From Clostridiaceae bacterium JG1575 (GTDB lineage: Bacteria > Bacillota > Clostridia > Clostridiales > Clostridiaceae), in contig LQGW01000005.1 of the NCBI GenBank assembly GCA_002838815.1, positions 1-41,465 of the forward strand: 41,465 nt of DNA, given 5' to 3'. Below, piece after piece: positions 1 to 41,465 of the stretch. Below the pieces are notes generated by a model, which was given only the letters and a program-made list of their open reading frames with translations, did not search any database and was not told where the DNA came from. The position numbers were made by a program, and so were the translations under genes. How positions within the stretch are numbered: the first letter of the stretch is position 1; each line of letters opens with the position of its first letter.

Positions 1-103
1 TGTACTAGGAACTTTTACACAAGATTTTGGACTTGACTTTGCAAACCAGCACAGATTATTCGCTGTTCCGCTTATTAATTCGCATTAATTTAAGGTTTTC
101 TCT

Positions 104-221
104 ATACACATTCGTGTATTCTGCGTATAATTAAAGGCACAACATAAGGTTTTGGAATGATCTTCCCCAAGAATTCCATTCTTTATTTCCCCCGGTTTCT
201 CAAGAAACCGGTCTTTTTTTT
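104..221 (+). ncRNA. candidate small RNA with promoter and terminator
   Basis: A TATAAT box at 126-131 is preceded at 17 bp by a weak -35 (TATACA, 103-108). An inverted repeat ATACAC-attc-GTGTAT (104-119) overlaps that -35 like an operator. A transcript starting near 138 would fold TGGAAT (153-158) with ATTCCA (173-178), enclosing TCTT-CCCC-AAGA. It would then end at an intrinsic terminator (CCGGTTTC 192-199 with GAAACCGG 204-211, T-run from 212). No credible reading frame lies inside. The predicted product is about 85 nt. The alternative is that this is only the tail of a plus-strand gene lying left of the window. Confidence 0.4.
190..221 (+). terminator. intrinsic terminator, plus strand
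   Basis: An 8-bp stem (CCGGTTTC/GAAACCGG) with a four-base loop is followed by a run of T on the plus strand only. It therefore ends plus-strand transcription coming from the left, not the minus-strand gene that stops at 263. Confidence 0.8.
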
Positions 222-262
222 CTCTCTTTTTTATCTTCGTTTACACCTATGAGGCAATGCTC

Positions 263-1492
263 TTACTTCGCTTCGGGCATTACATAAATCAACGATCCTG
301 AAAGCCGCACCTTGGGTCCGGCTGTTAGGGTCAGCGTCAACCCATCTTCCGAGACTTCAACAGGATGTGTGGCGGAAACGACCGTCAAAGGCCCCTGGGC
401 CCATTCCAAAAGTTCGATGCATACGGCATGGTCTTCTTCATTCTTGACCCAGTAGTCCAGATGCACCTCTCGCCGATCCTTCGGTGCCTCCTGGACCATT
501 CGGTTCGCGCCCGACGTGACCGTAAAGGAGCGTCCGGCTGAAAGTTCTGCCTTGGAGTGGGCGGGCGCAGGGGTCAACTGCGTTTGATGGAGGTAGCGCA
601 CGCCCTGATCGGTTTGTTCGAATAAATAAAGGCTGCCCGCTGGTAAGGGGTCTTTGGTTTCGACGCACAGCACCTGATGAAGGGGAGCCTCTGTGGCTTC
701 AGGCCGCCCCCGATAGATGGGGGTGCAGGGAAGAGTTTGCGTGTAGGAAAGGGGCACCTGCACCGCGCAATGGGCGTAAAGGGTCCGCCCCCCGTCCACA
801 GGGAAGCAAAGGATCGCGCTTTGAGAGGCCTCGCCCGCATCACTCATGCTCTGAAGGAAGCGCTGGCCGTAGACCGGCCGGGGCGATTCCTCGGCCGTGG
901 CGTAGAGCGTCAGCGCATCGGCTCGAAGATCCAGGCTGGAGCGGTTTTCGATGCGACCCCGCAGGCGAAGGGTCAAAACCTCTCCCTCAAGAAGGCCCTG
1001 CCAATAGGGAGTCCAGCCAAGGGATTCGGTGAGATAGGTAAAGGTCCTCTCCCCCGCCCCCTGCAAAAGGCGCACTATGGGTTCCTTCATGGGGCGCTTC
1101 GTTTCGTCCAGCGCCAGCATCACGCCGCCAGTTAGGGCCACGCGCCGACCGTCTTCGGTGTCCAAGAGGAAGCTTTGAGCCCCTTGGATGGCGCAAAGGG
1201 TGCCCTCATAGCGTGTGGGCTCCATAAGACCCTCTTGGCGCTCAATGCGTACCTTGCTGCCCACCAAGCGCTCCAAGGATTCCTCGAAGCTCATGGCCGC
1301 CAACGGCATCGTCACCTCAACAGCTTCCGCCTCCTTGAAAAAAAGACTCTCAGGGATCCAAAGCTCGGGCAGATCCCCGAGGCGCACCGAACCCTGGTCC
1401 AAAAAATCCGTCCGCGTTTCTTCCACTTGTGCTCGGTCCGGGTGAATGGACAGGTGTCTTTTCGTAACGTGCTCTTGCGTGCTTTTTTTCAT
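263..1492 (-). CDS. DUF4139-like protein of unknown function
   Basis: A 409-residue protein with no signal peptide or membrane segment. Residues about 76-120 resemble the small beta module that precedes DUF4139 (VGSKVRIE ... GTL ... VAL). Residues 150-200 carry the DUF4139-like pattern, with an aromatic GWTPYW core (159-164) followed by alternating beta strands ending in LTLYATA. The last 80 residues look like another beta-sandwich. The similarity is by remembered pattern only, and the biochemical role of that family is unknown. It is the last gene of a three-gene operon: it starts 8 nt after the stop of the DUF4236 gene, so the two are probably translationally coupled. Confidence 0.6.
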   Translation of the reverse strand: MKKSTQEHVTKRHLSIHPDRAQVEETRTDFLDQGSVRLGDLPELWIPESLFFKEAEAVEVTMPLAAMSFEESLERLVGSKVRIERQEGLMEPTRYEGTLCAIQGAQSFLLDTEDGRRVALTGGVMLALDETKRPMKEPIVRLLQGAGERTFTYLTESLGWTPYWQGLLEGEVLTLRLRGRIENRSSLDLRADALTLYATAEESPRPVYGQRFLQSMSDAGEASQSAILCFPVDGGRTLYAHCAVQVPLSYTQTLPCTPIYRGRPEATEAPLHQVLCVETKDPLPAGSLYLFEQTDQGVRYLHQTQLTPAPAHSKAELSAGRSFTVTSGANRMVQEAPKDRREVHLDYWVKNEEDHAVCIELLEWAQGPLTVVSATHPVEVSEDGLTLTLTAGPKVRLSGSLIYVMPEAK

Positions 1493-1500
1493 ACAAACTC

Positions 1501-2472
1501 CTATTTCAAAGGCAAAACTTCAGAAAATCCCTTGGTGGCTTTATAATCCATGGCGTGCTGGAAGTTTTTCAAGGCCGCCACCAGGTCAATCCCCTGAAAA
1601 TTCAAGGCTAAAAAGGACTCTCGCGGAAATAACACGCTGAGAATGGTTCGCTCTTCTTCATGCCCCGTTGCGGGATTCACGGCGTGCACTTCGGCGTTGA
1701 TGCACACGAGGCGCGAGGGCAAAAGGGCAAAAAGGTCCCGCGCTACGCGAAAGGTTGTGGAGAGCACATAATCCCTGGTGAGCTCTTGGGCAAAGGTTTT
1801 GCTCATGGGTTTTTCGGAAAGGGCCCCGGAGGCTAAAACCGAGAGGCGCGTTTTGGGAATGACTTGCTCTGGGTTCACCCGAAAGCGCACGGCCAATAAA
1901 TCTTCGTGGGTGATGCCCACTTCAAATTCGGAGCCCACGTCGGTGAGGTCCGAAAAAGGCTGCATCTTCTCCACCACCTGTAATAGGGCCTCATCTTCTC
2001 CCGCCAAGAGGGCTTCAGCCAGACGCTTTAACTCCTGACTTTCCTTAGTTTCTCCCCGCTGCGCCTCGGCCACTTGCTGCCAGTCAATGGGCTCATCAGC
2101 TTCGTGGTGCACGGTGCGAAGATGTTCCAGATACGCCTGCCATCGCGCAACTTCTTCTTCGCTTGCCCGACGGATCGCTGCCTTTTCGGCTTCCTTCGCG
2201 GCCGCACGTTGGGCTGGGGCCTTGCCGTTGGGTTTGCCCTCCTTTTGAGATGGCCCCCGGCCAAAAAGACCGGCGATGGCGTCAAAGAGGTTGATCTGCT
2301 TATTATAGGAGACCCCGGTGCCGGGAAGGCTCGCCGTACCCCGGGCTCGGCCCCGACTGTTCACCGACATGCGTAGGCCGGGAAGGCCGAAGCTTACGCT
2401 GGGACCGGATTTTGAGAGGTTCACTCGGACCCCTTTGCCCATGGAAATGCTTTTTCGATAATTAAAGCCCAT
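1501..2472 (-). CDS. DUF4236 domain protein
   Basis: A 323-residue protein. Residues 1-57 match the DUF4236 signature closely: GFNYRKS..., NLSKSGPSVSFGLPG, then a Gly/Arg-rich stretch and GTGVSYNK. The family is common in bacteria and has no settled function. Residues about 75-115 are Ala/Lys/Glu-rich and probably helical. The remaining 200 residues are an unassigned alpha/beta domain ending in VLPLK. Its start overlaps the 3' end of the upstream lipoprotein gene by 11 nt, and the DUF4139-like gene follows after 8 nt, so all three are likely made from one mRNA. Confidence 0.75.
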   Translation of the reverse strand: MGFNYRKSISMGKGVRVNLSKSGPSVSFGLPGLRMSVNSRGRARGTASLPGTGVSYNKQINLFDAIAGLFGRGPSQKEGKPNGKAPAQRAAAKEAEKAAIRRASEEEVARWQAYLEHLRTVHHEADEPIDWQQVAEAQRGETKESQELKRLAEALLAGEDEALLQVVEKMQPFSDLTDVGSEFEVGITHEDLLAVRFRVNPEQVIPKTRLSVLASGALSEKPMSKTFAQELTRDYVLSTTFRVARDLFALLPSRLVCINAEVHAVNPATGHEEERTILSVLFPRESFLALNFQGIDLVAALKNFQHAMDYKATKGFSEVLPLK

Positions 2473-3826
2473 TATAGTCCTCCTTCAGGGATCCATTCCC
2501 CAGTTGTTTTGCCTCTTTGGTCCACTGGAGCAAAAAGCGCAAAAGGGCGTTACTCACCGCTTCGACTTCTTCCTCCAGGCGCTCTCTTGGGACGTCCTGT
2601 TCGGGTTGATGTGCTAAGGCGCCGACCCCCTCCAATGAAAGATAGGGTCGACCCGGGGGCGCGGTCAGAACCTTTGGCTCACTCTCGGACATCGTCACGG
2701 TTATTCCATGATCCTCGAGTTCTCGGCAAAGGGCAAGAAGACGCTCCTTGGACACCCCTCGGGCAGAAAGCACCAGTCCCTTGGGATCCCCCACCCCAAA
2801 GACGCTGATCCAAAGCGCCTCTTGCAGTCGGGCGTCCTCCCTCACCTGCGAATAAAGCTCTCTTAAGCCTCGCCCGTCCTGCAGCACCGCGCCGGGCAGG
2901 GCAAAGACCGTATTGAGTTTTTGCTGATCCAGCCTCGGAGAGACACTGGCTAAGGTGGAGAGCACCGCGACGCCCGAGGCGTTTTCCGTGGCCCCGGGCC
3001 CCTTCTTAACGTCCAAATTGGCGCAAAGAATTGCTGTGGGCGCCTTGGGGCGATACATGGTGGGTGTGGCGAGCAGCGCCCCACTGAATCCCTCATAAAG
3101 CATGGGTCGCTTTAAAAGGCGAAGCTTAAGTCCTTTTGGGGTCTCAATCTGTCGCTGAAAAGCTACGGCGTCCTTGGCGGAGATCCCCAAAAGCGGCAAG
3201 GACGTCTTGCCCTTGATCTGTGGGACCTGAGGCGCCGGCTTTTTGTCGGAATACAGCAGCACCCCCGCAGCGCCCGCCGACTCATAAAGGGGCAGGGTCT
3301 GATTCAAATCGAAATAATTGGCTTTGATGAGCACCAGCTTATGTTTAAGCGGGTGCCCCTTGATCTCCCCCGGGGTCCCCTGATTCAAAAAGACCACGGA
3401 CAAAGCCCCCTCGGGCGCATGATCTGCGGAGCGATCCGAGCGCACGGATTCGAAGCTGATCTGACCCGTCTCATCGGATAGGTTCAACGGTTCCTTCAAG
3501 CGGTAGCGCACGGAAAACTCTTTACTATTTACCTGAAAGCCCGACCGTTCCAAAAGGGACCTTAGGGTTTCCAGACTTTCCCGCTCCCCCGTCTGCCCTG
3601 CCAGGCGTACGGTGCTGGGTTGAGCGAGCGTGGCCAAAAGTCCGTCAGCCAAGGCAAGATCTTCCTCTTTTAAAAAGGAGGGGTAATTTAAGGAAGCCAC
3701 GGGCTTCGTGGCACGGGCCAAGGGATCGTGCCCTTTGATCAGACGATACAGTGGGGCACAACCTTGAAGCATGAAGAGGAACAACACAACAAACAAAACA
3801 ATAAGCCGTTGGGGGTGACGCTTCAT
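2462..3826 (-). CDS. lipoprotein with PA-like and degenerate M28 peptidase domains
   Basis: The start at 3826 is chosen because GGAGG sits just upstream and it places a proper signal peptide first; a longer GTG-started frame exists. In the 454-residue product, Lys/Arg-rich residues 1-8 and a hydrophobic stretch lead to the lipobox LQGC (Cys23), so it should be a membrane-anchored lipoprotein. Residues about 110-230 resemble a protease-associated insert. Residues 262-430 follow the M28 zinc-aminopeptidase fold, including GPGATENASGVAVL (276-289). The expected metal ligands are altered: His in the first motif is Asn270, the bridging Asp is Glu281, and the Glu-Glu pair is absent at 311-317 (PGAVLQD). 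It may bind rather than cleave. It is first in the operon with the DUF4236 and DUF4139-like genes. Confidence 0.65.
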   Translation of the reverse strand: MKRHPQRLIVLFVVLFLFMLQGCAPLYRLIKGHDPLARATKPVASLNYPSFLKEEDLALADGLLATLAQPSTVRLAGQTGERESLETLRSLLERSGFQVNSKEFSVRYRLKEPLNLSDETGQISFESVRSDRSADHAPEGALSVVFLNQGTPGEIKGHPLKHKLVLIKANYFDLNQTLPLYESAGAAGVLLYSDKKPAPQVPQIKGKTSLPLLGISAKDAVAFQRQIETPKGLKLRLLKRPMLYEGFSGALLATPTMYRPKAPTAILCANLDVKKGPGATENASGVAVLSTLASVSPRLDQQKLNTVFALPGAVLQDGRGLRELYSQVREDARLQEALWISVFGVGDPKGLVLSARGVSKERLLALCRELEDHGITVTMSESEPKVLTAPPGRPYLSLEGVGALAHQPEQDVPRERLEEEVEAVSNALLRFLLQWTKEAKQLGNGSLKEDYNGL

Positions 3827-3894
3827 GGACAATTCCTCCTGCTGGAGACGAAATAGCGGGGCAGGGATGATTCCCACCCAGGGTCTTTGAAGCT

Positions 3895-3900
3895 ATTATA
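3895..3900 (-). promoter_or_regulatory. -10 box for the lipoprotein operon
   Basis: A perfect TATAAT reads on the minus strand about 70 nt before the lipoprotein start. No good -35 is visible at 17 bp, so this is a partial promoter call. Confidence 0.45.
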
Positions 3901-3998
3901 CTCCAGAGAACGCTTTTTAGCCCCCGCTTTATGGCATAATGGGAAGAGACTCGCCACACAAAAAGCCCTTGCCGTCAACCTAGAATGAGGAGAATCCC

Positions 3999-4376
3999 AT
4001 GAATCAAAGAACCCAGCGCACCGTCACCATCCTTGGAAGTTTCGTTTTGCTTTACTTTATATCCATGACTGTTTTGTCCGGTTTGTCGGTGTTCAAAACC
4101 ACGGCCTCGCTCTTTTATCTTCTTTTGCCCCTGCTCGCTGTCTTACTCCTCTCCCTTAAAAAACCACGCATCGCTGCGTTTCTAGCGTTGGGCAACATCG
4201 TTGGCGTCATCTTGGGGCAGTTTTTCGGGGATCTGGCCCATGCCCTTTATAACGCCCTGCCCGCCCTCTCGGCCGGTCTCACCGTCTGGGGCGTCACCAT
4301 CGTCCTAGCCCTGTGGTTGGGTCTTAAGATTCAGCGCAGCGAAGATCAAGACAGCGCCCCGAAAAACGCCGCCTGA
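3999..4376 (+). CDS. small integral membrane protein, unknown
   Basis: A 125-residue, very hydrophobic protein with about four membrane helices (roughly residues 9-28, 35-51, 57-78 and 88-110), a basic N-terminus and a charged C-terminal tail (KIQRSEDQDSAPKNAA). A GAGGAG ribosome site lies 6 nt before the ATG. It is transcribed divergently from the lipoprotein operon and ends in a bidirectional terminator shared with the Nudix gene. I recognise no family and assign no function. Confidence 0.7.
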   Translation: MNQRTQRTVTILGSFVLLYFISMTVLSGLSVFKTTASLFYLLLPLLAVLLLSLKKPRIAAFLALGNIVGVILGQFFGDLAHALYNALPALSAGLTVWGVTIVLALWLGLKIQRSEDQDSAPKNAA

Positions 4377-4526
4377 TCCCTTGTGCCCAAATCTTGGCCC
4401 TAAGACCCAAGGCGCCTTATAGAGCCTCAAAGGCCCTTGCCGTTTAGCGCCTGGAGAACGCTAATAAAATCACTTGAAACCCTCCTCATCCCCCTAAGAA
4501 AGCCAAAAGGCTCCCCACCAAACGAT

Positions 4527-4563
4527 AAAAGCCCCTAGTTGCCATGCAATCTAGGGGCTTTTG
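4527..4563. terminator. bidirectional intrinsic terminator
   Basis: AAAAGCCCCTAG (4528-4539 region) pairs with CTAGGGGCTTTT (4551-4562) around a 12-base loop. A/T tracts on both sides serve the converging membrane-protein gene and the Nudix gene. Confidence 0.85.
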
Positions 4564-4608
4564 TCGTTGTTTTGGGAAGAGAGGCCGCTCAAGGGATGGA
4601 CCCCTCCT

Positions 4609-5127
4609 TTAGGGGGCGTCTCCACCGGCTCCTTCCATCTCTTTGAGTTCCCGCTCCAAGATCCGAAGATAGGGCGGCGCCGATAAGTCCTGCATCTTGA
4701 GCAGTTCCAAGAGCTTTTGCTTGGGCACCAACTTGACCTCTGAGACTTCCTCTTCTTGAAGAGCGCACCGGTCCAAATCAATGTCCGAGGGGCAAAAGTA
4801 GATGTCCACCAAATGCTTCACCGAAACCACGCGACCGGCAAACCGTAGTCGATCCGGGTCCAAGCGGATGCCGATTTCTTCAAAGGTTTCCCGAAGGGCG
4901 GCCTCCTTGGATTCTTCTCCCGCCTGCACGGCTCCGCCGGTGATGTCCCACCGACCGGAATTGATGCGTTTTTTACGGGAGCGGCGCTGAATCAAAAATT
5001 CTTGGTTGGCGTTATAAAGGTAGATGTGGACCACTAGGATGTAATCATCGGGGCGGATGTATTCTCCCCGGAAAACGGTGATCCCCTTTCTTCGGCCCTC
5101 ACGATCGTAAAGATCCAATTTTTCCAT
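4609..5127 (-). CDS. Nudix hydrolase
   Basis: A 172-residue protein with a complete Nudix box at residues 65-87 (G65, E71, R79-E80, E83-E84, G86), the Mg2+-binding loop that hydrolyses nucleoside diphosphates linked to another moiety. The N-terminal part (KLDLYDREGRRKG...) and the QRRSRKKR segment before the box resemble the YfcD/isopentenyl-diphosphate-isomerase-like branch of the superfamily. The true substrate cannot be read from sequence. GAGGTG precedes the ATG. It stands alone, upstream of a terminator and downstream of the OsmC gene on the same strand. Confidence 0.85.
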   Translation of the reverse strand: MEKLDLYDREGRRKGITVFRGEYIRPDDYILVVHIYLYNANQEFLIQRRSRKKRINSGRWDITGGAVQAGEESKEAALRETFEEIGIRLDPDRLRFAGRVVSVKHLVDIYFCPSDIDLDRCALQEEEVSEVKLVPKQKLLELLKMQDLSAPPYLRILERELKEMEGAGGDAP

Positions 5128-5182
5128 ATAGGCACCTCATTCTTTCTCCAATTATACCAAAAGAAGGTCGGGCCTCAACGCT

Positions 5183-5602
5183 CTAGAAAAACACAAAGCG
5201 AGTTTTTTGTTGGATTTTTTCGGAAAGCGAATTGCCGATGGTGCAGGCATCATTTACGTGGATCAGATACGCTTCCAATTCTTCCACCGTATGATCCGTG
5301 GCCACATAGAAGGTGTAGGTGATTTGCGTAAAGGCCGAGGCCGGATACCGGTGGCCGCTCGCTACCTCCCCCACCCCCGTGACGCCTTCCAAGACTAATT
5401 CTGCATCTTCAATGCGCATATGATGCTTTTGCCGAAGCTCCAAAAAGGAGACCAACTTGCAGCTGCCGATGCTTGCCAGGAAAAGTTCACCCGCACTGGG
5501 GCCCACCTCACGGTCAAAATCTACCTTGATGTCCATTTCCCCCGCTTCCGTTAAATAGAAGCGTTTTTTGACTTGGACGCTCTTCACACGATATGTTCCC
5601 AT
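5183..5602 (-). CDS. OsmC-family peroxiredoxin-like protein
   Basis: A 139-residue protein. It has the two family cysteines, Cys48 in SIGSCKL and Cys120 in NDACTIGNSL, which in OsmC/Ohr proteins form the thiol pair that reduces organic hydroperoxides. PSAGELFLASIGSC is the typical helix-start motif. It is cytosolic. GGAGGATCCT precedes the ATG. Whether it detoxifies peroxides here or belongs to the less understood YhfA-like branch is open. The 56-nt gap to the Nudix gene leaves room for co-transcription. Confidence 0.88.
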   Translation of the reverse strand: MGTYRVKSVQVKKRFYLTEAGEMDIKVDFDREVGPSAGELFLASIGSCKLVSFLELRQKHHMRIEDAELVLEGVTGVGEVASGHRYPASAFTQITYTFYVATDHTVEELEAYLIHVNDACTIGNSLSEKIQQKTRFVFF

Positions 5603-5796
5603 AGGATCCTCCTTTGACTCACCCCAATGGACTGTCCGCTCAATCCCCCAAAAGGTTCATTCACCGCAATTCCCCCGCAGCCTCTGAACGAGTCTTCGCC
5701 GACAAGATCCATTGCTTGTTGCATCATATCAAAGAATAGTGCCCGTGGACAATGGGCAAAAAAGCCTGCGTGGGGGGCTCGTCGTTCCACGAAAAG

Positions 5797-5843
5797 AAAC
5801 AAAGGATCCGCGCCGCGTGGAGCGAGCGAGGATCCTTTGTTTT
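5797..5843. terminator. terminator downstream of iorAB
   Basis: AAACAAAGGATCC (5797-5809) pairs with GGATCCTTTGTTT (5830-5842) around a GC-rich loop, with A/T tracts on both sides. It closes the minus-strand ior operon. The rest of 5603-5860 shows no gene that I accept. Confidence 0.8.
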
Positions 5844-5860
5844 TATTGGCCTTCCTTAAT

Positions 5861-6430
5861 TTAGATCAAGGTCATGCCGTGAGCCAGCGCTTTTTGGTTG
5901 ATCGCCACAAAGGCCGGTTTGACGTTTTTAGCAATGATGTCATTCCAGTGGATGTCCTCAAGACCCATGGCCTTGACGATGGTGCCCAAAAGGATAATGT
6001 TCATCACGCGGGGGTTGCCCAAGGCTTCGGCTTCCTTCGCGGCATCGATGACGGTGGTTTGAGCGGCTCCTTGGATCTGCTCCAAAATGGTTTTGTCATA
6101 GGGAACTTTTCCTGCGAGAACCGGCATGGGACTGATCTCAAAATTATTCACCACAACCTTACCTTGAGGCTTTAGATAGCTCAACCAGCGCAGCGCTTCC
6201 ATCTTCTCAAAGCTCACCAGCATGTCCGCGCCGCCGCGCTCGATGACGGGTGAGGCCACGGCTTCTCCATACCGCACTTGGCTCGAGACGGATCCGCCCC
6301 GTTGGCTCATTCCGTGGATTTCCGACATTTTAACATCATAGCCTGCTTCCATCAGCCCTAGGGTGAGCAGCTTCGAAGCGAGAATGGTTCCCTGTCCGCC
6401 AACGCCCACCAATAAAATGGATTTGGTCAT
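5861..6430 (-). CDS. iorB: indolepyruvate ferredoxin oxidoreductase, beta subunit
   Basis: A 189-residue gamma-type domain of the 2-oxoacid:ferredoxin oxidoreductase family. The N-terminal GVGGQGTILASKLL (9-22) and the SEIHGMSQRGGSV segment are diagnostic. With IorA it oxidatively decarboxylates aryl pyruvates made by transamination of tryptophan, tyrosine and phenylalanine, giving aryl-acetyl-CoA and reduced ferredoxin. Its ATG overlaps the iorA stop in a TAATG arrangement, so the two are translationally coupled. Length and residues look intact. Confidence 0.93.
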   Translation of the reverse strand: MTKSILLVGVGGQGTILASKLLTLGLMEAGYDVKMSEIHGMSQRGGSVSSQVRYGEAVASPVIERGGADMLVSFEKMEALRWLSYLKPQGKVVVNNFEISPMPVLAGKVPYDKTILEQIQGAAQTTVIDAAKEAEALGNPRVMNIILLGTIVKAMGLEDIHWNDIIAKNVKPAFVAINQKALAHGMTLI

Positions 6431-8217
6431 TAGTTCTTGCCCTCCTTTTTAATGGCTTTTACAGGACAAACCTGGAGGCAGACGGTGCAGCCCACGCAGG
6501 CGTTGCGGTTGATGAAAGACTTTTTCTTCTCATAATCGAATTCAATGGCGGGACACCCCGTTCTCGTGCACGCCCGGCACCCGATGCAGGTGTCTTGGTC
6601 CACATAGCATTTTTCTTTAAAGACGTTGACGAATTCGGCTTTATCCTCTTCGTGAAGTTTTTTGAGAACACAGGGCCAGCGGGTAATGATGACGCTGGGG
6701 GCCTCCAATGATTCAGCCCATTTTACCGCGTTTTTCACCGCCGCCAAGTCGTTGGGATTGATCGTAATGACGTGTTCGATGCCGCAGGCCTTGACCAGGG
6801 CCGTCAAATCGACCTCCTGGGTCTTTTTACCCTGCAAGGTGTAGCCCGAGCCTGGATTTTCCTGATGCCCCGTCATGCCTGTGATGCGGTTGTCCAAGAT
6901 AATGTTGATGGTGTTCGAGCCGTTGTACGCTGTGTTGATGAGGGAATTGACGCCGGTATGGAAGAAGGTGGAATCGCCCATGACGGTGATCACACGCTTT
7001 TTATTCTCCGGATCCATGTCAAAGACCGTCTGAGCGCCATGGCCCACGGAAATGCCCGCGCCCATGCAAAGGTTGATGTCCATGGCGTTGTACGGCTCGG
7101 CAAAGCCCAGCGTGTAGCAGCCGATGTCTCCGGAAATCATCGTGTTCTTCAGCTTGCCGATTTCATAGAAAAGGCCGCGGTGAGGGCACCCTGCGCAAAG
7201 AGAGGGGGGTCTTGGGACCACATGCTCTGTGGAGGCGGTGACCGCATCCAAGGTTTTTCCATAAAGGGCTTGGCGCAAGACGTCCGGGGTCAGTTCCCCA
7301 AAGGCCGGGAACGTATCCTTGCCATGGACCGTAAGGCCCAACCGCTGCATTTCTTCTTCGATGATGGGATCATTCTCCTCAATGACGTAGAGGGTCTCCA
7401 CTTCCTTGGCGAATTCCTTCATCTTTTCTGTCGGCATCGGGAAGGAGAAGCCGATCATCAGGTATGAAGCCTCCTCGCCGAAAACTTCTCGAGCATAGTC
7501 GATGCAGGAGCCCGAAGCCACTACCCCGATTTTTTTGCTGTGGTATTCGATGCGGTTGAGCGCCGTCTCGTTGGCAAAGCGTGCGAGCTTTTGCAAACGC
7601 TCCTCCACCTTAGCTCGAAGGATCCGAGCGTGGGCTGGGACGGTGACATACTTTTTAGCGTCTTTTTGATATTCCTTGATGGGGACTTCCTTGCGCTCAG
7701 CCAGGTCCACAATTCCCTTGGAATGGCAGACTCTCGTCGTCACACGCAGCAGCACCGGCGTATCGTACGCTTCAGACAATTCAAAGGCACGCTTCATAAA
7801 GTCCTTGCATTCTTGGGCGTCCTTGGGCTCGATGCAGGGAATCTTCGCAAACTTTGCATAATTGCGGTTGTCTTGCTCATTTTGCGAGGAGTGCTGTCCA
7901 GGCTCGTCGGCGGTGATCAAAACAAATCCACCGTTGACGCCGGTATAGGCAAAGGTGAATAGCGGATCTGCAGCCACATTGACGCCCACATGCTTCATGG
8001 CTGCAAAAGCGCGGGCTCCGGCGACGGACGCTCCGGCAGCCGCCTCCAGTGCCACCTTTTCATTATTGGCCCACTGGGCTACGATGGATTCTTTATAAAG
8101 AGCGGTGTTTTCTAAAATCTCCGTGCTGGGCGTCCCAGGATATGCGGACGCAAAGCGCACGCCGGCTTCATAGGCGCCTCGGGCGAGGGCCTCGTTGCCT
8201 GTCATCAGTTCTTTCAT
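6430..8217 (-). CDS. iorA: indolepyruvate ferredoxin oxidoreductase, alpha subunit
   Basis: 595 residues, the usual length. It starts with the pyrimidine-binding domain (TGNEALARGAYEAGV, YPGTPSTEI). The thiamine-diphosphate domain follows in the second half, with CAGCPHRGLFYEI, SGDIGCYTLG and VMGDSTFFHTGVNS. Two C-terminal 4Fe-4S sites are present: Cys544/547/550/555 and Cys574/577/580/584. The enzyme is oxygen-sensitive and passes electrons to ferredoxin, which fits an anaerobic amino-acid fermenter. It is first gene of the iorAB operon, with GGAAGGGGG before the ATG. Confidence 0.95.
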   Translation of the reverse strand: MKELMTGNEALARGAYEAGVRFASAYPGTPSTEILENTALYKESIVAQWANNEKVALEAAAGASVAGARAFAAMKHVGVNVAADPLFTFAYTGVNGGFVLITADEPGQHSSQNEQDNRNYAKFAKIPCIEPKDAQECKDFMKRAFELSEAYDTPVLLRVTTRVCHSKGIVDLAERKEVPIKEYQKDAKKYVTVPAHARILRAKVEERLQKLARFANETALNRIEYHSKKIGVVASGSCIDYAREVFGEEASYLMIGFSFPMPTEKMKEFAKEVETLYVIEENDPIIEEEMQRLGLTVHGKDTFPAFGELTPDVLRQALYGKTLDAVTASTEHVVPRPPSLCAGCPHRGLFYEIGKLKNTMISGDIGCYTLGFAEPYNAMDINLCMGAGISVGHGAQTVFDMDPENKKRVITVMGDSTFFHTGVNSLINTAYNGSNTINIILDNRITGMTGHQENPGSGYTLQGKKTQEVDLTALVKACGIEHVITINPNDLAAVKNAVKWAESLEAPSVIITRWPCVLKKLHEEDKAEFVNVFKEKCYVDQDTCIGCRACTRTGCPAIEFDYEKKKSFINRNACVGCTVCLQVCPVKAIKKEGKN

Positions 8218-8507
8218 GTTTCCCCCTTCCTTGAGCGGTCAAGACGTCCGATGCGGTCTTTAAAACAAGAGACCTCCCCCATCCGACGATCCCGACGGGA
8301 TCAAGGTTTCATAATGTATTGACTCCTTCCTCATGGTATCATTTTCACCTTTGCCCTTCAAATCCCCTCCATCGATTTAATAGACTCCCAAGGAAAAGAG
8401 TTTCCTGCCACGATTTCCGGCTGTCCCCCCGGGAAGATTTCACCAATGTTATAACAAACCATTTCACTCTTCTTTGAGATGCCCAGCATGCGCTGCTGCG
8501 GGAAACG
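8218..8507 (-). other. iorA leader region, no gene
   Basis: About 290 bases between iorA and the upstream terminator. No credible gene is visible. Read on the minus strand it can form several short hairpins (GATCCC-gtc-GGGATC, GGTCT...AGACC, CTTGA-ccgc-TCAAG) between a possible promoter near 8310-8330 and the iorA ribosome site. No terminator-like T-run follows them. I cannot match the region to a known riboswitch. Confidence 0.35.
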
Positions 8508-8537
8508 CCAAAAGAAAAAGAGCCCCAAAAGGGGCTC
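8508..8537 (-). terminator. terminator of the rubredoxin-like gene
   Basis: GAGCCCC (8520-8526) pairs with GGGGCTC (8531-8537). On the minus strand it is followed by a T-rich run (complement of 8508-8519). Confidence 0.85.
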
Positions 8538-8603
8538 AATCCCGCCGTCAAAACGGCATAAACGCTCCCCCCAAGGGCTCCGCCGCAAGGGGCGCTTTCT
8601 TAT

Positions 8604-8999
8604 TTATTTCCGGTTCTCCAACCATTTGTCGCGGGAGATGAAGGCCGTACTGGATGCGCCGCAAGCGGGGCACTCCGACGGAACTTCGTCTTGCACCTGC
8701 ACCAATCCGCAGGCCTTGCAACGGAACATGGTTCCAGCGTCCTTGAACTGCTCTTGGTTCTTGTCGTATTCCACAAACATGTTGGTGCCTTTGACCTGGC
8801 ATTCCGGGCAAAGCTCGGGCTTTTCGGCGGTTTCATAGATAAAGCCGCAGAAAAGGCAAAGCCATTGCTTCATTCCTTCTTCCACCTGTCCGTCCGTCTT
8901 TGCAAACACATTTTCCCCGGCGCCGCAAACAGGACAAACTTCACAGGGGGTTTCCCCTTCCATAACATACCCGCAAACTTCACATTTCCACTTTTTCAC
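8604..8999 (-). CDS. triple rubredoxin-like zinc/iron-ribbon protein
   Basis: 131 residues made of three ribbons, each CxxC-x12-CxxC: Cys6/9/22/25, Cys48/51/64/67 and Cys94/97/110/113. The spacing matches the short rubredoxin-like domains of rubrerythrins, which bind one Fe (electron transfer) or Zn with four Cys. There is no diiron four-helix domain, so it is not a rubrerythrin. The role is probably electron transfer or a metal-binding scaffold; the partner is unknown. The start is a GTG at 8999 with GGGAGG upstream. TATAAT (complement of 9035-9040) with TTAACA 18 bp upstream gives a good promoter, and a strong terminator follows. Confidence 0.82.
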   Translation of the reverse strand: MKKWKCEVCGYVMEGETPCEVCPVCGAGENVFAKTDGQVEEGMKQWLCLFCGFIYETAEKPELCPECQVKGTNMFVEYDKNQEQFKDAGTMFRCKACGLVQVQDEVPSECPACGASSTAFISRDKWLENRK

Positions 9000-9034
9000 A
9001 CTGTTTCCTCCCTAAATGACATTCTCTTAGAGAC

Positions 9035-9064
9035 ATTATAGCGCATATCCTCCCCCGTTGTTAA
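9035..9064 (-). promoter_or_regulatory. promoter of the rubredoxin-like gene
   Basis: On the minus strand TTAACA and TATAAT are separated by 18 bp and lie about 40 nt before the GTG start. Confidence 0.6.
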
Positions 9065-9186
9065 ATCATTTTCAAGGGGTTGACACCCGCTCCCCAAGGA
9101 TGTTCATTCAATTGGCAGGAAGGTCGCAAAAGAACCAAGAAAATGACAAGAAAGCACTGAGATCCCCGAAAAATTGATTTATTTCA

Positions 9187-9206
9187 ACCCCTAAGATCCT
9201 AGGGGT
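9187..9206 (-). terminator. possible terminator after the helicase-like gene
   Basis: ACCCCTA (9187-9193) pairs with TAGGGGT (9200-9206). The sequence after the stem on the minus strand is AT-rich but has no clean T-run, so this is a weak call. Confidence 0.4.
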
Positions 9207-9215
9207 CCAGCTGCC

Positions 9216-11507
9216 TTAAAGAACATTCAAGACGTCCGCTAAGGACACATCCAGCATTGACGGATCCTTGACTCCAAGAAGGGCCGAAGCGGCATTGGCT
9301 TGGATGATTTGGGGCACCTGCGGGAAGGACCAGTGATCCTCCCCCAAATGGAAGGCGACGAGGTGGCGCGAGCGCCACAAAGGACCGCAGGCTTCCCAAA
9401 AGGGCGTGCGCCCGGCCTCGGGCATCAAAAGTTGCGGCAGGGCTTCTTTTTTAGCGCCGGAGAACAAATACGGCGCATAATCCGTGGCGACATAAACGAT
9501 GGGCGTCAAGAGCGCAAAAATCCGCAAGAACGTCGGGAATATCTCCTCCAAGTCCTCATCGCGGATGCGACCTTCTAGAGCCATAGCAAAAAGCGTCAGA
9601 TCCGTCTTCATGGCCCGGGAGGATCCGATGAAGGCTTGATGAACCGCTAAAGCTTCTTCAAAAAGCTTGTGGCGCAGCTCGTTGTATTCCTCGTCCACCC
9701 AAAGGGCCTTGGGGCCTAAAAGATGCTGGTGCAGCAGGGCCGAAACATCGCTCTCTTCAGCATACGCTTCACCGTAATGCTCTCGGAAGGCAACCATATG
9801 CTGCTGAGCGGCCGCCAACTCCTCCTTCTTCCCTTGTTCTTCTTCCTTTAGCTGCTCGAGCTCTGAAGTGAGGGAATGGTATTCGCTAAGGGCCATGTTG
9901 AGGTCCCGCTGGCTTTGGGTGACCTCCTCCTCTTTCGCCTTTTGTTCCTCTTCCAAGTGCCCCAGGGCTACGACTTGAGGATCCTTCTTAAATAGGAAGC
10001 GCAGCCAACGTTTGAAGAAGGAGAGCTCTCCTAAAAGCGCCGCATGGCGGTCTTGGAGCTCGGCCACGGCCTCGCTGCGTTTTTTCACCTCGGATTCCTT
10101 ATAATCGCGGGAGGCCCCGGATGCCTCCCATTTCAGCGTCAGAGCCGCCCGTCGAAGCCCTGCCTCCTCCACCTTCTCCAAAAGCTTGGGGTACCCGAAG
10201 GTGGTCTTATAGTCGGCTAAGAGTTTTTCTCTTTTGCGCAAGACATTTTCAAAGGCACGGCGGAACTGATGCCGCGTCGCTTCCCAATCGGCGCCACTTT
10301 GGTGAATCAGCGCATCAAGCCCCGCGCCATCGGCCTTATGGACGGATCTTAGGTAGGAGACCACATCGCCGCTCCCGGCAAAGCGTTGAATGAAATACGG
10401 CGCTCCCTGGATCGTATACCAATCCTTAGGGGCATGGGTTTTGAGCACCTCCTGGGCGGCCTCGCGAAGGTCCTGCAAGAACTTGGGGTCTTTGCCCAAG
10501 ATAAAGCAGCCCGTGTCCAAAATCCGCCCATCGGGCAGATACCAAGAGGTGGAATACTCCTTGTTTCCCGTAAAGGGCACTTCCTGAAACGCATCGTCGG
10601 GCCGTGAGTAGCGTGCCATGGCCGAAGCCCGCTCAATAAGAGCAGCGCTCACCCATTCCAAGGTCAGGCGCACCGCCGCCTCTTGGGTGCGCACTGAAGG
10701 AAAATAGACAGGCCGCGACTCCTTAGCAGACAGGGCCTGATTGAGTAGGACCTGCTCACGTAAGGAAAGCGAGGCATGACCCGGCCAAAGGCTTAACGAA
10801 TTTTGCTCCGGGTGCGTCCAATGGAGAAGATGAGCTAGGGTATAGTCATTTTGATACGGCGTGGCTTGATGCAGCACTTTGGGGAGCGCCTCGGCGCAGC
10901 GATCCCAAAGATCCGTTTCCGCTGGATCCCTTAAAATAGATTCCAAGTCCATCAAATACCCATCCAGCACGTGGTGCTTGTTCTTGTCTCGCTCCTGGAT
11001 CAGCGCCGTGCACTGAGAGAAAAAGGCGGACAAATTGAGTTTATTCACCACATAATTGAATAGTTCGTTAAGCTCTCGAAATTCCAGTTTTCGATCGAAG
11101 GCTCGGAGAAATTCATCAAACTCGTCGTTGGCCCGATTGATCAAATTCAAATCCAGCTGAGCGCGAAGGTTGCCTTCCTTTAAAATCTTCGCCAAGGCAA
11201 AGAGCACCGGCGAAATAAAAAAGCTCTTTGGACTGTAATACCCTCTTTTATCCGTACGCAGGAAACAAAGATAGCACGGCGTGGACGTTTCCTCCGGCAC
11301 CTCGCCCAAGGCAAGCTCCAGCTCCTCAATTTCCGCCTTCCCGATGTATAGGTCGTACCCGGCCACGGACTCTCCGCCAAAAATGCTCTCATAAGGCACA
11401 TAGGTTCGTTCGGGACTCACCCAATGATCCCCGCGCTTTTGCGCGGGAAACTCCGGTCGATAAAGCACCAGATGATAATAGTATTCCAAGAGTTTTCTTG
11501 CTTGCAT
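9216..11507 (-). CDS. degenerate, truncated SF1 helicase-like protein
   Basis: The start at 11507 is chosen for its GGGAGAGGAAAGCG ribosome site; a longer frame reaches 11588. The 763-residue protein follows the order of large DNA2/NAM7-type (SF1) helicases by remembered family pattern. LSLWPGHASLSLREQVLLNQAL (238-259) aligns to the block before the P-loop, IERASAMARYSRPDDAF (291-307) to the block after it, and LLMPEAGR...ACGPLWRSRHLVAFH (693-720) to the Walker B region. The P-loop itself is lost (260-272 reads SAKESRPVYFPSV) and the Walker B acid is Pro697. A coiled coil of about 120 residues (465-580) lies between. The protein stops about 45 residues after Walker B, so the second RecA-like half is missing. 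Probably not an ATPase; role unknown. Confidence 0.6.
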   Translation of the reverse strand: MQARKLLEYYYHLVLYRPEFPAQKRGDHWVSPERTYVPYESIFGGESVAGYDLYIGKAEIEELELALGEVPEETSTPCYLCFLRTDKRGYYSPKSFFISPVLFALAKILKEGNLRAQLDLNLINRANDEFDEFLRAFDRKLEFRELNELFNYVVNKLNLSAFFSQCTALIQERDKNKHHVLDGYLMDLESILRDPAETDLWDRCAEALPKVLHQATPYQNDYTLAHLLHWTHPEQNSLSLWPGHASLSLREQVLLNQALSAKESRPVYFPSVRTQEAAVRLTLEWVSAALIERASAMARYSRPDDAFQEVPFTGNKEYSTSWYLPDGRILDTGCFILGKDPKFLQDLREAAQEVLKTHAPKDWYTIQGAPYFIQRFAGSGDVVSYLRSVHKADGAGLDALIHQSGADWEATRHQFRRAFENVLRKREKLLADYKTTFGYPKLLEKVEEAGLRRAALTLKWEASGASRDYKESEVKKRSEAVAELQDRHAALLGELSFFKRWLRFLFKKDPQVVALGHLEEEQKAKEEEVTQSQRDLNMALSEYHSLTSELEQLKEEEQGKKEELAAAQQHMVAFREHYGEAYAEESDVSALLHQHLLGPKALWVDEEYNELRHKLFEEALAVHQAFIGSSRAMKTDLTLFAMALEGRIRDEDLEEIFPTFLRIFALLTPIVYVATDYAPYLFSGAKKEALPQLLMPEAGRTPFWEACGPLWRSRHLVAFHLGEDHWSFPQVPQIIQANAASALLGVKDPSMLDVSLADVLNVL

Positions 11508-11558
11508 CGCTTTCCTCTCCCTTATTCCGCGTGGATTGCATCGTTCCATTCTTTTTAG

Positions 11559-11588
11559 ATTATACCCCCAAACTCGCCCATCGGTCAC
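11559..11588 (-). promoter_or_regulatory. promoter candidate for the helicase-like gene
   Basis: Minus-strand TATAAT (complement of 11559-11564) has a weak GTGACC 18 bp upstream and lies about 50 nt before the chosen start. The rest of 11508-11771, between the divergent genes, shows nothing else. Confidence 0.45.
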
Positions 11589-11771
11589 CCAAGCACCTGG
11601 GAAACTGAGGAAACGACGTGGGACCTGAGGACCGGAGGCCTCCTAAGATGTAAACAAAAAGTGAATATATGAATCTGAAATACGAATGCCATGGAAAATG
11701 CCATTAAAATAAGGAAACAAAGACTCAAATGGGGCTTGTGTCCTCAAATCCTAAGGAAAGCAGGGGATCCT

Positions 11772-12422
11772 ATGCAAAAAATCAAACTGATCAACATCAT
11801 CAAGGACGTCATCTTTGTAGTGGAAATGATCCTGGCGGTCTTGATCCTACTGGGGGTTGCAGCCGGGCTCATTTCAACGCTCGTGCAGATTCCCGACATT
11901 CTTTCCTCTCAAAGAAATGACTTTTACACCAGTTTTAAAATCTTTTTGGGCAACGCTCTGCTCCTCATTGTAGGCGTCGAGCTCATCCGCATGCTCATCA
12001 CCCACACGACCCGGGCAACTTTGGAGCTCATTGTTTTCGTCATTGCACGAAAGCTTCTCATCTACACCGACTCCATGGTGGACATTTTCTTAGGCACCGT
12101 GGCGTTGGCCATCGCCTTTGCCACCATCCGATTCCTCTTGCCCAAACCCGCCACCTCTTCCCCCTCCATGCCCGGCCGCGTCCCCTTAAAGGAGCTGCAA
12201 AACCGGGTGGGCTTTGAGATCCCCGCCGATGAAGAGATGACCTTGGACAAATTCATCCGGCGCATCCGCAGAACCTCCGGATTGCCCAAAGCGGGAGAAG
12301 AAATTCATGCCGGCCCCATAACCCTCACCATTGAAGAGGTCAACGAGGATGGGACCATCGGGAGCGCTTCGGTGAAAGAGGCCAATTTTGTCAGCCATGA
12401 AGAGGACAAAAACCCTTCCTAA
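11772..12422 (+). CDS. PsiE-like membrane protein with C-terminal CorC-like domain
   Basis: The start at 11772 has AGGGG 7 nt upstream; a longer frame from 11691 lacks a site. The 216-residue product has four membrane helices (about 13-38, 55-76, 84-98 and 103-123), with the VEMILAVLILLGV and VGVELIRMLITH motifs typical of phosphate-starvation-inducible PsiE family proteins. After a Pro/Ser linker, residues 140-205 resemble the small transporter-associated (CorC_HlyC) domain: LDKFIRRIRR, then LPKAGEEIHAGPITLTIEEVN. PsiE function is unknown and the C-terminal match is an inference from pattern. Confidence 0.65.
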   Translation: MQKIKLINIIKDVIFVVEMILAVLILLGVAAGLISTLVQIPDILSSQRNDFYTSFKIFLGNALLLIVGVELIRMLITHTTRATLELIVFVIARKLLIYTDSMVDIFLGTVALAIAFATIRFLLPKPATSSPSMPGRVPLKELQNRVGFEIPADEEMTLDKFIRRIRRTSGLPKAGEEIHAGPITLTIEEVNEDGTIGSASVKEANFVSHEEDKNPS

Positions 12423-12456
12423 GAAATAACGCCTTGCCCGCCAAGGCGCGCCAAAA

Positions 12457-12512
12457 GCAAACGCCCTTGACGCTGGATCCCTATTGGGATTCTTCGCCAA
12501 GGGCGTTTGCTT
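12457..12512. terminator. bidirectional terminator
   Basis: GCAAACGCCCTT (12457-12468) pairs with AAGGGCGTTTGC (12499-12510) around a 30-base loop. Short T-runs lie on both outer sides. It separates the converging PsiE-like and MATE genes. Confidence 0.75.
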
Positions 12513-12548
12513 TGGAGGACCCGCTGGAGGCCAAAGGGCTGTGCCCCT

Positions 12549-13919
12549 TCAGCGAATGCGCACAAGCTTCCACTTTCCGCTTTGGAACCTCCCTTGCACA
12601 AAGGCCCAGCGAATGAATTGGTCGATGAAGACGGCCACCCAGGCTCCGAAAAGGCCCAGAGCAAAGCCATGGACCAAAATAGAAGCCAGGCTAAGGCGAA
12701 TGATGAGAACGCCCACCACGGTGGCAATGAGGGGCCAAAGAGTATCCCCCGCGCCCCGCAACGCCCCTGAGAGGATCAATTGGGAGCTTTGGAAGGGCTG
12801 GACCAGAGCGATGACCTTCAATGCCACGGCTGCATTGCGAATGATCCCCTCATCAGGGGTATAAAGACGCACTAAATCGGCTCCGAAGAAAAAGAAGAGA
12901 ACGGCAATCCCCGAGGAGATGATGGAGCCGATGCGCCGGGCGCTTTTGGCGTGCAGCTGCGCTTCCTTAGGATTGCCCTCACCAAGGGACTGACCCACGA
13001 GCGTGGACGCCGCAATGCCAAAAGCCTGCCCGGGCGTAAAGGAAAGGCCAAGGATGCTCAAGGCGATCTGATGCGCAGCATACACCAAGGTGCCCAAGGA
13101 GGCAACGATCCGGACGAAAAAGAAGATCCCTAGGCGCAAAGCCAACTGCTCCAAGGATGCGGGAAGGCCGATGCGCAAAAGATTTTTCACCGTCACGTAG
13201 CTAAAGGAAAATTTATTTTTGATGGTTACGGGACTCCTGGCGCTGAGCAGGTGCCGATAAATCAAGAAAAAGGCCAAAAGCTGCGATGCGGCGCTGGAGA
13301 TTCCAGCCCCCACAACGCCCAGCGCGGGGAGGCCGAAGAGGCCATAGATCAGCACCGCGTTACCGATGACGTTGATCCCGTTGCAAAAAAGATTGACCTT
13401 CATGGGCACCTTAGTCTCCCCCACGCCGCGCATGGCGGAGGCAGCGCACATGGTCAACCCCTGAAACAAAAAGCCCACGTGCATGATGCGAAAATAGGTG
13501 CTTCCCACCAAAATGACGTCCTCTTGGGCCCCGAGAAACCGCATGATGGGTTCCGCGAAGATCATGGCAAAGGCAAACAGCGGCAATAGGATCAGCACTA
13601 CGGAAAGCAGTACCACATGGTGGAACACCGAACCGAGGCGATTCAACCGCCCCATGCCAAAGTAGCGCGCAATAATGGCCGTGCCGCCCACGTTGAAGGA
13701 TTGAACAAGGGAGAGCCCGATGAATAAGGGCTGATTGGTGATGCCCACGGATGCGATGGATGCAGCGGAGAGAGACACCGGGCGGATGTTGCCCAGCATG
13801 ATCATATCCACCATGACAAAAAGTGAGGACAGCAAAAGCTCCAACAGCACGGGCCAGGCAATGGCCATGACCCGGGGTTCTATAGTCCAACGAGCCAGCA
13901 GAGTGCGTTTTTTTTCCAT
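12549..13919 (-). CDS. MATE-family multidrug/cation exporter
   Basis: 456 residues with about twelve membrane helices. The N-terminal IAWPVLLELLLSSLFVMVDMIMLG block is typical of MATE transporters, which export drugs or metabolites in exchange for Na+ or H+. Two homologous six-helix halves can be recognised, the second starting near residue 240 (LLRIGLPASLEQLALRLGIFFFVRI). The length matches the NorM/DinF group. GGAGGTGAATCGCAA lies before the ATG. Substrate cannot be predicted; it stands alone. Confidence 0.9.
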   Translation of the reverse strand: MEKKRTLLARWTIEPRVMAIAWPVLLELLLSSLFVMVDMIMLGNIRPVSLSAASIASVGITNQPLFIGLSLVQSFNVGGTAIIARYFGMGRLNRLGSVFHHVVLLSVVLILLPLFAFAMIFAEPIMRFLGAQEDVILVGSTYFRIMHVGFLFQGLTMCAASAMRGVGETKVPMKVNLFCNGINVIGNAVLIYGLFGLPALGVVGAGISSAASQLLAFFLIYRHLLSARSPVTIKNKFSFSYVTVKNLLRIGLPASLEQLALRLGIFFFVRIVASLGTLVYAAHQIALSILGLSFTPGQAFGIAASTLVGQSLGEGNPKEAQLHAKSARRIGSIISSGIAVLFFFFGADLVRLYTPDEGIIRNAAVALKVIALVQPFQSSQLILSGALRGAGDTLWPLIATVVGVLIIRLSLASILVHGFALGLFGAWVAVFIDQFIRWAFVQGRFQSGKWKLVRIR

Positions 13920-14155
13920 TTGCGATTCACCTCCAAAAACCTGGTCCCCTCCCTTTTATGAAGCGGACCCAATGAACCCTAAGTCTAGCACAATCTTTCC
14001 GTTGCGAGGACTCTGTGGCCCCCCCTCCACAACAGATTGGCAAAAACCCACTATAGAATTCACCGCTCTTTTGCCTCTTTCCCCTTCGTGCTATGATAAA
14101 AAAGCGGCCAAAAGGTCCAATACCTTCCGTCCCATCCCCACTCTAGGAGGTTCGT

Positions 14156-14251
14156 ATGAATAGAAATCAGAAAAAACGCATCGGCACCTATGTCTTGCTG
14201 GCCTTGCTCATCGCCTCGCTCTTATTGAGCTTCTTGCCGGTCTTCTTTTAA
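14156..14251 (+). CDS. 31-residue single-pass membrane peptide
   Basis: A short frame with a perfect AGGAGG 6 nt before the ATG. The product begins MNRNQKKRIGTYVLL, continues as one hydrophobic helix and ends SFLPVFF. The basic N-terminus and single helix predict an inner-leaflet-anchored peptide. An upstream TATGAT-like -10 (near 14092) and a strong terminator just downstream (14333-14360) make it a self-contained transcription unit. No family recognised; it resembles the many unannotated small membrane proteins of Firmicutes. Confidence 0.65.
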   Translation: MNRNQKKRIGTYVLLALLIASLLLSFLPVFF

Positions 14252-14332
14252 AGACCCTGTAAACGCCCCGCATACCCCATGAGTCAACGTAGAACAAGGC
14301 TCCCCAGCCAAGACACTAAGGAGCCAAGATTT

Positions 14333-14360
14333 GCCCAACGCCGTTGGGCTTTATTTTTTT
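14333..14360 (+). terminator. terminator of the small membrane peptide gene
   Basis: GCCCAAC and GTTGGGC pair across a three-base loop, followed on the plus strand by TTTATTTTTTT. It abuts the 3' end of the converging thioredoxin-fold gene. Confidence 0.85.
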
Positions 14361-14773
14361 CAGGGACAATCGTCAGCAACCGGCGATCCTTGAGGGGCCA
14401 AGTCGCGAACCTCTTGAGGGATCATCGTGCCCGCTTCGGTGGTATCCGCAGAGCTTGTCTGAGTGTCTTCCGTTTCATAGCGATGGTTCCCCGATGCTTT
14501 ATTGGGCACCTTTGGATCCAGGGCCGCCTCTAAGACCTCCCGCAGGGCCGCCTCTGAAGGAACACCTTCATGGAGCTTCTCCTCGCCGATCCAAAAGTTA
14601 GGCACCAGGCGATAGGAATAGTGGTGCGCCTGCTGGGGGGATTCCTCCTCATCAATGATGCGTAGGGGGATGTCTCGATAGGCTTTATTTTTTTGCCTCA
14701 GTACGGCAAGAATGCTGTCCGCCTGCTTGCAATACGGACACCAAGATGTTTTGATGTAGGTTATTTCTTTCAT
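14360..14773 (-). CDS. glutaredoxin/thioredoxin-fold protein with disordered tail
   Basis: The start at 14773 is supported by GAGGTGAAGCT; a longer frame starts at 14809. Of the 137 residues, the first 78 form a glutaredoxin-like fold with redox motif Cys12-Pro-Tyr-Cys15 and the cis-proline loop VPNFWIG. Residues about 79-137 are hydrophilic and rich in Thr, Ser, Glu and Pro, without obvious structure. Probable cytosolic thiol-disulfide oxidoreductase. The tail is not usual for glutaredoxins and its role is unknown. It lies directly downstream of the YyaL-like gene, which also has a thioredoxin domain, on the same strand. Confidence 0.8.
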   Translation of the reverse strand: MKEITYIKTSWCPYCKQADSILAVLRQKNKAYRDIPLRIIDEEESPQQAHHYSYRLVPNFWIGEEKLHEGVPSEAALREVLEAALDPKVPNKASGNHRYETEDTQTSSADTTEAGTMIPQEVRDLAPQGSPVADDCP

Positions 14774-14835
14774 AGCTTCACCTCTTTCCTCCTTAGTGTA
14801 GCCAGACAAGGGGCGATAAACGAGCCCCCGCTTTT

Positions 14836-16914
14836 TTATTCAAGAATCTTTCTTGATTTGGACAAATTTTCCGTACGAGAAGGCCCCCCTTCAAGACAGA
14901 GCGATCGAAGCGTCGCTTCGATCGCTTCGGGGTCTGCCAGGGGCCTCTCACAAGTCCCCTCCCGGCAGATCTGCAGAGTCCACCCCCTTGGGTTTGCGTC
15001 GCCATCTCCAAGAGAAAGGGGGGGCAGATCCGCCAAGGAGGCCTCATCCACGAGCACCGAAACTCGCCTCGAGCGAAAATCCAATAGGCGTTTGAAGGCC
15101 GGTGGGAACGGGCGCCCCGTAGGCCCGTGGAAAACCAAGCGCAGGGGATTTTTTTCTTTTGCGGCCAAGACATCGCCCAAGGCCAAGGAACCCAAAGGCT
15201 GCTCCAGAAGCTGACTGGAAAAGCGGGTGAATAGATCGTCCAGCGCAGTGCGGTAGCGTTCCACCCCCGTCAACGCATAAATCTTTTGCAAGGCTTTGGC
15301 GGCGAGCGCATTGGCGCTGGGTAAGGCCCCATCGTACACGTCAAAGGTCGGCATCAAAAGACCGCTAGTCGAGTCCCCAAGCATGAAGCCGCCGGTCGGA
15401 TCGCCATAGCGCCTCATGAGATCCTCCATGCGCTCCATGGCCCGCCGAAGAGCCCGAGGTTCCAAGACGGCCTCGTATAAAGCAATCTCGCCAAGGCACA
15501 GGGCGGCGTCATCGCTCAAAACTCGTAAGGGGGATGAGCGATCCTGGCTCGTTCGAGCTGGGAAGGGTCCTGGCATAAAGCGTTGCCAAAGGACCTGCTC
15601 CATGCGCTCGGCCCGCTGCAGCAGTTGGGTATCTTGAAATAGGCGCCCCGCATCGCAAAGTGCCGACAACAAAATGCCGTTCCAGGCGGGCAGAATTTTT
15701 TCATCCCGATGCGGGCGCTCCCGCCCATCCCAAGCCCGCTTTAAGGCAGCCAGGGCTTTTTTCGTGCGCTCTTTCAAGGGGTCCTCGAGGCTTCGGGGAT
15801 CGTCCAGTCGATGCAGGAGGCATCGCTCATCTTCTGAGCGACAGGCGCCCATACCAAAGCCTGCCATGAATTCTTTTGCGAAGGGCCCCAAAAGATCCTG
15901 GACCTCCTTAGGGGACCATTGATAATACAGCCCCTCCTGCCCCTTGGCATCCGCATCCAAGGCCGCATAAAAGAGCCCCTCCTTGGACTGCATCTCCTGG
16001 AAGAGCCACTGAAGCACCCGCCGCGCCTCCCGCTCATAAAAGGGATTTCCGGTGGCCCGAAAAAGCCAAACCAAAAGCTCCAAAAAGGAGGCATTGTCCG
16101 AGAGCATTTTTTCAAAATGCGGAACCTGCCAGCGTTCATCCACACTGTAGCGCGAAATCCCGCCGCCTAGGTGATCGTTGATCCCGCCCCGCAAAATCCC
16201 CATGACCATCTGTTGCGCGAGGCGCAAGGCTTCCTCATCCCCATCTTCTAACCCAAGATGCGTCCAAAAAAGACCCAGATGCGGCATGGGAAACTTGGGG
16301 GCTCCGGCCAATCCGCCATAAAGGGGATCGGCCGCGGCCTGCGCAGCCCGGCGCATGTTCTCGAGGATTTTGCCAGATGGCGCTTTGGGGTTCCCAGGCC
16401 AGCGGTTTTGCCACTCTCGCATGGACTGCGTATAATTATCGGCGGATTCTTGCACCCGCTGCCGCTCTTTTTGCCAAAGCTGCACCAAGGCCTTGAGCAC
16501 CTCTAGGAAGCCCGGGGCGCCATAGGCGGCCTTGGGTGGCAGGTAGGTCGCCGCCCAGATGGGCTCCCCCCGTGGGGTTAAAAAGACCGACATGGGCCAG
16601 CCCCCCTGACCGGTCATTTGCTGAGTGAATTCCATGTAGAGGTGATCCACATCAGGCCGCTCTTCACGATCCACTTTGATGGCGATAAAATGCTCGTTCA
16701 AGAATGCCGCCACCGCTTCGTCTTCAAAGCTCTCCCGGGCCATGACGTGGCACCAATGACAGGTGGAGTACCCCACGGAGAGAAAAATCATCTTATCTTC
16801 CTGTTTCGCTCGCTCCAGGGCCTCCGCTCCCCAAGGATACCAATCCACAGGGTTCTCGGCATGCTGAAGCAAATAGGGACTCGTTTCCTTCTTCAATCGG
16901 TTGGTTGGGCTCAT
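14836..16914 (-). CDS. YyaL/SSP411-family thioredoxin domain protein
   Basis: The start at 16914 has GGAGGAGGCC upstream. The 692-residue product begins with the conserved [24 protein letters not shown] block, followed by a thioredoxin-like domain with Cys52-His-Trp-Cys55 ([13 protein letters not shown]) and [11 protein letters not shown]. The rest is an (alpha/alpha)6-barrel glycosidase-like region, including the family block [10 protein letters not shown]...[25 protein letters not shown]. The family (DUF255) is widespread from bacteria to animals and its reaction is not established. Length is normal. Confidence 0.9.
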
Positions 16915-16962
16915 GGCCTCCTCCTTTTTTTCATCGTCGCTTGGGCCATGCGCCCTGCTCAC

Positions 16963-17772
16963 TCAAGACACCTCAAGGCATACCAAGGCGGCCTCCAGTT
17001 CTTGGCGCACCGCCCTACAGCTCCAATCCGCTGGAGTCCCAAGGCAAGGGCAGATCACCTCCACCCCTTCGACCCTTCGGTGAATTCGCTGGTGGATGTG
17101 ACCGCAAATCAGCGTCGGTTGATTTTGCCGTTGGGCCAGTGCCCCTAAGGACCGGCTGCCGGTGAAGGCCCAAAAAAAGGAACGGTTGTCGTAAGGCAGC
17201 TCGTCGATGAGTGCGGCATGCCCCACCATGTGGGACACCAAAAGCACCCGCTGGGTCGAAAGAGACGCCAACCGTTTCTCCATGGTCTCAATAAACCAGC
17301 GGCACACCGTTTCATCCTTCTCCCCCCAGTGGACGAAGCGCACGTCCTGCCAGGTGATCGCCCCGAGGCTCATGCGCCGAAACGCCTCCGGCGTATATTT
17401 GGTGGCGTCCCCCAAGGAATAGTCGTACCAAAAGGTATCCCCCAGTAGGACCGTATCGCCCGGCAAGCGCACCACGCGACGCTGCAAGCTTTGGGGATGA
17501 GCCGCCATACGCCCGTAGAGCGTCAAAGCGTCCGGGGTGTCTGCTCCCCGCTGATAGTATTCATGGTTGCCCGGGACAAAGTACACCGGACGGCCCCAAA
17601 GGGCCTCCAGCGCTTCGACGAAGTCCAAGCTGGTTTTCCAATGCGAACTGATGTCCCCCGCGATGACAAGAGCCCCCGCCTCCTTTTCCCGAAGAAGGCC
17701 AAGGAGCGTCCCCGCCACGTCATAGGCGGCATTTGTATCGATGTGCAAATCACTGATCAGGGCGAGCTTCAT
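16963..17772 (-). CDS. calcineurin-like metallophosphoesterase
   Basis: The start at 17772 has AAGGAGGTGCCGGC upstream, whereas the longer in-frame extension lacks a site and overlaps the queT leader. The 269-residue protein carries the full binuclear-metal motif set: SDLHID (Asp8, His10), AGDISSH (Asp40), PGNHEYY (Asn69, His70), VSHMVGH and CGHIHQRIH. This arrangement hydrolyses phosphomonoesters or diesters; the substrate is not predictable. It ends 48 nt before the YyaL-like gene, so the two may share a transcript. Confidence 0.88.
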   Translation of the reverse strand: MKLALISDLHIDTNAAYDVAGTLLGLLREKEAGALVIAGDISSHWKTSLDFVEALEALWGRPVYFVPGNHEYYQRGADTPDALTLYGRMAAHPQSLQRRVVRLPGDTVLLGDTFWYDYSLGDATKYTPEAFRRMSLGAITWQDVRFVHWGEKDETVCRWFIETMEKRLASLSTQRVLLVSHMVGHAALIDELPYDNRSFFWAFTGSRSLGALAQRQNQPTLICGHIHQRIHRRVEGVEVICPCLGTPADWSCRAVRQELEAALVCLEVS

Positions 17773-17816
17773 GCCGGCACCTCCTTTTTTGTTTCCTTCC
17801 TTTTTCTTTAGCTGGG

Positions 17817-17845
17817 TTGCCAAAGCGCCGTCTTTTTGATACACT
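17817..17845 (+). promoter_or_regulatory. promoter of the queT leader
   Basis: TTGCCA (17817-17822) and TACACT (17840-17845) are separated by 17 bp and place the transcription start near 17852, just before the riboswitch candidate. Confidence 0.5.
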
Positions 17846-17861
17846 TCTCTTCGTTCCCGCG

Positions 17862-17900
17862 AACAGTGTTCCCTCGGCACCCACTTAAAAAATCAGGCGT
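17862..17900 (+). ncRNA. preQ1-I riboswitch candidate upstream of queT
   Basis: A compact element. P1 is AGTG (17865-17868) with CACT (17882-17885). The loop starts TTCC and ends CACC. An A-rich tail of six A (17887-17892) then TCAGG could pair back into the loop (CCT with AGG) to make the H-type pseudoknot. Order and spacing match the preQ1 class I aptamer (stem, UUC..., ACC/CC, stem, A-tract). P2 is less canonical than usual. The downstream gene encodes a queuosine-precursor transporter, a known member of this regulon, and an intrinsic terminator follows. Confidence 0.6.
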
Positions 17901-17944
17901 CTTTTCCTATGGCCGCAATAATGGCGCGCCAAGGATGAAAGAGG

Positions 17945-17971
17945 GCAGCTCGCGCTGCTTTTTCTTTTTTT
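17945..17971 (+). terminator. leader terminator controlling queT
   Basis: GCAGC-tcgc-GCTGC (17945-17958) is followed by TTTTTCTTTTTTT. It lies between the aptamer and the gene, so preQ1 binding would be expected to favour premature termination. Confidence 0.7.
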
Positions 17972-18003
17972 GCGGGATCCAAAGACGAAAAGGAGTATTG
18001 ATC

Positions 18004-18558
18004 TTGAAGAATCGAACCGTTCCCCAACTCACCATGGCGGCCCTCATCGCAGCTCTTTATGTGGTCTTGACCTATGCCTTTGACGCTGTGAGCTTTGGCC
18101 CGATCCAATTTCGCCTCTCCGAGGCGTTAAACCTCTTTGCCTTCTTCCACCCCGTGTTTATTCTCGGTGTGACGCTGGGCTGCTTTCTCTCAAACCTTCC
18201 CTCCCCGCTGGGGCTCCCCGATCTTCTCTTTGGCACTTTGCACACCTTTTTATCGGTGCTCGTCATCTGGAAGATCCGCCGCATCACTTTGGCGTCCTTG
18301 GTTCCAGCCCTTTTTTCCATTATTGTGGCCGCCATGCTCAGCGCGATCCTGAAGCTGCCCTTATTGGAAACCTACTTCACCTTAGCCTTGTCGGAGGTCG
18401 TCATCTGCAGCATCATCGGCCTGCCCTTAATGTATGTCCTTTATCGCTCCGGCTTTATTCCCCGCTTCATTATGGATCCCAAGGATCCCAAATGGAAGAG
18501 CACAGCGATTTGGCCAAAATTTCTCATCAGGCGCCCTATGGAGGGTGCCCCTTCCTAA
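18004..18558 (+). CDS. queT: QueT-type queuosine precursor transporter
   Basis: A TTG start at 18004 is chosen because AGGAG (17991-17995) lies 8 nt upstream; a TTG at 17998 would be too close and no ATG fits. The 184-residue protein has about five or six membrane helices and the family features TMAALIAALYVVLT, QFRLSEAL and the long Pro/Leu-rich loop FLSNLPSPLGLPDLLFG. QueT is the substrate-binding S component of an ECF-type vitamin transporter and imports precursors such as preQ1 or queuine; the shared ECF module is not in this window. Regulation by the preQ1 leader upstream fits. Confidence 0.88.
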   Translation: MKNRTVPQLTMAALIAALYVVLTYAFDAVSFGPIQFRLSEALNLFAFFHPVFILGVTLGCFLSNLPSPLGLPDLLFGTLHTFLSVLVIWKIRRITLASLVPALFSIIVAAMLSAILKLPLLETYFTLALSEVVICSIIGLPLMYVLYRSGFIPRFIMDPKDPKWKSTAIWPKFLIRRPMEGAPS

Positions 18559-18560
18559 GA

Positions 18561-18612
18561 AACAGCCGCCCCGGAGCCCACTTTCCAGTAAAAGGGTCCC
18601 GAGGCGGCTGTT
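18561..18612. terminator. hairpin between queT and the SixA-CHAD gene
   Basis: AACAGCCGCC (18561-18570) pairs with GGCGGCTGTT (18603-18612) around a 32-base loop. The T-runs are poor on both sides, so termination is likely but not certain. Confidence 0.5.
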
Positions 18613-18624
18613 GCGGCTCGTCCC

Positions 18625-19959
18625 TTAGGCCTGGGCCAAAGAAGCCTCCTTAAAAAATGCCTCATAGAGGCCTTGCGCCTCGGCTTTTTGCTGTTCAAGG
18701 AACACCGCCAATTCTTCCTCAATGGGGGCGTGAGGGTAATGGGCGGCGATTTCGAGCACCGCCTCCTGATTTCGATTGGCGTCGGTGATGCGCCCCAAAT
18801 GCTCCTGCCATGCCTTCTCCTGGGCGTACATTCCGTCCATCCTCGGGGTCTTCTCCCGTTTGAAAACCTCCAGGACGTAGCGGATCTTCTTCGAACGGAT
18901 GCGCAGGGCATGGATGGCGGCTCGGTCATTGGCATCGATTCGTTGCACTTGCTCTTGGATCTTTTGATGCCACGTCTTCAAGGTCCCGCAGACCAGATCG
19001 TCCAGGCTGTAGCAGGGGGCCTTTTTCAGCGAGAGGGACGAGCGGAGCTCTCGCTGGATTTCTTCTAGTTGCTGCGCGCGCTTGGGCGTTTCGAAGAACT
19101 GAAAAAGCCGCTGGGCCTCCTGTGCCCGCTCCGCACGTAAAATGGCTTCAAATGCTTCTCCCGTCAAGTGGTGTGCCTCAAAAAGGGCGGACGCGTCCCG
19201 CCACTGCTCCAATAGGACATCCAATTCCCTCAAATAAGCACATTCTTGGGCAAAGCCTCGAAGCTTCCCTTGGAGCGAGCGATAGGTCTTCTTTTTTAGT
19301 AGGGGCTTCAAGAGGGAGATCACGCTTCGATACTGGCGAATTTTCACCCGCAGCTGGTGCACCCCTTCGCTGGCCGAAGGCGCCGCTAAAAAGTCGTCCC
19401 GTCGACTCATCATCGCATCAAACGCTCCTTCAAGGACGCGCGAGAGATCTTTTTCAAAGAGGGTCTTCCAATCGCGGATGCCCCCAGCGGCTAGAAGACG
19501 CGAAGCGTCCGCCAACGACAAGGCAAACGTCACCCGTCCCTTCAACACGTCCCCTTCAGTGAGCTCAATTTGAGCAACGCCGCCCTTGGAAAGGGTCACG
19601 CACTGCTCAGTCAGCGCGTAAATCCATTCGTCCAAATAGGGCGCATGGCCGACGATCACCAACGTGGTGTCGAGCGTCCCTCGCAGGAGCCGCTTGAGGG
19701 ACGAAAGGGTTCCCGTCGCGACAAAGCGCATGACTTCGGGCGCAGGAAGCCCCGCCTCTTCCAGAAGTTTCGCCGTTTGCCGAGCGCGCAGCTTTGGGGA
19801 TGTAATAAGGCGGACCGAATGCTGTTTCAAATAAAACGCCAGGATGGGCGCGAACCGCTGAACTGCTTTTCTGCCTTCGAGCGTTAACGGTCGCTCCTCG
19901 TCGGCAAGAGCCAAATTGCGCGCCAGAGCTTCTCCATGGCGGATCAAGAGGATGTTCAC
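18625..19959 (-). CDS. SixA phosphohistidine phosphatase - CHAD domain fusion
   Basis: A 444-residue fusion. Residues 1-155 form a histidine-phosphatase domain of the SixA type, with catalytic Arg7-His8-Gly9, a second arginine in SPKLRARQT and the second His105 in VGHAPYL. Residues about 165-440 are an all-helical CHAD domain with its conserved His201 (VHQLRVKIRQYRSV) and His350 (IHALRIRSKKIRY) and many surface Arg/Lys, the pattern that in this family binds polyphosphate. The joint protein may dephosphorylate protein histidines or another phosphate compound at polyphosphate. A TATAAT (complement of 19992-19997) lies upstream. Confidence 0.85.
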   Translation of the reverse strand: MNILLIRHGEALARNLALADEERPLTLEGRKAVQRFAPILAFYLKQHSVRLITSPKLRARQTAKLLEEAGLPAPEVMRFVATGTLSSLKRLLRGTLDTTLVIVGHAPYLDEWIYALTEQCVTLSKGGVAQIELTEGDVLKGRVTFALSLADASRLLAAGGIRDWKTLFEKDLSRVLEGAFDAMMSRRDDFLAAPSASEGVHQLRVKIRQYRSVISLLKPLLKKKTYRSLQGKLRGFAQECAYLRELDVLLEQWRDASALFEAHHLTGEAFEAILRAERAQEAQRLFQFFETPKRAQQLEEIQRELRSSLSLKKAPCYSLDDLVCGTLKTWHQKIQEQVQRIDANDRAAIHALRIRSKKIRYVLEVFKREKTPRMDGMYAQEKAWQEHLGRITDANRNQEAVLEIAAHYPHAPIEEELAVFLEQQKAEAQGLYEAFFKEASLAQA

Positions 19960-20137
19960 GGACAGGGTCCCTCCCTTCTAAGGTTTCCCTAATTATACGA
20001 TATTTGTCCATCAGATCGGATTAAGTTTTGTTCAATCTTTTGAAACGTGCTCAAATTATGCTTCTTTTAAAGAACTGATAAAGATATTGTGAATTTTTTG
20101 TTTCGTTTCGTCTGTCCTATTCACATGGCGGGAACAT

Positions 20138-20146
20138 TGATATAAT
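20138..20146 (+). promoter_or_regulatory. extended -10 promoter of the repeat-peptide gene
   Basis: TGA followed by TATAAT (20141-20146) forms a perfect extended -10. Only a weak -35 (TTCACA or TATTCA, 20119-20125 region) precedes it. The start of transcription is near 20153. The 19960-20137 stretch shows no gene. Confidence 0.7.
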
Positions 20147-20156
20147 AAAAACCAAC

Positions 20157-20239
20157 AGGTCCGAATGGTTCGGATATCTCACCTGATGGTCCATCCTCAA
20201 TGACGGGTCTTTGACTGCCAACAAAGCTCTGGGTCATTG
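20157..20239 (+). promoter_or_regulatory. structured 5' leader of the repeat-peptide gene
   Basis: Three helices can be drawn. TCCGAA-TGG-TTCGGA spans 20160-20174. GATG-gtc-CATC spans 20185-20195. The long arm is CAATGAC (20198-20204) with GTCATTG (20233-20239), continued inward by CTTTG (20209-20213) with CAAAG (20222-20226) around the loop ACTGCCAA. No T-run follows, so it is not a terminator. The arm ends about 12 nt before the AGGGG ribosome site. I cannot match it to a named riboswitch class. Confidence 0.5.
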
Positions 20240-20265
20240 AAAAAAATCATTAAGGGGTTGAATGC

Positions 20266-20736
20266 ATGAAAAAAAGAATGATCGCATCGCTACTCGCTGT
20301 TTCTTCCGTACTCAGTTTGACCATCGCCCTCTCTGGAACCGCCGGTTCCTCCATCCTAGTGGGAGCAAAAAAAGATATTCCCGACATCTATTCCGAGGTG
20401 GATCCCAACGCCAAGAAAGATATTCCTGACATCTACTCCATTGCCGCGAAGAAGGATATTCCCGACATCTATGGCATCGTCAATCCCAACGCCAAGAAAG
20501 ATATTCCTGATATCTACTCCATTGCTGCGAAGAAGGATATTCCCGACATCTACGGCATCGTGAACCCGAATGCCAAAAAAGATATTCCCGACATCTATTC
20601 CGTAGCCGCTAAAAAGGATATCCCCGACATCTATTCCGAGGTCGATCCCAACGCGAAGAAGGACATCCCGGACATCTATGGCATCGTCGATCCCAACGCC
20701 AAGAAAGACATCCCAGACATCTACGCTATTTGTTAA
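20266..20736 (+). CDS. secreted tandem-repeat protein, nine AKKDIPDIY copies
   Basis: 156 residues. A basic start (MKKRM) and hydrophobic core (to about residue 24) form a signal peptide, with cleavage likely around 26-33. The whole mature part is nine identical AKKDIPDIY blocks at 34-42, 49-57, 61-69, 76-84, 88-96, 103-111, 115-123, 130-138 and 145-153. The joints are SEVDPN, SIA, GIVNPN, SIA, GIVNPN, SVA, SEVDPN and GIVDPN, and the end is AIC. Periods are thus 15 or 12 residues, mostly alternating. The only cysteine is the last residue. Codons differ between copies (for example all four proline codons are used) but the amino acids do not. There is no sortase motif or lipobox. The paired lysines before each block could be processing sites, which would release many copies of one short peptide; an extracellular ligand-binding repeat is the alternative. 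I do not recognise the family. It is monocistronic, with its own promoter and terminator. Confidence 0.85.
   Translation: MKKRMIASLLAVSSVLSLTIALSGTAGSSILVGAKKDIPDIYSEVDPNAKKDIPDIYSIAAKKDIPDIYGIVNPNAKKDIPDIYSIAAKKDIPDIYGIVNPNAKKDIPDIYSVAAKKDIPDIYSEVDPNAKKDIPDIYGIVDPNAKKDIPDIYAIC
20368..20724 (+). repeat. coding tandem repeats of 36/45 bp
   Basis: Nine 27-bp blocks coding AKKDIPDIY are separated by 9- or 18-bp linkers. Differences among blocks fall in third codon positions, so the array is old or selected at protein level rather than freshly amplified. Confidence 0.9.
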
Positions 20737-20765
20737 ATCAACTCCAAATTGCGAAGAACAACCGG

Positions 20766-20806
20766 CGGACCTGCACCCAAAGGCGTGCAGGTCCGTTTCT
20801 TTTTTT
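20766..20806 (+). terminator. strong terminator of the repeat-peptide gene
   Basis: CGGACCTGCAC (20766-20776) pairs perfectly with GTGCAGGTCCG (20785-20795), followed by TTTCTTTTTTT. It isolates the repeat-peptide gene from the lipoprotein gene behind it. Confidence 0.92.
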
Positions 20807-20858
20807 GTAAAATGAAACCAACAACCGCAGTTTTTGCCGAACGATACAGGAGGCTTAT

Positions 20859-21725
20859 ATGAAGCGACCTATTTTAATTTTGCTTTTTTGCTCTTTGACC
20901 CTCACGGGGTGCCATCTGAAAGTGGCTTCCACCTCCTCGACTTCCGTCTCAAAGACCCTTACCACCTCCTCCAGTAAGCCTTCCCATGCGTCTACCCCTG
21001 CGCCCACCCAGACGTCCAAGCCCTCCCCCAATCCTTCCCTGCCCGCTCCATCAAAAGAGGATTCCTCCCTCAAGGTCCATGAAATTTTGACGAAAATGGC
21101 GAGCGCTAAGGCCGCACTTCAAAGCTATGAATTCAAAAGTCAAACCTCCATTCAAATTGCGGATCGACTCATTGAATCCAAAAGCATCGGGGTGGAGTTT
21201 CCCCACCGAGGCGACGGCATGCGAAAAAGCATCGGAGAAGACGGCGAATTGCTGACCTATCTTAAGGACCACGTGATGTACATGCAAGATCCGGCTTCCA
21301 AGGAGTGGCTCAAAGCGAAGCTTCCGCCATCTGCTGTGCCCAAAAGCGAAGCCATTGACCCGTCCACGGATCAGTATTTAAAAGCCCGTAAAACGCCCAC
21401 GGGCTGGGCGTTAGAATCCCTGCGCCCTCTGAACCTTAAGGAGTTTTATCGGATCACAGGTCAAGAGTCCCTCGAGGCAGAAAATATCGAGCACTACGCC
21501 GCTGCGGGCGTCTCTACAGAGACTACGATCCAGTATATGCTCAATGAGGACTTCCTTCCCGTGCGCCAAGAAAGCCGCCAAGTCACCGTCAGCAACAGCG
21601 GCACCACCATCACCATCATCACTGAAGAATTTTTTAACCACAACCAGGCCCCAGAGGTGTCGGTCCCTTCCAACGTATTAAATAACGCCAAGCAAACCAA
21701 GGCGCCTCCCGCTCCGGGCCGTTAA
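20859..21725 (+). CDS. DUF6612-like lipoprotein
   Basis: 288 residues. The signal peptide ends in lipobox LTGC (Cys18). A long Ser/Thr/Pro-rich linker (about 22-68) spans the wall. Residues 70-270 form a beta-rich domain starting VHEILTKMASAKAALQSYEFKSQTSIQI and containing DHVMYMQDPASKEWLKAKL, like the LolA/LppX-type fold of the DUF6612 lipoproteins of Firmicutes. Function is unknown, possibly holding a lipid or peptide ligand outside the membrane. AGGAGG lies 5 nt before the ATG. It follows the repeat-peptide gene on the same strand, but a terminator stands between them. Confidence 0.7.
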   Translation: MKRPILILLFCSLTLTGCHLKVASTSSTSVSKTLTTSSSKPSHASTPAPTQTSKPSPNPSLPAPSKEDSSLKVHEILTKMASAKAALQSYEFKSQTSIQIADRLIESKSIGVEFPHRGDGMRKSIGEDGELLTYLKDHVMYMQDPASKEWLKAKLPPSAVPKSEAIDPSTDQYLKARKTPTGWALESLRPLNLKEFYRITGQESLEAENIEHYAAAGVSTETTIQYMLNEDFLPVRQESRQVTVSNSGTTITIITEEFFNHNQAPEVSVPSNVLNNAKQTKAPPAPGR

Positions 21726-21776
21726 AGACTCCCAAGCCCGGACCCCGACGCACCCCCTTTTCTCAGACAACGAATC

Positions 21777-21813
21777 AAAGCCCTCCGTCCTAAGATCGGA
21801 CGAAGGGCTTTTT
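21777..21813. terminator. bidirectional terminator
   Basis: AAAGCCCTCCGTCC (21777-21790) pairs with GGACGAAGGGCTTT (about 21798-21811) with one mismatch. T-runs on both outer sides serve the lipoprotein gene and hutH, which converge here. Confidence 0.85.
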
Positions 21814-21841
21814 GGGGGGAAGAGACGGAATGCTCGCTGTA

Positions 21842-23371
21842 TTAGGCGAGGGTGATGTTGAGCTCATCGAGAACCTGCAACAGCTCCTCGGATTTTAAAA
21901 GATGGATCATTTGATCGATGTCCGTGTACATGACTCGATCCTCCGTAAGCTTCGGAACCAAGGCGCGGGCCTTGTCGTAGATCTTTTGGGTCCCGACGCC
22001 CATCCCCTGATCGCCGCGAAGATCCATGGCCTGGCAGGCGGTGAGAAGCTCCATGGCCAGTACTTTGCGCACGTTGCCCAAAATCTCCGCAGCCTGACGG
22101 GCGGCAATGGTGCCCATGGATACGTGATCCTCCTGGTTGGCTGAGGACGGAATGGAATCCACTGAGGCTGGATGCGCCAGAACCTTATTTTCGGATACCA
22201 CAGCGGCTGCAGCATACTGAACGATCATAAAGCCCGAATGCACGCCGCCCTGCTCCGTCAAGAACGCCGGCAAGCCATTGGAGAGCGCCGGGTTGACCAG
22301 GCGCTCCAAGCGCCGCTCGGAAATGTTCGCAAGCTCCGACAAGCCGATCTTCAAGAAATCAAAGACCAAGGCCATGGGCTGACCGTGGAAGTTTCCTCCA
22401 GAGATGACGCGATCCTCATCGACAAAAATAATCGGGTTGTCGGTGACGGCGTTGATTTCCCGTTCCACCCGCGAGCTCACGTATTGGAAGCAGTCCATGG
22501 AGGCGCCATGGATCTGTGGCAGGCAGCGCAGCGAATAAGCATCCTGCACTCTCTTTTCGCCCTGCTTGGTGGTGTTTTTGGATCCCTTGACGAGCTCTAA
22601 GAAGTTCTTAGCGCACGCCACCTGTCCGTCCTGATTGCGGATCTCGTGAGTGCCGTGGTAGTAGGCATCGGTAATGCCGGTGAGGGCTTCAAAGCTGAGC
22701 ATAGCGATGCCGTTGGCCATGCGCAGAAGGTTCATGGCATCGTACACTGTGTGACAGCCGACGCTGGTCATAACCTGGGTTCCGTTATTCAAGGCCAACC
22801 CTTCCTTGGAGGACAACGTGATGATGGGAACGCCGGCTTTTTTCATGGCTTCTCCCCCATCCATCAGCTCTCCTTGATACCAAGCTTTGCCTTCGCCAAT
22901 CAACGTCAGGGCTACATGGGACAAGGGAGCCAAATCTCCTGAGGCTCCCAGGGAGCCTTGTTGCGGCACAAAGGGAACGATGTTGGCGTTGAGCATGCCC
23001 AAAAGGCTTTTGAGGGTGGCGGCGCGAATGCCGGAGAACCCCTTGGACAAGGCATTGATGCGCAGCAAAATGACGCCTCGAACGATGTCCTCGGCAAAAG
23101 GCTCGCCCACGCCGCAACAATGGCTGGTGATGAGATTGCGCTGCAAGGCCTCTGTTTCATCTTCGCTGATGGTGACATCAGAGAATTTTCCAAAGCCGGT
23201 GGTGAGTCCGTAAACGACGCGTTTTTCTCGCACATAGCGGTCCACAACTTCTCGAGCCCGGTCCACGGCGTTCCAAGCCTCTTGGGTTAAATCCACTTCC
23301 CGATGACCGCGCGTGACGCTGATGAAATCGGAAAGGGTCAATGAACTTCCATCCAGTAATAACTTTTCCAT
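21842..23371 (-). CDS. hutH: histidine ammonia-lyase
   Basis: 509 residues, the standard length. It removes ammonia from L-histidine to give urocanate, the first step of histidine breakdown. The MIO prosthetic group forms from Ala143-Ser144-Gly145 in GSLGASGDLAPL, and Tyr54 in YGLTTGFG is the catalytic-base region. Further family blocks are VTDNPIIF and SSANQEDHVSMG. It is the last gene of the minus-strand hut region, 91 nt after the transporter gene. An intercistronic hairpin (CCCGCTC/GAGCGGG, 23403-23439) without a T-run may stabilise or process the mRNA. GAAGG precedes the ATG. Confidence 0.95.
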   Translation of the reverse strand: MEKLLLDGSSLTLSDFISVTRGHREVDLTQEAWNAVDRAREVVDRYVREKRVVYGLTTGFGKFSDVTISEDETEALQRNLITSHCCGVGEPFAEDIVRGVILLRINALSKGFSGIRAATLKSLLGMLNANIVPFVPQQGSLGASGDLAPLSHVALTLIGEGKAWYQGELMDGGEAMKKAGVPIITLSSKEGLALNNGTQVMTSVGCHTVYDAMNLLRMANGIAMLSFEALTGITDAYYHGTHEIRNQDGQVACAKNFLELVKGSKNTTKQGEKRVQDAYSLRCLPQIHGASMDCFQYVSSRVEREINAVTDNPIIFVDEDRVISGGNFHGQPMALVFDFLKIGLSELANISERRLERLVNPALSNGLPAFLTEQGGVHSGFMIVQYAAAAVVSENKVLAHPASVDSIPSSANQEDHVSMGTIAARQAAEILGNVRKVLAMELLTACQAMDLRGDQGMGVGTQKIYDKARALVPKLTEDRVMYTDIDQMIHLLKSEELLQVLDELNITLA

Positions 23372-23462
23372 AGTTGATACCTTCTTTTTTTATTTTCCCA
23401 CGCCCGCTCGAGCGATGCCCGAGGGCCCGATTGAGCGGGTGCAGGAATTTTGGGTCGTTAAA

Positions 23463-24797
23463 TTAGAGAATCCAGGCGGCCGCAATGGCCCCAAAAATAA
23501 TCAAAGGAATGTTGTAATGCAAAAAGGTCGGAACGCAGGTATCCCAAATGTGATCGTGCTGTCGGTCCGCATTGAGTCCGGAGGTGGGCCCCAGGGTAGA
23601 ATCGGAGGCGGGAGACCCCGCGTCGCCCAGGGCACCGGCTACGGCGATGAGGGAGGCCGTGGCCAGGGGCGAAAATCCCGTGCGCAGGGCCAAAGGAACA
23701 AAGATCGTGGCCACAATGGGAATGGTTCCAAAAGAGGTGCCGATGCCCAGCGTGATGACAAGGCCAATCAAGAGGATGACCACCGCGGTGATGATCTTGG
23801 AGTTGCCCATGATGGCCGCTGCGGATTCCACAAGACCTTGCACGGCGCCCGTTTGATTGAGGACGTTGGCAAAGCCTGCCGCCACCAGCATGACAAAGGC
23901 AATGAATCCCATGAGCCGGATGCCTGAATTCATCAATTCATCCATTTCACTAAGTTTAAAGGAACCGAAGGCGAACATCACCAAGATGGCGGCTAAAGCG
24001 CCCAGGGGAAGTCCCCCGTCCCATTGATTCAAGGTGAAGACAATTTGAATCACGAAGGCTGCCAAAGCCCCCGCGATGGTGCCCCACTGGCCTTTGGTCA
24101 AACCCTGCTGCGGATGGATGGGCTCCTTTGGAGCCTCAGGCAACGGGACTTCTTTATAGATTCTTGGCTTGCGATAGGTGATAAAGATGGCGATCAAAAG
24201 CCCCACCACCATGCCCATTCCAGGAATGAGGGTCGCCTTCCATACCTCGCTTTTGGCAAAGGCTACGCCCGAGCTTTCCATGGATTTGGAGACAATGCCG
24301 TGGAAGATGGCGCCAAAGCCCACGGGAAGCATGAGGTAGGGAGCCTTCAAGCCAAAGGTCAGTGCGCAAGCAGCGCCCCGCCGATCCAGCTTCATCCGAT
24401 CAAATAAGACCAGCATGGGCGGGATCAAAATGGGAATAAAAGCAATGTGCACCGGAATGAGGTTTTGCGATAAAGAGGCAAATGCCGCCAACAGCAAAAG
24501 GAAAATGGATTTGTTGCGGAACTCTTTTTTGGAGAGCTTCTTCACCAATAGATCCGCTGCCCCTGTATGGGAGATGGCCATGGCCATGGTTCCAAGGAGA
24601 ATATACGACAAAGCTGTTTCGGAGTTATTCCCCATTCCACCGATGATGTGACCGATGACGACGGGGATGGACATTCCGGCCAGAAGGCCGGCGACGAGGG
24701 CGGACAAGAGAATGGCAATGAGCACGTTGACTTTCAGAAGGCACAGGACGATCATCACCAAAACGGCGATGAGAACGGGGTTTGTAAGAATGGACAT
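23463..24797 (-). CDS. Na+/H+ antiporter-family transporter, putative histidine importer
   Basis: 444 residues with about twelve membrane helices. It belongs to the NhaC/YuiF-like branch of the ion transporter superfamily: re-entrant motifs ASLSQNLIPVHIAFIPILIPP near residue 107, and GIGTSFGTIPIVATIFVPLA with ALGDAGSPASDSTLGPTSGLNAD near the C-terminus. Its place between hutU and hutH argues that it takes up histidine rather than serving pH control; related proteins next to hut genes are usually read this way. The start has GGGGGAACACCTG upstream. Confidence 0.8.
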   Translation of the reverse strand: MSILTNPVLIAVLVMIVLCLLKVNVLIAILLSALVAGLLAGMSIPVVIGHIIGGMGNNSETALSYILLGTMAMAISHTGAADLLVKKLSKKEFRNKSIFLLLLAAFASLSQNLIPVHIAFIPILIPPMLVLFDRMKLDRRGAACALTFGLKAPYLMLPVGFGAIFHGIVSKSMESSGVAFAKSEVWKATLIPGMGMVVGLLIAIFITYRKPRIYKEVPLPEAPKEPIHPQQGLTKGQWGTIAGALAAFVIQIVFTLNQWDGGLPLGALAAILVMFAFGSFKLSEMDELMNSGIRLMGFIAFVMLVAAGFANVLNQTGAVQGLVESAAAIMGNSKIITAVVILLIGLVITLGIGTSFGTIPIVATIFVPLALRTGFSPLATASLIAVAGALGDAGSPASDSTLGPTSGLNADRQHDHIWDTCVPTFLHYNIPLIIFGAIAAAWIL

Positions 24798-25195
24798 CAG
24801 GTGTTCCCCCTAATTGTTTATTTTTTTCATAAGTTGGTCTCGCTGTGTGTTCGAAAAGACCTTGCTGCGCCGCAACAGAGTGCATGCCCCTCAAGGGCGC
24901 AGGGCAAAGTGTCTGGAAATCGTCCCCAAGGGGACGTGTCCAAGTCGTAGAAATATTCCGTCTGCGCGGCTACACATCCTTTTTTGGCGGTTTGATCAGG
25001 CGCCAAAGCAAAAGATGGAGACGCGGTAAAAAAAACACGGAATCATGTGGAAATTCAGCGGGCCCCCAAGCATTGGGAGGTGCCCGCCGAATCGGGCTCA
25101 TTGAGGGAGGTCCCATCGTTCGAGAGAAGCTCTGGCAAAAAAATGGGTCGAACGCCAGGGGGACTGTCGGGCAAAAGGCGCCTCGTTGTCGGGAA
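24798..25195 (-). other. 400-bp gap between hutU and the transporter gene
   Basis: No acceptable gene on either strand. On the minus strand a GC-rich hairpin (roughly 25058-25087, GCGGGC...GCCCGC type) is followed 15-25 nt later by a run of eight T (25028-25035), a possible partial terminator after hutU. A 16-base interrupted palindrome CGTCCCC-AA-GGGGACG (24921-24936) lies closer to the transporter and looks like a protein-binding site. The gap suggests the transporter and hutH have an additional promoter. Confidence 0.4.
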
Positions 25196-27226
25196 TCAGC
25201 GGTTTTCGATGAGGGAACGGATTTCTTCTTCCACTTCATCGTTGACCAGGTACGGCAAGGTGATGTGGTCTTGGCCAGCCATGATCTGATTGTATTCCAT
25301 GGAGGTGGTCAAGGCATTTTCGTTGCGAGCCCAGGCTCTGCGAGCCACCCCGCCCATGACGTCCCAGGGCATGGCGGACTTTAAGACCTCGTCGATGCGA
25401 TGAGATCCGTCCAAAACGCAGCCAAAGCCGCCGTTGATGGATTTACCGATACCGACGCCGCCGCCGTTATGCAGGGCGATGAGGCTCATGCCTCGAGCGG
25501 CGTTGCCCGCAAAAATCTGCGTGGCCTGATCCGCCATGATGTTGGAGCCGTCTTTAATGTTGGAGGTTTCGCGGAACGGCGAATCCGTTCCCCCGGTGTC
25601 GTGGTGATCTCGACCCAGCATCACCGGACCGATTTCCCCGTTGCGCACCATTTCATTAAACTTTAAGGCAATGTCTCTTCGTCCCAAGGCATCCGAATAA
25701 AGAATTCTTGCCTTGGTACCGACGACCAAGCGATTCTTCTTGGCGTCGCGAATCCAGATCCAGTTGTCGCGATCTTGGTAACGACGCTCCGGATCAATGA
25801 CGGCCATGGCTGCGGCATCGGTTTTGTCCAAATCCTCATCCTTGCCCGATAGGCAGACCCAACGGAACGGACCATAGCCAAAGTCGAACAGGCGCGGCCC
25901 GAGGATGTCCTCCACATAAGAGGGCCAAATGAACCCGTTTTTGTCGTCCACCCCGTTTTTGCTGATCTCTTGGACTCCTGCATCAAAAATAGCCTTCATG
26001 AAGGAGTTGCCGTAATCAAAGAAATACGTACCCTTATCCACGAGCTGGCGGATGTCCTCATAATGCTTTCTCAGCGATTCGTTGACCAAATCGCGGAAAT
26101 GCTCAGGATCCTTGGCTAAAAGCTCCGTGCGCTCCTCGAAGGTGATTCCCTGGGGGCAGTACCCGCCGGTGTAGGGTTCATGACAAGAGGTTTGGTCGCT
26201 CAAAAGATCGATGGGAATGTTCTCTTTTAAGGCGTAATCGAGCAAATCTACGACGTTGCCGTGGAAAGCGATGGAACAGGGCGCCTGCTCCTCCATGGCT
26301 TTTTGAGCCGAAGCAAAGGCTTCCTTGGGGGACTCCACCACTTCTCCGACCCAGCCTTGGCTGTGGCGGGTGTCGATCCGAGAGCGATCCACTTCCGCAA
26401 TGATGCCGACGCCGCCGGCAATTTCCACAGCTTTTCCCTGAGCTCCACTCATGCCGCCAAGGCCCGAGGTGACAAAGAGCTTACCCGCCAAGTTGCCTTC
26501 GTTGGGAATGCCGAGCACCAAACGGCCCGCATTCAAAAGAGTGTTGTAGGTTCCATGAACAATGCCCTGCGGTCCGATATACATCCAGCCGCCGGCGGTC
26601 ATCTGTCCATAGTTTGCCACCCCCAGCGCCTGCGCCCGGTTGTAGTTCTCCAGATCATCATACATCCCGATCATCAATCCATTGGTAATGATGACCCGGG
26701 GCGCTTCCGGACGAGAATGGAAGAGACCGACGGGATGCCCCGAGTACAAAACGAGGGTTTTATTCTCATCGAGCTCTTTCAAATACTTTTTGATGAGTTG
26801 ATACTGCATCCAGTTTTGGCAAACCGACCCGGTTTCTCCATAGGTGACCAATTCATAAGGATATAAGGCCACATCAAAATCCAAATTGTTGTCAATCATG
26901 ACCTGAAAGGCCTTTCCTTCGATGCATTTGGATTCATAGTCGTCAATGGGTTTTCCGTACAAAGGCTCTTTGGGCATGTACCGATAGCCATAGATCTTGC
27001 CCTTCTCGTCCAATTCTTGGTAGAATTCCTTGGCCATCTGGCTGTGGTGCTCTTGGGGAATGTAGCGGAGTGCATTTTTTACCGCCAGCATTTTATCCGC
27101 ATCCGATAAGTGAACATACCGTTTGGGGGCCCTGCGGATCCCTTCCCGAAAAACGGGCGCATCCGGCAGTTCCTGATCCAGTCGTATGGTCATGGCGCTG
27201 CGGATTTCTTCGTTGCCAATCTTCAT
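25196..27226 (-). CDS. hutU: urocanate hydratase, long form
   Basis: 676 residues, the longer urocanase type found in anaerobic Firmicutes and fusobacteria rather than the roughly 550-residue Bacillus/Pseudomonas type. It adds water to urocanate with tightly bound NAD+ as electrophile. Family blocks include SGHPVGLFHSRPEAPRVIITNG, MTAGGWMYIGPQGIVHGTYNT, VTSGLGGMSGAQGKA (glycine-rich NAD site) and SDQTSCHEPYTGGYCPQG with the conserved cysteine. It is the first enzyme gene after the BTAD regulator. AAGGAGG precedes the ATG. No hutI or glutamate formimidoyltransferase gene lies in the window. Confidence 0.95.
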   Translation of the reverse strand: MKIGNEEIRSAMTIRLDQELPDAPVFREGIRRAPKRYVHLSDADKMLAVKNALRYIPQEHHSQMAKEFYQELDEKGKIYGYRYMPKEPLYGKPIDDYESKCIEGKAFQVMIDNNLDFDVALYPYELVTYGETGSVCQNWMQYQLIKKYLKELDENKTLVLYSGHPVGLFHSRPEAPRVIITNGLMIGMYDDLENYNRAQALGVANYGQMTAGGWMYIGPQGIVHGTYNTLLNAGRLVLGIPNEGNLAGKLFVTSGLGGMSGAQGKAVEIAGGVGIIAEVDRSRIDTRHSQGWVGEVVESPKEAFASAQKAMEEQAPCSIAFHGNVVDLLDYALKENIPIDLLSDQTSCHEPYTGGYCPQGITFEERTELLAKDPEHFRDLVNESLRKHYEDIRQLVDKGTYFFDYGNSFMKAIFDAGVQEISKNGVDDKNGFIWPSYVEDILGPRLFDFGYGPFRWVCLSGKDEDLDKTDAAAMAVIDPERRYQDRDNWIWIRDAKKNRLVVGTKARILYSDALGRRDIALKFNEMVRNGEIGPVMLGRDHHDTGGTDSPFRETSNIKDGSNIMADQATQIFAGNAARGMSLIALHNGGGVGIGKSINGGFGCVLDGSHRIDEVLKSAMPWDVMGGVARRAWARNENALTTSMEYNQIMAGQDHITLPYLVNDEVEEEIRSLIENR

Positions 27227-27280
27227 AGTTTTTCATTCCTCCTTGTGTGTTGCCGCGCTATAAGCGCTACTCTCCTTTCT

Positions 27281-27313
27281 ATTCTACCTTGTCATCGTCA
27301 TTTTTTCGTCATT
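27281..27313 (-). promoter_or_regulatory. hutU promoter with AATGACGA direct repeats
   Basis: On the minus strand two exact AATGACGA copies (complements of 27306-27313 and 27295-27302) have an 11-bp period and end 8 bp before a TAGAAT -10 (complement of 27281-27286). The -35 is poor. Direct heptamer-like repeats one helical turn apart, abutting the -10 region, are the classic binding pattern of SARP/BTAD activators, and such a regulator gene lies directly upstream. Confidence 0.55.
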
Positions 27314-27439
27314 TTAGACCCACTTTCAAAACATTTACACTTGTTAATTTTATAAATTTTACAATTTATTTTTATTAGCCTGATGATCTCGTCAACAATT
27401 TGAAGGGGTTCGTCGAGAAAAACAAAAGCCTCCCAATGA

Positions 27440-27482
27440 AAAAAAACCCCAATTCTTTTTAGAAGGCCAATTGGGCGGTTTT
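27440..27482 (-). terminator. terminator of the BTAD regulator gene
   Basis: CCCAATT (27448-27454) pairs with AATTGGG (27469-27475). On the minus strand a run of eight T follows (complement of 27440-27447). Confidence 0.85.
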
Positions 27483-27511
27483 TACGTTTCCTTCTTTTTT
27501 ATTGAGAATCG

Positions 27512-30169
27512 TCAACTTGTGCTCAAGGCGGCGTTTAATTCCTCGATCAGCGCCTCCTCATGCTTGCGCCGATCGGCCTTGTGGTAGATCTGCGCGTTGA
27601 CCAAATGAGCCCGAGCGCTTTTCACATCCCCTTCCTTGAGCATCAGAAGCCCCAAAATAGCTTCCGTGGCCGGGCGCTTCCAATGCGTCCCCAAAATCGC
27701 ATACTCCTCGATGGCTCGCTCCAAGGCTGAAATGGCGTCCTCTGGAGTTCCAAAACGCCAAAGAAAGCGCCCATAATCTGCATACAGGATGTCCAGGCAC
27801 TTATGCACCTTTCCTTCCACCAAAGCGATGGACTCTTCATAAGCAGCACGCGCCTTTTCATACTGTCCCAATCCTTCCAGTGCGCGCCCTTTGTAATTTT
27901 TAATGCCCGCCAAGGATAAAAAGCCCAAGGACCGGGAGGGCGCATCCTCCAGGAGTCGGACCGCCCGGGCCAGCACCGCTAAGGATTCCTTATGGCGCCC
28001 CAAGGTTTCTTGAAAAAGCGCCTCCAAACGAAGCACTTCGGCTCGCAAAAAGACGTCCGCCCCCCAGCTGGCCTTCTCCAACACTTCTCGGGCAAACGTG
28101 GTATAACGCCCCATGAGCTCGGGATCCTCCTTTTGGATGCCGTAATGAACGTATTCCACAGCCCCTTGAAAAAGGCGCAGGGAATCGCCGTGATGAGAGG
28201 CCTCCTGCATCATTCGGGCGATGTGCTCGATGCCTTCCTCTCGGTTGCCGCCAGCAATGAGGCTGCGCCCCCTTAAGTACTCCAAGGTCAAATACAGGGA
28301 ACGCACCTCCTGATCCTCAGCAGAGGCGTTCAGCGTCAGCACCTCCCGACCGATGGCTTCCAGGCGCTGCGCCACGAGAATCTGATCTTGATGGAACTCC
28401 TTGGGGACATCCTCCAGGGAGACCTTGGCCGGAAAGAGGGGATCGTAAAAATCCAACGCAGCCTCCAGCTCGCGCAAAAAAGCAGCGAGGGCCAGTCTTT
28501 TTTTGCCTGCAAGATTCCAATGATACGCTTCATAGCGCGCCATGGAGCGCGCGGAAAGCGGAAGCTTCATCGCCGAACGCGCCGCAAGCTCGTGCAACGA
28601 TCGCCGATAAAACCCCGGAAGGGTCTCATAGATGCGTTGGCGAAGCACCTCATAGCGAGCAAAAAGCAACTCCCCTCTCTCCTCGAGAAGTCCGCGACGG
28701 TACAGCGTCAAAAGATCCGCTAAGATTCCTTCTTGATCCGGTAGAAGATCCCTGGCCATGGCGTCGGTGAATCCCTCATCAAAGACGGAGGTTGCCTCCA
28801 AAAGCTGCAGCTGCTTCGGCGTCAACGAACGGAAAAGGCGAAAAAGCAGCTCGCGTTCTTGGCCTTTTTTTTGAAGACTCTCCTGCAACAGCAAAAGATT
28901 GCCCCCCGTTTTTTCATACATGGACTGAGCTTCCTCTTCACCCAGCCTACGCCCAGGCAGGCTATGGTGAACGAAGGAGGAGACCTCTTCCAAAGACAAA
29001 AGAGGAACATCAATTATTCGCAGGCTGGGGACCAAGGACCCCAAGGAGCCGCTTAAAAAAGGATCCAAGGCATCAGGGGGCGCCGTAAGAATGAAAAACC
29101 GCCGGGGCTCCTTTGACCCAAACTCTGCCAAAAGGCGCCTACGCGCTGACACATGGAGGAATTGGGCGTTCTCAATCACCAAGATTTCCAAGGGATTGCC
29201 TCCCCGAAGCTCTGGTTCCCACTCCTTGTCCCAGGACGAAATGAGCGCAGGATCCTCCAGATGCTCTGGTTCCAGCCTCAGGTGCAAGAAGCGATCGCAG
29301 GAGCGCTGAGCAAACGATCGGGCCACCTCTGCGGCTCCGGAGCCCTCCTCCCCCAAGAGCAGCACGCTTTGATAGTCCGCCCCTTGGGCAAAGGGCGAAA
29401 AGGCTTCTTGCAGCGCCACCATGGGCCCACTGCGCTCAAAGGGACTGGCTGGACCCTCTGGCCCCAGCTGCTTGCGGCTTAAAATAAAACGGGCCAACTG
29501 TTCCGTGGCGCTCTCAGGGGCAACCGCCAAATCCTCCTTCAGGCGCTTTTTCATCTCTTCGTAAACGGCAAGCGCTTCGTTGTGCTGACGCTGCTCAAAA
29601 AGATATTGCATCAAACGGCGAAGGGAGTCTTCGTTGTAGGGTTCCAGCATTAAGAGCTTGCGACAAAGCAGCAAAATCCTCTCGCGATCCCCCTGCGCCA
29701 AGGCCTGCTCCAGCCGGGTGTTGCAGTAATGAACGGTGATCATATGATAGGCTTCGCGAAGGGTCGCGAGCCATAATTCAAAGCCCTCGTTGCCGCGCAG
29801 CTCCATGGAGTCCAAAAAGACTGAAGAGGCCTGCTCCATGGAGCGATCCCCCTGATCGCGTTCAATGAGCAAATCCACATCGCGCCAAAGAACGAGACGA
29901 CTGGACAACGCCACCCGCTCCCGAGTGGAGGCGCTGAATAAATCCACGCCCAAAAGAGCCCGAAGCTCGTAGAGGCTATTGCGTAGGCTCGCCTTAGCGT
30001 GCAGCGCATCTTTCCCCGGCCAAAAAATTGACGATACCTCGCCCCGATCCACTTCTTCTTCATGCAGCAGATAAAACAGCAGCGCGCGAAGCTTGGCCTT
30101 AGCGATGCGTAGTTCTTTTCCCGCCACAATGAGACGGGCGTCTCCCATAAAATACACCTGAACCTGCAC
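27512..30169 (-). CDS. SARP/BTAD-type transcriptional regulator with ATPase-like and TPR regions
   Basis: 885 residues from a GTG start with GGAGGG 7 nt upstream. Residues 1-95 form an OmpR-like winged helix (LRALLFYLLHEEEVDRGEVSSIFWPG...ASLRNSLYELRALL). Residues about 98-232 are a bacterial transcriptional activator domain. Residues 245-470 resemble a STAND-type ATPase, but the P-loop is degenerate (GEEGSGAAE 273-281, no lysine) and the Walker B acid region is VIENAQ. Residues about 560-880 are TPR-like helices. Such proteins activate transcription from direct repeats. Its gene lies just upstream of hutU on the same strand and a fitting repeat site stands at the hutU promoter, so it is probably the hut activator; the inducer (histidine or urocanate) is a guess. 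Confidence 0.75.
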   Translation of the reverse strand: MQVQVYFMGDARLIVAGKELRIAKAKLRALLFYLLHEEEVDRGEVSSIFWPGKDALHAKASLRNSLYELRALLGVDLFSASTRERVALSSRLVLWRDVDLLIERDQGDRSMEQASSVFLDSMELRGNEGFELWLATLREAYHMITVHYCNTRLEQALAQGDRERILLLCRKLLMLEPYNEDSLRRLMQYLFEQRQHNEALAVYEEMKKRLKEDLAVAPESATEQLARFILSRKQLGPEGPASPFERSGPMVALQEAFSPFAQGADYQSVLLLGEEGSGAAEVARSFAQRSCDRFLHLRLEPEHLEDPALISSWDKEWEPELRGGNPLEILVIENAQFLHVSARRRLLAEFGSKEPRRFFILTAPPDALDPFLSGSLGSLVPSLRIIDVPLLSLEEVSSFVHHSLPGRRLGEEEAQSMYEKTGGNLLLLQESLQKKGQERELLFRLFRSLTPKQLQLLEATSVFDEGFTDAMARDLLPDQEGILADLLTLYRRGLLEERGELLFARYEVLRQRIYETLPGFYRRSLHELAARSAMKLPLSARSMARYEAYHWNLAGKKRLALAAFLRELEAALDFYDPLFPAKVSLEDVPKEFHQDQILVAQRLEAIGREVLTLNASAEDQEVRSLYLTLEYLRGRSLIAGGNREEGIEHIARMMQEASHHGDSLRLFQGAVEYVHYGIQKEDPELMGRYTTFAREVLEKASWGADVFLRAEVLRLEALFQETLGRHKESLAVLARAVRLLEDAPSRSLGFLSLAGIKNYKGRALEGLGQYEKARAAYEESIALVEGKVHKCLDILYADYGRFLWRFGTPEDAISALERAIEEYAILGTHWKRPATEAILGLLMLKEGDVKSARAHLVNAQIYHKADRRKHEEALIEELNAALSTS

Positions 30170-30190
30170 GGCGTCTCCCTCCTCTTGTGA

Positions 30191-30213
30191 TCGTCATTTT
30201 CTCCTTCATCATA
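30191..30213 (-). promoter_or_regulatory. regulator-gene promoter with one AATGACGA copy
   Basis: Minus-strand TATGAT (complement of 30208-30213) is followed 9 bp downstream by AATGACGA (complement of 30191-30198), the same octamer as at hutU. A copy at the transcription start would fit autorepression. Confidence 0.4.
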
Positions 30214-30280
30214 CCTGAAGGGCGCTCGAAAAAAAAGCAGTCCCCACCCGAGGCTCCTGCGGGTATTCTTTGGAATCTTG

Positions 30281-30286
30281 TATAAT
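30281..30286 (+). promoter_or_regulatory. -10 box of the M24 peptidase gene
   Basis: TATAAT about 100 nt before the start; no convincing -35. The leader up to 30389 shows no clear structure. Confidence 0.45.
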
Positions 30287-30389
30287 GAGGGGGATCGGCA
30301 AGCGTCCTTGAAATTTAGCTCATGGGCCCAAAAGGAGCAAGCCTCCCGTTGCCTGTTCCTTCTGGTTTTTGCATCGAATCGGAGGTTTT

Positions 30390-31496
30390 ATGAATTCTAA
30401 ACGCGTAGCGGCCATGAAAGCGGCCATGAAAAAACACCACGCCACCAGCCTTGTGTTGTCCGACCCTTCCAGTATTTTTTACCTCACCGGTCATTGGTTC
30501 TCGCCCGGGGAACGCTTTTTAGCGCTCTTAATTCCTTTAAACAAGGAGCCTCTGCTGTTTTTAAATGAACTCTTCCCCTGTCCGAAATCCCCCGGCGTTA
30601 CGGTCAAGAGCTTCCCCGATACCGTCAACGGCGTGGCGCTTTTGGCGGAAGAAATCGATGGGCCTTGCATTGCCGTGGATAAGGAGTGGCCGGCAAAATT
30701 CCTCTTGGATCTCATGGACCGTAAAAAGGAAGCGCAATTCATCCTCGCCACCCCCATCGCCGATGCGGTGCGACGCATCAAGGACGCCAAGGAGCAGGAC
30801 CAGATGCGGGTGGCTTCCCACCTCAACGACCAGGCCATGTGCGCTCTTTGGGGCCACATCGATGGAACCCAGAGCGAGGAGGAGGTCACCTCCTTCTTGC
30901 ATCAAACCTATAAAAAGTTGGGCACAGAGGGTCCCTCCTTCACGGCTATCGTCGCCTACGGCGCCAACGGATCGGACCCGCACCACGAAACCGATGAATC
31001 CCACGTAACAAGCGGCGACAGCATCATATTGGACATCGGCTGCAAAAAGGACAGCTACTGCAGCGACATGACGCGCACCGTCTTTTATCGGGAAGTCTCC
31101 CCAGAGGCGCGCAAGGTCTACGAGATTGTTCAAGAGGCCAATCGCCAAGGGATCCTCGCCGCGCGAGTGGGCAACCGCTTCTCCGATGTGGATCGAGCCG
31201 CCCGAGAGGTCATTGAGCGGGCCGGCTATGGCCCGTATTTCACCCATCGCACCGGCCATGGCATTGGCATCGACGTGCATGAGCCAGGGGATGTGTCTCA
31301 GGTGAACGATCAAATCATTGAAGAAGGCATGATCTTCTCCGTGGAACCCGGCATCTATCTGCCCGGCAAGTTCGGCGTTCGCATCGAGGATTTGGTCCTC
31401 ATCACAAAAGACGGAAACGAAGTGTTGAACCAGGTTCCTAAAGAGCTGACGATTCTATGCGCAGACCCAGACCCCAAAGAGGAAGGACACTCCTAG
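30390..31496 (+). CDS. M24-family aminopeptidase (Xaa-Pro type)
   Basis: The start at 30390 has GGAGG 5 nt upstream. The 368-residue protein has a creatinase-like N-terminal domain (about 1-130) and a pita-bread metallopeptidase domain. The dinuclear metal ligands are all visible: Asp in ILDIGCKKDSYCSDMTR (two Asp), His in HRTGHGIGID, Glu in FSVEPGIYLPG and Glu in RIEDLVLIT. It should cleave N-terminal residues before proline in cytosolic peptides, in line with an amino-acid-using lifestyle. It is monocistronic, with a strong terminator behind. Confidence 0.9.
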   Translation: MNSKRVAAMKAAMKKHHATSLVLSDPSSIFYLTGHWFSPGERFLALLIPLNKEPLLFLNELFPCPKSPGVTVKSFPDTVNGVALLAEEIDGPCIAVDKEWPAKFLLDLMDRKKEAQFILATPIADAVRRIKDAKEQDQMRVASHLNDQAMCALWGHIDGTQSEEEVTSFLHQTYKKLGTEGPSFTAIVAYGANGSDPHHETDESHVTSGDSIILDIGCKKDSYCSDMTRTVFYREVSPEARKVYEIVQEANRQGILAARVGNRFSDVDRAAREVIERAGYGPYFTHRTGHGIGIDVHEPGDVSQVNDQIIEEGMIFSVEPGIYLPGKFGVRIEDLVLITKDGNEVLNQVPKELTILCADPDPKEEGHS

Positions 31497-31561
31497 AGCG
31501 AAGTTGGGTCCCCAAAGGATTCGACCTATTCTTCGACCCGTTGCGCCCCACCCTTCCCCCC

Positions 31562-31623
31562 CAAAAAAAAACAGCGAGCGGCCCCTCCTTCCTTAAGGGA
31601 AGATGGGTCGCTCGTTTTTCGTC
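31562..31623. terminator. bidirectional terminator
   Basis: CGAGCGgCCC (31575-31584) pairs with GGGtCGCTCG (31605-31614), with an inner CTTCC/GGAAG arm. A run of A on the left and TTTTT on the right serve the converging peptidase and MFS genes. Confidence 0.85.
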
Positions 31624-31661
31624 TTTTTCCTAGAACTCCAAGGAATGCGCCGCAGAAGTTC

Positions 31662-32918
31662 TCAAGGCTCGGGCGAAGGCGCCAAATCTTCGTCGCCTTT
31701 TGCCATTAGCCCAGGCAACGTGCGCCAGTAGATCAAAAAGTTTGCCGATAACAGCACAAGAAAGAGCGTCCAGGCCATGGCGTATCCGCCAAAGACAACA
31801 TAGAGCGGGCGGATCATCAACGGCCCGACCATGGTTCCCACATTGTAGGCCGCCTGAAAACTGCCGGAAATTCTGGAAAAATCCTTACGCCCGTAAAGAC
31901 CATCGCTGATCACCGGCACGCCCATGGAAACATAGCCTGCGCTGAAGGTAAAGCCTAGAATGGTGAAGGCAATGCCCAGCGCATGAGCCCCTTGAATCAT
32001 GCCCATTAGACAAATCATCATGGTGAGGTTGGAAAAAAGAGCGGTGGCTCGTAGGCCGAAGCGATCAAAAAGCCATCCCGTCAAGAGCTTCCCCAAGGAC
32101 ATGCCCAGCATGGCTATGCTGGTGATGAAACTCGCGGTTTTCATCTCCCAGCCCAAATCCTGAAAATTGGGCGTCATATTGTTGATCGGGGCGGTCATGG
32201 TCACCGCCAACACCAAAAAGGAGCTCATCAAAAGCCAGAATTGGGGGGTTCGAATGGCTTCGCGCAGCCAAATTCCGGGGGCATCGACTTGTGGACCCAC
32301 GGCGTATTCCACACGGGTCTGGGGATTCTCCCGTAAGATGAAAAAGGCCAATGGCAACAAGACGAGCGCCAGAATCCAGCAAAGAACCATCAAGGTCTCC
32401 CGCCAGCCCTTAAGGATCAAAAGGCGCCCGCAAAGCGCATTAAACACCATGCCTCCGATGCCGGAACCCATAAAAGCAATGCTCATAGCCGTGGCATTTT
32501 TCCCGGGAAACCAGTCATTGACGAGGACCGAGCAGGGTAAAAAGCCCGAGAGGATGGTAAAGGCCACTTGCAGGGAGGTGAAAAAATAATACCCCCCCAG
32601 TGTCTGGACGCGGCTCATGCCGTAAAAGCTCAGGACCAACCCCACACAGGCAACACGCAGCACACCAAGAGCGCCCCAACGATTGATGAGCCCCCCTGCC
32701 GCCAAGGAGACCCCCACCGCGCTGAGTCCTCGATACACCATGGCCAACAGCATGGCGGAACGGTCCGTTCCAAGTGCCTCTTGAACCGGCTGAACAAACA
32801 CGCTGTGAGCGTTGAAGACAATGCCCCAGTTGACGGCCAAAAGCAAAAACAACGCGCCAAGGATCCAATAAGCCCCCCTGCTGCGCGGTATCGTCCTCTT
32901 TTTTCTCATTGCCCCCAT
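31662..32918 (-). CDS. MFS transporter, oxalate/formate-antiporter-like
   Basis: 418 residues with twelve predicted membrane helices and the MFS layout of the OFA/monocarboxylate group: N-terminal ILGALFLLLAVNWGIVFNAHSVFVQPV, a cytosolic loop after helix 6 (about residue 200-215), and GKLLTGWLFDRFGLR as the second-half motif A. Substrate is probably an organic anion but is not readable. The start may instead be the second Met (32909), which has GGGGG just before it. Single gene. Confidence 0.8.
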   Translation of the reverse strand: MGAMRKKRTIPRSRGAYWILGALFLLLAVNWGIVFNAHSVFVQPVQEALGTDRSAMLLAMVYRGLSAVGVSLAAGGLINRWGALGVLRVACVGLVLSFYGMSRVQTLGGYYFFTSLQVAFTILSGFLPCSVLVNDWFPGKNATAMSIAFMGSGIGGMVFNALCGRLLILKGWRETLMVLCWILALVLLPLAFFILRENPQTRVEYAVGPQVDAPGIWLREAIRTPQFWLLMSSFLVLAVTMTAPINNMTPNFQDLGWEMKTASFITSIAMLGMSLGKLLTGWLFDRFGLRATALFSNLTMMICLMGMIQGAHALGIAFTILGFTFSAGYVSMGVPVISDGLYGRKDFSRISGSFQAAYNVGTMVGPLMIRPLYVVFGGYAMAWTLFLVLLSANFLIYWRTLPGLMAKGDEDLAPSPEP

Positions 32919-33007
32919 CCCATTTTACCCATCCTCATTGAACATTTTCTAAAAGCCTCTTCATCATAGCAGATTCCTGCTGCTTTTTTCTATCAATCCC
33001 CCAATGA

Positions 33008-33058
33008 GGCAAAAGCGCCCCAAAGCTCCCCTGCATTGAAGCTTTGGGGTGTTTTGCC
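33008..33058. terminator. terminator of the pst operon
   Basis: A long inverted repeat. Inner CCCCAAAGC (33018-33026) pairs with GCTTTGGGG (33041-33049); outer GGCAAAA (33008-33014) pairs with TTTTGCC (33052-33058). It works in both directions. Confidence 0.82.
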
Positions 33059-33113
33059 AAACCATGGAACGGGACCTCTTTGAACACTGCCTGAGGGCCC
33101 AAGGGGATCGATC

Positions 33114-33866
33114 TTAGCCGAAGCGTCCGGTGATGTAATCCTCGGTGCGCTTATCCTGAGGCTTATAGAAAATATCCTGAGTTGGTCCCATTTCGATCAA
33201 ATCTCCCAAGAGGAAAAAGGCCGTATAATCAGAAATTCGGGCCGCCTGCTGCATGGAGTGAGTCACGATGGCGATGGTGTATTCGCTTTTAAGTTCTTCC
33301 ATGAGTTCTTCGATTTTGCTCGTGGCGATGGGATCCAGGGCCGAGGTGGGTTCATCCATGAGGATCACTTGCGGGGACAACGCGATGCATCGGGCGATGC
33401 AAAGTCGCTGCTGCTGCCCGCCAGACAATCCGAGCGCGTTATCGTGGAGCCGATCCTTGACTTCATTGAACAAGGCGGCCTTTTTTAAAGAATCCTCCAC
33501 CACATCATCGAGAAGATTTTTCTTTTTGATCCCCTGGACCCGAAGCCCGTAGGCCACGTTGTCATAAATGCTCATGGGAAAGGGGTTGGGCTTTTGAAAC
33601 ACCATGCCTACTTTAGTCCGAAGGGTCACGACATCGTAATTGGGCGCATAGATGTCTTCGCCCTCGAAGAGAACCTTGCCCTTGATTTTCACCACATCAA
33701 TCAAATCGTTCATCCGGTTGAGCACTCGGATGAAGGTGCTCTTCCCGCAGCCGGAGGGTCCAATGAAGGCGGAGACCTTATTGGCTTCTATGCCCATCTG
33801 GATGCCTTTGAGCGCATGAAAGTCGCCATACCAAAGGTTTAAATCTGTCACATCAAATTTGTTCAT
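33114..33866 (-). CDS. pstB: phosphate ABC transporter, ATP-binding protein
   Basis: 250 residues, intact. P-loop GPSGCGKS (36-43), Q-loop [13 protein letters not shown] (the NPFPMSI run is typical of PstB), signature LSGGQQQR (146-153) and Walker [13 protein letters not shown] (166-177). It powers import of inorganic phosphate through PstC/PstA. Its ATG follows the pstA stop directly. GGAG precedes it. No phoU follows; the operon ends at a terminator. Confidence 0.97.
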
Positions 33867-35090
33867 TTACGCACTCCATTTCCGGTTGAGCCTTGCAGAA
33901 ATCAGCTTCACCGTAATGTTTAGGATCAGCACCATCGCCAAGATAATAATGGAAATCGTGCTGGAGAGTTCAAAGTTTGGTTGCTCGCCCACCATCAAGG
34001 ACCAAATGGTCACCGCCAAAGTCGTGGCGCCCTGGTTCAACTGAGGCTTATCCACGATAAAGGTGCCCATGGTATAAATTAATGCGGCGGATTCCCCGAT
34101 GATGCGGGAAATGCTCAAAAGGGTCGCCGTGAGAATTCCAGGGAGCGCGCTGGGCAACACCACACGGAAAATCGTCTGGGTCTGCGTAGCGCCTAGAGAA
34201 AGTGAGGCATCGCGTAAAGCGATGGGAACCACTTTCAACGATTCTTCCGTTTGGCGGATGATGAGGGGCAACAGCACCACGGACATGGTGAGGGCGCCCA
34301 AAAGAATGCTGATGGTGTGAATGCCCATAAGCTGGGTGATGGGGAACAGCACCGAGACGCCCATCAGGCCAAAAATGATGCTGGGCACCCCCGAGAGGAT
34401 CTCAATGGAGGAGCGCATGAGGTTGGTAATTTTCCCGGGCTTGGCGTATTCGTTGAGATAGATGGCCGCAGCAATGCCCACTGGCAGCGCAAAAATTAAG
34501 GATAAGGCAATGAGGTAGAGCGTTGCCAGGATGGAGCCCCGAATGCCGCCGCCCTGGGTTTTGAAGTAGAGTCCTTGGACCTTCGTGGCCGACTCCATGG
34601 CTTGGGCCACTTCTTGAGCCGTGTTCTTTTTTTGCGCCCCCACTTGCAGCGGTTTGCCCGCCGCATCCAGCAAATTCAAATTGATGAGATTGGATCCCTT
34701 CTCTAAGGTCAATTCCTGCCCGTAGCTTGGGCCAGCAGTGATTACCTTGCCCTTGGCTAAGGGAGATCCGGGAGCGATATATTCCACCAACACTTGGTGT
34801 TCTTTATAGGCATCTTGATGATCGGAAACGGCCACCCCTAGACGAGGACTGAAAGAAACTCCCTCTTTGAGCCCCTCGGGCGCCGAAAACGATCCGGGCT
34901 GAAAGGACTCATAGCCGATATTGTAATTGGCCGACCAGTAGGAACCCGTTAAAAGATCCAGGCGCACGCCGCTCCAGCCCCGTTGAAACATGAATAGCAC
35001 GACTAAAAACAAGATCAGAGCCGCCAAAGCTGCGCTGAGGTAGGTCACGGAATTCATCACCAGATCATAGGCTTTGCGTTTTCGGTTCAT
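33867..35090 (-). CDS. pstA: phosphate ABC transporter permease PstA, with extra domain
   Basis: 407 residues, about 110-130 longer than usual. After the first membrane helix (about 20-40) there is a non-membrane insert of roughly 130 residues (60-190), predicted outside the cell, with a PDZ-like feel (VLVEYIAPGSPLAKGKVI). The canonical permease part (190-400) contains the EAA-type loop ALRDASLSLGATQTQTIFRVVLP. It forms the channel with PstC. It overlaps pstC by 4 nt (ATGA). Confidence 0.93.
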   Translation of the reverse strand: MNRKRKAYDLVMNSVTYLSAALAALILFLVVLFMFQRGWSGVRLDLLTGSYWSANYNIGYESFQPGSFSAPEGLKEGVSFSPRLGVAVSDHQDAYKEHQVLVEYIAPGSPLAKGKVITAGPSYGQELTLEKGSNLINLNLLDAAGKPLQVGAQKKNTAQEVAQAMESATKVQGLYFKTQGGGIRGSILATLYLIALSLIFALPVGIAAAIYLNEYAKPGKITNLMRSSIEILSGVPSIIFGLMGVSVLFPITQLMGIHTISILLGALTMSVVLLPLIIRQTEESLKVVPIALRDASLSLGATQTQTIFRVVLPSALPGILTATLLSISRIIGESAALIYTMGTFIVDKPQLNQGATTLAVTIWSLMVGEQPNFELSSTISIIILAMVLILNITVKLISARLNRKWSA

Positions 35091-36028
35091 CGCATGCTCC
35101 CCCCGATCCGGTTCTTCACAAAGTGAATGGCTAAGTTGGTGATCAGGATGACCACCATGAGAACGATGCCCACGGAGAAACGAACATCATAGTCGATGCC
35201 TTGAGTTTCTTTGAGTCCGGCCAGCATCGTGCTGGTCAAGGTTCTTGTAATGTCAAAAGGATTGAAGGTGGGGCCCTCCATAGCATTTCCAGCCACCATG
35301 GAGACCGCGGTGGCTTCGCCAAACGCGCGGCCAAGTCCTAAGATCAGCCCGGCGAAAATGCCCGACTTGGCCGAGGTCAAAACGACTTTAAAATTAGTTT
35401 GCGTCGGCGTCGCCCCCAAAGCCAAAGACCCCTCGGTCAATTCCTTTGGCACCGCTTGAATGGCAACAATGGCCAAGGAGGTCATAGTGGGAAACACCAT
35501 AATGGCCAATAAGATGGACACAGCAAGCAGCGAATTGCCGCCGAAACTTGAAACGCCAAAGCGCTGCGCTAAGGCGTCCACCCAGGTGACGATGGAGCCC
35601 GCCGCGAAGACGCCATATACCACAGAAGGGATTGCTGCCAAAAGTTCTACGATTGTCGTCATAACCTTAGAGAGGGCTTTGGGCGCGATTTTTGCGATGA
35701 AAAGTGCCGTGAGCACCGAGATGGGGAATGAGAGAATCAGAGCGCCCAATGCCGATAAAATGGTGTTGATGATGATGAACAGAACGCCATAGATATGAGA
35801 ATCTTGCCGCCACTGCATCCCCGTTAAAAATTTGCTCAAGGAATATGGGCCATCGGCATAGCCGGGCAAAAAGAGGCTGCTCCCTTTTCGAACAATAAAC
35901 ACAAAAATAAGCACAATGAAGATGGCGGACAAAAATCCGGCAAACCAAAAGATTCCCCGGAACAATTGATCGGTTTTCTTCTTGCGGCGTTGATACGGAT
36001 CTGAAACGGTAAATTTTGGATCGACCAT
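35087..36028 (-). CDS. pstC: phosphate ABC transporter permease PstC
   Basis: The start at 36028 has AGGAG 6 nt upstream; an upstream in-frame start is less likely. 313 residues with six membrane helices. The hallmark loop KELTEGSLALGATPTQTNFKVVL couples to PstB. A periplasmic loop follows helix 1 (GSSLFLPGYADGPYSLSKFLTGMQW). It is the channel partner of PstA. It lies 70 nt after pstS and overlaps pstA by 4 nt. Confidence 0.95.
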   Translation of the reverse strand: MVDPKFTVSDPYQRRKKKTDQLFRGIFWFAGFLSAIFIVLIFVFIVRKGSSLFLPGYADGPYSLSKFLTGMQWRQDSHIYGVLFIIINTILSALGALILSFPISVLTALFIAKIAPKALSKVMTTIVELLAAIPSVVYGVFAAGSIVTWVDALAQRFGVSSFGGNSLLAVSILLAIMVFPTMTSLAIVAIQAVPKELTEGSLALGATPTQTNFKVVLTSAKSGIFAGLILGLGRAFGEATAVSMVAGNAMEGPTFNPFDITRTLTSTMLAGLKETQGIDYDVRFSVGIVLMVVILITNLAIHFVKNRIGGSMR

Positions 36029-36097
36029 GAGCTCTCCTTGAAACGGCAAAAGGATGGCTTAGCGGTGAACTAAGCCATACCTAATGACTTTGCTTTA

Positions 36098-37138
36098 TTA
36101 CTTTAGATCTTCCCACTTAGTGATGTCGCCATCAACGATCTTCAGCATCTTTTCCGCCGTGATGTTTTTGAGGGCGTTGGAGGACTCAACCACCACCACC
36201 ACAGCATCCTGGCAGTAAATTCCCTGGATCATTCCCTGGTCCACCGGTTCCTTGGCCGGGTCAAACTTCCGAGATGCAAATCCGATGTCTCCGGCATTGG
36301 GTCCGGTTTTCTCTGCGCCAAGCACTCGTTTGAAACCATCTCCGGATCCCGTCTGATCCATGTTGAACTTGAAAGCAACTTGCGCTTGGAAGGCTTCCAA
36401 AGCGGCCTTAATGGTTTTATCCACAGAGGTGGATCCCCGGGTTCTCAAGGTGACGTTGGAATAGTCTTTTGTGGGATCAAATCCCTGAACGTTCTTCATC
36501 ACTTCAGCCCAAGGCTTGCCTTCACTCTTATCCAAAATTCCCCCCGCCCCTTCTACGGCCGCATGTCCTTCATTGGACTGGGTCAAGAAAGCGACAAAGG
36601 CTGCAGTCAGCGCTTCAGCTTCCGGGGAGGCAAAGTCTCCCTTGGCCCGAGTGACGAAGCTAAAGGGTCTTTTCAGTGTATAGCTGTCGTCAAGCACCGT
36701 CTTCACTGAAGGCTCGACGCCTTCAAAAGACACAGGCTTTAAGTTGTTGGCTGAAAAATCAGTCGTCAAGGAGACGTACCCAATGGCGGATTTATCCTTG
36801 CCCACCTTGCTGGCCATATCCCCATTCCCAGAGGTTTCGACCGCGGAAGCGGTGAGCTTGTTTTGATCCTTCTTGAAGCCAATTCCATGTTCAAAGGCTT
36901 CGCGGGTACCTGATGTGGCGTCCCGAGTGTAGACGTGGATCGGTCCGGAGGCAGGCTTTGATCCCTGATCGTTGGATCCCGGCTGTGAAGCTGCGGGAGT
37001 CGTTGCTCCACCAGTAGTTGGGCTGTCGGTATTCGGCCCGGCCGCTCCCGTCGTCGTTTTAGGGGTTCCGCCACATCCCGCCAGCATCACAGAGGATACC
37101 AAGAGGGAGGCGATAAATGCTTTCAACGTTTTTTTCAT
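36098..37138 (-). CDS. pstS: phosphate-binding lipoprotein PstS, permuted domain order
   Basis: The start at 37138 has GAAGGAGAG upstream. The 346-residue product has a signal peptide with lipobox LAGC and a Thr/Gly/Pro linker to about residue 60. The PBP-like part comes in swapped order compared with the usual PstS. First comes the lobe that normally lies in the second half (PIHVYTRDATSGTREAF, AIGYVSL, the KRPFSFVTR segment). Then comes the lobe that normally starts the protein (TLRTRGSTSVDKTIKAAL, MDQTGSGDGFKRVL, DIGFASRKF), ending with ITKWEDLK at the C-terminus. Both phosphate-binding loops are present, so binding should be kept. It heads the pst operon behind a Pho-box-like element. Confidence 0.9.
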   Translation of the reverse strand: MKKTLKAFIASLLVSSVMLAGCGGTPKTTTGAAGPNTDSPTTGGATTPAASQPGSNDQGSKPASGPIHVYTRDATSGTREAFEHGIGFKKDQNKLTASAVETSGNGDMASKVGKDKSAIGYVSLTTDFSANNLKPVSFEGVEPSVKTVLDDSYTLKRPFSFVTRAKGDFASPEAEALTAAFVAFLTQSNEGHAAVEGAGGILDKSEGKPWAEVMKNVQGFDPTKDYSNVTLRTRGSTSVDKTIKAALEAFQAQVAFKFNMDQTGSGDGFKRVLGAEKTGPNAGDIGFASRKFDPAKEPVDQGMIQGIYCQDAVVVVVESSNALKNITAEKMLKIVDGDITKWEDLK

Positions 37139-37170
37139 AAGTCTCTCCTTCATCTTTTAAGTACACCGTT

Positions 37171-37224
37171 ATTCTAACAACGCCCTGGAAAGATATGGTT
37201 AACGCTACGTTACGCATAGGTTAA
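37171..37224 (-). promoter_or_regulatory. pstS promoter with three-repeat Pho-box-like element
   Basis: On the minus strand TTAACC, GTAACG and TTAACC (complements of 37219-37224, 37208-37213 and 37197-37202) repeat at exactly 11 bp. The last repeat overlaps the -35 position of a TAGAAT -10 (complement of 37171-37176). PhoP of Firmicutes binds TT(A/C/T)ACA-like repeats at this spacing upstream of pst genes, so induction by phosphate starvation is expected. Confidence 0.7.
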
Positions 37225-37264
37225 ACCCAATGCCCATTTTTACACTCACACGACTCAATGATTA

Positions 37265-37290
37265 AAGCCTCAGGAAAATTCCTGAGGCTT
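37265..37290. terminator. hairpin terminator downstream of the 185-residue gene
   Basis: AAGCCTCAGGAA and TTCCTGAGGCTT form a 12-bp stem with a two-base centre. The flanking T-runs are short. Confidence 0.7.
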
Positions 37291-37315
37291 CTTACGCATA
37301 CGCACCTTTTCTTAT

Positions 37316-37873
37316 TTACTGTCCAAAGGACAAAACCTTCTTTTTCCCCATTGCTTCGATCAAAAACCAAGGAAGCTCTTTTCCCCTCTTCCACCGATAG
37401 AATCTTTCCTTGCAGGCAAGAATCTTCATCCCTGGATAGATGATCATCCGCAGGGACATTGTGCCCGATTCATAAAAATTGACTTCGTAGGCTTCATCAT
37501 AGGCAATCTTATAGGTCATTTCGGCGAAATCTTTTGCAGGCAGCTTCTTCGCCTCCAAGCCCTTTAATCCAGAAACAAACTGTTCAAGATCCACGGTATT
37601 TTTCAGGGTGGCAATGGTTCGATTGCCGTTCTTCATTGAAACCTCTTGGATTTTTTTACCTTCTAATACGGAAGCAAAGGAGGTGAATTCTGACGGACGA
37701 AATGCCCCTTTCCGGTTTTGCAACATCAAAGTGCCCGCAGCCCCTAAGAAAAACACAAGGGTCAGTGCCATTAGCAAAATACGCGTTACGGTAGATTCTG
37801 AATCACTTTTTTGTTTTTCTATTTCTCTAGCTTTATTCTGTTTCATTGATTCTTTTACCAGATTGCTTTCCAT
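37316..37873 (-). CDS. membrane-anchored protein of unknown function
   Basis: 185 residues. A charged N-terminus (1-28, rich in Lys, Glu and Gln) is followed by one membrane helix (about 31-50). The extracellular part of 135 residues has alternating beta strands and no known motif (EFTSFASVLEGKKIQEVSMKNGN early, FYRWKRGKELPWFL near the end). I recognise no family. It lies upstream of pstS on the same strand but is separated by its own terminator, so it is not part of the pst operon. The adjacent 37874-38068 stretch before the IS remnant holds no gene that I can support. Confidence 0.6.
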   Translation of the reverse strand: MESNLVKESMKQNKAREIEKQKSDSESTVTRILLMALTLVFFLGAAGTLMLQNRKGAFRPSEFTSFASVLEGKKIQEVSMKNGNRTIATLKNTVDLEQFVSGLKGLEAKKLPAKDFAEMTYKIAYDEAYEVNFYESGTMSLRMIIYPGMKILACKERFYRWKRGKELPWFLIEAMGKKKVLSFGQ

Positions 37874-38100
37874 GAATGGTTTCTCCTCTTGGCGTTTTGT
37901 TGGAAATTCGACCCATCGCTACTGTTGATGAATCGGTCTTTCTCTTTTCTTCATTCACCCTATCACAGGAGGCAACTTTGCTGCATTCAACAAAGCTTTC
38001 TCTTTTCTTACGCTTTAGTAAGTCAAGTCCTCTGATGTTTTTTCGAATGATGGATATCCGCCTTAAGCGTAAGCGCTAAATAAACACCTCACAGCAAAAC

Positions 38101-38150
38101 AAGCGGAACCTCCCTATCATTAGAGTTTGTCTAAAAAGGAGGTTCCGCTT
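38101..38150. terminator. hairpin at the left IS66 end
   Basis: AAGCGGAACCTCC (38101-38113) pairs perfectly with GGAGGTTCCGCTT (38138-38150). Hairpins just inside IS ends often block read-through into the transposase. Confidence 0.55.
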
Positions 38151-38370
38151 GTCTAAGGATCCTGTCCAAGCCTCTGGGTTCCCGTTTGTTCAGTTAGTCC
38201 TACAGGCCAGCCCATCTTATGGGGCTTGCTTTCCCTTTAGTAATAAGGCGGAGGTTAAGACCATGATGGTTCCTTGGGGTTTTTATGGGTTTTGGCGCCA
38301 CTACAAGCCCCTGGAAACCAATCGGTTCGTGTGCCCCGATCAACAAGATAGACCTCTCGGAATGAACTAG
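38149..38370 (+). pseudogene. IS66 Orf2 (TnpB) relic
   Basis: A 73-codon remnant. ACFPFSNKAEVKTMMVPW and GFYGFWRHYKPLETNRFVCP align with the IS66 Orf2 pattern (SLFVFCNKRRDRxKxLYWDGDGFWLxYKRLExGRFxWP). The N-terminal part and the end are missing, so it is non-functional. Confidence 0.6.
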
Positions 38371-38439
38371 GTCGTAATATAATTGATTGATGAATGGATT
38401 ACACATCCATCAACCAGCGCTTCATTGTTAAAAACCACA

Positions 38440-39509
38440 GCCCAAAGATCTAAAGTTACCAAAACTGTGAAAAGACCACTATCAAAGCGTTTGCTATTAA
38501 GAAAGCACCGGCCCCTATCCCCGCTTTTCTGGGCGGATTGGGATCGGTATCTTTGGTCGCCCATATTCTGGCAAAGAAATACTATGAAAAAGTACCGTTT
38601 TACCGGCACGAAAAATTCCTGGCCGATGAAAGAATCCCTATCTCCCGTGCCACCATGGCCCAATGGCCGGTTTCGGCTTCTGGGAAACACTTTTCTAGGT
38701 CCTGAAAGAGGATGGCACGAGTGCCAAAAGTAAATCCTACATGAGACCTTTCTCCAGAGCGGCAGTGGAGGATCGGCAAATCTCTTTGTACATGTGCCGA
38801 CCGGGATGCCACGGCAAATATGCAGCAGAATTCCTGGCCGAATTTAAGGGTTCCCTGCAGACCGATGAGTATGCCGGATACAACCTGGTGCCGGGAATTA
38901 CCAAGGTTGGCTGCCTAGCTCATGCTAGGCGAAAGTTTACCGACGCCCTGACGGCCATTTCGGAGAACGCCAAGGGGCGGAACACCGTAGCCCATGAAGG
39001 GGTGCGTCGCTTTGATGAGCTGTTCTCCCTAGAGAAAAGGAGGGCACACTTACGAGGAAACGAACGATAGGAACGACACCTAGATTTGGTGAAACCCAAG
39101 GTTGAGGCGCTACAGGAATGGCTGAGAAAAGAGCGAATGATAGCCCCCCGAAAAGCAAGCTGGGGGTGGCCATGGCCTACAGCCTGAATCACTGGGAGAA
39201 CCTGACGCGGTTCCTTGTTGATGGAGATTTGGAACGGTCCAATAATCGGGCAGAACGTGGCATAAAACAATTCGTCATGGGCCGAAAGAACGATCTTTTC
39301 AGCGACTCCGTAAGGGGGGGGGCAATTCCTGTGGAATCCTCTTTAGCATCGTAGAAACTGCAAAAGCTAACGATCTGAACCCTACAGCCTATCTTGCCTA
39401 TCTCATGGAAGCGCTAAGCCAAAATAGGCAAACGGACGAGAAATTAGAAGACGTCATGCCCTGGTCAGAGAAAATTCCCGAAAAGATCCGAGTAAAGAAA
39501 AAAGCATAG
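38440..39509 (+). pseudogene. IS66-family transposase, broken
   Basis: Pieces in different frames cover most of the transposase. Zinc-finger remnant and hinge: KAPAPIPAFLGGLGSVSLVAHIL...KYYEKVPFYRHEKFLADERIPISRATMAQW (about 38503-38665). Then VLKEDGTSAKSKSYM, and TDEYAGYNLVPGITKVGCLAHARRKFTDAL (about 38858-38950). Then MAYSLNHWENLTRFLVDGDLERSNNRAERGIKQFVMGRKN (about 39170-39290), and after a shift at a run of G near 39313-39320, the C-terminus ending KIRVKKKA (stop 39507-39509). The region with the first catalytic Asp (HADET) is deleted near 38680 and there are several frameshifts, so it cannot work. Confidence 0.85.
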
Positions 39510-39510
39510 C

Positions 39511-39560
39511 AAGAAGGCACCGATATCCTGACATACTTCTTGGTCAGAATATCGGTGCCT
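39511..39560. terminator. hairpin at the right IS66 end
   Basis: AAGGCACCGATAT pairs with ATATCGGTGCCTT, continued by CTGAC/GTCAG around ATACTTCTTG; a T-rich stretch follows on the plus strand. Confidence 0.6.
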
Positions 39561-39607
39561 TTATTTAGGGTTTACAACCGTTTACCAGCGGATAAACGAC
39601 GATCAAC

Positions 39608-39643
39608 GAAAAAGCCAAGGGCTCCCGGAGGAGCCCCTGGCTT
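39608..39643 (-). terminator. terminator of the surface-protein gene
   Basis: GCCAaGGGCTCC pairs with GGAGCCCcTGGC; on the minus strand TTTTT follows. A second small hairpin (CTTAGAGGAT/ATCCTCTAAG, 39641-39661) lies between it and the stop codon. Confidence 0.85.
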
Positions 39644-39668
39644 AGAGGATCATCCTCTAAGAAAATCG

Positions 39669-41465
39669 TTATTTTCTTTTGCGTTGCAGCAATAGTCCGC
39701 CTGCAATGAGCATGACCCCAAGCAGCGGCAGTGCACTGGGCACCGATCCGGTCCAAGGAAGTTCTTCCTTGGTATTGGTGATGGTAAAGCCCTTAATCCC
39801 TTTGCGATATCCTTTCACCAGATCCTCGTCCACTGAATAAGTAATTTCTTTTCCATTGGCATCAAAGATCGGAAGGTTCTTAAACACATGGTGTTCTTCC
39901 CCATTCTTCAAAACAATTTTTTGAACGGATACGCCATTGGCTAATAAGTGAATGGTGATCGCCGGCTTTTTCTTGTCTGCTTTGACCCAGACCTTCTTCA
40001 CGGTAATATCCCGAGTTTTAGCTGGCTCAATGGTGTTGGTGATGGTGGTTCCTTCAATAGTCTTTTGATATCCATCCACCGATAGTTCATCTACGGTGTA
40101 GACGATCTTTTGGCCATTTTCATGGTAAATCGGCAAAGAATCAAATCGGAAGGATGTGGTGCCGTTGGTCAGCACCTTTCGTTGAACCTCAATTCCATCT
40201 GCTTTAAGCAAAATGGTGATGTCAGGTTTTAACATTGGTCCGCCAACCCAAACTTTCTTTCCGGCAACTACGGTCGATCCCACAAGGAATCTGTTGGTTA
40301 CTGTTAATCCCTTTTCTGTTTTCTCGAAGTTGGCTGGAGCAAAGTCTCTACCCTTTTCGTCAACTTCCTGAACGCTAAAGGTGTAAGCAGTTCCATTGAT
40401 GTCAATTTCTTCGAGATTGTTCCAGGTCACTTTCGTTGTACCAGATTCCAGTTTTTGGATCGGAGCACCTGGCACCGGTATGGGTTGGCCATTGGGCAAA
40501 GCCCGTAACAGTTGGAACCAAATCGTCGGCTTCACTTTCGGTCCATTCACCCAAGTTTTTTCAGCGGTGACAGTTCCATGAGCTGGGATGGTATATTGGT
40601 TCGAGAATTTCAGCTCCTTGGAGGATGTAGCCTGTATCGAAAGCTGTCCGTCCTGTTTGTCTACAATGGAAACCTTAATTTCAATTGTAGACGCATCATA
40701 GGTCATTCCTTTCTCGGTTCCCTTCTCCTCAATGACACGATAGGTATAGGTTTTTCCTGCATCTTCTTCGGAGTATTCAATGGCTTGGAAGAGGATGCTT
40801 CCATCTTTGACGTTAAACGTTTCTTGAAGTTTTTGTCCTTCCTGATCCATCAAAATGAAGCGGAATTCCTGGTCCTTCAAGAGTCTGCCCACGAGTTCTT
40901 TTTTCAGTTTCAAGATCCATTTGCCTGAAGCCTTATAGGTGTTCTTAAACGTCACGTCGCTCGGAGCTGTAACCCCAGTGATGATCTGACCTACTACGTT
41001 GTCCGTGACGACAACCTTATAGAGGATGCTCTTCGCATCATAGGTCACACCACCCAAGGTGCCCTTAACTTCGCGCACTACATAGTAGTAAGTTCCTTCT
41101 TCGCCATCCTTGTAATTGAGGGTGAAGCTGAACTTCCCGTTCTTGTTGGTCGTGGTTTGCAGTGCCTGCGCACCTTCTTCCACTTTTCCATCTTGATCCG
41201 AACGATAGAGTCCAAAGGTGAATTCTCCATCCTTAAGGTCTCTTCCCGCGAGGTTTTTCAAGCCCTCAAGGACTGCAGAAGCATCCGTCGCCTTGTAGCT
41301 ATTCTTAAACGTCACGTCGCTCGGAGCTGTAACCCCAGTGATGATCTGACCTACTCCGTTGTCCGTAACGACAACCTTATAAAGGATGCTGCTGGCATCA
41401 TAGGTCACACCACCCAAGGTGCCCTTAACTTCGCGCACTACATAGTAGTAAGTTCCTTCTTCGCC
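39669..41465 (-). CDS. sortase-anchored FctA/CnaB repeat surface protein, 5' part outside window
   Basis: Open to the right edge, so only the C-terminal 598 residues are seen and the true start lies beyond. From the edge inward there are FctA/Spy0128-type pilin domains (part of one, a full one at about 41284-40930, and a more divergent one at about 40925-40590). They carry the typical LKDGEFTFGLY, YYYVVREVKGTLGGVTYDAKSILYKVVVTDN and VTFKNTYK blocks. Three CnaB-like domains follow (about 40585-39775), each with a KxWV...KPxIxxxLxxG start and a TNT/TNR-type end. The protein ends with LPWTG (39747-39761), a hydrophobic helix and RKRK. Such domains normally carry isopeptide bonds. It is a cell-wall adhesin or pilus-like stalk. 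Confidence 0.9.
   Translation of the reverse strand, partial: GEEGTYYYVVREVKGTLGGVTYDASSILYKVVVTDNGVGQIITGVTAPSDVTFKNSYKATDASAVLEGLKNLAGRDLKDGEFTFGLYRSDQDGKVEEGAQALQTTTNKNGKFSFTLNYKDGEEGTYYYVVREVKGTLGGVTYDAKSILYKVVVTDNVVGQIITGVTAPSDVTFKNTYKASGKWILKLKKELVGRLLKDQEFRFILMDQEGQKLQETFNVKDGSILFQAIEYSEEDAGKTYTYRVIEEKGTEKGMTYDASTIEIKVSIVDKQDGQLSIQATSSKELKFSNQYTIPAHGTVTAEKTWVNGPKVKPTIWFQLLRALPNGQPIPVPGAPIQKLESGTTKVTWNNLEEIDINGTAYTFSVQEVDEKGRDFAPANFEKTEKGLTVTNRFLVGSTVVAGKKVWVGGPMLKPDITILLKADGIEVQRKVLTNGTTSFRFDSLPIYHENGQKIVYTVDELSVDGYQKTIEGTTITNTIEPAKTRDITVKKVWVKADKKKPAITIHLLANGVSVQKIVLKNGEEHHVFKNLPIFDANGKEITYSVDEDLVKGYRKGIKGFTITNTKEELPWTGSVPSALPLLGVMLIAGGLLLQRKRK
40942..41465 (-). repeat. 360-bp period direct repeats in the surface-protein gene
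   Basis: Bases 40942-41105 recur at 41302-41465 with only 6 mismatches in 164 bp and an exact 360-bp period (120 residues). The first copy is cut by the window edge, so more copies may follow. This indicates recent duplication of the FctA domain. Confidence 0.88.

Follow-up and report, generated by a model that had tools for sequence, protein, structure and literature searches.

What function could keep nine exact copies of one nonapeptide, AKKDIPDIY, in a single short protein with a signal-peptide-like start? The gene that raises this question lies in a 41,465-nucleotide stretch from Clostridiaceae bacterium JG1575 (the window, by which we mean the whole stretch analyzed; its 2.4-Mb genome is called G000 below). 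We consider it likely that 20266-20736 encodes the precursor of a secreted linear pheromone of the RRNPP quorum-sensing type (PlcR/PapR-like), amplified ninefold and unlinked from the gene of its receptor. The evidence comes from the repeat copies themselves, from a one-copy orthologue in a second genome of the genus, and from the genes that adjoin a PlcR-like regulator in two other genera. The features of the locus are collected in Table 1.

Table 1. Features of the precursor locus, in window positions
Feature	Position	Strand	Basis
Precursor gene, 156 aa	20266..20736	+	Translation, synonymous-only copy variation, 51-aa positional orthologue in G002
Signal-peptide-like region, residues 1-26 (MKKR..SGTA)	20266..20343	+	Cleavage site inferred
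Array, nine exact AKKDIPDIY copies with 9- or 18-nt spacers	20365..20724	+	Sequence
Probable -10 element TATAAT	20141..20146	+	Local alignment with the orthologue's upstream region
Probable ribosome-binding site AAGGGG	20252..20257	+	Read from sequence
Intrinsic terminator, 13-pair stem, T tail	20764..20806	+	Between precursor and lipoprotein genes
Lipoprotein, 288 aa, DUF6612	20859..21725	+	Pfam; LppX/LprG/LolA-like predicted fold

Layout of the gene and selection on the repeat unit

Translation confirms the nine exact copies, the 12- and 15-residue periods, the signal-peptide-like start and the one terminal Cys described in the original prediction. Residues 1-26 comprise a basic start and then a hydrophobic core (hydropathy 2.15 over 15 residues), and a short linker leads from the hydrophobic stretch to the array. 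The copies, of 27 nt each, start at 20365, 20410, 20446, 20491, 20527, 20572, 20608, 20653 and 20698 (residues 34, 49, 61, 76, 88, 103, 115, 130 and 145), with copy-to-copy spacings of 15, 12, 15, 12, 15, 12, 15 and 15 residues. The protein had been described as nothing but nine nonapeptides, which holds for the copies but overlooks variable spacers of three or six residues (SEVDPN, SIA, GIVNPN, SVA, GIVDPN), and the Lys pair that had been placed before each block is actually inside the invariant block. The C-terminus reads AIC, the last residue being the sole Cys.

The probable -10 element sits in a 14-nt block, CATTG(A/T)TATAATAA, common to the regions upstream of the precursor gene and of its orthologue in G002, a second genome of the genus; a sigma-70 consensus scan of 19960-21900 returned no promoter-like sites. 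The terminator hairpin has a fold z of -5.86, and a comparable terminator-like hairpin lies 3' of the G002 orthologue. No other open reading frame of 80 aa or more overlaps the gene, and Rfam has no match at gathering threshold in 19900-22000. A Pfam match of the repeat protein to SH3_TNRC18 is above the cut-off, with no stretch that passes alone, and was taken as a chance or repeat match, as were the matches to NCBIfam and PHROG.

Among the nine copies, third codon positions vary at 8 of 9 sites and first and second positions at 0 of 18. The copies use the full set of four codons for Ala and likewise for Pro while the peptide stays constant, as had been noted originally, and the comparison of substitution rates between copies that had been proposed as a check gives a pairwise pS of 0.83 and a pN of 0. 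The spacers have a pN of 0.11 (9-nt spacers, n=3) and 0.25 (18-nt spacers, n=5). At least 12 substitution events separate the copies, all of them synonymous. If each event has a probability of 0.19 to 0.31 of being so, a range set by the transition bias assumed, P lies between ~2e-9 and 9e-7; the test is approximate, since the copies arose from one another by duplication. The nonapeptide is under purifying selection, and the pattern exceeds chance. Since the copies can be told apart in the DNA, the array is not a simple echo of assembly; the exact copy number is less certain than the array itself and would merit long reads.

A one-copy orthologue, and the neighbours of both genes

Among 98 relatives searched, four genomes had matches: the window's own, G002, which is assembled as one contig, and two whose hits (L005 and L006) are Met-rich low-complexity proteins and were rejected as accidental. 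The G002 gene is a positional orthologue of 51 aa (full protein MLKRRIIALLLALSAAFAITLQSGVTANAEESGSGYTINAKKDIPDIFSIN) that carries one copy, AKKDIPDIFSIN, in which the eight residues AKKDIPDI are identical, against a fast-changing lipoprotein and linker. The nine-copy and the one-copy protein each end three residues past the aromatic residue. Gene order is conserved on both sides, with G002 identities of 43% for the CHAD/phosphatase protein, ~29% for the lipoprotein, 82% for histidine ammonia-lyase (HAL) and 73% for the antiporter. The conserved block also includes an 885-aa BTAD-TPR regulator (AfsR/SARP-like; 27512-30169) that stands beside histidine-degradation genes and is 40% identical, as compared with 87% for urocanase. 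In G002 a transposase gene (L022:8268-9671), which we take to be of an ISL3-like family, directly precedes the one-copy peptide gene and separates it from the CHAD gene. KKDIPDI[YF] is present in 2 of 206 genomes of the family, G000 and G002; in a third genome of the genus, G001 (87% complete), we found no KKDIPDI[YF] and no HAL either.

Scans for KKDIPDI[YF] gave 28 stretches in genome_contigs and 5 in viral_contigs, and we rejected all 33 as relatives: 19 lie in open frames of at least 264 aa, none is multi-copy and none is a short signal-peptide-like ORF. At the protein level, genome_contigs (with 19 pattern stretches) and viral_contigs (with 4), as well as plasmids and phages, yielded no confirmed relative, with records close to the window's own genome possibly outside the scope of these searches. 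DIP[DE]-type motifs in the HAL neighbourhoods of other genera were confined to the window's own locus, and this is a weak test because the flank cuts the gene in G002, so that a known positive was missed.

The one-copy form bears directly on a different account of the array, in which the uncut chain would show nine ligand motifs to a surface partner such as the adjacent lipoprotein or a cell-wall component. Exact copies on flexible spacers suit avidity, and the lipoprotein is conserved in position in G000 and G002, with a predicted fold of the ligand-carrier type (LprG Z 11.1 in a fold comparison). Yet a 51-aa orthologue with one copy means that multivalency is not required, and about 22 residues are left of it if it is cut at a canonical ANA site, which weakens the original suggestion of a multivalent extracellular ligand. 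The lipoprotein itself is without a match in G038, a genome of another genus, in a search that excluded a further one, G236, while a DIPx[IV] gene adjoins a cytoplasmic-type regulator in both of these genera (see below). Nor do the lipoprotein paralogues in G002 and G001 have a signal-peptide-like DIPx[IV] ORF in their surroundings of 16 kb and 7.6 kb. We therefore regard a multivalent binder as improbable. The lipoprotein was also considered as a receptor and then set aside; its position is conserved, yet it is not clearly a component of the system. Lipoproteins with a Ser/Thr/Pro-rich linker form a set of paralogues in the genus (window 20859-21725; L023:7916-8869; L024:140-1111).

The original prediction had also found no maturation enzyme nearby. 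Among the 27 window proteins scanned with Pfam, the sole peptidase is an M24 enzyme (30369-31496), which is not of a secreted-protease family, and to this extent the statement stands; elsewhere, however, G000 has 18 subtilisin-family (Peptidase_S8) matches, as compared with 8 in G002 and 0 in G001. All 18 are in open frames of 1359-2134 aa (contigs C3, C11, C34, C37, C52 and C62), a strikingly proteolytic gene set. These counts track the peptide, which has nine copies in G000, one in G002 and none in G001, and would suit a secreted product that inhibits the organism's own large subtilisin-type proteases or serves them as a decoy, or else an antimicrobial peptide against competitors, with the copies raising the dose. 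The trend, though, spans three genomes, of which G001 is incomplete; no peptide-modification or immunity family is recognised among the 27 window proteins scanned, whose transporters are MatE, MFS and a binding-protein-dependent ABC set, and in other genera the motif accompanies a regulator. An inhibitor or antimicrobial role is in our judgement very improbable.

Two further observations concern the window at large. A 589-aa protein (39669-41438) has Cna_B and FctA (isopeptide) domains and is pilin- or adhesin-like, and the ORFs at 263-1492, 2462-3877, 9216-11588 and 37316-37873 have no match in Pfam (E <= 0.001) or NCBIfam (E <= 0.01).

A PlcR-like regulator and the DIPx[IV] genes beside it

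G000, G001 and G002 share one orthologous HTH regulator of ~304-317 aa, 51-53% identical, which provides the sole matches to Pfam RNPP_C at E <= 1 in these genomes. The scores of 18.7, 17 and 16.7 bits are below the cut-off of 26.5, and the same search is weakly positive in 5 of 14 control genomes (Synechococcus and Thermotoga among them), so these matches are non-specific and serve as a lead only. An AlphaFold2 model of the G000 regulator (contig C15), made from three sequences, has a mean pLDDT of 72.0 and a poor HTH part. Foldseek places PlcR first for this model, and 11 of 13 chains at E <= 0.001 are RRNPP receptors (PlcR, ComR, Rgg); a second structure comparison gives PlcR a Z of 22.0 (rmsd 2.6 over 212 aligned residues) and a phage Rap 18.1, against 16.6 for the first non-RRNPP chain. 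The TPR assignment rests on a predicted model, and a shared fold does not prove peptide binding; neither the G002 nor the G001 regulator has a TPR match in Pfam at E <= 0.1.

A profile of the three orthologous regulators (A1) finds relatives at E <= 1e-12 in 5 of 118 genomes, the three of the genus plus G038 and G236, which represent two other genera of the family and whose regulators are 32% and 28% identical to the G000 protein, respectively. An HTH is matched in the three genus regulators, and the G038 and G236 relatives have N-terminal transcription-regulator matches. The lengths of the regulators, 304-321 aa, fall within the 250-500 aa of an HTH plus TPR-fold receptor. The regulator was not found in plasmids, phages or viral contigs.

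Within the genus, precursor and regulator genes are not adjacent. They are ~1.14 Mb apart in G002 (peptide near 1,541,871; regulator at 400,334-401,287), and in G000 they are on different contigs, the peptide gene in the middle of C5 and the regulator gene at the edge of C15. In the flanking DNA examined, which amounts to 12 kb in G002, to one side of the gene in G000 and to a contig of 4.4 kb in G001, none of the three genus regulators has a DIPx[IV] precursor nearby.

Outside the genus, a short DIPx[IV] ORF lies beside the regulator at 2 of 2 loci, one of them tandem. In G038 the divergent neighbour (L152:3575-3889, minus strand) is signal-peptide-like and has AGKNDDIPRINGAELI-type repeats with DIPRIN; three copies are visible, and a gap of 50 N interrupts the array. 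The divergent gene in G236 starts at L153:5355 (plus strand), lies ~450 nt from the regulator and encodes a signal-peptide-like protein of 49 aa that reads MAKKFIAKMLVAVLLFSTVLSVRAYAGENDIPRVFQRSS... and carries DIPRVF. As a control, DIPx[IV] occurs in 0 of 256 signal-peptide-like short ORFs in the 711 kb of other loci examined; the signal-peptide-like calls for all four relatives and for the control ORFs follow a home-made rule (basic N-terminus plus hydrophobic core). The peptide core is partly shared (DIPDIY/F, DIPRIN, DIPRVF), with the aromatic residue absent from DIPRIN. The blocks read KNDDIPRIN in G038 and ENDIPRVF in G236, neither with a Lys pair, and a dibasic site is therefore not a conserved feature. 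That regulator-DIPx[IV] adjacency outside the genus amounts to two loci only counts against the pheromone reading. Together with the one-copy orthologue at the same locus, these precursors beside a PlcR-fold regulator in two genera support the original proposal of a multi-copy pheromone precursor.

If the peptide is a pheromone, it could still act on a different receptor, whether another HTH-TPR protein, the BTAD-TPR regulator or a membrane sensor. Further HTH-TPR proteins of G000 are encoded on C51 and C35, the best PDB sequence match of the C51 protein is PlcR, over the HTH (E 3.3e-6), and the BTAD-TPR regulator is 7 kb from the precursor gene in the block conserved in G002. On the other hand, neither the C51 protein (428 aa) nor the C35 one has a relative at E <= 1e-5 in G002, where the peptide is kept, or in G001, and they are for this reason unlikely to be a shared receptor; the only PDB sequence match of the BTAD-TPR protein at E <= 0.01 is AfsR, and it is the C15 type of regulator that adjoins DIPx[IV] genes elsewhere. 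A receptor other than the C15 type seems to us distinctly improbable.

In G002 and G001 the PlcR-like regulator is preceded by a conserved perfect inverted repeat, TATGGGAGGTAAATCCATA (TATGG-N9-CCATA; L059:7459-7477, L060:105-123), which may serve as an operator or belong to a tiny leader ORF (MGGKSII). We looked for a regulator-binding box that the peptide genes might have in common upstream, and draw no conclusion from this repeat: allowing up to two mismatches, it matches 17 times in the window, where the mean is 10.7 and 8 of 100 shuffles reach 17, so that enrichment is not clear.

Proposed working and relation to known signalling systems

For the AKKDIPDIY precursor, the steps from export and cleavage points through maturation and import to binding and regulatory effect are ones that we infer. 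The 156-aa protein would be exported through Sec, and extracellular proteases would cut at the spacers, giving near-identical peptides of ~7-12 residues centred on KDIPDIY, with KDIPDIY-type and AKKDIPDIYSIA-type peptides as candidate pheromone forms. It is a speculation that the subtilisin-family proteases mature the signal. An oligopeptide permease would then re-import the cut peptides, and binding proteins of the permease type (SBP_bac_5) have 4 matches in G000, 5 in G002 and 3 in G001. In the cytoplasm, the HTH-TPR-fold regulator encoded on C15, the probable receptor, would bind the peptides and alter transcription, and nine copies would yield more signal per translation event. We do not list the system as a proven RRNPP member: in the genus its precursor and regulator genes are apart, the RNPP_C scores stay under the Pfam cut-off, and the regulator is a putative binder of the peptide.

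The nearest analogy is PapR-PlcR of the Bacillus cereus group, in which a secreted precursor is cut by proteases, an oligopeptide permease takes up the product, and a cytoplasmic HTH-TPR regulator binds it. Both systems have a secreted and presumably cut precursor, the one-copy orthologue follows the same simple plan, and the model of the G000 regulator is nearest to PlcR. The peptides are alike in the order D-hydrophobic-P-x-x-aromatic, PapR7 being ADLPFEF in the available text of PMC6568020 as compared with KDIPDI[YF] here; the PFEF core given there is absent, with PDIY, PDIF, PRIN and PRVF in its place. The window system also differs in its nine copies, in the three residues past the aromatic one, in the distance between the genes in the genus and in an RNPP_C score below cut-off. 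A second comparison is with Qsp-Qsr of Clostridium acetobutylicum, likewise of the RRNPP type, with small precursors of 39-50 aa (PMC7376267). According to the part of that paper available, its active QspB heptapeptide, AEPTWGW, is internal and has a Pro and then an aromatic end, while the motif is different, no repeat units are mentioned and the precursor and regulator genes are in one cluster (PMC7376267). As with the QspB peptide, the pheromone of the window system may be internal and not C-terminal.

The original prediction knew of no described family with this motif. The motif was indeed not found in print: a literature search for KKDIPDIY found nothing, and searches with shorter strings were uninformative, the matches among those listed being words such as mandipropamid or unrelated fungicide work. 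Precursors of the yeast alpha-factor type also have tandem identical pheromone units with spacers, and are exported and matured by eukaryotic routes; the plan is alike, and there is no relationship. Multi-copy secreted propeptides as such are, on the other hand, described in RRNPP systems (PMC9765709, PMC11343458). The accessible portions of these papers give up to six identical units for RRNPPA propeptides (Phr, NprX, AimP and PapR variants; PMC9765709) and up to eight copies for RRNPP propeptides (PMC11343458), and repeated Phr units appear in the available text of an earlier one (PMC5199041). Duplicated pheromones of two phage Rap systems are reported to be produced and active. A literature search on multi-copy bacterial precursors gave no relevant new paper among the matches listed. 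The window precursor resembles the multi-copy RRNPPA propeptides in having several identical units in one secreted propeptide, and differs in its nine copies and in its length. Unlinked genes have a counterpart in PrgX, whose pheromone genes are also usually apart from the receptor as far as the available text goes (PMC9765709).

A stronger version of the preferred pheromone reading would be that the genus belongs to an undescribed RRNPP branch with a DIPx[IV] code, in which precursor and receptor genes were split, the unit was brought to nine copies in alternating 12- and 15-residue forms, and the organism's unusually large set of giant subtilisins does the maturation. This we hold to be doubtful, if conceivable. 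Were maturation by giant subtilisins true, the signal would carry information on extracellular proteolysis in addition to cell number.

The locus offers a concrete, testable signal-receptor pair with a peptide code not found in print. Its nine copies, which selection keeps exact, exceed by one the highest number reported for bacterial pheromone precursors, eight in the available text of PMC11343458. With its default limits as given in the part of PMC10075063 available (propeptides of 10-100 aa, near adjacency), RRNPP_detector would miss an unlinked precursor of 156 aa such as this one. The locus also illustrates a way to pair a precursor with its receptor when their genes are unlinked, namely by turning to relatives in which both still adjoin.
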